A DNA stretch of 64,000 nucleotides, taken from assembly GCA_964017235.1 (NCBI GenBank), contig OZ024936.1, positions 50,519,028 through 50,583,027 on the forward strand, read 5' to 3'. The notes under the pieces were generated by a model. That model was not told where the DNA came from, did no database searches, and was given only the letters and a program-made list of their open reading frames with translations. Each line of letters starts with the position of its first letter. The stretch's first letter is position 1. This document shows positions 1-64,000 of this stretch, one piece after another. This DNA comes from Sabellastarte sp. h YS-2021 (lineage: Eukaryota; Annelida; Polychaeta; Sabellida; Sabellidae). Both the position numbers and the translations under genes were made by a program.

Positions 1-413
1 CTTTGAAACAGAAAGTTTTATAAAAAAGAATCTCTTGAATATTGGTATAACATAATTTTTCAAAAGAGTTAGACATTAAGTTTTTCCTATCTAAACATTT
101 TATCAAGCTTGGGGTTTTATTAACCTTTTAAAATTTTTGTGGTAATATAGGGACTGGCTACTAGTATGTCCCACATTTTCCCATGAACTGAATCCACCAG
201 ATGTTGATTACTAAGTAGAAATTCAAATCTTGTTTTTCTTCAAAATGTCCAAAGTTTCAATATAAGTGACCACTGTTTTCCAATGCAGTTTTAGATGATG
301 CCCAGACTGCTGCCTCCAAGTTGGTTCCTGCTGCAGGAGGAAAGATGACTGTAGCCATTGACTTTGTTAACATTCCTTCCACCATAAAGACTTGTCTGAA
401 ATCACTCTCTACA

Positions 414-2142
414 GTAAGATTTTGACAGTAATCCCTGTTTTTTTCAAAGAAGCATCCATTATGAAATCCACAGTTCAATAACTAACCCATTGTACCTAAG
501 TTGTGAATGTTTTTTGTGTGTGAAAATCAAAAGTCAGCGCAATGTATAATTTAAATTCGTTTTAGCATATATACTGACAATGTTTTATTATAGGAATAAA
601 AGACATATTCGAGTGCTTTATGATGGTTTTAAACTATCGAGCGGCTGAATATTAAAGCCACGAAGCATTTTTTTACATTGTTCTCTGCAAAGTTCAACAA
701 GATGCACTCAGAGAGAGCAAAACACTCGACTCGATGTGACCAGTCTCGCCAAGTGTTATAAAATTTTTTAAGGAAGACAAAACCAAACATGTCAATTAAT
801 TTTCAGTGGATTTCTCCCCACTGAGGAATACATGCATACCTGAACACACATATCCAGACAATGGATAACTTTTTGTGGGTATTTTGTGAGTTCATGAAAG
901 TGTTGCTCACTCTCTAGCTGACATTATTATAAATGCCAATTGATAAAATGGGCACAATGTGTGCCAGGAACTACTGAGCATATCAGTTCCTGGATTACCA
1001 GAAGTTGGACAACTGACCCCAAGGTCCATGTTAAGTTGGACAACTAATGACCCAAAGGTCAAAGGTTAACAAGCATTGCGGATATAAAATTTTTATTTAA
1101 TAATGTATATATGTTTCTACTGCATATGTACAATCCATTACAATCATTACAATTCATTACAACTTGCATCCATACAATACAGGCATAGGGTCACCTTAAA
1201 CTAATGACAGTTTGAGGTGACCTTAACCAAAGGAGGTTAAACAACCTAAAAGATTTGACGAAAATGTATAATAGTACATAATGTAAGTGACCCTATGCCA
1301 GTAAAGCACTAATTTAAGTAAATATTTGAATTGAAGACATGGTGATTTCAAATGAAATAAAGAAATTACACCAGCCAAACCCCAATAAAAGTGTGGCAGG
1401 AACTACTGAGCACATATGTTTACCACGGTAACATTTCAAAAATTTATGAGGTTTATTGGTATCTAGAATACTAACTGGATCTTTCCTAAAATGCAATCAC
1501 ATCTTTCCATGGCTAGTACCTTCCTGCTAAAAATTTAACATCAAAATTTGTTCATTACTTTTGCAGAAATATCAAGTCCAAAGCCAAAGTCATTTGAAAT
1601 ACATTGAAAATGAGAATTCATGATTTTTTGTATCCAAAATATGATCCAGATCTTTCCCAAAAATTAGTAACTTCTTCCAGGTCCTTCCCACCAATTTTTA
1701 TAAAGATCTGTTCATTAGTTGTGGAGTTCTCTACACATCTAAAACATACAGACAAGTAGACAATCACACAAAACATAAACTCCTGTTGGAGGTAACAATA
1801 TTGGTTACAGGCCATTTCTTGGTGAAAATCACCCAGGGTAAATTTTCTGTGATAGTCTGTCAAGAAATTGAAAGAAAAAAAAAGAAAATGAAAACATAAA
1901 TAAAAATGATGAATACACAATCTCACTCTTTATTATCTTTATGTCACTTTCATGACATAAAATGGGAAGAAATATTTATTTAAAGACGTCAAGTATCACA
2001 AGCTAGGTTTGTGACCTCACAATGACAATGGCTGGCATTGTGACATCATTAAGTAATGACATCATCAAAAAGCAAAATATTGATTTACATATGTGATGAA
2101 GAGAATCAGATTTCTCTGTATATGCCCAATTGAAAATAAGAG
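414..2142. other. Former intron 8 of ADH copy A, with small repeats
   Basis: No gene is seen. A 20-base motif (GGAACTACTGAGCA core) occurs at about 960-980 and again at about 1392-1413. Around 1181-1300 there are inverted motifs (CATAGGGTCAC with GTGACCCTATG, and GGTCACCTTAAACT with AGTTTGAGGTGACC), which look like remains of a small foldback element. At about 1615-1690 a stretch mentioning TATCCAAAATATGATCCAGATC resembles dispersed sequence near 10500, 20390, 31230 and 37010. Confidence 0.5.
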
Positions 2143-2326
2143 GGAGGTACTCTTATGGACTTCAGACTACCACATTCCCACCTGTAAATTTCTAGCAAGC
2201 CATATTTGACAACTTGTGTATACAAGGTGCAGCTGTTGAACATAGGTATTACATTGAGGACATATTCAAGCTGCTGTCAGACAGAAATATAAATTTTCTG
2301 AAGAACAGGATGTGTCTTGGTAGTTA

Positions 2327-2530
2327 ATAATCTTTGGAAAATGGATACTGAAAAAAAAAATAAACTGTCTTAAAAGCCTGAACATGTATGGAGTTGTGTG
2401 ATTGCTTGATTGATTGATTTCTTGATTGATTCATATGAATGTATAACCTGTCATAAAATCCCAAACATGTGTGGACCTGTGTGATTGATTGAATGTGATG
2501 GATCAATTGATTCATACAACCTGGGATACA
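2327..2530. repeat. GATT-rich simple/degenerate repeat
   Basis: Two similar stretches, each beginning with an AACATGT(A/G)TGGA motif followed by GTGTGATTG and GATTGATT runs, lie at about 2381-2440 and 2464-2515. This is a short imperfect tandem duplication with tetranucleotide expansion. No coding potential is evident. Confidence 0.55.
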
Positions 2531-2778
2531 ACCACTGATCATAAAAATTGCCTTGAAGATTATATGGATTTGCAAAGCTAACAGACATAACATAAAGTGC
2601 CTGGGTAAGCATTGACATAGCATTCAATGTTTTGATTCTTTTTAAAGATTCAAGGCAATATCATGGACACCTTGGTGCTTTCTTGCAAGATTTAATGTTC
2701 AATGTGATGTTTGTTGTGGCTATAATATATGTTTCTTATTCGGGTTTAAAGCCCTCCAATAACCACAGCACCATTTGA

Positions 2779-3017
2779 TTTATTTATTTATTTATTTGGG
2801 GTTTTACGTCGCTTTCAACACTGTACAGGTCATATCACGGCGGGTAGTTGGAAGGGCAGAGGAAACCAGTACATAGAGTTCATTAGGGTTCTGTACTGTA
2901 AACTGCCGACCAACGGCAAGCAACTACCAGCTTCCCCACTTGAGGTCGTGCCGGGAATCAAACCCCGGCCTCAGAGGTGGGAGGCGAGAGTGTTACCACT
3001 CTGCCACCGTGGCCCCT
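2779..3017 (-). mobile_element. tRNA-derived SINE (family 1) inserted in exon 10 of ADH copy A
   Basis: Read on the minus strand, it starts GGGGCCACGGTGGCAGAGTGG, contains an A box (TGGCAGAGTGG) and a B box (GGTTTGATTCC), and ends ACGTAAAACCCCAAATAAAT plus an (AAAT)n tail. It is flanked by a 13-bp target duplication with one mismatch: CAGCACCATTTGA at 2766-2778 and CAGTACCATTTGA at 3018-3030. Those bases are ADH coding sequence, so the insertion point inside the exon is certain. Related copies lie at 9472-9701 and 32162-32394. Confidence 0.92.
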
Positions 3018-3087
3018 CAGTACCATTTGAAGATATTGGATCTATTCTTTACAAGATGATCACCAGCGAGCTTATCACAGGACGTGG

Positions 3088-3811
3088 TAAAATAACTATT
3101 TCCTATACAGAGGCAACAACATATAATTTTTGTTGATGAGTAAATGCTTCATGATGAAGATTACAGAAATATTATTTGAAGACAGTACCTTATGGATGTA
3201 TTAGCAAACCAGATATACATTACATTTTTGTCAAACAGTTAAACTCCCTCAACTTGGGATAATGTATTGCTACAAAGCTTCTCTTCAAGGATATCTAAAT
3301 ATGAAGGAGAAGTTACTCTATGCCTGATTCCGGCATTGTAGTATCTGGATGTAGAAACAAAGTAAATGAGTCAAAAAGGCCTTATGGACATTCGTCTTTT
3401 GTAGGAAAATTTCCTTGTCGGTTTTCTTAGCACTTTCTTTGCATGGTGACACCATTTATGTGCAAAATTTACCAATCTGACAAATAAACACACTTTAACA
3501 CACTTGACATAAATCAAATAAAATCAGTTCTTTTGAAAAATTCTTATTCAATTATCACAAGTTAAATTGCCTCCAAGGGCAATAATTTCTTTTTTATTTT
3601 TATTAAATTTTAGCCTGAACACTCACCAAGTAGATCTATATCAAGTCAGTTAAATACTAGTTCCACTGATTGCTCATCTTGTAAAATTAAGATTTTCTGC
3701 TCAGAATTGTCTATAGTGATATCTTTTGTGTTTTATTGGCTCTAGGATTTATCACTAGAATATTGAAGTTCAAACTTCTGTGTATGCACAGAATGCCTAG
3801 TGTGCTGTATG
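3088..3811. other. Unique intergenic DNA
   Basis: AT-rich sequence between the dead ADH copy and the tyrosine-recombinase retroelement. I see no exon, hairpin or repeat that recurs in the window. Confidence 0.4.
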
Positions 3812-3833
3812 TGGTGATATTGGTTTTATATTT

Positions 3834-4766
3834 CATTCCCCCACCCCAAAAGTGATGGTCAAAAGGTCAAAGTGACCACTGGACAAGAGTACCCATGATT
3901 ATGAAGACCGATAACTGAGAAGTGTTCTAAGAATTACAATTTCTTTGACCACCTCATGTAGTCACCCCAGCCCATGACCTTACAGGTGAGGTCAAACAAA
4001 AGGTCATGGGGTCAAAGTATCAGCCCAATCACATTATGAATCAACCACAAGCCAACCTAGAGTTACTACCCAAGCCATCCAGGCAGGTTCATAAGATTTA
4101 CAAATCTAACCATGTGGCAATAAAGCTACAGAGGCCTTGAGGTCAGATCGCCTCAAGGTCAAATGCGAATGATGAGACATACATCATATGAATCATGAGG
4201 TCAAAGGTAAAGAAGGTCAAAGTTCATCTCTGATGCTATTAAGGAGATGCATTTGAAGACAGGAAGTACCCAATTGGGTTTTAAATTTTTATTATTATAC
4301 AATAACACGATTATACACTCATACACAAGCTATGACTAAAAGTTTCTTTTAAGACACAATATCATTAGAAACAAGAACATTCTTTAAAACCACAATCATA
4401 CTCTCCCTCACTAGAAAATTTAATCAGAGAGCTGAAGTAAAATGTACTCATATAATTAACATTTTTTAGATAAAGCCCTAATATAGTGCCAACCTTCATT
4501 ATATGAACAATGACTACAACACCATATAATATGAAAATATTTTTTTCTAGAAACCAGGGTTGGCAATCCAAGACCCAATTTTAAGTGTGAAACACAGAGA
4601 GGTTAACCTCAAGTAGGAAGTTACATTTGGGTGATATCAAAGTAAATAAATGAAGATAAGCTGAAACCCCCCAGAAATGCCCCAGGGGTAATATCCCCTG
4701 AATTTTCTTACTTAGTACATTACTACAATATAGACATGACAATAAAATATGTAAAAATTCACCCAA
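3834..4766 (-). repeat. Split direct repeat B2 (terminal)
   Basis: 933 bp, identical as far as I can read to 5697-6629 (offset 1863). It begins CATTCCCCCACCCCAAAAG and ends at TTCACCCAA; the two copies diverge immediately outside these limits. It contains many GGTCA words (near 3855-3870, 3985-4015, 4140-4165, 4198-4225). A 68-aa frame (4365-4571, minus) is duplicated with it and shows no recognisable domain. Confidence 0.9.
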
Positions 4767-5696
4767 TGACTAGAACCGCAGGGAAAACCCCATAAAACAT
4801 TTAAAAGAATTGTTATCACACCATAGACGCGACTACGGCTAATAAAGATAGCTAATGACTGTAAGAGGTCACCAAGTGACCTATAATAATACGGTAGCCA
4901 TAGAAAAAATTAGGCATATATGCAGGCCATATGTCAATACGTTACAACCAAGAAGTAATATGTACACCAATAATAATGTATTCATTTGACACTGGTGAAC
5001 TGTTTACCAAGTTGCCCACATCAAAAATTAATATACAGCAAAGTCACAAACTGTGAACTTATAACATAGCCATATAACACAGTTGCATATAGCAACGTGA
5101 AGTAATTATAATAAAAAACTAAAAATGCTGCAGCAAAAATTAGATTAACTGGCAGTTCATAGCAGCAATTAAAAGAATTCTTACTTATTAATGCTCATAC
5201 AGAATATTTCAGGGTCAAGCCCATAACATATAGTCACGACAACACTGGAGAGAAGCAAACAAAAGTCTCTGAGAACTTCTGAAGTCGTGGTCAATTCGAG
5301 TAGAAGACAACCCTGTGAAGGTCCAATCCGTCGTAAGCTCCAGCTCCGCAGACAAGATCTCCCTCCAGCAGAGAATGGTACACTGCCACCATCAAGTGGC
5401 TCACTACAACTAAAGACATCAGTTAGCACACAGCCTACATATTCATAGAAAAGGGGGGGAACTAATGACACTAGGGTGGGTGAAAAAACAAATAAATTCT
5501 AAAAATTAAAATTCAGGTCTTGTCTTGTCGACTGCCAGTTCAAATCTGGCCATTCTCCCCTTGACCATAGCAAGGGTCAAACCTGTGACCAATCAGAAAC
5601 GACCATGTGGCCAGTAACCCATTTATAATATGGGGGTGTTTCAATATATGGGGGTGAAGGAATGATTAAGGTTGGCACCTAAATGCCAACCCACAA
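4767..5696 (-). repeat. A2 segment between the two B repeats
   Basis: This 930-bp spacer lies between the identical repeats. If the element is Ngaro/PAT-like it should match the missing 5' terminal repeat A1. A 96-aa frame on the minus strand (5181-5471) has no recognisable domain. Confidence 0.6.
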
Positions 5697-6629
5697 CATT
5701 CCCCCACCCCAAAAGTGATGGTCAAAAGGTCAAAGTGACCACTGGACAAGAGTACCCATGATTATGAAGACCGATAACTGAGAAGTGTTCTAAGAATTAC
5801 AATTTCTTTGACCACCTCATGTAGTCACCCCAGCCCATGACCTTACAGGTGAGGTCAAACAAAAGGTCATGGGGTCAAAGTATCAGCCCAATCACATTAT
5901 GAATCAACCACAAGCCAACCTAGAGTTACTACCCAAGCCATCCAGGCAGGTTCATAAGATTTACAAATCTAACCATGTGGCAATAAAGCTACAGAGGCCT
6001 TGAGGTCAGATCGCCTCAAGGTCAAATGCGAATGATGAGACATACATCATATGAATCATGAGGTCAAAGGTAAAGAAGGTCAAAGTTCATCTCTGATGCT
6101 ATTAAGGAGATGCATTTGAAGACAGGAAGTACCCAATTGGGTTTTAAATTTTTATTATTATACAATAACACGATTATACACTCATACACAAGCTATGACT
6201 AAAAGTTTCTTTTAAGACACAATATCATTAGAAACAAGAACATTCTTTAAAACCACAATCATACTCTCCCTCACTAGAAAATTTAATCAGAGAGCTGAAG
6301 TAAAATGTACTCATATAATTAACATTTTTTAGATAAAGCCCTAATATAGTGCCAACCTTCATTATATGAACAATGACTACAACACCATATAATATGAAAA
6401 TATTTTTTTCTAGAAACCAGGGTTGGCAATCCAAGACCCAATTTTAAGTGTGAAACACAGAGAGGTTAACCTCAAGTAGGAAGTTACATTTGGGTGATAT
6501 CAAAGTAAATAAATGAAGATAAGCTGAAACCCCCCAGAAATGCCCCAGGGGTAATATCCCCTGAATTTTCTTACTTAGTACATTACTACAATATAGACAT
6601 GACAATAAAATATGTAAAAATTCACCCAA
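5697..6629 (-). repeat. Split direct repeat B1 (internal)
   Basis: Second copy of the 933-bp repeat, starting 8 bp beyond the recombinase stop codon in element orientation. No difference from 3834-4766 was noticed, so the two repeats have not had time to diverge or have been homogenised. Confidence 0.9.
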
Positions 6630-6636
6630 ACACCCA

Positions 6637-7395
6637 TCACTGAGGTAGGTGTAGTCGAAAAGCTTGTAGAAGAGGGTCAGAAGGAGTTGTGGAGTGTGTA
6701 TGAATGTAACGCCATACGCAATCGGATTTCCAAGTACCTTGTTTTTTAATTGCATCAATGGGGACCCCATGTTGGAAGGCCCAAGAGGCCCCAGATTTTC
6801 TAAACGTATGAAATGTGATGTGCAAGTGGTCCCAACCCAGCTTGAAAATAATTCGTTTCAAATGTTTTCTGACAATAGTATCAGTCAGGGGAAGCCACTG
6901 GCCCTGCCTACATATGGAAAATAAAGGATCATTCTCAGAACCTGGGGTCATATGCAACATATGTTTTAGGGCAGCAACAGGGCATAATCTTGAATCAGGC
7001 AACACTGGGATGTGAACACGTGTTACTGTGTCCCTATACTGAAGGGTTTTAGACCATTTGATAATGATGATAGCCATATCATGGGAAAAAATAATATCAG
7101 CCCTAGCCAGGTGTCTGGACACGTCATATGTTTTGAAAGTATGGGGGACCAAGTTAGAGAGTCTCAAAAATGAGAAAAAGGCCAGCAGATAGAGTGGCCT
7201 GAATACTTGTGGGTCCTCTAAAGTTTCAGTGACTTCCAGGATCTGTAATAACATATCATGTGTAAGAACAGATACGTTCTTGATGGCCAAAGGTGTGTTA
7301 ATTTTTAAGGATTTTATAAACATTTGAATTTTTTCATGCCTGAAGCCAGTAGTGGGGATGTTGTACAAAACGCAATAAGCTCTGATACCAGCTAT
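6637..7395 (-). CDS. Tyrosine recombinase, N-terminally truncated by the element edge
   Basis: Catalytic domain of a tyrosine recombinase/integrase, which in DIRS-order elements inserts a circular DNA copy. Numbering from the codon at 7368, the signature residues are present: R69 (FSFLRLSN), K104 or a nearby lysine, H187 and R190 (FHTFRKSGA), W213 (GTWKSD) and the nucleophile Y221 (WRYIHTH). The frame has no ATG at 7368 (the codon is TTG) and stays open upstream to the element border at 7395 (IAGIRAYCVLYN), so the true start was lost by truncation. The stop is immediately followed by repeat B1. No frameshift is seen in the remaining part, suggesting a fairly young insertion. Confidence 0.82.
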   Translation of the reverse strand: MAGIRAYCVLYNIPTTGFRHEKIQMFIKSLKINTPLAIKNVSVLTHDMLLQILEVTETLEDPQVFRPLYLLAFFSFLRLSNLVPHTFKTYDVSRHLARADIIFSHDMAIIIIKWSKTLQYRDTVTRVHIPVLPDSRLCPVAALKHMLHMTPGSENDPLFSICRQGQWLPLTDTIVRKHLKRIIFKLGWDHLHITFHTFRKSGASWAFQHGVPIDAIKKQGTWKSDCVWRYIHTHSTTPSDPLLQAFRLHLPQ

Positions 7396-7417
7396 TGGTG
7401 ATATTGGTTTTATATTT

Positions 7418-8360
7418 AAGTGTGCAAGGACCCATGTGTTAGTGTATGCCCAGTCTCACATGTTTTTTGGAAGATAGGGATCACAAGTTGTGTTTCATTC
7501 AATATATTGTTTGGCTGAATAATGTAAGTACTAAATAATGTTGTTTTATCTTTTTGAAGAAACCTGAATATATAATATATAAGTAAATAATACATGAATA
7601 TTATAAGTAAATGACTATGTTTTATTTCTGTCCTGAAAAGTGTCTGCTGTTGGAATGATTTGGTATTAATTAATCATAGTTTATAAGTAATTTCTGATAA
7701 ATTCATTAATAGTAGTAACTATTCAGTTATATCCCTAGTGTTTTAGAGAGTTAATTTAGAATTAAGTACCATATGGTTCATTAAATCTCTGAAGTAAAGT
7801 ATCATGAAATAACAATGCTATATATGCTACTATTTATAATCTTAAGTGGCTTCAGATAACATATATTTCAGTTACCTTATGTTGTGACTATTGTGAGCAT
7901 CACCTGTGATCTGCTACTTACCAGTTATTTACCAGCTACTATCTTTAATGTATTTGTTTATCACTGCATCACTTACTACATCAACAATATATGTGTCACT
8001 TTACTACTAAATTGAAGTTCATATTCTTTGTTTAGGTGTGGATGCTAATATGTCATACCTGAAAGGTTAACTTATGTTACACTGACCTGGATGGATCACT
8101 TTAGCCAGATCTCTTCTGTATTCCGTATTATTTGTCAGTAACCTTTGTCAGAAATTCACACATTCTACCTGCATCCTTATTATCACCAAGGACTGATATA
8201 CATACAGTGGGAGCCTGATTTGAGTACTTTATAAATTTACAGAAGTCCAGACTTAATAAATTCCAGATATACTGGCGTCAGTAATATTGTTGATTATATA
8301 GTAATCATTAAAATTTTGGATGCCATATACGATTTAATGTCTTCATTTATTCATTAAATG
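7418..8360. other. Unique AT-rich intergenic DNA
   Basis: I see no gene or recurring repeat between the retroelement and the Harbinger-like relic. It is AT-rich with many short TA tracts. Confidence 0.4.
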
Positions 8361-8365
8361 TAACA

Positions 8366-9209
8366 CCTCCCCACTTGGAAACCGGCTTGTCCTACTCGCT
8401 TGTCGTCTTGTCCTAGTCACTTCCCGTCTTCTCCTAATCACTTAATCACTTCTCGTCTTGTCCTATTCACTTCTTGTCTTGTCCTATACACATTCTGTCT
8501 TGTCCTATAATGAAAACGGCTTGTCCTTGTAGAAAAGATCCTCATGTATGTTGTAAATATTAAGATACCCGAAAAAAGTGCTTTTATTTGGTCACATAAT
8601 AATCAAATTGTAAGCCTAACGTCAGTAGAGCAAAAAATTAAGAAAATCAGGTCAAAGACAGTCAATATAATATTTGGATCCCATCACATGACCAGAACTA
8701 TAGTATGTTTTACCCTTATGTTCAGAATTGGGTCTTTCCCAGAGGCTAGGATTTGTTTGTTATAAATGTGTAGAGACGTTGCTCACAGAGACAAAATTTT
8801 GAAGGTGGCTTTCCCAGAAGTCCAAATTTGGAGTATAAAAGCCAGGAACAAGCATGACGGTTCTCATTGTCATGTGAAATATTCTGATGCAATACTGGTA
8901 ATGAAAATTTTCTATTTTAGGTGGGCTTTTGTCATAACCAGAAATAGATTGATTTATTTTTTCTGGTCTATTGTGCCCTAGGGCTTGTTCTAGGGCTTTC
9001 AAGTTCAATCGTACAGGAAGCCTGACCCCAAGTCAGATCGGGATGTGGATACAGACAAGCTAGGATATAATATATCCTGTCGCGGAGGTTTAACTGACTC
9101 TTCATTTCACAACCCAAAATGGCCCCATTCCCCAGCTCAACTAACTGAACCTAGAGTTGGTAAGCTTGGGTTTGGGTTGGCTCTATTGGAACACCCCCAT
9201 AAGCAGTAT
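8366..9209 (-). mobile_element. Non-autonomous Harbinger-like element (family of the 13533-20089 element)
   Basis: The right end reads GGAACACCCCCA followed by TAA, as at the ends of the 13533-20089 element. Internal blocks match that element in inverted orientation: 8640-8890 (TTTGGATCCCATCACATGA and the following CATTGTCATGTGA) matches the reverse complement of about 14150-14300, and the CTTGTCCTA-rich start (8385-8520) matches the reverse complement of 19830-19915. The left border is less clear and may be truncated. It has no transposase ORF. Confidence 0.6.
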
Positions 9210-9471
9210 CACTGTCTGACACCTCTATACAATTTATGAACTCCACAGATTTTCCATTGCTTGTAACACAGGTTTTGTTATTAGGCTACAGCAATTTAAC
9301 CACTGCTGTGAAATTATCACCAAAAATCAAAAGTTTTAAAGACACTTGAAGAGGAAAGACCATCCTATCAACGCAAAGGCTTTTTCAAAGTCAAACAAAG
9401 TCAGTAGTCATGGGAAATGCGAGCTCATACTAAAATCAGTTAAATCTGTCTTTGTACATACAACTTCACAA

Positions 9472-9701
9472 GGGGGCCGCGGTGGCAGAGTGGTAACACT
9501 CTCGCCTCCCACCTCTGAGGCTGGGGTTCGATTCTCGGCACGGCCTCAAGTGGGAAAGCTGGTAGTTGCTTGCCGTTGGTCGGCAGTTTACAGTACAGAA
9601 CCCTAACGAACTGTATGTACTGGTTTCCTCTGCCCTTTCAACTACCCGTCGTGATATGACCTGTACAGTGTTGAAAGCGACGTAAAACCCCAAATAAATA
9701 A
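9472..9701 (+). mobile_element. tRNA-derived SINE, family 1
   Basis: It opens GGGGGCCGCGGTGGCAGAGT, has an A box TGGCAGAGTGG and a B box GGTTCGATTC, and ends GACGTAAAACCCCAAATAAAT. It is flanked by a perfect 12-bp target duplication, ACAACTTCACAA (9460-9471 and 9702-9713). A 60-70-bp tRNA-like head is followed by a body shared with 2779-3017 and 32162-32394. Confidence 0.92.
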
Positions 9702-9713
9702 ACAACTTCACAA

Positions 9714-10189
9714 ATACAAGGCAGTCTGAACAAATATCAGAAGCACTTATGTCTAAAAACTTATTAACATCTCTAGAGGATTAATGTAGAAAAAAACTGA
9801 AGACGTATTGTCACAAAAATACAACATGAATTTAGGGTAAAAACTAACATTAAGTTATCTCTGCTGTATATTTTGAAAATGGTAAAAAGGCTACAAAAAT
9901 ATTTTAAAAACTAGCGTTTGTTTTCTAAATACAATAATTTATTGTAATAAAGAAGTAAAAAAGAACTTTTGCATATTAAATAGACTTAACAAGCTAAAGT
10001 GAATCATTGCCATAAACTGTAATTAGCTTCTTGGACTTTCAACTCTGATAAAATCCGGATATAAAATAAGTTTATATATCTCACTTCTTCAAGGATTTCA
10101 GCGTCTGATACTTTGCAAGGTAAAACAAGTTCTGCTATAAGTATCACATACAAATATATTTCAGCAGTCATTTTGTGTCAGTTAACATA
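9714..10189 (+). promoter_or_regulatory. Upstream region of ADH copy B
   Basis: This is the interval between the last SINE and the ATG of copy B. A TATAAA-like motif (GGATATAAAATAAG, about 10056-10069) lies roughly 130 bp before the ATG and could serve as a TATA box. Nothing else can be supported by eye. Confidence 0.3.
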
Positions 10190-13100
10190 ATGGATTCAAA
10201 TAGTCGCACCAATAAGAAGCTTGTTGCAGAAAAGACTAACAAATTAATAACTGCCACAGATAAGTATCCAGATTTACCAGCAGGAGGACTAATTATAAAG
10301 GTGAGAAACTTTACAGTATTTCAATATATATACATTACAATCATTTTCATATCATTGGCCCACTACCTCCACTAAGCATTTATTATTTTCATGACTGTTT
10401 GTCTGTCTGTTTGCAGGATTGCTCAAACACTACTGGTGAGCTCTTCTTAAAAATCAGAATTTGAGTGTAGGTCAAAGTTTGATCCCATTTAATTGTTATA
10501 GTGATCTGGATCACTGGATACAAAAAAATATGGATTTTTCCCATTTAGCTATTATTACGCACCTTGGCAGAAGTATGCACTCTACGAGTGCTCTTGTTTA
10601 ACTTCCATGTTGCTTTCGACACTGTGCATAGGATATTTCATGACATTTAGTTGAGGGGATAGAGGAAAGAATTGCATATAAGTTGGTCAAGATTCTACAC
10701 AAAGAATCATCAGACAGTGGCAAGCAACTTTCCCAGTTTATGTGGGGCCAGAAATCAAACCAAGGGCCTAGTAGTTGGGAGGCAGGTATCATGGCCACTA
10801 TGTCCCAAGGTACTAAAAATAATGAAAGATTTACTATAAAAGATCAGGTTTGTATTCAGTTTGTTTTTATATTGTCAGAATAGAAAGGTTTGCTATACAC
10901 ATATATTCTCTATCAGTGTATATATGCTACAGTGAATTTGTATAATCAGGGAATTCACAAATTCGTGAAATCCCCAAAATAAGAAAAAAAAATCGTGAAT
11001 TCCCTGATTACAGAAATTCACTGTAACATATATATGTGTGACAAATTATACATTATGTCAACTTTATGTATCATTTAGTACTTATCATTTAACAAGGTTG
11101 TTGCTTGTGGAATATGTCACAGTGATGCACATTTCTATGCTGAAGAAGAAAATGCTTCCATTTTGCCAAGAGTGTTAGGTACACCGCTTGTTATACTGCA
11201 CTATTTATTTGGAAAAAAAAAACCAGACTGCCAAAAAGTCAAACACTTAACTCAGATAATTTCTGTATAAAACCATATTTCCATATCATTTTTTTTAAAT
11301 ATTGGCAATCAAAAACATTGATAATTAGAACCTAGAGTTGTTAAGCACTTCATCACTATGACCTACTAATGTGTGGTAAAATGCTCAACTGTGAACGTTA
11401 TAGTCCATCTCAATCACAACCCACTACAGTATCAACAAAAATATATGACCTCTGTTATTGCAGTAAAAATGTAGAGGTCTTGATTATAGAGGTTTAACTG
11501 TATCGAACCAAAGAAAGAAACAGTGATAAAAATTGCAGTTGTATTATGACTCTTGTTAGTCTTGCCACAGGTGTTTATATGTATAAAGAAGACACAACTG
11601 TTTGACTGCATTATAAGTATTTTTCATAATGTTCTCATATACTTACTTACCCTAGCTTGCTGAGGAGAACCCCCTCCCCCCCCCCCCCCCCCCCCAGACT
11701 AGAAAGGCCTTTGATACAGTGTGCATTATGGTTCAGACAGCCTGGCAGGCCAGGCTAGACTCTTGTATAAGCTAAAATCTTATCAGAAGAGACTTTGACT
11801 GAATTTTACATATTGCCAGGGACTAGGGTCGAAACGCATGAATACTGGGAGTGAAAGTCAATTGATTATATTTATCTCATCTTCTGGGGCCGTATTCACA
11901 AAGGGATCAAGCTCAAGTTGACAGAAGATGTCTCTTAAGAAAGTGGATATTGTAAAAAGCCACTACAGAGACAGATAAAAAAAAATGATATTTTTAAGCT
12001 GAAGCGATTCATGTGCTGTCGCATATTGAATCTGATTTGCTCTGATCTTAACCCATGTTAACGAATACTAGTCACGACAAAAATATATGACTTTGTGCAA
12101 GAAGTTTTTGCTACAAGAAATTCCAAATTTTTACAACAGCTAATTGTTACTTGTGTACACTTGTAGAATCTTTTTATCTAATTACTTCTAGAATTGTTTA
12201 ATATAATTATTACAGTGCACGCATACTCTCATGACCAAACATTATTCAGAGTTGTTGGGAATTTAAGATCAAATATAAAAAAACCTTCAGCCCACTGCCA
12301 ATCTTGACACGAGACTGAGTTAAAGCCATGGTCACACATATACTAGCAAACTGATCAACTATTTCAGGTAGTACTGTGTGAGACAAGATTGTGCACATCG
12401 TTACAGCACTATTTATTTCATTGAAAAAAGGTCAAAATCACGCAATCCAAAAGTTAATCCAAAAATTAGCTTACCTTCTCTGTGAATACCAACCTTAATC
12501 CTAATCCATTTTTTTGATTAACTTTAGCTATTTTTGGCATATCTTTCCCTAATCTGCTTTGTGAAGAGAATGAACAAAGTAAGATGGAAAGACAATAGCC
12601 CTTTGGACACTAAAAATAACTGTCAAAATACCCAACTCTTTAGCACATTATAATTGTAGCCAAATGCAACACAAATGCAGTATATTGACTGATATGTGTG
12701 GTAAAATGTTGCCTATGTAATAGTATGTATTATTAGTTAGCTCATGAAACTTGTCAAAGTAAAAGCTAGTTCACCAACCAGTTTAGGACAAGCTCAAGAA
12801 AGTAGTTGAACAAGATTAACTGCAGCGTAGTTATAAGTGCAATGCATTTATTTATTGTGAATAAAACAGGTTTACCTGTTTGTTTCTGTCTATCAGGTCA
12901 TGAGACTGCTGGGATAGTTGATCAAATTTCAGATGATTGTTCTGACAGTGAGTTCTTACGTTTCTATCTTATGGTAAGAAGGTAGGTTTGACAATGAATC
13001 CTTCATGATTGATAAACTCCCTGAAACACCTCGAGTTCCACCAATTTCAGTATAGAATATACAATTTAAAAATATCAAGGTAAATATGTTTGAGTAATAG

Positions 13101-16100
13101 AAGAAATACACTGAAAATATATTGAATACCTATCCTAGATCTTGATAATTAAGGATCTGTCTGACATTAAAAACAGTAGTAAAACAATAAACTCGGTGTC
13201 ATGTGATCTGTGGTTAATTTGCATATTCATTGCACACAAGTGCCAGTATTGATTTATGTTTCTATCAGTCTCAGTATTATAACAGAATGGTTTGGTCCTA
13301 AATTGCTCATAGCCTCCTCTGGATTCTTAATAAATGGTTTACTGGTCATAAAAACCAGATACATATTTTCAATTGGCATCCACAGAAGACTGAGAAATCA
13401 AGACTGTGGGTAAAATTTGTGCATAATTTTCTTATCATAACTGATCTTTTCAACTATCATTTAATTAATGCTGAAATAGCATGTAAGATCACGTTTTATT
13501 ACTTGAAAATTCATTTATAATTTGAAATGTAATGAGAGTGTTCCACTGGAGCTGACCCTACAGATGACCCTACGACTCTATGGTCGGCTCTAAAAGTCAG
13601 GGGTCAAGGACAAAAATCCATAAAAAAGGGCGAGAAAATCTAGGTCTGTTTCACCTCCCCGACAGGATTTGATACATTCAGGCTTGTCTAAAACTAGAGG
13701 CCGACCTGCCTTGGGGTCGGGATTTTTTGTAAGGACTAGTCTTGAAACTACCAGGACAAGCCCTAAACCCATAGACAGACAAGCCATAGCAGGTCCCAAC
13801 AAGCTGTACTGACACACAGGACTAGAGAAACATATAGAATCACCATGACCAGTCTTGCAGTCGGTATTGCCATTACAGTCTTTGATGAATTTCTGGGAAA
13901 AAAGAGGATCAAGTGCCGACCAATAAAGAAATCTGAAACTATGTCAAGGCTGAATATTTGGATCTATCACGTGATCAGAATGTCCAAATTTATTATTTTT
14001 TAATTTAATTATAGTTTCCAGGTGCTGTAATATTTTATATGAAATATAGCAATGTATGGCTGCTTCTGATTATTACCAAAAATCCACATAAAATAGCAAA
14101 TTTTAATTAAAACTGAAAGAAACTGTGCAAACAAGAACATGGAGATGTACTTCTGACAATATGTCATGTGACAATGAAAACCCTCTTGCTTGTAGCTGCC
14201 CTTTGTACTTCAATTTCGAGCTTCTTGGAAAGACCCTATGTAATTCTGATCACATGATGGGATCCAAATATTTACTATTGACCTAGTTTTAGATTTGTTG
14301 ATAGGTCAACACTTGATCCCTCTTTTTCCCAGAATTTGCATATGGGTTTTACAGTGAGAAAAATTAACATGTGATGGGATCCAAATAGTTAATAGACTGT
14401 CCTTGACCTAATTTTCTCGATTTGTTGATTGGTCAACACTTGATCCTCTTTTATCCCAGAAATTGCTCTGGTGAAATAGGGTGATAATTTGATTATACCA
14501 AATAAAACACGCTTTCACGTTTATTATAATGCCCCTGTTCCACCAAAGGATTAAGCCCCGATCCTGTCGGCGACCCTTAATCGTGCACAGTCGGTTGAAA
14601 AAAGACAAAAATGGGCGGGAATACTGGGTCGGTTTCAAAGTCTGGGATTAAGAACAGATCGTCCCCAGGACGCCTCAGGACACCTCAGGACGCCTCAGGC
14701 GGCCGCAGACAGTCCCCGACTGGTCTGGGACTAAGAACCGACTAAGCCAGTTTTCGGGTCGGTTTCAACCACGATCCTGTCGGACACAAACCGACTGGGT
14801 CCCAGGACGCCTCAGGCCTCCTGGGACTGAGAGCCGACTAACACACGATTAACTACCGGCGTCCTCAGGCGTCCTCAGGCCTCCTCAGGCCTCCCCAGAC
14901 CACGATCCCCGATTATTGTTTTTCAAAGTTGCTGGATTTTCTGGGTATATATATATAAAATTTGCGATCTAATCATCATTGCTTTTCTAGGAACACACCA
15001 GGATGCCACCTTTTAATGGAAGACAGATTCAACAACAACTTAGGGCTTTTTTGGTTTTTATTCACTTACAAATAATCATGTATTTCCATTTTTTACGTCA
15101 AGCACAGCAACCACCACCACCACCACCAGCACCACCAGCACCCATACAGAGACCCAGAAGAAGGCACAACATGTGGGTCAGGCCATGGCTACTGCAGAGA
15201 GAGGAGAGGGGGGCCTACCACAACATTATGGCTGATCTTTATGCCACAGATATTCCAGGATTCACCAACTACATGAGGATGACCCCAGAATTCTTTGAAA
15301 TGATGAAGACCAGACTGGAACCACGTCTAGCCAGGCAGGCCACCAACTACAGAGCTCCTATCAGTGTTGGGGAGAAGTTAGCCCTCACCATCAGATATCT
15401 GGCCACTGGAGAGTCATACACATCATTATCCTGTCAGTTCAGGGTTGGCAGATCCACCATTTCCAAGTTTCTACCAGAGGTCTGCAGGGCCATCCAGGAT
15501 GAGTTCACCAGAGAGTACCTCAAATGTCCTACTACTCCAGATGAGTGGAAAGAACTGGAAAGGGAATTCAGGATCAGGTGGAATGTTCCACATGCCCTGG
15601 GAGCCCTGGATGGAAAGCATGTGGCCCTGAAGAAACCCAAGAACTCTGGAGCCCTCTACCACAACTACAAGGGGTTCTTTTCCATTGTCATGTTGGCCTT
15701 GGTAGATGGGCAGTACAAATTCAGATGGGTGGATGTGGGTACAGAAGGGTCTTGCTCAGATGCCCAGATATTTAATGCCTCTCAGCTGAAGAGGAGGATT
15801 GAAGATGGCAGGATAGGCTTCCCTGACCCAGCTCCTATAACACAGGGTGGTACAGATGTCCCCTACTTCATTTTGGCAGATGATGCCTTTGCCCTGAAGA
15901 CCTGGCTCATGAAACCCTATGGCAGAAGGCTGTTAACAAGGGAGGAAAGGATTGCCAACTACAGAATATCAAGGGGCAGGAGAGTTGTGGAGAACGCTTT
16001 TGGCATCCTTGTGTCAAGATTTAGAGTCATGAGGACCACCATTGAACTACCCCCAGAAACAGTTGGAGAAGTGGTCATGACCTGTGTGGTTCTGCACAAT

Positions 16101-19100
16101 ATACTCAGAAGCCAGTATCAAGGTCAACCTGCTGGTCAGCAGCCTGGGGGGGATGATGATGATGATGATGATGTGCCTGGTGATTGTGGATTGATTGGTG
16201 GTGCTGCTGGTGGTGGCCAAGACAGAAACCCTGCTAGAGAGGCCAAAAGACAGAGGGATTACCTGAAGGACTACTTCAATAATGAGGGAGCGGTGGCCTG
16301 GCAAGATGGCAGAATATAAGTCCTGTTGCAGTAAACAGTCCTTTTCAGGACTAACTATAACAGTCCTTTTCAGGACTACCAAATATTCCAAAAACAATTA
16401 ATCAGCTATGTGGACAAACAGACAAACCCCATGCCAAACATAACTTGTTGAGACGGACAAACAGACAAACCCCATGCCAAGCATAACTTCTTGAGACGGA
16501 CAAACAGACAAACCCCATGCCAAGCATAACTTCTTGAGACGGACAAACAGACAAACCCCATGCCAAGCATAACTTCTTGAGACGGACAAACAGACAAACC
16601 CCATGCCAAGCATAACTTCTTGAGACGGACAAACAGACAAACCCCATGCCAAGCATAACTTCTTGAGACGGACAAACAGACAAACCCCATGCCAAGCATA
16701 ACTTCTTGAGACGGACAAACAGACAAACCCCATGCCAAGCATAACTTCTTGAGACGGACAAACAGACAAACCCCATGCCAAGCATAACTTCTTGAGACGG
16801 ACAAACAGACAAACACAACTTACTCACCCAACAAACAGACAAACCCACTCTTAAACAAAAGCCAAACACAAAGTCACACATAATATCCTAAATTAAATTA
16901 TTATTTCATATATTTTCAAATCCACATCCTAATTTAAACATTTTCCTTTTTTCATGGCTGGGAAACTTATTTGTAGCAGAAATTTTTTTATGGAAATATT
17001 CAATTTTAAATATTCATTTCTAATCACAAAAATTTGGAAAATATAACCATGGAACTAGTTTTGCTTTCAATAATGGGGGATTGTGTTTGCTAAATACTTT
17101 GTCAGTTCGTTGGCATGGGTTCTATTTACTTTTGGGTTTGTGTGTTTGTTGGTTACTGGGGTTGGGTTTTTTGGGGTAGTTGGGTATTAGGTTTGGTACT
17201 GGGTTTGTTATTTGGGGGTTATGTTTGGTATTGGGTTTGTCTGTTTGTGGGTTGGTAAGTATGTAATTATGCCTTTTAACTCTAGGGAAGGTGCAAGTGT
17301 TGGACTTTTCAATTACAGATTTTAAACTATCCCATGGATTTTAATCTAAAAATGGGCTGATTAATGGCCATATTGGGAGTTACTTTTAATATTTTTTTTA
17401 TGTGGCCTTTTTGGTTATGTGTAGTACCATGGGTTATTTGTTTCATGTTTGGGGTGGTGTAAGTGTTGGACTTTAATTTTTTTTTTCTTGTGATAAGTAT
17501 TTGTACTGAACTTTTTTGTTTTGGGAGGGGAATTGGAAGAACACGTAGCTGAATAATTGTTTTTGGATGATTTGGTGGCCCTGAAAAGGGCCTGGCAGGT
17601 CAAAGACCCGCCCTGACTGGATGGCTACTGAGGAGGCTGCTGCTGCTGTTGAGGCGGTGCTGAAGTGGTGATAGTAAAGAGCTGCTGCTGCGGTTGTTGC
17701 TGCTGCTGCTGAGGCTGCTCGACGATCTGTGTTGATGTCAGATCTGGTAGCTGGCTTAAGATTCCACTCAGATTGTGTCTGCTCCCTTCGTCCTGTACAG
17801 TTAGGACAGATGTCGGGTTGCTGAAGCCAATGGGGCTTGGTGTATAGTACACAAAACTGCTGCTAGCTGCTGCTTGAGTAGAACTTGACGCCTGTGGAGT
17901 GGTTGTTGGCAGTAGGCCGACCCTCTGGGACTCCGTGGTTACAGTGGCTGATCTTCTGGGCAATGGCTGACGTCTGCGGTTACTCTTAATATTTTCGATA
18001 TCTCTGAATATCTTGCCCTTTAATTCTTCGAATTCTTCTTGAGTCATCTTTTCGGCCTCTGATGCCACGTAGTCAAAGAAAGGCTGCCTGTCTGACTTCT
18101 GATGCATAAAACCTGAGATAAGTGTCCTCATCTGCTCAAAGTGTTCGAGAATCTTGGAGTCTGTAGTTGAAACGGGTGTTGATGTAATGATGGACTGACT
18201 CCTCTCCCTCAGGACACTTGACTCGAGGTGTTCTGTGTCAGTAGTTGACCCACGTGATTCGTCCTGCTTGCTGGTATTTGGACTGGCCTCAAAACCTGAA
18301 CTTCTATTGGCCCCCTTTCTTCTGATGTGGGTTTTAAGAAAACCCATCTGTTGGTAGACCCAGGACTGTCTCTTGGTCATCTCCCTCGGGGCTTGGCCAG
18401 ATTGGAGCTTAGACAGCTTTCCATAACGGGTTCGCTGGGACTCAAACCACCTTCTCACATCAAAGGGCTGGAGCTTAAGTTCTGCAGATATTTCTGCCCA
18501 GAGAGCCTCTCTTCTGTTCCTGTCGTGGAAACGTGAATGTTCCTTGTCATACAGTTCAGGGTGCAGCTTGACGAATTCTACAATGGAAACTTCATCACTG
18601 TCTGTAAAAGTGGCACACACCCTGGCTCTCTTGGCTGAAGAATGGCACTCCGGATCTTCCTCACACCTCTCTTCTTCTTCTGCCACAGCTTCCCCAATAG
18701 CTGGATCTTCCTGAATCTCCTCCTCCTCTCTCCTCTCACTTCCTTCTTCTGTAATAACCTCACTCCTCTACTTGACTTTCCTTCTCCCTCTCATCCATCT
18801 TTTTCCTTCCTCTCTTCCCTCCTTTCTCTTTTCTCATGATCCAGTCGACAAAATAATAAAAAAATAGTAAAATGTGTCTCCTAACTGTGAAATTTGCCTT
18901 AAGCTCAAGTATATAAAATGTAAAATAAAAACTGAAAACCCCTACAAATCAGTGACACACGTCTCTCAGTAGCCAAACAGTCAGTAACAACGACAATGTG
19001 TGCGCGGTCGCTTATATAGTCCCAGACCTGCTCATTGCCTCGTTTTAATTTCCAACGCGCGGAAAACAGTCGGTTCTTAATCGGTTGTTAGTCCCAGGCC

Positions 19101-22100
19101 GCCTGGGGCGTCCTCAGGCCGCCGCAGACTGAAAATGCGTGGTCCCAGGCGTCCTGGGGAGGCCGGTTTGGATCGGTTAGGGTCGGTTACCCTTAGTCGG
19201 TTCTTAGTCCCAGACCTTGATTTTTGGGTCGCAGGACACCGCAGACGGTCTGAGGCTTCCGGGGACTAATGCAACCGACTCACTTTCAGACGCATGAAAT
19301 TCATACGCATCATATTTGAGTCTGGGATTAAGAACCGGCCTCCTGGGACTAAGCTACGGAGGTCTGGGACTAAGGGTCGCAGGACGCCTGGGACAACAAC
19401 CGACTCTGTAAATTTGGGTCTGAGGAGGCCTGAGGACGCCTGGGACTGGACATTTTGTTGACGGCGGGAAATAGGAATCGGTTGTAGTCGTGTGAAATAT
19501 CAAACATGTTTGATTTTTCACACGGCCCCAACCGACCACAACCGACCCTTACAGAAGGTCTGGGACTAAGCAAATATTTCAAACCGACCCCCAAAAACCC
19601 TTAATCGGGAGCCTTAGTCGTGTGGTGGAACACCCACATTAGTTAATTACAGCATACATGTACACCTTTACCATCTGTAAACTTCAAAGTTATGATCATT
19701 TTCACTGTTTTGTGTCATTCATACCATAATTTTTAGACATATTTTCACCTTACATCATGCTGGAAATGGGGTGAAAATTAGCAGTACTAAGTTGCAAAAG
19801 ATAAGCTGGTTTCATGATAGGCCAGGCCTGGAATTGATATAGACAAGTTTGGAAGGGATAAGGCAAGACAGGAAGTGAATAAGACAAGTCGGTTACCAGG
19901 AAGGTGGAGACTTGGTCTTTAAAAAGAGTCGGGGAGGGTTGGGGAAATATTGAACATGTTTGACATTTTGCTGACCCACTGGGACAAGCCAGGAAAATAC
20001 AGCCGACCCTAACCGACTATGTAAAAATTTCTCCCGACCCTCAAAAATGCTTAGTTACCAATAGGTGGGCCAACAGTGGAGCACCCACATAAATCATGAA
20101 AGCTGTTCCGGTCACTCAGCTGAACAATAGTTATTTTAACTTTAAGATAACTTATTCTTCATTGATGAAAGGAATTTTTTCTGTAATTGGGCACTCTATG
20201 TCTGAAGTAAAATATCTGGAAATATGTCACTATTCGGATTAATATTACCTCTACCGGGTGGCTATATTTTTGGGCGCTTTCATTGTCTGTTTATTTGTCT
20301 GTGTTCCACAATAAATCCAAAACTGCTGAGCAGATTTTTCTCAATTATTACATAGGGGTAAGGCCTGATCAAGGGATGAAGTGATTAAATTTTGGTCAAG
20401 ATCCAGTCGTATTCTGAATATATATATAGAAAATAAAAAATCCCATCTTAAAGTGTTGTTAGTGAATTTCAATACCTTTTTATATGACATTATTCCAAAA
20501 ATGACGAGGTGGTATTCATGATTTTTTTTTATCTGGTTAGACCCTGTTCAAAAGAAGAAGTTATTACATTTTTGGAGAAATCAAATAATATTTTGAATAC
20601 CCCAAAAAATCCCAAGTTTTCAGAAATATCCTCCAATGGAGGTCTGTGCTCTCGTTTTAGCCAAGGCCATCATTACCTCCAACATTATCATTTTTTTTTA
20701 AATTTTAACTGCCCTTTTTCACAATGGGATATCCTTGACAGTAAACACTACTGAAATTATAATTATAACAAACAGTTGCGAGGGAGCACAAACCCTGACA
20801 CAGTGATCCAGAACTAGATATCTTAATACAGATCCAGATTGTTTCAAAAGGAACATGAGTAGACTAATGTGATTCATCGTTTTTGATTTACAGAGGAGAA
20901 ACGGTCAAAACATATTCATTAAAAATACATCCAAATCCAAACCCCCGTCAGTGTAAGAGTACTACAACGGATAAGTATAGATGATTTTATTGCCAAAGAG
21001 GAAATCCTTCATTAAATATATATGATAATCAGTGGTTAGTTAGGATTCTATAAAATCATTGGGGTCTTCAAATCATGGAGCTCTGGCATGCAATTACTAA
21101 TTCTCCCAGGGCCTGGAATCGAACACTGGACCTAAGAGACGGGAAGCAAGTGTGATACCCATGGTACCGCTCTTTCTCCTTTGTATTGAAAATAAATGAA
21201 GCTTAAGTGGTCACGATTCCTGCAAGGTAAACCATCCTGATTCAGAGGATTGAATTGAGGTCAAACTTTTTTACCAGTCCTGTCCGAGATTCAAATCTCA
21301 TCGCCAGAGCTGAGAGGCTTCAGTTTATCAAGTATATCATCAATAGTTTACAGTGACAAAAAGTGATTCTGTCCTTTGCTGGTGTCTTCTCTAAGTAAAG
21401 TTAAATAATTATAACTGACTATATAGCAATGTGGGGGGAATAGAATAATCTCTCACCTCTGAGGTTTTGGGTCTAAACATCATCCAAATCTTTCAAGTGG
21501 GATTGTTGGTTACTGTGCACAATCTTAACTGGCTGGTATACATTTTTTCTCCCTCCCTTCAAAGATGTAATATGGCTTATACCGCATGTTGATAACAACA
21601 ATGTCAGACCCTGAATGAATAGAATTCAATTCAACTAATTAATCTAATCAAGTTATTTATACAGAGAGCCTGTCAGTGGGCGATAAAGTAGTAGTCTTCA
21701 GTTGGACCTGGTGCAGGAAATGTACTTACTGTTTGGCTGGGAGTCAGTTTTGTCAGTACAGAGACGATGAAGATGCACATATATACGGCTTGACTGTGGA
21801 TGGAGGGTAAGTTGAAAATTAAGATACATGAAATTTATCACTAGGTTGGGGGCACCACCTTAACTGAGGCAAAATAATCTAAATTTTAGCAAATTTTGCA
21901 TCAGGGGAGACCAGAGAACTTCTGTTGCCATAAAGATTATAAATGTGTCCAGAATTTGCCATAAGTAATTAGAAGGGTGGTTTCCACACAAGCAAATTTC
22001 ACATACTCAACCATCATTTAATAGATTTATATCTGCAAGTGATATGTATCTATAACATGTCAATACAAATTTTGTTGCTATTATCATTGTGAGTCCTATT

Positions 22101-25100
22101 GTAATACCTGTTATATTGGTATGGTAATTGAATGTGGATTAAAATAATTGAAGAACAAATATGTTACCACTAATACAATTAATTATCTACAAAGCTGTAA
22201 AAAGGCATATGCCTAGCTATGAAAAAATTACTTATGAGTAGGTCTCCAGTAACTAAATCTACATCATGCTGTGTTGTTTTGTAACACCTTTATATTATCT
22301 GTATTCTATGTTCTATTTTTCATGCTGTTTGTGTATAGTACGTGTTTGTCTTTACGTTGTTTTATGTACATTTTGTGTTTATTTCTCTACATTGACTGCA
22401 ACAATCTTGTTTGTAATTGCCACAATAGTTTTGTCTCTACTACCAATGGAAAGGAAAAGATGTATCAGTTTATGTTGTTTAATATACTTTTATGGCTTGA
22501 GATACTGCTTTGCATTCTCCGTATGGCTTGGGTGCATACTGCAAATATTGTGTTATAATCTGAATTAAAAATTATTCAAAATAAAATAAAATTAATATCT
22601 GCAAATTGCCAAGGGCTTCGTGATAAACAAAAACGCGTTGATGTTCTCAGCTACCTTAAAGAAACAAATGCCTCTATCATTTGTCTACAGGATACCCATC
22701 TTCTGGATACTGATCTGGCTTCAGTGAAACAAATTTGGCACGAATGTTATATAAATGGGAGTAAAACAAATTCTCGAGGTGTGGCTATCCTGTTAAACAA
22801 TAATTTTGAATTCAAGGTATCTAAAGTAATAAAGGATGATGGTGCAAACTTTTTGCAACTTCTTGTAAGTTGCAATGAACTCAACATAAATTTGATCAAT
22901 ATATATGCACCTAACAATGATCAACCAGAATTTTTCACAAAAGTTTTTGAAGCTGTCAGCTACGATGGTTTTGATCATGTTGTACTATGTGGTGATTTTA
23001 ATCTTGTTCTGGATCCAATAAAGGATACTTTTAATTATAAACATATCAACAACCCAAAAGCTAGATTAAAAGTCATAGAAAGAATGGCCGAACTAGAAAT
23101 GGTAGACATATTTCGCCATATGAATCCTGATGAAAAACGATATACATGGAGGAAAAAAAATCCTGTTAAACAGGCCCGTCTCGACTACTTTTTGGTGCCA
23201 AATTCATTGACAGATATTGTTGAGACAATTGATATCAAGCCTGGGTATAGATCTGATCACTCAATTGTTGAAATGCAGATAAATACTAATAAATTTGTAC
23301 AAGGCAGTGGGATTTGGAAATTTAACAACAGTCTGCTAAACAACCAAGACTATCTAAATTTAATCAATAAAGTAATCACAGAAGAAAAATTAAAATATGC
23401 ATTACCTGTGTATAATTTAGACTATATTAGGGACAATAATATTACTTTCTCAGTTGATGATGATATCTTCCTAGAAACTTTGTTTTTAAGAATCCGTGGA
23501 GAAACCGTAAAATTTTCCAAGTTCCTAAAAAAAAAGGAAAAGGTACTTGAATCAAATTTGAAAAATGATATAGCCTGGTTGGAATCTAATGTAAATGAAA
23601 GTAATATGAAACTATTAGATGACAAGAAAGCTGAATTGGAAAGTATTAGAAAAGAAAAAATTAAGGGGTATATCACTAGAGCTAGAATACAATGGCTTGA
23701 CCAAGGCGAAAAGCCTACTTCTTTCTTCTGTAAACTAGAAAGTAAACAATTTACAGAAAAGACCATTAGGAAACTGCAGCTTGACAATGGCTTTATTATC
23801 AATGACCAAAAGATGATTTTAAAAGAAGTACAGAAATATTATACAAATCTTTTCAAAGAAAAGGAAACATTTTCTGATTTCAACCTTGCCAAAAATATTA
23901 CAGGCAATAAAGTAAATCAAAAGAATGATATAGGAAAAAACATTTCTGTCATGGAACTTGGTGCTGTTCTTAAAAAAATGAAAAACAACAAATCTCCTGG
24001 GATAGATGGCCTGTCATCAGAATTTTTCAAAGTATTCTGGGGTAAATTAAAGCATTTTACAGCCAATGCGATAAATTCATGTTTTTTCAAAGGCTGCCTT
24101 TCAATATCTATGAGGCAGACAGTGATAACATGTCTACCTAAGGGACAAAAAGATAGAAATTTATTAAAGAACTGGCGTCCTATTTCACTGTTATCGGTAG
24201 TCTATAAATTGGCATCTGCCACTATAGCTGAAAGGTTAAAATCCACTCTACCGCATATTATTTCGAGTCATCAGTCTGGCTTTCTATCTGGCAGAAGTAT
24301 AGCAGACTCAACAAGGCTTGTATATGATTTAATGAGCCACACAGAAAAAAATAAAATTCCAGGACTTTTAATGTTGATAGATTTTGAGAAAGCATTCGAT
24401 TCTGTATCTTGGAGTTTTCTTTACAAAGTGCTAGACTTTTTTGGCTTTGATAATGACTTTATTAATTGGATAAAGCTTTTTAATAATAATGTTATCGCGT
24501 ATGTCATTCAATGTGGATTCCTGTCTGACCCAATACCAGTGAAAAGGGGCTGCAGACAAGGAGACCCAATTGCCCCTTATTTATTTCTATTGGTTGCTGA
24601 AATTTTGAGTCGTATAATTGAAAATTCTTCATCAATAAAAGGTATTACAATTGGTAAACATAACTACAAGCTTACACAATTTGCAGATGACACAACTATT
24701 TTTTTGGACGGGAGTACCAAGTCTTTACAGGCAACTCTTAATGTCTTGGAAACCTTTGGGAGCATCTCAGGTTTAAAAATGAACACTGAAAAAACTAAAC
24801 TCATCTGGATTGGTAGTAAAAAACATTGCAAAGAAAAGTTAAATGTTTCATCTAAACTGCACTGGGGGGATTCTGACTTTAACCTTCTTGGAATTGATTT
24901 TTCGATTGAACTAACACAAATGCCAGAACTAAACTATGAAAAGGCAATACTAAGAGCAAAACAAACTCTTAATTCATGGCAACACCGTTACTTAACACCA
25001 ATTGGAAAAATAACAGTCATTAAAACATTGATTTTATCAAAATTTACCCACCTATTTTTGTCTGTGTCAACCCCTCCTCATTTGATCAACACACTTAATA

Positions 25101-26618
25101 AACTGCTATTTAGTTATGTTTGGGATGGCAAGCCAGATAAGATAAATAGACAACAAATTTGTAAAAAAATCTCAGATGGAGGACTTGCAATGATCCATGT
25201 GTACAACTTTGAAAGGTCACTTAAAATAAGATGGGTAAAGCATATCATTTCTGGCCGAAACTGTGCATGGCTGACTTTATTAAATCATGAAATTAAAGAC
25301 CTGAATAAGCTGGCCCTTCTTGGAGGGGATTGGCTCAATCATCGAATATCAAATTTAAATCCATTTTGGAAAACCGTATTTTCATATTTTATGGAATTAT
25401 GTAGAAAAGTAAAAGTCCATTCTCGTCAAGATATCGTCTCTAGTAGCCTATGGTTCAACACTCACATTGGTACTGACAATCTTTTCTTTCCAGACTGGTT
25501 TAAGCACGGTATATATAGTATTGGAGATATTATTCATACAAATGGAAACATTTTAAGTCTACCAGAAATGAAGAATAGGTATAACTTTTCAATTAACTTT
25601 CTTAACTACTTTACAGTTAAGAAAGTACTTCAAAACTTTATTACACTTTACCAGCAGAGCAATACATTCGGCTTTCAGAGACCATTTATCCCATTTCATA
25701 TAAAAGACTCGCTACTTCCAGGACGTGGACATAAATCTGTTTATTTTCAGCTACAGCAGAAAATAAATAAACCACGGAAAAATGAATTAAAATGGTGCTT
25801 AGAATTAGACATTGTACAGGATAATGACTTTTGGAAACAAGTTTATAAGATCTGTTTCTGTGCTATAAATGATAATGAATACATTTGGTTTCAATACCGC
25901 ATACTATATCGTATCCTGGGCGTAAATGAGCTATTAGTTAAAATGGAAAATGCAGAGAATGATACGTGTAGGTTATGTCATTGCCATGTGGAGTCGCTAA
26001 CCCATTTATTTTCTGAGTGTACTGTCACAAATGCATTATGGAATAATGTTGTATCCTGGATAGAAACAAAAATATCAATAAAGCTTCATCTGGATAAGAT
26101 ATCAAAAACTCTGGGATATCTTGAACAGGATAACTTTTTCTGGCCACTAAACTTTTTTTTAACTATTACTAGGTATTATATTTTTACTTGTGCACATAAA
26201 AATCAAGACCCAAACATATACTGCCTTCAGAATACAATGAAACAAAAGTTCTTTGAACAAGAGATGCTATCAAGGGTCAATAATACAAATGAAAGATTTG
26301 AAAAGACTTGGTCTCGTTGGTGTAAAATTCTAAAAAATGACACTCAATAGTTGAATATTTCTCTCTGATGGATACCAGTTGGAAAATGTAGAGCAGTACT
26401 TCAGTTTTTACTGAGAACATTAAGATGTAATGCATATTTTTCAAGAAAAAACAAGTAAATGATATAACTTCAGTATTGTAAACCGGTTATAAACAGGTTT
26501 GTGCTTTCCTTTTAGTGAATACGTCTCTGTCCGTGTCTTTCTTGTTATTGTCCTTGTGATTTTCATGTTCTGTATATACATGTTTATATATATAATGTAA
26601 AATATCAAAAATATCAAT

Positions 26619-26649
<31 letters not shown>

Positions 26650-29600
26650 ATACTCTGATGATTTTCACATTTCTTTCCATGCACCTGTCGCTGGGTTGAA
26701 TTTTCAATTGATGATAGGCATCATCGTGTTAATTTAATTTTCATTATTACTTCACACTGATAATTTTATTCAAATGCATTTTTCTGACAAATATTATTAT
26801 TTTTACACCAAACTAGTAGTAAGTTATAGAATAAAATAAGTCAGAGCTTCGGCTATGATTTCCATTATAATTTGAATGGTAATTTTCTATTTTAATTACT
26901 CTTAATTTTTACTTTTGGGCTATTATTCCAGTTGATGCGGATATATGTGAGTTGGTACTAGTTGTGTTTTAGTTCACATTTGATAATGCTTAACTAAACT
27001 TATATATAAATGTATCAAAAACCGTGAAAGGGAACACATTGTTCTTACAGTTTCCAGCAATACGAGGCAGTGAGGAATCCATTATCTGTTGTGAAAGTAC
27101 CTGAAGGCATTCCTTTAGAAGTGGCATGTCTTGTCCCCTGTGGTGGAATCACAGCTTACAGTGCAGTGCAACAGAGCAGAGATAGTATTGATACCGAGAT
27201 ACAAATGTCAGGTAACATTTGTTAAGCTATCACATTGATGCCCATTTTGACTCAAAATCACCAAATCAGCATGCGCCTTGACAAAGGCATTTTCCTGGGG
27301 GCCAACTTGACTAAGGTATTTTATCTTGCCTGTGATAGGCAATCATACTGCAAGAATGTGTAAATTTTCCCTGTTGCCAGATGTCTCAGTGTTTTTGCCA
27401 GTTTCAGTCTAAATTTTAAGGGCCTCCATGAAATTGGTGTGTGACTTCTTGATGTGGTGGCTTATGTGTTCCGTAAAAATGCAGGTGGCATCCTGACAAA
27501 ATTCTGGTAGCCTGGGAAATCAGTCTGTGTTAGGTCAGCCAGGAAGCTTCTGTTGCAATTTCTCTTTGTAGGATACAGAGCATGACCCAAGGGTTTCGTG
27601 GCTTCCTTCTTCTCCTGGGTGGTGGCGGGGGCTGTGGTGAAGGTGCTGGCTGTAGGGCAGGTGGTGGTCCTGGGTTCAAGATATGTCCTTTTCTATCTGT
27701 AAATCATAATGGAAATCAAAATATTAAACTCAGTAAAAATCAAGGTACCCTAAGCTTCTGTAAAAAGTCTCTCTGGAGTAGCTGGCCTACTAGCAGTGAT
27801 AAATAATTATTTACAGCAGCCGGAAAGGGCTGATATAGTGTGGGTTTGATCCCGACTTGCAACCAGACTCCTGAAATTTTAAAGTCCAGTCAGGATGGGT
27901 GGGGATACTGGTCCAGTCCTGTCATTTTGTCCCTTTGGCTTGTCTCGATATCTTCACACAGCTTTTCCTCAGTATTTTGCTCCATATCTTTCTTCCTACA
28001 GCAGTTCTTATAGTACCAGGCGCAGTCAAAGTGGTGGTAATTTCCTTGCCATACCAAAGTTCCACCCGTTTGTTCATAAATCTGTCAAAACAGTTTGGTA
28101 ATAGTTTTGCTTTTGATGCTCCCAGTATTTGGAATGCTCTCCCAGATGAGATTCTTGCCTCACCCTCCCTAGCCTCTTTTAGAAAGCAGCTTAAAACCTA
28201 CCTGTACACCAAAGCATACCCACCGTAGCCTGTATCATCCCCTGGCGTTCTCTGTGGTGCTTGACCTTCTCTTCTGTCTCTGGCTTCTGAAATTGGTTGA
28301 ATGCTTTTTGGTTGTGTTGCGCCTTAGAGTCCTCTTTATATCGGGAGATTAAGTGCTATAAAAGTCCAATTAGAATTAGAGTCGATATGATCCAGCTTGT
28401 CTGTTAGGGATTTATGGCTTGTCCTGGTAGATACTGTCTTGTCGTGGAGAAAAAGACCCCGACCCCAAGTCAGGTCAGGATCTAGATCCAGACAAGCCAA
28501 GGCTTACTACATTGGAGATGTGAAACAGACCCAAGTTTTTTGTGCCTCTTTTTCTGGATTTTCATCCCTCATTCCTGACTTTTGTAACCAACCCTAGAGT
28601 CGGCTCCAGTTGAACATCCTCATTAAGAATAACAGAAAAAGACAGAAAAGTTTGATCCACCATATAATTTGGCCTCAGATTTGACCTCATACTTCGTACT
28701 GATACAATGTTGTCTCAAACATTTTGGGAAAAATGTCAAGCATTGTATCAGCTTAACTGAGGTACATCTTTTTACTTTGAAACACCTTTATGACAATTTT
28801 ATATGACTGCATAACAACAGACCAGTAGATCATATGACATGTAAATACAAAAAAATCCACAAAATTCTGAACAGATGATAAATGTTTTTTTGTGAATCAT
28901 AATATGTGTTATTTTGATTATTTAGTCTTTCTTTTAAATGTATTTCCTCGTGGTTAATTTGACATTCTAGTTTGGTGAAGTTCACAATTTGTAGTCTACT
29001 GCTCTCCCATATCAAACCAATAGCCAAAACTAGTTGTAAATTTTCAGGTCAAGCCAGAGTCCTGGTTGTGGGTGTGGGGGGTTTGGGTCTTTGGGCCACA
29101 GGATTTGTGAAAGTCATCTATGGAGACAAGGCTCTGGTGTGTGTTGCAGATTTGTTTGTAAGTATATGTTTTGTGATTTGATGCAGTTGCACCCAGACAA
29201 AGAATTTCTCAAGAGTGCAGTTACCAGGCAATAGGTTGGGTTGAACATTACTGTCAACATATTGTATAGTTGATATTATGATCGTTAGTTTAGGGGACTA
29301 GACAATTAAACTTCTGCACTGACAAGGTTAAAAGGGGTTTCGGTCTACTAGAGTGAGCCACAAAGTTTTTATCATAGACAGAAATAGTGCACAGTAGTGG
29401 TCACCCATCCCAGTACTAACATAGCCCATTGCTGCTTAACTTCAGATAAAACCCAGACGGGTGACCCTACCATTGTCTCCACTCTCCATTATTTTTGCAT
29501 AATGGAGAGTTAACACTACATTATTTTCTAACAGTGGATTGTGATTTAGTTCAATGGCCAGTCTGCCAAGAACAAAAGGTTAATCAGTATTTGCCAGTCA

Positions 29601-32600
29601 TCCTCAGCACAATGCATTCAATATTGAAATGTTTTCACAACTTATTTCATATTAATTAGTTCAGTGGGTACATTTACAAAGTCTTTTCAATTCTGAATGA
29701 CATTCAGAGTTCAAAGAAAAATACCTCATGGAAAAATGCTACCTTGAAAAAATACCTCCTGACAAATACAAAAGCAATTTAATTCATAAAGTTGGATATT
29801 TTTTAATTCTTTGCATTTCTTTACAATCTGACTTTACAATAATCTTCTGTGAACTTATTCGAAGGAGAAGATAACTTTCAAACAAACTCACTGTGAAAAT
29901 CTACCCAGCATACTATCTTAAAAGGAGTGTTTTTAGTGGCTTTTACTCAAGTAAAATGGAAAAAAAATTGTATTGCAAAAATACAGTACTGAAATGCATT
30001 ACTGCTGGGGTTAAATTTGATTTAAATTTTCAATGTGTTTAAGTTCAAAACAAAGATTTTAATTTACCTTATTACAGTTTGTTATATACTTCTAAAATGA
30101 TACACTGTTTGTGGTTGAAATGAGTTTTGTTCTTAATGTTGTGGATTCATTTTCATAGGAGGTATTACTGAAATACAAAATGTGGAGTAGGCATTCTTTC
30201 TATGAGGCTTTTTTTCCAGGAGACAATCTTTCCAGGGGGACTTTTTCCTTGATTCCAAATTAAAAGACAAAGAAGCACACAAAATAAAAATCTTGAGAAA
30301 CCCAAAAACTTCAACACAAAATAAAACAAGTAAGTAATTCTCCAGTTTCAAGTACTTTCAATGACTGAAACACAAAGATAATAGCTTATACTGTCTTAAA
30401 ATAAGCACAAATTAATAAAATAACTTGATACACTCACAGCAAATTATCCACAGCATTGTTAAATAAGCAGTCTAATTTTTTTCTGGAAAATGCTTTCTGT
30501 AAGTCAGAGATCCATATTTTATTGATTATCATTATCCATGGTTAAACTTTGTGGCAGTCAGGTTATATTAAAACTTTTCAAGCTTTATCCAAAATTATAT
30601 TTTCCCATAAAGGAACACCAGTGGTACACATGGTGAAACAATGTTGACTGTGTATTGAAATAAAAAAACAACAACCATAGAACTGATTTACGAAAGCCCC
30701 ATATGGTATGCACACCAAAGGAAACATTGCAAAGATTGTGTAGGTTGATCATTTGGTACAAGGTGTTAAATTAATAAATTGGTTTTAATTTACAGGGTTT
30801 TATAATAGATAATTGCCTCGTGGCACTTCCATTATGTAAACTTAATGATCCTTCGGCCATTAAGTTTACATAATGGAGCGCCACTTGGCCATTATCTATA
30901 TATGAACCCTTGTCAAACCTCGCACTTAAAAACCATGATAGACAGGCCAGTCACCATTCAGATGAGACGCAGGAGAAAATCACTAAGGTATTTACAGGGT
31001 AAAAGGTCCAAAAGTACTAACCTTCTTTGTCTTGGAATAATCTTATTCACCTTTGGTATGGAGATATTTGTCTAAATTCCAATTAGACTGATGTAATTGT
31101 GAGCATTTGTTTGCTTGTTAACAAAATAACTCGAGTTATAGATAGATTTTTATGTTATAGACAGCACTTGATGACATTTTTAAAGAAATGTAGACAATGG
31201 TACTAAAGAACCAGTGATTAAATTTTTGGTGCTTATCTGGATCACTGTCTGGATATTTGGAGGAGGGTTTGTTCTCATTTTTCATGTAGAACGTTTGAAA
31301 AAAATTCACAAAGCTTGTATTTTTAAGAATTTATAAATTTGCCTTCTTAACGTGTTTCCTATCCCAATTTTTTTTTTCAGAAAATGATTGCAGAACATTA
31401 CTTACCATTCACAGAAATTTAAAAAAATCCATATTTTTATACAGTTTATCACCAAATTTTGTTTACTATGCTGGGGCATACTGTTAAATTCACTTGAAGT
31501 ATGGAAAACTAATATTGTCAACTATAATTTCATATATTTATATATTCCACTATATTTATATAACAATTACATTTAATTGCTGTAAATCAAATTTAATGAA
31601 GGAGGTTTTTTCCACACACTGATTTATCATTTTCTTTTGTATATTCACCAGGATGAAAAGTTGAAACAAGCTGAGTCTGCTGGGGCAGATTTCTGGGTGA
31701 AAACATCCAAAGAAGGTAAGATTATGAAAAGATTGCTTAAAGGCAATATATATTCATTTATATTTGTGTTTTCAAGAGATAACCTTTAAAAAACATCATC
31801 GACTATTTTGTTTGAATAATAAGTGAGATGAGTCTGTTTCAACTTCAAAAGGCCACAAAAGGAAATAAGCTTTGAAAGGTATTTATAGTGGGATAGGAGG
31901 GCACCAGTAAATATAAAAACATTTAATTTGTAACTTTAGATTCTTGGCCATTTCTGTATGGATTTTATTCAACAAATCGAACAGAAACTTCGCAAAAACG
32001 CCTTTTTCAAATTATATACCTATTTGCAGGTAACATCACATTCTGGATAATAAACAACAATAATATTAACAATAAATATTAATAAATAAACAATAATAAT
32101 AATCCCTCATATCTGGGGAAAATCTTAAAATTGCCTTCACCATAACAAACATCAGCCAGTTGGGGGGCCACGGTGGCAGAGTGGTAACACTCTCTCCTCC
32201 CACCTCTGAGATCGGGGTTTACTTCCCGGCCCAAACTCAAGTGGGAAAGCTGGTAGTTGCTTGCCGTTGGTCAGCAGTTTACAGTACAGAACCTTGACCA
32301 ACTGTATGTACATGTATCCTCTGCCCTTCCAACTACCCATCGTGACATGACCTGTATAGTGTTGAAAGCGATGTAAAACCCCAAATAAATAAATACAGAG
32401 TTAGGCATAGGTAAGAACAGACATTCCAGTTTTTCTCACTTAATATCAAAGAGCCAAAAAATATTTTGTAAACGACACAGTCAGACAGATCAGTCAAAGG
32501 TTATTATATTGCATTGCAGTTCAACTTGATGTTCTGCCTGTATCAACTTATTTTTATTAAAGTCAAAGTTTCAGTATTTATATCCCTTTTAATTGTTAGG

Positions 32601-35265
32601 ATTGTGAAAATACTCTGGGCCTCGGTCCTTATACCTTCACTGCTTATCCAATCTAATCTAATTTAATCTACTGCTTTGCAGGCGCAATATCTGTCCCTGG
32701 ACGGGGAACTCAGTGTGATAAGTTAACAAAAATATTTACCATTAGGAGAGTTGGGGTGTGACTAAAGGGAAGGACACTAAGTCAGGAAACTTGATTTAAA
32801 TAGATGAGTTTTCTAATGTTTCCTGAAGGATGTGACAGACATGTTATTTCTTATTTCGAGGGGGGAAAGGTTCCAGAGAGCTGATGCATAAAGACTGAAA
32901 GAATTTGAAAAATGTTTTGATTTAGTGATGGTTGAATAATTGCTTCTTCCTAGAAAAAAACACCAATGTGGTTTTGTTACAGCCCCTCAGCATTGACATT
33001 CTGGCTGTTGAACCCACATAGAGGTGACAGTCTGGAATTAGATGCCATTCTTGCTAACCTCTAAGCCACAGAGGCCCTTTCTTTCCTGAACCAGTGTTTT
33101 TCACAGGATTATTCGTATAAACTTAACAAGGGTTATGTTGGGGACAGGTTATCAGTATTTACTAAATGTTGCCAGGAGTTGGAGGCCAGGATTGTTAACC
33201 AGAAAGATCAAAGCAAGGTAATCATTTGTCAAACTTCAGAACCATCTTTACTAAAATAATCAAAGACCAATTCTAATTCTTTAGTGCTGAATGTCCACTG
33301 AAAAGCAGACTCAAAGTCGCAACAAAAAAGTATCAATTTCAATTTGAAAATCTGAAGCAGTGTTTGATATTAATTCACAAGGCAAATAGAGACGCAAAGG
33401 TTTATTTGGGTTGTTGAAGCTGTCCCAAGTTACCATATCAATGCTATATATTTGTCAATGCATTATCAGATGATGCTGAGACTGCTGCCTCCAAGCTGAT
33501 TGCTGCTTCAGGTGGCAAGATCAATGCAGCCATTGACTTTGTTAATATACCCTCTACCATGGAGACTTGTCTGAAATCACTGGCTACAGTAAGGTTCTAA
33601 TTTTAAACCTTAAGGCAACATTCATTGAGAGTTATATAATCTTTGATTAACCTGCAAGTTAACAAACCCACACACTTAAAATCAAAATCAAATAAATATG
33701 TACTTGTATACTAAGTGAAAATAGCATCCCCCAGCCCTAACACAGTAATTAAGTGTTTAATTTCAAATTTTGCAAATGCTTCAAGTGACTTAGTGATCTT
33801 TTTTTGTTCTTAATCTTTTAACACTTACAGAGTTTCGAGGTTCTACATATACTTAGGCCTGATTGCTAATACTTCAATTCCAATCACACTTCTTCTGATA
33901 GCGTTACAGTCATCTTGGTATGTTCCGGTGAAATGGATCCACCCTTCCTGCAATTCAGCCAATGATATTTGTCCTTATGTTTTCACTTACTAGAAAGGAC
34001 GTTTTGTCTTTGCATTCTGCTTACCTCAGCTTTTCTTCATGGTGATATTAGAGTCTACTGAAAAAGAAAGTGCCCATGTAGAACCTGTAGTGTGTTTTCA
34101 ATTCTAGCCATTGAAACAAAATAATTTCGCCCTCTTTTGTGGGGGCTGTAATGATATACAGAAAAAGAATAACCATATTAAATTTACACATTTTAGGGAG
34201 GTACTCTGGCAGTGGTTGGACTTCAGAATACCAAATTCCCACCGGTCAATTTACAACAGGTTATATTCAGCAATATACGTATACAAGGTGTGTCTTGTGG
34301 ACACAAACATTACATTGATGACATTTTCAAGCTTCTTTGGGACAAAAAGGTAAGTCTTGCGAGTTACAAATAATACAATAATAGCACACGAGGCAGTAGT
34401 TAGTATGACATTCTGGAGTTAATTGTGGTGAACTCAAAAAGCTATATCTTTCAGAAACCATTATGGCTACTTTCAACTTTTCATTCTTTACTAGGGAAAA
34501 CAAGACATTTTCTATTACATCATATTTTTATGTCTCTAGTTTCTACGTGTGTAATCTGGTAGCCTTAAGCAATAACCATCTGATAGCTCCAAATAGAATT
34601 TGTCTACTCCCATAATTTGCTGGTAAAGATAATCTGTGTTGAACTAGCTTTTTCAACTGACCTAACTGCAAAAACACAGTCAAACTTTATCCCTTACATT
34701 TAAAGCTGCCCTGCTAAAAGAAAGGCACCCATTCATAAAGACACAATTACCGAAAAATGACATTCTTTGGCAAAGATTATAAAGCAGGGTGCCATTTAAA
34801 TACAAAATGTGTTGTTATGAGATGTTCTGTTTGACTGGCAAGTTTAAGTAATTCGTATCTGATATACTATTTTTCATTTAGTTAAACTCAGTCTTCATTG
34901 ATCCTTCTATCACCAATGTGTCTTGAATGATTATAATTTAGTTATGTTTAAATAATCTATGTGTCTTGAATGATTATAGATTAGTTATATTTAAATGATC
35001 AATGTGTCTTGAAATATTACAATTTAGTTATATTTAAATATAATGCAGACAATATCAAGAAAAGTTACAGGTGCATTGCCTTCTTTTTGCTGTCTTAATG
35101 CAGTTTAAACGTGATGTATCATGTAGCTAGTATATATCTTTGTAAATTCAGGTGAAAGGCCCTCCAATAACCACTGTGCCGTTTGAAGGTATTGGCTCTA
35201 TATTGGATAAGATGGCTGCCAGAGAGCTCATCAGTGGACGCTGTGTTGCAAAAATGGCTAGCTAA
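10190..35265 (+). CDS. Zinc-dependent alcohol dehydrogenase, MDR family, copy B (10 exons, 368 aa)
   Basis: Predicted cytosolic oxidoreductase of alcohols/aldehydes. Exons: 10190-10300, 11097-11178, 12897-12947, 21665-21806, 27051-27211, 29048-29157, 31652-31715, 33470-33588, 34197-34349, 35152-35265 (TAA at the end). All introns are GT-AG and the sum is 1107 nt. The catalytic zinc set is Cys44 (CGICHSD), His66-Glu67 (GHE) and Cys159 (LVPCGG). The structural zinc set is Cys98, 101, 104 and 111. The Rossmann motif GVGGLG is at 191-196, and Asp217 at the end of the next strand suggests NAD rather than NADP. There is no signal peptide. The start is the first ATG, giving MDSNSRTNKKLVAEKTNKLI, which parallels copy C. 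Introns carry a LINE, Harbinger elements and SINEs. Substrate is unknown. An AATAAA at 35532-35537 is a plausible polyadenylation signal. Confidence 0.9.
10590..10810 (-). mobile_element. Degenerate family-1 SINE in intron 1 of ADH copy B
   Basis: The reverse complement keeps the SINE landmarks: a tRNA-like region (GGAGGCAGG, GCCAGAAATCAAACC as a decayed B box), the middle segment GGCAAGCAACTTTCCCAG, and the 3' part TTGCTTTCGACACTGTGCAT. It is heavily mutated and no target duplication remains visible. Confidence 0.6.
10927..11036. mobile_element. Small hairpin MITE in intron 1 of ADH copy B
   Basis: Two arms pair almost completely: CAGTGAATTTGTATAATCAG followed by GGAATTCAC on the left, and GTGAATTCCCTGATTACAGA followed by AATTCACTGTAAC on the right, around an A-rich loop. 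Flanks are TATATGCTA and TAACATATA. It has no coding content. Confidence 0.7.
11664..11696. repeat. Poly-C tract
   Basis: A run of about 30 cytosines, interrupted once by T near its start, in intron 2 of copy B. Apart from this tract and a lone GGGGCCGTATTCACAAAG end at about 11887, the 1.7-kb intron shows nothing recognisable. Confidence 0.85.
11887..11950 (+). mobile_element. Solo left end of a GGGCC-type MITE
   Basis: GGGGCCGTATTCACAAAGGG followed by AAG-rich sequence matches the terminal inverted repeats of the elements at 37029-37519, 45052-45640, 60078-60970 and 61023-61557. No matching right end was found in the intron, so this is probably a fragment. Confidence 0.45.
14944..14960 (+). 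promoter_or_regulatory. Candidate TATA box of the Harbinger transposase
   Basis: GGTATATATATATAAAA lies about 45-60 bp before the transposase ATG at 15003. Its position fits a core promoter with a very short leader; the function is inferred. Confidence 0.4.
15003..16319 (+). CDS. PIF/Harbinger DDE transposase (438 aa)
   Basis: Catalyses cut-and-paste transposition and needs the Myb/MADF-like partner for nuclear import and DNA binding in studied Harbingers. The N-terminus is basic with a PPPPPPAPPAP stretch (about residues 37-48). A helix-turn-helix-like segment follows (about 105-165, with TIRYLATGESYTSLSCQFRV). The catalytic domain carries Asp203 (LGALDGKH), Asp293 or Asp294 (FILADDAF) and Glu330 (GRRVVENAFGIL), the DDE triad of the DDE_Tnp_4/HARBI1 family. 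The C-terminal tail holds seven consecutive Asp residues coded by a GAT run near 16152-16172. The length is normal for the family and no frameshift is seen. The start is the first ATG after the TATA-like sequence. A 43-bp minisatellite begins about 90 bp after the stop. Confidence 0.92.
   Translation: MPPFNGRQIQQQLRAFLVFIHLQIIMYFHFLRQAQQPPPPPPAPPAPIQRPRRRHNMWVRPWLLQREERGAYHNIMADLYATDIPGFTNYMRMTPEFFEMMKTRLEPRLARQATNYRAPISVGEKLALTIRYLATGESYTSLSCQFRVGRSTISKFLPEVCRAIQDEFTREYLKCPTTPDEWKELEREFRIRWNVPHALGALDGKHVALKKPKNSGALYHNYKGFFSIVMLALVDGQYKFRWVDVGTEGSCSDAQIFNASQLKRRIEDGRIGFPDPAPITQGGTDVPYFILADDAFALKTWLMKPYGRRLLTREERIANYRISRGRRVVENAFGILVSRFRVMRTTIELPPETVGEVVMTCVVLHNILRSQYQGQPAGQQPGGDDDDDDDVPGDCGLIGGAAGGGQDRNPAREAKRQRDYLKDYFNNEGAVAWQDGRI
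16412..16815. repeat. 43-bp minisatellite inside the Harbinger element
   Basis: About nine nearly identical 43-bp units containing ACAAACCCCATGCCAAGC and ATAACTTCTTGAGACGG run in direct tandem, followed by a decayed partial unit. The first unit differs slightly (CCAAACATAACTTGTTGAG). As 43 is not a multiple of 3, all minus-strand frames stay open across it, giving spurious Cys-rich ORFs. It lies between the convergent transposase and MADF genes. Confidence 0.93.
16816..17624. other. Noncoding spacer between the two Harbinger genes
   Basis: AT-rich with G/T-rich runs such as TTGGGTTTGTTATTTGGGGG around 17140-17250. No ORF of note. It presumably holds the two convergent 3' UTRs. Confidence 0.5.
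17625..18686 (-). CDS. MADF/Myb-like DNA-binding partner of the Harbinger transposase (353 aa)
   Basis: The second protein of Harbinger elements binds the subterminal DNA and recruits the transposase (known for the superfamily). An acidic N-terminus (MAEEEERCEEDPE) is followed at about residues 30-125 by a MADF-like fold with FVKLHPELYD, the tryptophans in EALWAEI and RRWFESQRTRYGKL, and SWVYQQMGFLKTHI. Residues 180-245 include a helical segment (HFEQMRTLISGFMHQK and AEKMTQEEFEELKGKIF). The C-terminus is Gln-rich (QQQQQQ runs) and low in complexity, as in transcription-factor-like tails. It is read toward the transposase, separated by about 1.3 kb including the minisatellite. A TATATAAG motif on this strand (19010-19018) could be its TATA box, leaving a leader of about 320 bp that may be spliced. 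Confidence 0.82.
   Translation of the reverse strand: MAEEEERCEEDPECHSSAKRARVCATFTDSDEVSIVEFVKLHPELYDKEHSRFHDRNRREALWAEISAELKLQPFDVRRWFESQRTRYGKLSKLQSGQAPREMTKRQSWVYQQMGFLKTHIRRKGANRSSGFEASPNTSKQDESRGSTTDTEHLESSVLRERSQSIITSTPVSTTDSKILEHFEQMRTLISGFMHQKSDRQPFFDYVASEAEKMTQEEFEELKGKIFRDIENIKSNRRRQPLPRRSATVTTESQRVGLLPTTTPQASSSTQAAASSSFVYYTPSPIGFSNPTSVLTVQDEGSRHNLSGILSQLPDLTSTQIVEQPQQQQQQPQQQLFTITTSAPPQQQQQPPQ
20245..20840. repeat. Dispersed repeat relic in intron 3 of ADH copy B
   Basis: Contains the words TCTGTTTATTTGTCTGTGTTC, GTCAAGATCCAGTC and, inverted further on, GCGAGGGAGCACAAACC with GATCCAGA. Related words recur near 10390-10580, 31200-31290, 36990-37670 and 50880-51020. It looks like an old foldback family whose arms carry a GATCCAGAT-type motif. 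Boundaries are unclear. Confidence 0.4.
21046..21180 (-). mobile_element. Degenerate family-1 SINE head
   Basis: The reverse complement gives a tRNA-like start with GGTACCATGGGTATCACAC, then CTTCCCGTCTCTTAGG and a decayed B box (GTTCGATTCCAGG) at the place expected from 9472-9560. The body is mostly lost. Confidence 0.5.
21425..21605 (+). mobile_element. Degenerate family-1 SINE
   Basis: Segments align in order with the intact copy at 9472-9701: CTCTCACCTCTGAGG, then a decayed B box, TCAAGTGGGA, GTTGGTTACTGTGCACAAT, CTGGTATACATTTTTTCTCC and CCCTTCAAAGATG. No target duplication was identified. Confidence 0.55.
22009..26640 (+). mobile_element. Recent LINE insertion (L1/Tx1-like non-LTR retrotransposon, 4.6 kb)
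   Basis: Bounded by a perfect 15-bp target duplication AAATTTCACATACTC (21994-22008 and 26641-26655) and ending in a poly-A tail (about 26621-26643) after AATATCAATAAA. It holds a long ORF2 but no gag-like ORF1; the first 550 bp encode only two short overlapping hydrophobic frames. It lies in intron 4 of ADH copy B in the same orientation. The intact ORF and perfect duplication point to a young insertion. Confidence 0.93.
22559..26350 (+). CDS. LINE ORF2: APE-type endonuclease plus reverse transcriptase
   Basis: Open from just after a TAA at 22556-22558 to 26350 (about 1263 codons); from the GTG at 22724 it is 1208 aa. The N-terminal endonuclease has ISANCQGLRDK, ICLQDTH, RGVAIL, IYAPNNDQPEF, CGDFNLVLDP, RLDYFLVPNS and RSDHSIVE. 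The usual LQETH Glu is Asp here. The reverse transcriptase follows with NWRPISLLSVVYKL, HQSGFLSGRSI, LLMLIDFEKAFDSVSW, GCRQGDPIAPYLFLL and the catalytic FADD (about 24682-24693). The C-terminus has a zinc-knuckle-like CRLCHCHVESLTHLFSEC. This order is typical of the L1/Tx1 group. There is no in-frame ATG before the endonuclease; the first is at about 23083, so initiation must be non-AUG or dependent on upstream translation. Confidence 0.9.
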   Translation, partial: SELKIIQNKIKLISANCQGLRDKQKRVDVLSYLKETNASIICLQDTHLLDTDLASVKQIWHECYINGSKTNSRGVAILLNNNFEFKVSKVIKDDGANFLQLLVSCNELNINLINIYAPNNDQPEFFTKVFEAVSYDGFDHVVLCGDFNLVLDPIKDTFNYKHINNPKARLKVIERMAELEMVDIFRHMNPDEKRYTWRKKNPVKQARLDYFLVPNSLTDIVETIDIKPGYRSDHSIVEMQINTNKFVQGSGIWKFNNSLLNNQDYLNLINKVITEEKLKYALPVYNLDYIRDNNITFSVDDDIFLETLFLRIRGETVKFSKFLKKKEKVLESNLKNDIAWLESNVNESNMKLLDDKKAELESIRKEKIKGYITRARIQWLDQGEKPTSFFCKLESKQFTEKTIRKLQLDNGFIINDQKMILKEVQKYYTNLFKEKETFSDFNLAKNITGNKVNQKNDIGKNISVMELGAVLKKMKNNKSPGIDGLSSEFFKVFWGKLKHFTANAINSCFFKGCLSISMRQTVITCLPKGQKDRNLLKNWRPISLLSVVYKLASATIAERLKSTLPHIISSHQSGFLSGRSIADSTRLVYDLMSHTEKNKIPGLLMLIDFEKAFDSVSWSFLYKVLDFFGFDNDFINWIKLFNNNVIAYVIQCGFLSDPIPVKRGCRQGDPIAPYLFLLVAEILSRIIENSSSIKGITIGKHNYKLTQFADDTTIFLDGSTKSLQATLNVLETFGSISGLKMNTEKTKLIWIGSKKHCKEKLNVSSKLHWGDSDFNLLGIDFSIELTQMPELNYEKAILRAKQTLNSWQHRYLTPIGKITVIKTLILSKFTHLFLSVSTPPHLINTLNKLLFSYVWDGKPDKINRQQICKKISDGGLAMIHVYNFERSLKIRWVKHIISGRNCAWLTLLNHEIKDLNKLALLGGDWLNHRISNLNPFWKTVFSYFMELCRKVKVHSRQDIVSSSLWFNTHIGTDNLFFPDWFKHGIYSIGDIIHTNGNILSLPEMKNRYNFSINFLNYFTVKKVLQNFITLYQQSNTFGFQRPFIPFHIKDSLLPGRGHKSVYFQLQQKINKPRKNELKWCLELDIVQDNDFWKQVYKICFCAINDNEYIWFQYRILYRILGVNELLVKMENAENDTCRLCHCHVESLTHLFSECTVTNALWNNVVSWIETKISIKLHLDKISKTLGYLEQDNFFWPLNFFLTITRYYIFTCAHKNQDPNIYCLQNTMKQKFFEQEMLSRVNNTNERFEKTWSRWCKILKNDTQ
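27836..28616. mobile_element. Harbinger-like non-autonomous relic, split by a LINE fragment
   Basis: The right end reads GGCTCCAGTTGAACATCCTCA followed by TTA. Its last 230 bp align with the reverse complement of 13533-13800, including GGCTTGTCCTGGTAG, ACCCCAAGTCAGGTC, GTGAAACAGACC, CCTGACTTTT and AGAGTCG. A LINE tail is inserted at 27952-28381. The left border is not resolved and the start given is approximate. Confidence 0.6.
27952..28381 (+). mobile_element. 5'-truncated CR1-like LINE 3' end
   Basis: A remnant of a reverse-transcriptase C-terminus reads NSFAFDAPSIWNALPDEILASP and FRKQLKTYLYTKAYPP (frame ending at 28228), the ending typical of CR1/L2-group proteins. It is followed by a 3' UTR with TTGTGTTGCGCCTTAGAGTC and an ATTAGA tail. 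A 7-bp duplication TCGATAT flanks it (27945-27951 and 28382-28388). A shorter copy of the same 3' UTR is at 44150-44237. Confidence 0.78.
29397..29470 (-). mobile_element. 5S rRNA-derived SINE fragment
   Basis: The reverse complement contains CTGAAGTTAAGCAGCAATGG and GTTAGTACTGGGATGGGTGA, the internal control region of 5S rRNA genes. It is too short and mutated to be a 5S gene. The same mutated form appears at 54205-54290, so both derive from one 5S-headed SINE family (SINE3 type). Confidence 0.72.
29471..30920 (+). repeat. Intronic block shared with ADH copy C
   Basis: Segments around 29481-29690, 30535-30610 and 30740-30840 match, in gene orientation, the reverse complements of 49450-49241, 47720-47525 and 47110-46965 in copy C. 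Shared words include TTTTGCATAA(T/C)GGAGAGTTAA, AATTAGTTCAGTGGGTACAT, TTCAAGCTTTATCCAAAATTA and TATAATAGATAATT. The block follows exon 6 in copy B but precedes exon 6 in copy C. It is therefore better explained as a dispersed element than as a conserved intron. Confidence 0.6.
30803..30901. repeat. Hairpin at the end of the shared block
   Basis: Arms CCATTATGTAAACTTAATG and CATTAAGTTTACATAATGG are perfect complements around a 10-base loop. An outer imperfect pair is ATAGATAATTGCCTCGTGGC with GCCACTTGGCCATTATCTAT. A degraded counterpart is at 46965-47055. Confidence 0.8.
32162..32394 (+). mobile_element. tRNA-derived SINE, family 1, in intron 7 of ADH copy B
   Basis: It begins GGGGGGCCACGGTGGCAGAG and has the A box TGGCAGAGTGG. 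The B box is slightly decayed (GGTTTACTTCC). It ends GATGTAAAACCCCAAATAAAT. Clear similarity over full length to 9472-9701. The flanks do not show a convincing target duplication. Confidence 0.88.
32625..32720 (-). mobile_element. CR1-like LINE 3' tail fragment
   Basis: The reverse complement (CACTGAGTTCCCCGTCCAGG and ATATTGCGCCTGCAAAGCAG, then TAGATTAAAT repeats) matches the tail at 58270-58330, which follows a recognisable reverse-transcriptase end. It is a short 3' fragment only. Confidence 0.65.
32978..33080 (-). mobile_element. Family-2 tRNA-derived SINE fragment
   Basis: The reverse complement reads GGGCCTCTGTGGCTTAGAGG, TTAGCAAGAATGGCATCTAA and CTGTCACCTCTATGTGGGTTC, matching the head of the intact family-2 SINE at 48801-48955. 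The tail is lost. Confidence 0.68.
34914..35042. repeat. Three 43-bp tandem units in intron 9 of ADH copy B
   Basis: Units start at about 34914, 34957 and 35000; each holds ATGTGTCTTGAATGATTATA and TTAGTTATATTTAAAT with a few substitutions. It lies just upstream of the last exon. Confidence 0.85.
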
Positions 35266-35531
35266 CTTTTTTTAAATATTGCAACTTTTGTGCAAAGTGT
35301 TATGTCACGTTTTCAAACTAATTTTGTTTTTCAAATAATGTTAATTGTGATTGAAGGTTTGACTGGCATGTCCTAAATTATTTAGTTTTTGTGAGAGGAG
35401 TGACACTCGGCTGTCTTATCTGACATAATGCGGACATTGAACAACTGGGATCTTTAAAGTAGTAAGTCATTCGGAACACAATTATATCCTCTAGACATCT
35501 GTAATTTGATTTTATCTAAATTAAATAATTA

Positions 35532-35537
35532 AATAAA
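35532..35537 (+). terminator. Candidate polyadenylation signal of ADH copy B
   Basis: AATAAA about 267 nt after the stop codon. The choice is by position and motif only. Confidence 0.4.
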
Positions 35538-35747
35538 TATTATACTTATCTGCACATAATTATACTTATCTTCTGAGATAGCTATTTAAATCATGTCCTA
35601 CCTCAAAGTTAACACCTTGATATAATTTAGAGAAAAAAAATTGATTAGTTCTCTAATATAGTGTTTAAGTTATCATTTTTTTAGAAGTCTAAATATGAGT
35701 ATTTACAGAGCAAAATTGAGAAAATCATTAGAGTTGCTGTTCCTAAT

Positions 35748-36545
35748 AGCCCTTTCACACTACAAGCGATATTGTCCGCAGTTATAAGCATTTGGTGAAA
35801 TGTCCCTGTCCTATGATCACTGTCTGACATGTAAAGATGGCTTTTTCTCGCATCTTTACGGTAATTGGGTACCACTATTTTTGCCAAGGTGCTTCCAAAT
35901 ACAGACATATATTTCATAGACAGCCCACACGCTAGAAGCTGGCACACCTAAGCCACAAACTTAACGAATAACCAATGAACGTCCAACACGCTGTTCCGGA
36001 GAAAAAATAGCTAGGGTTTATAAACCTATGCACAGCCCACATTTAGAGAGGCTGGTTAACAAAATTCAATTGGAAAAGACATTTGGAAACATCATGGAAA
36101 CAACATAAAATTCTCATACAAGTTCTACTTCATACAATTCCATTTGGCAAAGTAAGTTTCACAAAATCTATTTGTAACTAAATTCGAGTATTGTAAACAA
36201 TAATAAATTTCTGCACATATAAGCAATGAAGTGGAATTTGTGTTAACAAAATGTGTTTTGTAGAGTTACAGAAACATCAGATATGTGGCTCATTTAAGTA
36301 GAATTGTCAAAGTTAAATGGTGACTATGAACATAAAAACATTGTGAAATAAAGGAAATAAATACAATGTATATATTGCAAACTTGCAAGTCAGTGGCGAA
36401 CCATCCATTACCTTAAGTGTCCTATGAAAGTTTAAAAATAATTAAATTCCACCTCTGAATTTGGTACCGAGAGCATGTACAGATGATTCTGAGCTTGTGC
36501 AGATGAATTGCTTGCTACGGTAACTGAAGATGTGGTTCACTTTGT
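35748..36545. repeat. Repeat shared with 57535-57725
   Basis: Pieces such as CATTCACACTA-like TTTCACACTACAAGCGATAT, CATTTGGTGAAATGTCCCTG, CTGTCTGACAT, GTGGCGAACC and CTCTGAATTTGGTACCGAGAGCATGT correspond in order to CATTCACACTATAGG, CCAAATGCCCCTG, CACCTGACATC, GTGGCAAACC and CTCTGGATTTGGAACTGTGAGCATGT at 57535-57720. An old dispersed element of unknown class, longer in this copy. Confidence 0.5.
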
Positions 36546-37028
36546 ATATAAAGTTATGACTCGGTCAGCTTTTGGTGTAACACGGTGACATAAGGCGAGT
36601 GGAGGTAAATGGACGTAAAATTTTCAGATATTTATATTGCATCACTGTAACGTGTAATTGGATGTATGATGCAGACAATAGTAATTAATACCATGTGTGT
36701 ATGTTTATACAAAAGACAAGGAAACACATTTTGTTAAGCATGTTTTTTATGCAATTAAAACTCCATGTGAGATGACAGCTATTTTGTACGAATTGCAAGA
36801 TCCAGGTTCCAACTGATGCACCTTTACCTTGGGAACAAATAGGTTTGTGAAGCAGTCTTTCAATATGTTGATGTCACCCAGGTGTTGGGACATATAAATA
36901 ATTGCATTGTAACTTCTCGATGTTTATATGCTCGAATCACCTTGGTTCTGTGCCTTCCCAATAAACAGCAGAGCTAGCCTTGGAATCTAATAATAAATTC
37001 ATGGGAAAATCCGGATTTTTTTGTATCC

Positions 37029-37519
37029 AAATGATGATCCAGGGCCTGTTTTTACAAAGATTCTTAGAAAATTTCTTAGAATTACGCTTAAGTCTAAGAA
37101 AAATTTTCTTATTCTTAGAATAAAAACCTATTCACAAAACAATTCTTAGCTAAGAATAATTCTAAGAAAATAAGTAAAAATAAATGTGTGCACAGGTTAG
37201 ACTAAGTGTAATTCAAAGAAAAATTCTACGAATCTTTGTGAATACAGGCCCAGAAGTGACTTTCTGTATTTGGATGTAATTCTGGTCTCAAGAAAAAGAG
37301 TTTTGTGCATATAGCAATTTCATATTCTTAGAAAAATTCTAAGAATAAAAGCCATTCTTAGAAAAATTCTAAGAATAACTGTGATTCTAAGAACAAGAAT
37401 CATTGTGAATAGGAAAATTCTTATTCTTAGAATGTTTCTCAGAAAAAAGGACAATTCTAAGAAAAATTCTAAGAATAAGACTAATTCTAAGAATAAGAAT
37501 CTTTGTGAATGCGGGCCCT
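37029..37519. mobile_element. GGGCC-type MITE built of TTCTTAG/CTAAGAA words
   Basis: The left end GGGCCTGTTTTTACAAAGAT and the inverted right end GGGCCCGCATTCACAAAGAT are terminal inverted repeats. The inside is a near-continuous series of AATTCTAAGAA and TTCTTAGAA motifs, so most of the element can fold on itself. Flanks TGATCCA and TGATCAG may reflect the target duplication. Confidence 0.82.
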
Positions 37520-39085
37520 GATCAGTGTCCAAATTTAATGGGATCTAAGTTGAACTAAGACCCATCTTCTGATTTTTTTTCATAAAGTTTTTTCCAACCA
37601 GAAAAAAAAATTGTGTAATCCTGCTAGCAAACAGAAAAACAAATGGTCATGAAAATAATACCTCCTTGACGGAGGTAAATATTGTTAATATGTGGATAAG
37701 GCAAGTTGAATCTATTTGTGTTCATTTTAGATGATAAAGATTACAGTTTAAAGTCATATCAGGATATATAGCTCTTACTATTTAATACCTTTTTGCCATA
37801 GATTCATACCCAAAACCACAAGTGATCAAATGGCAAACTTGCCACCACTCGTCCCCTGAGGTCTCTTTATTTTAGCTGACAATAGAATGTTTTCTAGATA
37901 CATTGTGTTGTATACAATCCAAGTCTTTCATCAGCAGTTTCTCCCACGGATATAAAAACACTGCATGAATAACAATTGTTGTTTCAGGGGATGTATTCAC
38001 CAAATGGAGCAGTAAAAGTGGAACCCAAAAATCAGTTTAAATTAAAAACAAGATCAAAGTTTTCATTTTATATGGTATATCAAGATCAAGGTTTGGCATT
38101 TACAACGAAGTTGATATTTGTTCTTGAATATGGATCCTTTATTTTGGGCCTTAGCTTGATGGTTCTTAAATACAGCCTCAGGTGAAAAATATTTTAATTA
38201 TAACTGAAAAAAGCAGAATACAACAACTGACTATCTAAAGTGTCAAGGAAAAAATATCACGTTGGTAAATTCATGTGTATGCCATAATGATTTGTCTCCC
38301 AAACAGATAACTAATGTATTTAAATTGAATCAAATTTTTAGATTGTCTTATTGATGTGAATATGCTGTAAAGAGCCAGCAGTCCAAGAAAGGATAGTTCA
38401 ATATTTAGATGGTGTCTATGGGTAACACACCCCTCTCCCACTTCCAAGGTTGGAGGTTCAAACCCTTGACCTGACCCTATTCAGGAACCGCTGAATATAG
38501 ACTAATTAAACCAAGGGAGGACAGAATTACACCAGTAACGCAGCACATTACAATCATAAGTCCTTCTATAAGGAATATGCACTGCATTGTTATGATGTGA
38601 TGCCCTTAAAATTAACCATACAAAATAATGAGAAAATTGCAGATGTGAGTGGAGCAATTGGCATGAAATACTTGTATTAAAACTGGTTCATTTTGGTGTC
38701 ACACGTAACCACTATTTACTTGTATATATCCAAAACACCACTTTAAAATGCATCTGTAGTAACCACCATGAGACACCAACATATTGTCTGCTAATATACT
38801 CAAGCTGAAGTTACTAAATATGATTTAAAATCAAAAACAGATCTTTTAGTAGAGTCGGAGCAGTTTACAGGAAACAAAAAAGAAAATTATGAAAAAGGAA
38901 TGTGTGAACATATCAGAACAAAGAGACTTTTCAGAATAATATCATGATAATACAGTAAGCTATTCTGCAAAATAACAACATGTGGGACTGAATGAACCAA
39001 AAAACATACATGTGACGATTCTTACAGATATTCATTTATAATACAAATATTCATTTATAGACCACAAATATACCAGTACCTACAG
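37520..39085. other. Intergenic DNA between the convergent ADH genes
   Basis: A relic of the GATCCAGAT-type repeat continues to about 37675 (ending CTTGACGGAGGTAA), and a SINE head lies at 38396-38480. A 69-aa frame at 37976-38185 has no recognisable domain. Nothing else is supported. Confidence 0.4.
38396..38480 (+). mobile_element. Degenerate SINE head
   Basis: GTGTCTATGGGTAACACACC, then CTCTCCCACTTCCAAGGTTG and GGTTCAAACCC follow the A-box, anticodon-arm and B-box layout of family-1 SINEs. The body is not recognisable. Confidence 0.45.
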
Positions 39086-39989
39086 AGCCCCTAATAGGAC
39101 ATGGTAAAATAAAAATTGTACCATGTATTAAGTCGTACGCACAAGATGATCTCGTGATAATGAGAAAATAAGTCGTGATAATGAGATCATCTCATTAGCA
39201 CCATTTGTTTTCTTGATATCACAAGATCATCTAGTGCTCACCAGATGATTTTGTGCTCACTAGATAAAGTGGTGATCACCAGATAAAGTAGTTATCACGA
39301 CATAATAAGTAGTGAGCACTAGTTTATGTGGTGATCACCACTTATTATGTTGTTATCACCAGATGAAGTAGTGAGCACTACATTATCTGGTGCTAACCAG
39401 ATCATTCTATTATCACTAGTTCATCTTGTGCTCACCACTTCATCTAGTGATCACCAGATGATGTGGTGCTCACTACTTATTTTCTTGTTATCACCAGATG
39501 ATGTGGTGAGCATGAGATGATCTGGTTATAACTAAATTATGTGGTGATCATTACTTCATCTTGTGATAACAAGAAAATAAGTAGTGAGCACCACATCAAC
39601 TAGTGCTCACCACTTATTAAGTCGTTATCACCACTTCATCTGGTGATCACCACTTTATCTAGTGAGCACAAGATCATCTGGTGAGCACCAGATGATCTTG
39701 TGATATCAAGAAAACAAGTGGTGCTAATGAGATGATCTCATTATCACAAGAAAATAACTTGTGATAACAAGATCATCTCGTTATCACAAGTTATTTTCTT
39801 CATAAGATGATCTCATTATGACCAGATCATCTTGATATCATGAGATGATCTTGTTATCACGACTTATTATCTCATTATAATGAGATCATCTCATTATCAT
39901 GACTTATTTTCTCGTTATCATGAGATCATCTTGTGCGCACGACTTAATACATGGTGCAATTTTTATTTTGCCATGTCCTGTTAGGGGCT
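39086..39989. mobile_element. 904-bp foldback element made of GATCATCTGGTGATCACC-type modules
   Basis: Terminal inverted repeats of 51 bp start AGCCCCTAATAGGACATGGT on the left and, inverted, AGCCCCTAACAGGACATGGC on the right; the four differences are all transitions. The interior of about 800 bp is a patchwork of short palindromic words (TCATCTGGTGATCACCAGAT, GTGAGCAC, GATCATCTCATTATCA, GACTTATT), so it pairs with itself at many scales. There is no ORF. It sits 33 bp beyond the stop codon of ADH copy C. A decayed relative is at 48760-49215. Confidence 0.85.
39962..39967 (-). terminator. Candidate polyadenylation signal of ADH copy C, inside a foldback TIR
   Basis: AATAAA on the minus strand, 55 nt downstream of the copy C stop (40022-40024) and within the right terminal repeat of the element at 39086-39989. 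It is the first AATAAA after the stop; use is inferred. Confidence 0.5.
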
Positions 39990-40021
39990 CCGAAAGTACC
40001 AAAATCAAATGAAGCTTTTAA

Positions 40022-43000
40022 TTAAGCAATTTTAGCCACATAACGTCCACTGAGAAAGTCCCTGGCAGCCATCTTATCAAGAACGATACCAATGTCTTCA
40101 AATGCCACTTTTGTGATTGCCGGACCTTTAACCTGAAAGTAAACAGTTTATATGTTTAAAGTTTGGGTTCAAATAACACTAGATTCAAATAAACACCTGG
40201 TTCAAATAAATGGTTTAAATAAATACCTCGTTCAAATAAATGTCTGGTTCAAATACATGTCTGGTTCAAATAAATGCTTGTTTCTAATAAATGTCTGGTG
40301 CAAATACATGTCTGGTTCAAATAAATGCCTAGTTTAAATAATTGTCTTGTTCAAATACATGTCTGGTTCGAATAAATGTCTGGTTCAAATACATTTTTGG
40401 TTAAAATACATTTTTGGTTCAAATAAATGCCTGGTTTATATAGATGTCTAGTTCAAATACATGTCTGGTTCAAGTAAATGTCTGGTTCAAATAATGATGC
40501 CATGGGTAATCATTAAAAAACGCATAGACGGATAATTAAAAAACGCATAGACAGACTGGTGAATTAAATATGAAGATATCGTGATATTCTGAATGGAGAA
40601 AAGAAATTTCTATTTTAAAGAGGTATTATCAGATGATACTAAGCTACAGCAAAGATAATTAAGATTCAGTATGCTTAAATATTATGAGAAATGTTATTAT
40701 TTATAAAATAGTAATTGTAGGATATCAAGATCTACAGTAACAAATATTAAATTCGCCAGCGAGGAAACACCTACATTTCTGTCTCTGGTGTAAAACTCTT
40801 TACACGTTTTTGATATAGGTGACTAGATTTGGCCTCAGATCTTATGCAATGCAAAAAAGACTTTACATGACAAAGTGTAGTGATAGTTAACTAGTATATC
40901 CTAAATGCACTGTACATTCAGAATGGGTGATGGGCTACCTTACACTTTTTAAAGGGCTTTTTAAGAATTTACTGTATCCCTTCCAATGAAACAATTATTC
41001 ATCCAGTGCGTATTTTCAGTTTAATTAATACACATATGAAAATGCACTACATATTTAAAACACACTTTAAGTATCAAAAAGCCATTTAAACAATGAAATG
41101 TCATGCATCAAATATATTAGCTAGCATATATACCTATGATATATACTTGTACATGAAAATACTTACCTTCTTTGTAGAAAGTAGTTGAAATACATCAAAT
41201 ACATGACGTTTCTGGCCAACGCTGATGCCCTGTATACGTATGCTGTCAAATATGACCCTCTGTAAATCGACAGCTGGAAAAGTATTAGTTTGAATGCCAA
41301 CCACTGCCAGGGTCCCTCCCTGAAAAAAAAAATAGTTTATCAATTGATCACCATAAAGTTTCCTACATCCCAATATATATCAACACTGTCACAACACGGA
41401 TCTGCCAGAAAGTTAAACTCTCAGGAACTAGCTGAGGCATCAGTAATGGATAATATAACCTCTTAACATTCACTTCTATGGTTCTTAGTTCGAATCACAG
41501 AAGAGATACTGTGAAGATACTAGTACTGTAAAATATACAGTAATGTTACAGCAAAAATTTAACTTCACTGTGGGAAACAGAAATTGACAGAATACCATAG
41601 AATTGGCAGGAAAGGCAGAAGATGGGCTACGGGATGACAGGACACCCTACAGTTACTCTACAGAAGTCGATATTATATATGGTAAGAAAATAATTGAAAA
41701 TGTTAAAACTTCCATGTTTGTGGCCACATAAGGCACGGAATGTAACAGTATGCTAAATTAAGTGATACAAGTGTGGAAGTACATGGAGTTGAACACTGAG
41801 GAATTACATAAAACATACCAATAAACATAAGCAATAACAACTGCAGTGTGACTGGGGAATAAGGTCAACCTAAGTAGTGGGTGGTTTGGTTTCCGTTGGT
41901 GCCACAGTTTTATTATGTGGTGGAGATGCCTAAATTTTGTTGTTGTAATTCCAGTGATGCAAGTGCTTAATCAACAGTATGTACAGAGGTATGTACAGTA
42001 GTAGGTGTAAAATTCATCACAGTATAAGAAAGCTACCATCAAGGGGCACCGTATGAAATGTAAGATAAAATACTGAAACTTTGTGTCAACTTTGAAACAG
42101 TCGAAATTATAGGCCTAATGTAGACACAAAAATCACTAATGTATAAAATGTATAACAGACTCCCACAATCAGTCCGATCACAGCACACAATAACAGGTTT
42201 CTGAAGCCAGCTAAAAGCCTATTTGTTTAGACTAGCATATCCTCCACCAGTACATCTCCCCAGTGGTTGCTAATTTGGATCTCGATCTGAAACGTCCCTG
42301 GACTTTCCCTTTTTGATCTCAAGCGCATTAGAGGATGTTATATCAATTTTGCGCTATATAAATGTTTCTATTCTATTTATTCTATTCTAAAGAAAAAGGA
42401 GAGCATTCTCTAACTGATGAATTTCACATACTGTGTTAACTGTTACATTGCGTGCTCTACTGTCTTCTAGCACTATATCCATTTGAACTCCCTTTAGCAA
42501 AGTTTATTAACATGTGGTTCAGTTCTGATCTGATTCCCCAGTGTATCACATGGGGCAGGTGTCTCATAAGTTCTACCACTTGTAAGTCACATATAGTGAT
42601 CATGGTGTACTGATACAGTCTTTAGCAGGACTTGCCTGAGCAAGGAATATATAATAGCCAAGTGAATGTCAGGGCTCTGATGACATGGCCTGGATATTTT
42701 CCCTTATATTCACCTGCTAAAGCTTCAGCCAGACAATCAAAATATGACATGACTCTCAACGAATAGTATTTGAGTTGTTATGATCATCAGTCATTTAAAA
42801 AAAGTTTATTTGATTATTCAGAGACAGATTCCTAATAGGAAGAGGGTGGATGGGTGTCTATGTTGACATGAATAGTTGGAAGGGGATCATACTTAAGGGA
42901 GGTTATGGGGGTGGTCATACCAACAGCAGCTTGTGCAGTGACAGACCACTTTACCTGAGGGAAGAAAAAATATAGAGAGCTTTGGTTTTATGAAGCTTGA

Positions 43001-46000
43001 TAAGTTTGATGTAAGCAAATCTATTAGTAAGTGTGTGACTGTCCATATACCCACAAGGAATAATTTAGTGATATTTGAACCCAAAGCTATAAAGATTACA
43101 GGTAAGGACGTGAACCACCTTACCAAGAAAGCTTAACAAAAGATGCAGACACCTGTATTTAACCTGGTGTAGAAATACAATCAAATTACAGAGGCCAATA
43201 ACTTTAAACCTACTGCAGCCAATGAATTTAAACATGTTTCCATGGTTTGTGGAATGTTGACAAAATCAATGGCTGCATTCATCTTTCCACCAGCAGTAGT
43301 CACTATTTTTGAAGCAGTAGACTGAGCATCATCTGTATTGGCATATATAGAAATTAATATGTTAATTTATTTAAAATTAACTGAGTCAAAAAGTCAGATA
43401 CATTTAACAAAATTAAATGAAATCATGAATATAAACTACAATTGTCAAAATGTACATTGTCATAACAATCTTAGAAGCAACTGTATTTGTATTGTAACAT
43501 ATTGAATAAAATTCCCCTTTTTAATTGTTTAGTCCATGTGTAAGTAATTTCTTAATTAACAAAATGAATTGAATTTAGGGAGTTGATTCAGAATTATACA
43601 TTATACTATTCTGTCACTCAAGTTAGAAAAGGCCTCAGACATTACCTTGTTTTGATGTCTTGACACAGAAATCTGCTCCTGCGGCTTTAGCTTGTTCCAA
43701 CTTTTCCTCCTTAAATAAAAATGCTGCCCATTTTGAGCTGATACTTTATTTTAGAAAGTTTTGTAAGAGTTAAATATTCGCTGACAAAACTTGTAATAAA
43801 TTGATCACAGAATCTGTATGTGTGTTTGTTTTAAGTGTTATAAAGTGCATTTGTTTTTATTAATATGTGTATTTACCCAGGCACAGTTCATAAATCTACT
43901 TTACCCACAAACATTATTTTAACCATTTACATTTCTTAAGGCTAAAATTGTGAGTGAGCTAACAATCCAAAAATGGTACATGGCCAATCAAAACACAGCT
44001 TACACAATGTGATACTTGTCTCAGTGATTCAAATTGGACAGATGATTCATTTTTGTTCCAAGTTGAGGCGTCTGCCAATTCATCAAACTCGTAGTAGCTG
44101 TTAATGTCAAAGTTGACCCTTTTCTGTCCCTGGATGTCCCTGATAATGGTTGACTATTTTGGTTATGTTGTGCCTTAGAATCCCCTTGTAAAGGGGAGAT
44201 TAAGCATTATAATAATCCAGTTAGAATTAAAATCAAAACCATTATCGGGTTTTCATATCCCTATCAATACCCTGAATCATATTGTGAGGGGAACTGGATT
44301 CCAACATAGAACTGGTGAAATAAGAGCCAATTATCATTTTTCCAAAACTGATAACCACTAAATCCACTGCTAGTACACAAAGCAAACATTACAATAGATC
44401 TTTGCAACAAATGTATATAATTACAAATATTTATGCAATACAAGACATCAACTGAACGACCCAGTTGACATTGTAATAAATTTGAATGACTACAGTTAGC
44501 TATTGTAGTAGAAATGCCTGTGGTTTCTCCATGTAACATTACAGATGTACTCACAAAGACATCAGCAGCACACACAAGAACAGATTCTCCATACAGTGCC
44601 TTCACAAACTCTACAGCCCACTGACCCAAGCCACCTGGACCCATTATCAGCACTCTGGCTTGACCTTATAAAATATAGGCTTATTCATTAACACTTAGAT
44701 TGACTTCTTCTGCTGTCGAGAATGTAGACTTATTGCACTGTTGTATGAAATTCTTGGATAAAATAAACCATTAAGACAGAGTTTAGTTTAAAAGTATTAG
44801 ACCATAGTCATAAAAATATGTCAGTATGAAGTCTTTTTCATATAAAAAAGAAGTGTGAAACTGGCATGTTAAATTTGGATATCGTCAGAGTAATTGGACT
44901 AATTTACTTTTTTAAAAAATAGGAATCTCCCATAATTCTGAAAAAAGAGAGAGGTTTGCCTCAGTGGAGAATTTCCTGTTTCATATGATCATATCTGCAA
45001 CTGTGATTAACTGTGCAGCATACTAGCCTCAGAACACAGAACATCTGGGCCCACATTCACGAAAGGTCTTAGCCAGGGCTTTGGCTTAAAGTTGAGACTT
45101 TTGTCTCAAGTTTCTGCCCAAAAACTGCTAAGACTTTTTGTCTTAGGCTTAGTGGTATTCACCAAGAATTTAAGACCAGTCTTAGGCTTAGCCAAGGGCT
45201 GAACTTAAAGACTGGTTCGTAGTGGGCTTAAATTTTGTAAAGAGGACTTAAATATGGCTGAAATAAACTTTTCTCCACTTCAAAATTTGAAATGGTTGTA
45301 AATAAAGTATAATTATACAGAACATCTCACTAAAGCAGTCTTTGGGACGTTTATATGTGGTAACAAGGTTTTCCATTTCAAAACAGCACTTTTCCTTTGA
45401 TAAAATGCATTAAATAAATGATATATGTCAACAATAGTATAGTTTGAAATAGAAAAGAAAGGTCACATGACACAGAAAACCACTGTGGTTATTTGATAAT
45501 CTTGGACTTAGCTAAGTCACCCTTTGTGAATACGGTTTTAAGACAAAACTTAGCTGAGACAAAAGTCTTAACTTTAAGACTGGATTTAAGCCGAAGACCT
45601 GGCTAAGTCTAAGACCTTTCGTGAATACAGGCCCTGGGTTTTATACGAGGTACAGGCAAATACATATTGACTTGGATGAACAACTAAAATGGCAGTCCTC
45701 TGTCATTGGATCTTATCCTCAGTGACAGGCTAAATAACCTGAGTGATAATGATAATTGGTCACCCCCCAAGTTTCAGTTAGGGGAATGTCAATCAGAAGC
45801 TTGGGCTGTTCTTGTGCAGTCAGGATAGGTCAACTTACACCTTAAATCCTGTGGTAAAAGAGATAATTGTGAGGAGTGTAAATACCAACAATATACAAAC
45901 AACTTGATTTTGATATGGCTTAAATGATGAAAAATCAATACTTGGTGGAGGTGCACATGCAGATGTAGAACAGGCAACTACCACATTGATGAAAAGGTGA

Positions 46001-49000
46001 CATGTACGGCAGCCACAAATACTCTTTGACGTTCCACTTAAATTGGATTTTCTTTTGCAAACTTTATTCTCTTTATAATCAAATTAACAAAATTGTATTT
46101 GCAGAATCGATCCATCTCAGAAACGTTATTTGAGCTAGAAAGTATGTCACACCGAGTGCAACAGGAGCACTGATATATGCTTTTGTGGCAATAAAACTAG
46201 GTTAGAATAATTGCTGAATAATATGTTTTTGATTTCAGATGATACAAAACTGAACCATTGTAAGACCCCCCAAAAAGCTTTATGAATATTAAGATACCTC
46301 CATGTGTTACCAGTGAAATAGATGATTAAATTCAAATGTAGAAGCATTAATCAGTTTATGGGTCTAACTTTGGTGAATTTTTTAGTTTGAACCTCAATAA
46401 CACAAAGAGTATTTCATATATCTTCAATGATAATACTTTAAATAATAGGTGTGTTATCCCTTTATTACTGTGCCAAATATTAATCCCTTAATATTTATGC
46501 AAATATTAAAAATATTATTTTTTCTGTCTCCAATTGATGAAAACCCTTGAATCAGTTTATGGGTCTATTTTGAAAAAAAAGTAACACTTGACTGAACCCC
46601 CAGCTGTTTCAAGTGCACTATAAATATAGAATGTAACTCAAGGTCACTGACCAAATTATGAGCCTATTTTGGTCAAGTTGTTTGTGTAGTGGTGTGTCTT
46701 CAAGTATTTCAATTATGAAAACTTTAGCGTGTTTGATGTATAATTATAGGTGTAAACACATAGAATACTCCATGGGTTGAACAAACAGGTCACTTGGGTA
46801 CAACAAAGAATTTGTGGTCGAAGAAGTGAAAACCGGGTCCAGGTCATATTTGTTATTGTGGTTCCAAGGCTGTGGAGACTGTTTGTTACATCAGACAACA
46901 TTGCAAATTACTGTGTCTCAGCTGAGTTGCATCCCTGGAGCTTTTTGGTTTGCCCATAATATATTGGAAACGGCTAAATGGCATTCCATTTTGTAAGCTG
47001 AATGACCAATCAGGCCCGTCAAAGAAGTGCCATGATGGAATTATCTATTATAAAGGAATATACATGTGAATTGAAACCAGTTAAATTAATTGAATAATTT
47101 AACAAATTTTACTAAATAGTCAACCTATGTAATATTCGTCAGATCAACAATGTTTAGCCTCTCTGAGGATTGTTAGTTAAAGTTTTTGTTCACAAGGTTG
47201 ATTTAAAACATAAGTTTTGACTTCATTTTTTTGATAAAAAATAATGATCTTGCAATTATGTATTTGTTATTTGCTGTTAGAATAATCTACACCATTTCAA
47301 CAATGGGTTGTATTGACATATTAGAATATAGTCAATTATTTTATCTTCATTATGAATGTTACAAGTATAAATGTGGTAAAAGATATGCTAAGATGTGCAG
47401 AAAATGAAACATTTAGTTCTACCTTGGTTTTTAACGTCATACTTGGCTTTAACCAAATTAGTTCTGTGGCCTTTTTAATTTCAATACAGTATCAATATTG
47501 TCTCACCCTGCGTGACACTGATTTTCTTTTTTTGGAAAAACAAACTTAATTTTGGATAAAGCTTGAAAATTGTGAATGTACTTTTGCTGACAAAAAGTTT
47601 AACCACGGATATATAGAATTATATGAATAGTAACAGTGGAAATAGAGATCTGTCAAGTACAGCAAGCTTTTTGTGGAAAAAATTTGACTGTTCACATAAC
47701 ACTGGTCACACTGTGGATAATTTGTTATGGTGAGTTTTTCAATGTTACTATACTGTACCTTTTTGTTTGTTCATATTTAAAAAAAACATTATTGTTGTGT
47801 TTCATGTGTTGAAAGTACTAGTATACAGAGTAGAAAATTAGTTTTTCTTTCTTGTCTTTATTCTTATTGTGATGAAGTGTTCAGATTTCATTAGAATTGC
47901 ATTTTGTATCTTTCTTTGTGCCTAGTGGTGGTGGACCAATTCACGCCCGTGTATCTATTATCACAGTTACATAATAAATTACCTATGTATATGATCCATT
48001 TGATAATTATCTATGATGTGGTAAACATCTTTTCCCTGAAAAAGTACAAATCTTTGAGATTATTAGGGTGGGCGTAAATATGTACATTGGCGTGAATTAC
48101 CCCTGTACCTATTCATGCCCACCCTTACATTTATCAAAAATATAGTGGTGGTGGACCAGTTCACGCCCGGGTACCAATTCACGCCCACCCCTAAATTTAT
48201 CCAAAATAATCACAGTTAAACAATATATTACAAATGTATATGATCAATTTGATGATTATCTATAATGTGGTAAACATCTTCTCTATGAAAAATCATAAAT
48301 CTTCAAGAAAATTGAGGGTGGGCGTGAATTGGTACCCGGGCGTGAACTGGTCCACCACCACTAGTAGTTAAACAATAAATTACCAATATATTGTACAAGT
48401 ATTGTAAAAAGTTGCGATTATTTGATGGTGAAATTCTATACAAGTTACAACTTGTACAGCTAATCTTGTACGAGTTGCAACTAGTTCAAACTGCTTGTAC
48501 AAGTTGCAACTTGTACAGGCTCTTTGTACAAGTTGCAACTTGAACAAAAATCTCAACTTGTACATAATATATATATGATAAATGTGATAATTTATGATGT
48601 GGTGAACATCTTTTCTATTAAAAAGTATAAATCTTTTAGAAAATTGAGGATGGGCATGAATAGGTACATGGGCGTGAATCGGTCCACCATCACCATCTTA
48701 TGGAGGCCCTTTGAGTACACTGATTTTTATTTTAACATGTATTAACTTGTGAACACAACTGATTATGTGGTAATTACCTGAAGATCTTGTTAGCACTACA
48801 GAGGTCCTCAGTGGCCTAGTGGTTAGCAAGTTTGGCATCTAATCATAGGCTGTCACCTCTGTGGGTTCGAGTCCCACAAGTGGCAATTCTGAGGACCTGT
48901 CCCAATATGACCCTGGCTGTTGAACGGGACGTAAAACCCCAACTTTGGCCCAACTTTGTTAGCACTACATATTGACAACATCATCTGGTGCTCACCACAT

Positions 49001-52000
49001 CATTTGGTGATCAGTACAAACTAAGTGATCACCAGATGATGCAGTGACCATGATTTAAATTGTTGCAATTAGCATATCATCTGGTGATCATACAAAAATA
49101 AGTCATGAGCACCAGATGATGTTGTGATCACAAGAAAGTAAGTGGTTCGTATCACTTCAGATGGTGATCACCATTTATCAAATTATTGGAAGATTTTTTT
49201 TGTGAACGTCATAAAAGGGGCTCCATACTGTGTGGATTTCACACAGAATTAAAAGACACATTATAAATGTACCCACTGAACTAATTAATTTGAAAGGAAG
49301 TTGTGAAACCAATTCAGTATTAAATGCACTGTACTGAGGATCATTTCAATGGGAACCACACTTTTGTCCTTTGCAAGCTGCCCTCAGAACCATTATAAAT
49401 TATATTACATTGTTATAAAATAATGTAGTTTTAACTCTCCGTTATGCAAAATAATAGAGACCTGACACAATAGAAGGGACAAAGGCCAATTTAGTTTTTA
49501 AAAGTAACTGGTACTTTAACAGATGAAGATGAAGAGGAATCCACAGGATCAGTATCAAATCATGTTTCACACAGACACTTTTTGACTATATTTGGCACCA
49601 CCCAAAATTTCAAGTATTATTTGGGCAGATACTGTACACACAAAAATATTCGAGATTAATAAAATATAATAAATTGTAACCTGTAATTTTCAAATTTACA
49701 CAATCAAAATGTTTTTAAAAGATGTACATGCCTACAGAGAACAATAACAGAGAAATCAGGTTGATGAGGAGGTAACTGGGAGGTCTGTTGTCTCATGGCT
49801 GACTGAGTTGCATTTAGAGGTTTGTGCAATTCCAAGCCAATGACTGTATATAAAAATACTGATGATCTCTCCCAATATGGTCTAACCAGTTGAGAGGAAT
49901 ATTAAATCTAACTGTTTTTTATGCAACTGTGAAAGCTTTAACAATGTATGAGAAGTTAGTAACCTGTGATTTGTATCTCAATATCAATGCTGTCTTTGCA
50001 CTGGGTCACAGCATTATAAGCAGTGATGCCACTACAAGGTACTAAGCATGCCACCTCCATGGGAATATCATCAGGAATTTTGATCACAGAGTAAGGATGC
50101 TGTATTGCCTCATACTGTTGAAACCTAAAAAGATAAACTACATAACATAGCCATTTTGTGGCCAAAAATCGAACAAATTTACAAGTATCATACCTTAGTA
50201 CATATATCAAACTTAATATATCTCGACATTTCAATATGTTGGAGTTTCTGATACCACAATGTCCTCTTGGGTATCAGAATTTGACATTCTGATTGATTGA
50301 AATTTCGGAGAAGACATGTATATTATATATTCATTATAGTTATATCACATATGCACAAAATGTCCTTTTGTGTAATTAAAACTTAAATTAAATTTCATTT
50401 GTTCATTTGAAAATATTTCAAATGTCATCGACTGAATTTCAAATTATGTCGATAGAATTTAGAATCCCTCCAAACCAATGAAATACAAGGGGTTGTGGGG
50501 ATTATGGGGTGGGGGGTTTCTCACTGACAAGTTTCACACCCTGTGGCAAATTTTACATTATTCTCTTACTCTAAGCCAGTATTCTTACACTGTTTCACAC
50601 ACTGGCAAATTTTACATTATTCTCTTACTCTAAGCCAGTATTCTCACTTATCTTACTCATAAGCCAGTATTCTCACATACCCGCCATCTTTTCTAACACC
50701 GTAGACATGCTTAATAACATCTGGGTTGTAATAATTCTGACAGTTGACATTTTCAGCCAAGCAATATGAACATTGTCTACATGCAGTCCAGCTGAACACT
50801 ATAACCTTGTCCCCAGCTGACAGAGATTCTAGTATATAAAATACAATTCATTGTTATCTCAACCAGGATGTTATGTTTTTGGATGCATTTGTCTGTCTAT
50901 TTGTTCATCTGTCTGTTTGATATAACTCCAAAAGAAAATGGACAAATTTTCTGAAATAAAAAGAATATTCAGGAAGATGTGTTCATTACTTTTGGAGTTA
51001 TCATAAACAAACAGACAGAGAGACAAATGAATGCACTCAAGAACATAACCCCCTGATGGGGATAAAAAGTAATAAAAAGTTAGTTGTCATCAACAACACT
51101 CTATTTCTATAAATGTACCATATCGTATATGGTGTTGAGGCAACGAAAGGAGAAGTGATGACGGAAGTAAATTTAATGTTTCAGGAATTTTTCATGAGTA
51201 TTTGTGCCAATTTGGGGCACTGACCACAAAACAGAATTTGTATTATCACCCGTTAAAACACTGAAACTTTATAACACTTTAAACGAGCAAAAAGGTTGTA
51301 TATATCAGTTATGGCAGGGATATTCAGAATTTACTTTGTGTAGGTTTAACGTTGCATTCAGCTAATTGCATTAATCATTTCACAATGGGTAGCTGTAGAC
51401 ATGGAATATACCTTCGACTCCCACAAGTGACAATGCTGAGCACCTGTCAAAATATGATCTTGACTGTTGAAGGTAAAATCCTAACTTTGACTTTGAAAGA
51501 ACCCAGTGCCAACTTGTTGATTAAAATTCTTCCAGTAAAACACTTTTAAGACCAGGGCTGTTAAATCTACAAAGATGGAAGGTGGGGGTGTTTCTCACTG
51601 TACATCCAAATATTTTCAGTTTATTAATCCATTGCACCAACGAATTGGACAAATGTCTGAAGTTTGTTTTTTCAAAGAGCTGCCAGTTAGTCGTTTTCAG
51701 TGGGATAGACATTTGGAAAAATCTATCAGCACAGCCTAAAATATTGATAAACTTTACAAGAAGAGCACATGGGATGACATTAGACCCATACTTTGTTGTG
51801 CATTAGTGTTCAAAACAATGCAAATATCCAAAATTAACCCTTCACAGCCAAATATAATATCTTATTATTTTTTTTCCAGAAATGTTAAGACACAGAAAAG
51901 GTAGAATGTATGCTGTGTAATTTACTGTTATACTAAGTCTGGCAGATAGGCACCTTATGCCTCGTTAACACTACATGCAACACTTCTTTGTTTGTAGGCA

Positions 52001-55000
52001 TCCAAAGATCGTGCAAAGTACTAGGGAAAATGTACACACAGAAGTCACATACAGGAAGTCATGGGTAGTACAGAATGTCACAGTATGAGACAAGTCTAGC
52101 AGTCCATAGATGAATGAAGTGCTATACCAAAAAAAAAGTATAGGTGTTGGCAATAGTTTCTGTGGTGCAATAGAGGCATTAAGTATATAAATTCTACTGG
52201 GACAAGATTCATCATATTGTGTGTGAAGAGGTTAAATTAAACAACTCACTGTCAGTACAATGATCAGACACTTGATGTATAATCCCTGCAGCTTCATGGC
52301 CTGTTATAAAAGTACATTTAAAAAGGATTTTCAAAAGAATCATCTAAAACTGCAAAGATGCCACCTCAGTATCTTCCTACATAAGCTTAGGGCCTTGTTG
52401 GTTTTATTGAGTTAAATTTTTGATTTTCATTCTGATTTGCAAAGAAAAAAACTGACATGTCTGAACCCAGAACCAGCACTTGCCATACAACCAACACCTT
52501 CATCACAGCCCCCATCACCACCCAGACAGAGACGAAAGAAGCCATGGATCTGCCAAAGGAATGATAAAGTCTGTCAAATAACCTCTTGGCTGAGTTAATA
52601 AAGCTGACATTCCAGTTAACAAGAATTTTATGAGGATACCCCTTTTTCAACCTCACTGAAGAGCGCATACATCACCACTTGACAGAGGAAGCCACTAGCA
52701 TAAAGCTGGCAGTAACACTCAGATATTTGGCTATTGGAAAACAAACTACAAGTCCTTGGCCTATCACTGGATGATTGCACGAAGCACCATATGTAAATTT
52801 GTCCTTAAAGTCTGCCGTGCCATCCTAGCGGAATTCCAGAAAGAGTATTTGCATGCTCCACCACTTCTGAAGAATAATGTTGGAGTGAATTTAACAACTA
52901 CAGGGTTTCTTTTCCCTGTTTCTGGTAGCCCTGGTTGACACTAAATACTGATTCATTTGAGTAGATGTTGGGGACTGTAGATCGTTGTCAGTTGCACAAA
53001 CTTTCAATGCTGCAAGTTGAAGGCAAAAATAGAGGATGAGGATCGCACCTTGAGGCTTCCACCACCTGAACCCTTAAGGGGGGAGGGCTTCTTTTACACT
53101 ATTTTTTGCACTATTTCTTGATGATGCTTTCACCCTGAACCCAATGGCTAGTGAAACCATACAGCAGAAAATGACTAAATATTAATGAGAAGATTCAGGG
53201 TCCTACTCAATACAACAGAGCAACAACCCAAGATTGTTAGAGACATGGTATTAACATGTGTTGTGTCACACAACATCCTGAGGACACATCAAAGAGGAGG
53301 AGCCCGCCCTATGAGGCTACCAGCAGACAGACATACCACAATCATACACAACAGCTGACCAACATCAGCACACCACCTCCCCTCCCACCATCCAGCAGCA
53401 AGAGCGACCACAGCATTCATCACAGCCCCTATAGCAGCTGCAGCAAAACCTTCACTGCCAGTACCCATCAGTCCCTTTCAGGACCACTGCTGCTTTAAAG
53501 GTTCTTCCCAGGACCACTGCTAATTCACAGGTCCCTCTCAAAAACAGTTAATAAGCTACATGTTCAAAACCAAACAAAAACATAACACTGTTCCACACTA
53601 AACATATCCCCTTCACCCACAAATACAAAATATGAATGGGTGAGTGACTGTTCCCACAGAGGCTTGACAGGCCTGAGATGATATGTGCTGCTTCTTTTCC
53701 CATGGCAGCTGAGTAAGACTGTGGGTTGAAAGTCTTTCTTTGACTCATCGTGAAATGCAACTGTCTTGATGTCCCTGACACTTTGGACTGTTACTGGTTG
53801 GAGGAATTGACTTGCTTGTGATGTTTGAATCATCTGTGTTTCAGGTATTGTCAGGATGTACTCCCTTGGAGAGGTTGCTGTGGTTGTTGCTGAGTAAAGA
53901 GAGTTTGTGGCACATAGGTTGAAGTGACACTGGTTGGTGTTCAGAATGTACTCTGCTGTGACTGGTGGACCCTCTCCTCTGCCTTGCTCTGTATCCCACA
54001 AGTTTTTAAGCATGAGCCCCGTTAGAGCTTGCGCTTCTACAGATCACTTTTTTACGTCTCCGGACTTTGATGAAATTGACAACACCTGTGCATTCTGAAT
54101 TTGCCTCTCTTGCCCTCCAATAGCTAAAAGGACACATGTCCTTTTGACTTTTTCCCATACATATGTCCTTCTTGCATAGGACTTTCATGAATTGTGGCAC
54201 AGAGTGATAACTATTTCTCTGCCCACTGAAGTTAAGCGGCAATGGCCTATGTTAGTACTTGGATGGGTGACCGTCTCAGATCGGGACCAGCTGTGGGATG
54301 TATCTAACTTGGAATTACTTTGTGTCACGAGACTTTCGAAGATGCACTACTCATGTCTCTGATGGCTTTGCGCTCGCGCTAGGAGACCAAAACACCTTTT
54401 GGCCTTGTTTTAGTCTCATTACTATAAGTCTAAAAGTTTTTTTGTCCAAGTACTCCACCTCTGTTACCAGGTAGTTATAGAATGTTGTTCTGGTAGTCTC
54501 CTGTCTTGGCCCCAAAAAGAGCTTTTCATTGACTTCATCTGTGAAAAATTATCTTGGACCTCCTGGTCTACTGATGATGGCTGGGACACTACACTGGTAC
54601 TGGCAGTGCTGGAAATGGATGACTGGTGTGTGTCAGAGTAAATGCTGGTCTCTATGCTGTCTGTGTCTGTAGAGCCTCTGGATAAGTCATGCGTGTAGCC
54701 TGCACTGACACTGAGTCCTCTGTGTGATGACTCGATCCCTGAGGACTTGCTGATGCTCTTCCTTCTGATGTGTGATATGCAAAACTGAAACTTGTCCTGT
54801 ATCCAGTGCTATCAGTCAGCTCCTTCGGTTCTGGCCAGACTTTGACTATGTGAGCTTGCCATGGCATCTTGTTTGGGACTCGCACCATATCTTGCAGAGT
54901 TTGTGTCCTCTGGTGAAGCTTTCCCAGAGTCTATACTTCCTTGCCTTGTTCTTGAATAGCTTATTGATCTTGTCATACAGTTCCTTGTGGCCCTTCACAA

Positions 55001-58000
55001 AATCAATTATCACCTCATCAGACATGTTTCCCCTGCTTCACAGCTCTGAAGCCTCAATCTCAACTCTTTCTGTCCTCTGTCTCTTCTCTTGTAGTGCCTC
55101 CTCCTCCTGTGCCCTGTCCCTTTCCTCTTCTGTCTCCTCCCTCTATGGCTTGCAAGTTTCCTCCTCTGTGTCTTCCGTCTGTGATCTCTCCCTTTCCTCC
55201 TCTCCCTCTGTAACCTCTCAGCTTCATCTCTTTCCCTCTACTCACTCTACTCCATCTTCGCCCTACTCCTCTAGATGTCAGCAGCTGTATCCCCCAACTC
55301 AAACTTTGTAGGTGTGTCTGCAGGGACTTCTATCTTCCTGGTACTCTTCTTTGCTTTCTTACGGGCCATCATAAAGCACTTCACAGTGGCGTTTTAAAAA
55401 ACAAAAAGCCTATCTGCTAGCTAGCAAAAGTTTTATTGGTGCACTAAATCCTAACTTTATTTCCAATAAAACAAAAGCCTACCTCAACACTATTTGTTGT
55501 CATCTGTTGGTGTTGAAAATCCAATGTATTCTGTGTGCTGCCTTGCCCTTTATAGCCACAGATCCCATAACCGACAAGACATGAAAGAAAGACATGAAAC
55601 CGGCCTGTCCTATATACTTCCTGGCTTGTCTGTTGCTTTAACTGCCATGTCAGTTTCTTGTTACACCTCATCCTCCTGTGTTCCCAGCTTGTCATACTGT
55701 GAAGAAACTGAATCTGCGGGCCTGGGAGCCTTCTGTCTTGATGTGAAGCCACAAAGTCTTGTCTTGGTAGATTAGGACAGGTCTGTTTCCTTTAAGTACC
55801 GTCAATATTGTTCTACAGCTTGTCATGGTGTGAGACCAGGGTACTTTGTATACGGGAGGCTGGAAAAGTGATTCCCAATAAGATAGTAACACTATAGGAT
55901 TGGATTGGGAGTGACCACGATAAGCTGTACACAGACAAAGACAGGCCAGTTTGCTGGTGGGCAGAGCTACAGTTGGGATGAAGAATAGGAGGTTTGGTGA
56001 AATATCAAACATGCTTGATACTTTGCAAATGGACCCAAGAGTAGGGAAAGGGTTGGTTCCAGTTCAACATTCATGTTACTCACAACGAATTATAACGGGT
56101 ATGTCACAATGTATAGTTAAGGGGATGGAGGAAAATGATCTGAGTATTGCTTCTTCTCTGGAGTTATATAATTAACTTGGTAGTTACTATTGTTTCCAGT
56201 ACAGAAGAAGCTTAACATACTAGTATTCAACTGGGAAAACAACCTGAGTAGTTGTAAATATTTTAAATTTTTTATCTCTAACAGACTTGCTCCAAGTCTT
56301 TGTTTTTGTATCCATCATTAACCCAGATAGATAAACTTGAAATGGAAACGTACAGGAATCCATTATACCACAACTATTCTAGAGTAAGGAAGATAGCTTG
56401 GGAAAAAAAACAAATTTTTGTAAAGTCTGCCTGTTTCTCCAAATGCCATAGAGTACCCATATAATATATTACACAAAAGACAAAGGACTTGGTGAAAATC
56501 TATATTCCTAAGCAAGACAAATTAAACAATCCAGTATAGTGATGAAATTAAAAAAATATATACCAGGGTTGTTTGACTTTTATTATCCACCACTTTACTT
56601 AAATAACCAGTTACATAAGTTGACTTTTATATAAAAAAGGAACTTTACGGATTGCCTTATCACTATGTTGCAAACACAAAAACTTTATATTTTCAACTTG
56701 TAATTGTCCTTTAAAAATTTAAATATTTCAGTGTGAGTAAAGAATATGCCAATATGGTTGGGATTACCCAAAACACGTGGGAGAAAGTGCTTGTACTCCT
56801 TTTCACTGTAGAAATGTGCATCACTGTGGCAAATTCCACACATTAGAACCTGTAGAAAATAAACACATTTATATATTTTAGACATTGTATATGTTTCTGA
56901 AACATTATTTGTGGTTAAATCATTTTAAATGACTGTTGAAGAGGTGAATTTTCATTTATAACACAGTATCTGTAAAGAATTGAAGAATTTAAAACATACA
57001 TTATAATAGCTAACAAATAGTATATGGCAAAATAATGTATGAAAAGAATTGACATTGCACGGAGTTATGCTAATTACTATTTATTAACATTGGTTGTTGT
57101 CATTGTGTTCTAAAACCCACATCAAGGTCTTATTTTCACACAAGGTGGGATATAGAGTAAGGATTCTAAAATGCGCCAGAAATCTAAAATTCGCCACCTC
57201 TAAAACCTTACTTAATTCTATGAAAAAAAAAAGTTTTGTCTCAAACTCCGTATTTTTCAGTTCAAAATGCCTTAATCTGCTATACATTCAACAAAGCTCA
57301 CCTCAGTTCATGTTATTTCATTACTATTTTCCACTTGTGGCGAATTTCAGATGTTTGGTGAATTTTTAGATTTCTTACTCTACCCCTGACTTGGATCCAC
57401 ATTAGTACTCTAGAATTTTATCAGGAATTTTTTTGCCAATATCTGGTTCCAGATTGTTTGGTTATGAGTTAAATATTAAAAATTATTTATAATGACCCGA
57501 TTTGTCATTTATCTGACTACTTTATACCCCATTCACACTATAGGTGTTATACCCCGTGCTAGTACGCATTGGGCCAAATGCCCCTGTTCTTCAACTACCA
57601 CCTGACATCTGTATGTGAGCTTGTGACACAGTGGCAAACCGTCAAACTCCTGAGCATCCTTGGGAATTTTCAAATGTTAAAAATTTTACCTCTGGATTTG
57701 GAACTGTGAGCATGTGCAGATGAAATGCGCCAGAAATCTAAAACCATGGTTGTTTACTAGGTTGCAGGGTGTTCAGAACTCCCTCTGTCGAGTAGTCACT
57801 AGATCCTCGAGGTACACTCATACAACTCTACATCTGGAAAAACTACATTGGCTACCAGTCAAATACAGGGTTCTTTTCAAAATTGGGTTGATCACATATA
57901 AAGTCCTTAAGTATGGTCAACCTGTGTACCTCAAGGATAAACTTCATCCATATACCTCATCAAGGAACACCAGACGTAGCAGTCCAAAATACAAATTCCT

Positions 58001-59073
58001 TCAAGTTCCTTCTTTTGACTCTAAAATACATAAGTCTCATAAGTATCTTACCAAATCTTTCAGCCATCATGCACCTGCTTTCTGGAACTCACTTCCTGTC
58101 CATGTAAGAACCAGTCCATCTGTCACATCCTTCAGGAAGCACCTGAAAACTCACCTTTTTAAATCTGCTTTTCCGACCTAGATTCTTCCCCACGTTCACA
58201 CCCACAACCATCGGAATACAGACCTGGACACGTCCCCCACTATGACTTGGAAATTATACATGATTAGTTAGCGCACTGAGTTCCCCTTGGGGAAGATATT
58301 GCGCCTGCAAAGCAGTAGATTTAGATTTAGTTATTTACAGTTATACACCATGTCCAGTCAGTGGTCCCGTATACCTTATGGATACTCCAAACCTCTGAAG
58401 ATATGAGGGCATCCCCTGGGAGGCAGTTCTGCCGCCAAGCAAAACTTCTAACCATGGGGTATACCACCTGTAGCATGAATAGGTACAAATTTTGAATGAT
58501 TGGTCTTTTCACCTTTTTTGTTTACTTTTACAGGGTACTCCCCTGTGGGTACCCCCCAATTCTTGTACTAGCTGATTCTTATTTACATGAAATGAAAATC
58601 ATTGATCCATAATTGCTCTGCGCTGAAGTAGCAGGTGTCTTTATCCATGGAGATCAAAGACAGCCAAAGATGTTGAAGTGAAAAAAAACCCTGTGTCATT
58701 AAACCTTTAATGTTTTAATACTTTTCCAACTACTGTATAAGTTGAAATGTTCACTAGCCATTAATATCAGCTATTTCAGCTGACAAGTTTGGACAGTAAA
58801 ATTAATTTCAAGTCAAATTTTAAACCTGTATTAATCTCTTAAGTAGAACGTAGCCATTAGTGAAAATTAATTCCAGTAATTATTTTCTGACTATTGAAGA
58901 ATTAGTGAAGCTTTCTTGTAGCTAAAATTTCTACCTGTACGATTACTTATCTTTATTGTTAGAAGTACCTTCACCACAAGCCCTCCATCTGGTATATCTG
59001 GATAATCTTCAATCACAGTTTTCAGTTCATTAGTTTTCTCCGCAACAAGTCTCTTATTCTTGGGCTTATCCAT
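40022..59073 (-). CDS. Zinc-dependent alcohol dehydrogenase, MDR family, copy C (10 exons, 367 aa)
   Basis: Paralogue of the gene at 10190-35265, convergent with it. Exons in order: 59073-58969, 56849-56768, 52300-52250, 50828-50681, 50124-49964, 44664-44555, 43709-43646, 43332-43214, 41319-41167, 40132-40022 (TAA last). All introns are GT-AG, with the same phases as copy B, summing to 1104 nt. Catalytic zinc residues are Cys42 (CGICHSD), His64-Glu65 and Cys159 (LVPCSG). Structural cysteines are 96, 99, 102 and 109, with six residues in the last gap. The Rossmann motif GPGGLG is at 191-196 and Asp217 favours NAD. Exon 4 is two codons longer than in B and exon 1 two codons shorter. There is no signal peptide. 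The enzyme is probably cytosolic with an unknown alcohol/aldehyde substrate. The start is the first ATG (MDKPKNKRLVAEKTNELKTV). Confidence 0.9.
40155..40495. repeat. About 17-bp degenerate tandem repeat in intron 9 of ADH copy C
   Basis: About 20 imperfect copies of GGTTCAAATAAATGTCT run in direct tandem, with variants in TACATG for AAATG. It begins about 20 bp beyond the exon 10 acceptor side, within the intron. Just after it, ATTAAAAAACGCATAGAC occurs twice (40512-40555). Confidence 0.88.
41320..43213. other. Intron 8 of ADH copy C
   Basis: Apart from the LINE tail at 42150-42395 I see no element with defined ends. A 77-aa minus frame at 42893-43126 shows no domain and is not conserved in copy B. 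Confidence 0.4.
42150..42395 (+). mobile_element. CR1-like LINE 3' end fragment
   Basis: CTCCCACAATCAGTCCGATC and the following bases encode a remnant LPQSVRS...TGF.SQLKAYLFRLAYPP, the usual C-terminus of CR1-group reverse transcriptases, with a stop in place of one codon. The 3' UTR ends GCGCTATATAAATGTTTCTA with TTCTA repeats. Confidence 0.7.
44150..44237 (+). mobile_element. LINE 3' tail fragment
   Basis: GGTTATGTTGTGCCTTAGAA, GGGGAGATTAAG and CCAGTTAGAATTAAAAT match the 3' UTR of the fragment at 28300-28381. Only the tail is present. Confidence 0.65.
45052..45640. mobile_element. GGGCC-type MITE in intron 5 of ADH copy C
   Basis: The left end GGCCCACATTCACGAAAGGT and the inverted right end GGCCTGTATTCACGAAAGGT are both followed inward by CTTAG. 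Flanks are CTG on both sides. The interior carries repeated GTCTTA and TTAAGAC words in both orientations. No ORF. Same family as 61023-61557. Confidence 0.85.
46960..47725 (-). repeat. Shared intronic block, copy C version (part 1)
   Basis: The reverse complement aligns in pieces with 30535-30840 of copy B: the TTCAAGCTTTATCCAAAATTA stretch, GTGGTTAAACTTT, and the TATAATAGATAATT hairpin start. Several frames of about 60 aa here are not coding. Confidence 0.55.
48145..48361. mobile_element. Intact 217-bp MITE, mariner-like TA target duplication
   Basis: The ends GTGGTGGTGGACCAGTTCAC and its complement match over about 47 bp with no mismatch seen, including the GCCCGGGTACC part. TA flanks it on both sides (48143-48144 and 48362-48363). 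No ORF. Confidence 0.9.
48430..48565. repeat. CAAGTTGCAACTTG palindrome cluster
   Basis: At least five copies of ACAAGTTGCAACTTGTAC or close variants lie in 130 bp inside the outer MITE segment. Each is a self-complementary 14-18-mer. Confidence 0.8.
48760..49215. mobile_element. Decayed relative of the 904-bp foldback element, split by a SINE
   Basis: 49,000-49,170 holds the same modules as 39086-39989: TCATCTGGTGCTCACCACAT, TGATCACCAGATGATG and AAGTAAGTGG. The right end reads AAAAGGGGCTCC like the other element's end. The left part before the SINE is only about 30 bp and poorly conserved. Confidence 0.7.
48801..48955 (+). mobile_element. tRNA-derived SINE, family 2 (155 bp)
   Basis: The head GAGGTCCTCAGTGGCCTAGT has an A box (TGGCCTAGTGG) and B box (GGGTTCGAGTCCC); the body ends GGGACGTAAAACCCCAACTT. 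It is flanked by a perfect 14-bp duplication, TTGTTAGCACTACA (48787-48800 and 48956-48969). It shares the ACGTAAAACCCC end with family 1. It is inserted in a foldback element. Confidence 0.93.
49241..49490 (-). repeat. Shared intronic block, copy C version (part 2)
   Basis: The reverse complement matches 29471-29690 in copy B: GTCTCTATTATTTTGCATAA, GGAGAGTTAAAACTACATTA, CTCAGTACAGTGCATT and AATTAGTTCAGTGGGTACAT. It is separated from part 1 by the MITE cluster and the foldback/SINE. Confidence 0.6.
50519..50679. repeat. Tandem repeat abutting the exon 4 donor of ADH copy C
   Basis: GGCAAATTTTACATTATTCT followed by CTTACTCTAAGCCAGTATTC occurs at about 50545-50585 and 50607-50647, and the AAGCCAGTATTCTCAC part a third time ending at 50677. 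In gene orientation the repeat begins immediately after the GTATGT donor. Confidence 0.82.
50860..51063. mobile_element. Foldback element in intron 3 of ADH copy C
   Basis: The left arm (GGATGTTATGTTTTTGGATG, CATTTGTCTGTCTATTTG, ATAACTCCAAAAG) and right arm (CTTTTGGAGTTATCAT, AAACAAACAGACAGAGAGAC, AATGAATGCACTCAAGAACA) are inverted over about 75 bp each, around a loop of about 55 bp. No ORF. Confidence 0.75.
51395..51505 (+). mobile_element. Degraded family-2 SINE tail
   Basis: TTCGACTCCCACAAGTGACA, ATGCTGAGCACCTGTCAAAA and TTGACTGTTGAAGGTAAAAT match the second half of 48801-48955 with scattered substitutions. Confidence 0.65.
52370..53480 (+). pseudogene. Broken Harbinger transposase
   Basis: Starts ATGCCACCTCAGTATCTTCC, parallel to ATGCCACCTTTTAATGGAAG at 15003, then AGGGCCTTGTTGGTTTTAT. 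Later pieces align: AGCACCATATGTAAATTTGT with CTGCCGTGCCATCCTAGCGG (residues about 150-165 of the intact protein), AACTACAGGGTTTCTTTTCC, and GTATTAACATGTGTTGTGTC with CACAACATCCTGAG near the C-terminus. There are many frameshifts and deletions, including loss of the first catalytic Asp region, so no product is possible. Confidence 0.75.
53560..55380 (-). pseudogene. Broken MADF-like partner gene
   Basis: Read on the minus strand, fragments match the intact partner at 17625-18686: the stretch around 54940-55030 (ATTGATTTTGTGAAGGGCCA and AAGGAACTGTATGACAAGAT) corresponds to IVEFVKLHPELYDKE, and 53700-53760 to FHDESKKDF-like text before the tail. The Ser/Glu-rich stretch at 55060-55310 is low complexity. 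There are several stops and frameshifts. Confidence 0.6.
54200..54300 (+). mobile_element. 5S rRNA-derived SINE fragment inside the decayed Harbinger
   Basis: CTGAAGTTAAGCGGCAATGG and GTTAGTACTTGGATGGGTGA followed by CCGTCT match the 5S internal promoter, in the same altered form as 29397-29470. A conventional body is not delimited; sequence to about 54420 (TTTGCGCTCGCGCTAGGAGA) may belong to it. Confidence 0.72.
57144..57385. mobile_element. MITE in intron 1 of ADH copy C
   Basis: The left arm (GGGATATAGAGTAAGGATTC, AAAATGCGCCAGAAATCTAA, AATTCGCCAC) and the right arm (GTGGCGAATTTCAGATGTTT, GGTGAATTTTTAGATTTC, TTACTCTACCCC) are imperfect inverted repeats of about 55 bp. A solo piece of the left arm, ATGCGCCAGAAATCTAAAA, recurs at 57724-57742. 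Confidence 0.75.
57535..57725. repeat. Repeat shared with 35748-36545
   Basis: A shorter version of the dispersed element between the two ADH genes, with the same ordered words (CATTCACACTATAGG to GTGAGCATGTGCAGATGA). It ends where the CR1-like tail begins. Confidence 0.5.
57745..58330 (+). mobile_element. 5'-truncated CR1/L2-type LINE 3' end
   Basis: It contains the C-terminal 140 residues of a reverse-transcriptase ORF, then a 3' UTR ending GATATTGCGCCTGCAAAGCA with GATTTAG repeats. A minus-strand tail copy lies at 32625-32720. It is inserted next to the repeat at 57535-57725 in intron 1 of copy C. Confidence 0.82.
57753..58181 (+). pseudogene. C-terminal fragment of a CR1/L2-group reverse transcriptase
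   Basis: The frame reads LQGVQNSLCRVVTRSSRYTH, LHWLPVKYRVLFKIGLITYK, FSHHAPAFWNSLPVHVRTSP and FRKHLKTHLFKSAFPT, the conserved end of CR1/L2/Rex1-group proteins (LHWLPV and FWNSLP are hallmarks). The polymerase domain itself is absent. The fragment has no stop, so it is not very old, but it cannot be functional. Confidence 0.85.
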
Positions 59074-60077
59074 TGTTTAACAACTCGAATGTACATATAT
59101 TGTCAACGCTATTGCTGATATTTTCAGTACTGATAAACTTCTTCCTTACAAAACAGAATAGAAAGACTTAAATTAGTTTAATGCATGGTTCTTAGATGTC
59201 TCCTCTTATACTGATATATTCTCTTGTGAAAGTCAATGTCCATGGAGATTAGTCGTTGTTATACAATAAATTAATAATGTGGTTGTCTTTTGAAGTGCAT
59301 TTTCAAATGTGAATTTTGTGAAAGCAGAAATATACCTTTAATTGTGGGAAATTCTTGCCAAATCCATGTTTCTTATAACAATTTTGAGCCATTCATATTA
59401 TAATTGCACATGTTTACTGAATTTTGCTTGTTGATTAATATAATTTTAAGATTATGTCACCAGTTGCAAATTTTACCTGTTGCAAGAAATTATATCTACT
59501 ACTGTATGTGTAAATAGCCCAAAATATTCATTATCATAATCAATTCATTGTTAGACGACCTAATTCAGCTTGCAAAAGATGAAAGTAATTGTAAGGATGA
59601 GGGTAAAGTCTATATGACAATAAAATAATCTGTAATCATGTGAACAGAAAAAAGAAGATATTTAAACAGTCATAGTGATTGAGCTTCCAAATGTGACTAG
59701 GCTTAATGAGAGAAGAAATTCACCAATGTTAAAGTTAGTGCGATTAAAATATTAAGGTCATCATTCAGCAACTTTTAAAACATTAATCCTTGAAATGGTA
59801 AACTTAAGGTTAGCCATTACTGGGATTTTAACTCACTTCAAAACGAAAGTCTATATTAGTCACCTACCAAATATGAATGAAATTCATAACAATAAATTTT
59901 TAAAAACATACAGTTTATCAGCTCTTATTCTTTTTGCCTGGCCAATGCTAACTAAAAATCTAGTACATGTGTAGTTAACTGCTGGATGATGAAATTATAA
60001 TTGATATTTTTTTACAATCCTGTCATGTTTATTTCATGATAGGCCCATCAGTGCATCTCAAATATTTCCATGAACTG
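59074..60077. other. Upstream region of ADH copy C
   Basis: AT-rich, with no recognisable exon, TATA box or named repeat. It should include the promoter of copy C, but I cannot pick out elements by eye. Confidence 0.35.
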
Positions 60078-60970
60078 GGGCCGTATTCACTAAACCTCCT
60101 TAATTTTAAGGTCCCTTTATTAAAGGAAGGTGAAAAATCTCCAGTGGTAAGTGCATGACCTTTAAAATGCTATTCACTAAACCTCCTTTGTGGTTTCCTT
60201 ACCACAGGAGACCTTAAATAAAGGATCCTTTATTACAGGAGTGTATTCATTCATCTGATTGTTTAAAAACGTTTTTTCACAAAGGCATCTTTATCTTTCC
60301 CTTACTTTTGCATTTTGTTCTTTCCTTATTACTTATTCTGTGTAAGATCAGTGTGATAATGTATTTTCTATTGCCGTTTAAGGTGATATTTTATATTTTA
60401 GGAAATAAATGCCTAGCTTTTGAAGATTTTTGTATTGCATACTATACTGTGGTATTAGCCACTTTTCATAAAGATATTGTGACACACCCATCACATACAA
60501 ATTCATTGGGTTTGATGCCAGTCAATGAATTATCCCATGCATTTTAAAGAAAGAAGTATGGCGATATAAATGATACAACATGGAGAAAACAGGTGTAAGA
60601 ACAGTTTTTTAATTATTTTTAGCAAATATCAGAACACCTCGCCAATAACCTCATTTTAGTTAAAAAGTCAAATCACCAAAATTCCCCTTTATCATAAAGG
60701 TAGTCACATGCTTACCTAGGAAGTTAAGGAGAAGAAGCACGGATTCATCAGTAAAGGAAGGTTAGTGAATACCAAAACTAAAGATTTCCTTGAAAATTAA
60801 GGAATTCCTAGATTTTTAAGGTTTCCTTGAAATTCAAGCAAAAAAAGTAAGGCTCCTTTGTTTGGAGGAAGTTTAATAAATACCAAAACAAAGAAAGGTT
60901 CAAGAAATAAAGGAAATGCTTACTTTTAAGGGTTCCTTGGATTAAAGGAGGTTTAGTGAATACGGGCCCT
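60078..60970. mobile_element. GGGCC-type MITE, CCTCC/GGAGG variant
   Basis: The left end GGGCCGTATTCACTAAACCT and the inverted right end GGCCCGTATTCACTAAACCT, both continuing CCTT, are flanked by CTG on each side (before 60078 and at 60969-60972). Internal repeats of AAGGAGGTTTA, AAGGTCTCC and TTAAGGAA words run in both orientations. It contains a 79-aa frame (60308-60547) with no recognisable domain. Confidence 0.8.
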
Positions 60971-60984
60971 GGACTTCAAACAAT

Positions 60985-61622
60985 GTACTGGTTTCCTCTG
61001 CCCATTAATCTAACCATCATGATCTGGACCAGGATTCACAAAAGGTCTTAGGCAAAAGATTGTCTTAACTTTAAGAGAAAAGTCTTAACTGTGCGAGAAT
61101 TTTGTCACAAAAATATTTGATGGGGATCTATACTTCCTATAAAAGTAATTTCTGTGGATTGTAATAGAAATTTACACCATTTAATTACCTATAAATTTCG
61201 ACATTTTACCTTGTTGTGGTAAAAATATTGTCATAAAAATAGCTGACAATAAAACACAAAGACTACTATTTTTTACATAATTTTACCCAAAAAAGTAACA
61301 AATCTGTTGTATAATTTTGAAGAGCATGTTTGGTATATTTATCGATGAAAAATGTTTTTGTTTTACTAAAATTTGTTAATTTGAATTCAAAGTAGTTTAG
61401 ACTTTTTGCACAAATTTTGTCTCAGCTAAGATTTTGCTAAGCACTTTTTGTGAATCCCAATTTAAGAGAAATCTTAGCAAAGACAAAAGTCATAACTTTA
61501 AGACTGGTCTAAGCAAAAAAAATTGTCTAAGACTTAAGACCTTTTGTGAATCCCAGCCCTAAACTATACATTGTTGAAAGTGGTGTTAAAACTCAAATAA
61601 ATAAATAAATAAGTAAATTGAA
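60985..61622 (+). mobile_element. Family-1 SINE interrupted by a MITE
   Basis: GTACTGGTTTCCTCTGCCCA and ACCATCATGATCTG are the SINE body. It resumes after the MITE as CTATACATTGTTGAAAGTGG, TGTTAAAACTCAAATAAATA and AATAAATAA. The 5' head is missing or lies beyond the MITE at 60078-60970. Confidence 0.75.
61023..61557. mobile_element. GGGCC-type MITE inside a SINE
   Basis: The left end GACCAGGATTCACAAAAGGT and the inverted right end GGCTGGGATTCACAAAAGGT, both followed by CTTA, are flanked by CTG and CTA. The interior has GTCTTAACTTTAAGA and its complement. Same family as 45052-45640. Confidence 0.82.
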
Positions 61623-63028
61623 CCAGTGACCACAGATGTGAGAGTCAGGTGATAAAATACCACACTTGTTAGCCACTTGACAACCGAGACTGCAACTGAT
61701 GAGAGATGCATAAGGGTTTAAATAATGTAAAATATTGTCATGATTTAGCCATTAATGGACCCCCCAATGCAGCTGTTATGATGACCCACAATCTTTTTTC
61801 TTGCCTAGTCTACACAATAGCTTCTAAAGGGGGAATTCAGTGTGACAAAAGAATGAGCACAAATGAGAACAGGACATTCTTTGTCAATAATTCCGGGTTG
61901 TTGGTGTGAATGAAGGAAAAAATTACTAGGTTGGGAAACTTAATAGAGGTCTTAACTAAAGATGCTTGCTGAAAGATGTTAATGAAATACTGGTCCTTAT
62001 TAAATGGGGCAGTTCCATTTCTTCGCCATATCATAAACCTTGCTCCTGATTGTGAAAATGTGGGAATGAGGGAAAAGTTTCTGTGACTGGAGACTCGGTG
62101 GCTGGGACCTTGTCAGGTTTATGATCCACTCACTGATCTAATTCTGTGGTTAACGATCGCTACTATTGCTCCCAATAAGGTTTGCAATTGGATCCTGATC
62201 TGGCCAGAAATGCAAAAAATAGCTATGTGTCCTCTAGAATAGGAATAAGACATGCCCAATTGGATTTATGATAGTCGTGATGTATACGATGTAAAAGTTT
62301 GGGTATACCATGCAAATGATTGAAAAGATTGCTTAATGAGATCTTGATGATGCCTCCTGGTGATTTCGCAAATTTCCTTCATATTCACCCTTAATCCCTG
62401 TATATAGCGTCAGGTAATTTACAAAGTAAGTAACACAACTATATCCACAACTAGATATGTTTATTTTAAAGTCCACAGTCCAAGAAAAAAAAAGTTTCTT
62501 TAAAAATTTGTAAGTGTGTGCCAGAGAGTAAGACAATCCCAGTAAAGAAAACCAGACATCAATCAGAGCATCCCCCACTGAGATACAGCCTCTCAAAGTG
62601 GCATATAAAATAACATCCCTGAAAACATGTGTGGAGGTGTTGTGATGACACAAAAGGTACACAGCAGTAAATTTGCCATGGTTTTTGTTGTAAATGTATT
62701 GGGAAGAAATGGATGTAACTGACTTTGTAGCTGATTTAATTGCATTTGGAAGTGACTTTTTTTTTTGAAGTTTAACTTTAACTGAACAAGGATAATCTTG
62801 TTTGAAAAGTTTTTATAATTTTATATGATAATTAGCACTTATTCTTCAATATGAAAACTCTCAATCAGACTCCATCTAAAACTGTCATTGATAGAGTGAG
62901 GATTCTGTACAGATAACATTTTAAATATTAACCATAAGTAATGTAATTGTAAGAGCTGTTTGGGTTACAGTCATACATTTATTAATGTGTACCAGTCTTT
63001 GTTAATAAAGTGTTAGTTTTTTTTTCTT
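61623..63028. other. Intergenic DNA upstream of ADH copy C
   Basis: No gene is supported. A 109-aa minus frame (62333-62662) and shorter ones have no recognisable domain. The 61700-62330 stretch has the compositional look of an old mobile relic but I could not match it to anything in the window. Confidence 0.35.
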
Positions 63029-63690
63029 TTGGCTTGGGTTGTAAAACGTTCAATGAAATTTTTGAGTATAGTCTTTAACTTGGTTATTTCTTGCATACAA
63101 TTCGACCAAAGTACATTAAAATGTAACACTACTCTTCTCTATGACAAACAAGAATTTCATCAAAATTCATTCTTTCCTGTTGGAATAAAATTATGGAATA
63201 CATTAGATGATTCTTTTAAACGCGTAACTACATTATCTAGTACAGGTGATAGACATTGGAACTTGATACACTCAAAAGTGGGAATAAACTGTAGTCCTCT
63301 TAAAGAACATCTTGCACATAATTTACATGTTATAGAAAATTCAACTTGTGACTGTGGCTTTTCAGTAGAAAACAATTTTTATTTTCTTTTAGAATACAGA
63401 CTACATACTCAAAATAGGCAGTCAATGTTTACGAGTTTTACCGACAATAACCACTGATTTTCATTTAATGGAGATTATAACTTGACTTTTGATCAAAAAA
63501 AGGTAGTTTTTGAAGCAGTACAAGAATTTTTTAAGGAATCAGGGTGGTTTTCATAGTTTAATATTAGTCACATGTCCACAACTTCATCATCATTATCATC
63601 TATTCATATGCTTTTGTAAATAGTTCGTCCTGTGAGAAGGCTTTGTCGATTTTGCCTAATTGCTTCAATAAAATATTGTTTATGAAAAAA
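63029..63690 (+). mobile_element. LINE 3' end fragment with reverse-transcriptase C-terminus
   Basis: The 142-aa frame to 63457 reads FHQNSFFPVGIKLWNTLDDS, RHWNLIHSKVGINCSPLKEHL and STCDCGFSVENNFYFLLEYRL, the C-terminal zinc-binding region found after the polymerase in several non-LTR groups (CxCG followed by E.N/H..FLL). The usual SCNCG-type motif is kept as CDCG. The 3' end is near AATAAAATATTGTTTATGAA with a short A tract (about 63660-63692). It is distinct from the CR1-like tails elsewhere in the window. Confidence 0.72.
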
Positions 63691-64000
63691 AAATTCATAC
63701 TTTAAAAGTGCTAACTTTCAATTGCAAGCTTAAATGAAAAATGCAATCTGACCCCTACACAGCTATTAAAAGTAGATGTCATGAAAGACACACTGTTGTC
63801 AATAAAACGTCAGAATGTGGTTCAGATCTCCAGTGTATTAAAGTCTACATCCTGAACCAGAGTGCTTAAACATTTGGTCATTTCAGCCTGCTTACTTTTA
63901 ATATTGGCAGCAGTGTAGCCCAATATAAAAGAGCCTAATACACCGAGTCTTTTACAGTGTGTTTTGAGGCTGGTTTTACAAATTGCACTAGCAGATCCAG

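Follow-up and report, generated by a model that had tools for sequence, protein, structure and literature searches.

A truncated Ngaro-like retrotransposon with a duplicated target in Sabellastarte sp. h hints at a second way of entry beside recombinase integration

The stretch of Sabellastarte sp. h YS-2021 DNA analysed here (64,000 nucleotides of contig OZ024936.1; hereafter the window) contains a 5'-truncated Ngaro-like tyrosine-recombinase (YR) retrotransposon at positions 3834-7395 on the minus strand, comprising a partial YR gene, B1, A2 and B2. The duplication of target DNA at the edges of this copy was confirmed, and is not predicted by integration through a YR. Truncated copies with a duplicated target, which are LINE-like in this respect, hint at a second way in. 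We give about even chances to a model in which Ngaro-like elements enter chromosomes here by two routes: integration by the YR, and a 3'-anchored route for 5'-truncated copies.

Read along its coding strand, the window copy begins within the YR open reading frame, of which the 3' part is present (6637-7394, minus), and continues through B1 (5697-6629, minus), the 930-bp A2 segment (4767-5696, minus) and B2 (3834-4766, minus), which ends at the family 3' terminus (..GGGGGAATG). The two B repeats, originally predicted to be identical over 933 bp, are exactly so, with 0 differences. The predicted recombinase frame likewise has a Pfam Phage_integrase match (E 5e-8), but the frame of 6637-7455 (minus) overruns the element. 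The element part ends at 7394, because six relatives that carry A1 have one common, different sequence upstream of the breakpoint. Position 7395 is a single extra base (A on the coding strand, minus) that is absent from the target repeat and from the relatives at the same place, and the frame from 7396 onward is target sequence. The window copy lacks A1 through truncation; only the first 216 bp of A2 (5481-5696) match the A1 of relatives.

The 22-mer TGGTGATATTGGTTTTATATTT lies flush with the element at its 5' edge (7396-7417) and at its 3' edge (3812-3833) as a perfect match, in agreement with the original prediction, and does not occur again on either strand of the window. The edge-matched repeat score of this copy is 22; in 420 mismatched left-right flank pairs the best score was 7. 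The flank is an old repeat with paralogs elsewhere in the genome, and four paralogous empty sites (L020, 81%; L021, 76%; L022, 72%; L023, 77%) align without a break from the left flank through one 22-mer into the right flank. Because these sites have a single copy, the 22-mer is target DNA duplicated at insertion. The opposing reading, that it belongs to the element, was rejected, as relatives lack it at the matching place. In a fifth paralog of the target (L024), about 2.2 kb of other sequence interrupts the alignment near the place of the window insertion, close to the start of L024.

Five segments of the family served as queries against the genome assembly (1.79 Gb, 647 contigs), and all locus counts are lower bounds. 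Among the matches listed, the nearest subfamily has at least nine loci, comprising two complete, four single-B and three 5'-truncated copies. The complete copies (L014 and L015, about 7.7 kb) have the arrangement A1-gag-RT/RH-YR-B1-A2-B2, while L009, L011, L012 and L013 carry A1 and the gag, RT and YR regions and show a single B within the sequence retrieved. The truncated copies start in YR (the window copy), in B1 (L016) and in A2 (L010); again among the matches listed, 5' truncation is seen in 3 of 9 loci, and A1 with the B end missing in 0 of 9. Split direct repeats of the form A1 ... B1-A2-B2 are present in L014, L015 and L025. The three open reading frames of L014 (401, 804 and 342 aa) contain Pfam RVT_1, RVT_3 and Phage_integrase domains; the first has no Pfam match and is called gag from its position only, and none of the three has a Pfam match to a methyltransferase domain. 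The gene order of L014 is thus gag (by position), RT/RH, YR without a methyltransferase, as in Ngaro-like elements.

Judged from repeat arrangement, gene order and domains, the family is Ngaro-like. The copy had been labelled Ngaro/PAT-type: the truncated Ngaro-type assignment stands by arrangement and domains, whereas PAT-like membership is not supported, the three L014 frames having no match to a methyltransferase domain. Full-length copies were expected to carry A1 together with gag and RT frames, and L014 and L015 do so, with gag assigned by position only. A Crypton (a YR element with neither RT nor split repeats, and hence lacking an A1/A2 pair) was rejected, since the relatives carry RT/RH and A1. 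Integration without target duplication, usual for such elements, is seen in 12 of 13 intact-edged copies and fails in five truncated copies, the window copy among them; with its duplication, the window copy is therefore a Ngaro-like family member by descent, not by mode of entry.

The near identity of B1 and B2 within young copies (1 difference in L014, 0 in L015 and 0 of 933 in the window copy) fits a renewal of the repeats in every cycle. Single-B copies, with A1 and the coding regions and without A2-B2, include L018 and L019 in addition to the four named above, and in the youngest subfamily four of the six copies with intact edges are of this type. Solo AB copies (L026, L031, L032 and L033) start precisely at A and have no clear target duplication. 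Both types may have arisen by recombination between repeats, which has been proposed as the source of isolated AB repeats (PMC8547959).

Copies with intact edges begin with TTG(T/C)(G/A)GG and end with GGGAATG. These relatives, whether complete, single-B or solo AB, have no clear target duplication and are inserted mostly after NTT. Their edge scores are at most 7 in 12 of 13 copies; the exception, L009, scores 14 because it sits in a 21-bp tandem repeat that continues across the insertion, and the score of 7 for L031 comes from a displaced 8-10 bp repeat. By eye, 14 intact-edged copies (the 13 and L042) have T at -1 in 12 cases, T at -2 in 12 and both in 10. In the first of the two proposed routes, the YR would insert the finished element precisely, mostly after NTT and without duplicating the target.

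Further loci were chosen by a B end whose upstream part was unknown, and were assessed for duplication by the score of an edge-exact repeat. Together with those of the nearest subfamily, seventeen apparent 5'-truncated copies reach the 3' terminus (the window copy, L010, L016, L027, L028, L029, L035, L036, L043, L055, L056, L057, L058, L060, L061, L063 and L065). Five have an edge-exact duplication, one is ambiguous and 11 have none, so that the combination of 5' truncation with a target duplication of variable length, characteristic of L1-type insertion, is found in 5 of the 17. The duplications measure 106 bp (98%) in L027, 34 bp exact in L035, 22 bp in the window copy, 18 of 19 bp in L028 and 10 bp exact in L029. 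Duplications of 15-25 bp had been anticipated at other truncated copies; they do recur, but span 10 to 106 bp and are missing from the 11.

The weakest case is L029, where the 10-bp match has an E of 0.086 in its own flank and is not significant alone; its edge score of 10 nevertheless exceeds all 420 mismatched flank pairs (maximum 7), and its support rests on the place of the match. For L027, five paralogs cover almost the whole of the joined site at 68-70%, and the duplicated segment occurs once in the three fetched paralogs that run through the site. A deletion of about 40 bp is common to both duplicate copies and absent from these three paralogs; both copies therefore descend from one target. 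By eye, the sequence into which L027 is inserted resembles part of a different YR retrotransposon, its RNase H region. The ambiguous copy, L010, has a 35/43-bp repeat that cannot be told from array structure, because it lies inside a 169-bp satellite. The young 5'-truncated copy L016 has no duplication (at most 4 bp). L043, L055 to L058, L060, L061 and L063 are older, with less certain 5' edges. L056 starts at the same B position as L037, and L058 at nearly the same position as L065; some apparent truncated copies may therefore be subfamily borders.

Left out of the 17 were L030 (3' end disturbed, with an inverted copy nearby), L037 (tandem B units), L050 (a 99.8% duplicate of the L035 locus), L062 (ambiguous, starting at B position 2), L044 to L049 (solo, old or partial, with the B end unresolved), and L038 to L042, L059, L064 and L066 (internal element parts upstream of B). 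L051 to L054 were rejected as candidate truncated copies, having turned out otherwise on fetching. As loci were picked by their B end, 3'-truncated copies were hardly sampled. Of 40 A1 loci listed, 36 were followed: a B end lies within 16 kb downstream in 28, and 8 have no known B end. Genome-wide, the pattern for the start of A gave 278 matches and that for B gave 68; the A matches listed come from more subfamilies than those of the B pattern.

The joints of the five duplicated copies bear on how they were made. At the 3' side, the joint directly follows the last element base in four of the five, and L027 has one ambiguous base with one substitution just before the end; poly(A) is present at this joint in 0 of 5. 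At the 5' side, inspection by eye found 2 shared bases in L028 and 1 each in L027 and L035, while L029 shares 2 bases when compared with its own B2 and none when compared with another B, and the window copy has no shared base and one extra base. The target sites are CTT|AAA (window), TAG|ACT (L027), TAA|TTG (L028), TTT|AGT (L029) and ATA|TAA (L035). From the truncation, the retained family 3' terminus, the duplications, the lack of poly(A) and the short 5' matches, some copies therefore apparently entered by a 3'-anchored route, which appears to resemble target-primed reverse transcription.

In such a second route, an unfinished copy with a complete 3' end and a short 5' end would be inserted without normal YR recombination. 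A nick in the chromosome would provide a 3' end, from which the element template would be copied into DNA beginning at its last B2 base, as in target-primed reverse transcription; synthesis would halt early, the other target strand would be cut 10-106 bp away, and the 5' joint would be sealed with 0-2 matching bases. As parts of this scheme we infer the chromosomal nick as primer, RNA as template and the element's own RT as enzyme. The target-primed model explains jointly the 5' truncation, the retained 3' terminus and the variable length of the duplications, while the 11 of 17 apparent truncated copies without a duplication count against it. Tentatively, and with a modest probability, we propose that the RT of the element itself begins synthesis at a chromosomal nick, exactly at the element 3' terminus; the DIRS order would then use target-primed reverse transcription as well as integration by a recombinase.

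A LINE could instead have acted in trans, reverse transcribing element RNA at the target as in the processed pseudogenes of HERV-W; the original prediction had likewise offered insertion by LINE-type target-primed machinery. Truncation together with duplication fits this explanation, as does the window target, which on the coding strand reads CTT|AAATATAAAA and agrees with TT/AAA. The window also holds a LINE (22009-26643, plus) with an open 1263-aa endonuclease-RT frame and an A25 tail, which we take to be L1-like. It has a candidate 12-bp target duplication, TTTCACATACTC, at 21997-22008 and 26644-26655 (E 0.05 alone), and its 5' edge is putative. However, none of the five duplicated copies has poly(A), whereas the window LINE ends in A25, and a TT/AAAA-like site was seen by eye in 1 of 5, the window copy only, the other four (L027, L028, L029 and L035) being misfits. 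HERV-W pseudogenes show poly(A), TT/AAAA sites and duplications of 5-15 nt (PMC5537654). The missing poly(A) and the poor match to TT/AAAA speak against mobilisation in trans by an ordinary L1-type route and weaken the LINE-type option; we regard LINE action in trans as quite improbable.

The 3' joint raises a further alternative. An AATAAA motif lies 460 nt before the B end (428 nt in subfamily 2). Should the RNA end at this motif, RNA-primed copies would be expected to stop short of the B2 terminus, which may favour a DNA intermediate or a 3' joint made by the YR. The latter has to be weighed because the family 3' terminus is also the end used by the YR. The YR might thus make the 3' joint at the B2 end and host repair close the 5' joint, starting from an incomplete or broken circle or from a full insertion that later lost its 5' part; the duplication would arise if, ahead of end joining, the left target arm were extended by 10-106 bp along a sister or homologous chromosome. 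Besides the shared terminus, the CTT| of the window copy and the TTT| of L029 match the intact-edged copies (TT directly before the element in 10 of 14), and truncated copies without duplication could be simple 5' deletions of YR insertions. TT precedes the site in only 2 of the 5 duplicated copies (by eye, and in a small sample), L027, L028 and L035 having TAG, TAA and ATA, and we consider this combination of YR and repair unlikely.

Finally, host end joining might capture linear element DNA at staggered breaks in the chromosome, with no priming step. The mixture of copies with and without duplication and the 0-2 matching bases at the 5' joint are as expected from such capture. End joining frequently trims ends, yet the full 3' terminus is kept in 5 of 5 copies (trimmed 3' ends being under-sampled, since loci were found by their B end), and 106 bp would make a long stagger. 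Unprimed capture seems very doubtful. A recurrent second kind of insertion, with the 3' terminus complete and the target duplicated, would be a natural source of information on the starting point of DNA synthesis and on ways around the recombinase in DIRS-order elements, whose copying and insertion are understood chiefly from models. For annotation, a target duplication alone is insufficient to exclude a YR element.

Elsewhere in the window, an open reading frame with a DDE_Tnp_4 transposase domain (14991-16319) is presumably Harbinger-like. An Rfam histone 3' stem-loop (17552-17597, minus) lies just downstream of a MADF-domain frame (17625-18767, minus); a histone-type 3' end on a MADF-domain gene would be odd.

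Among known systems, the HERV-W processed pseudogenes made by L1 are similar in that a non-LINE retroelement carries LINE-like marks, and differ in their poly(A), TT/AAAA sites and mRNA-like ends (PMC5537654); the five duplicated copies here have no poly(A), and their end is the DNA terminus of the element. In titles and abstract openings, with subscription literature mostly outside the search, no report was found of target duplications at truncated YR retrotransposons, and no paper joining Ngaro with target-primed reverse transcription and target site duplication. Cafeteria burkhardae has 5'-truncated copies (Ngaro type 2b) and isolated AB repeats, comparable to the truncated and solo AB copies here, but section 11 of that account describes no edge duplication at its truncated Ngaros (PMC8547959). 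In VIPER/SIRE of Trypanosoma cruzi, SIRE corresponds to A2-B2, like our solo AB copies, while duplications are unmentioned in the part of the source covered (PMC6681497). DIRS1-like elements have a 3-bp junction, mostly NTT, without target duplication (PMC3266345), and the NTT-type junctions of the intact-edged copies resemble these. With Ngaro-like retrotransposons, which have the arrangement A1-[gag, RT/RH, YR]-B1-A2-B2 (PMC8547959, PMC9210276), the family shares the repeats, the gene order, the RT/RH and YR domains, the lack of a methyltransferase match and intact-edged copies without clear duplication; it differs from them in its recurrent 5'-truncated copies with target duplications of 10-106 bp.
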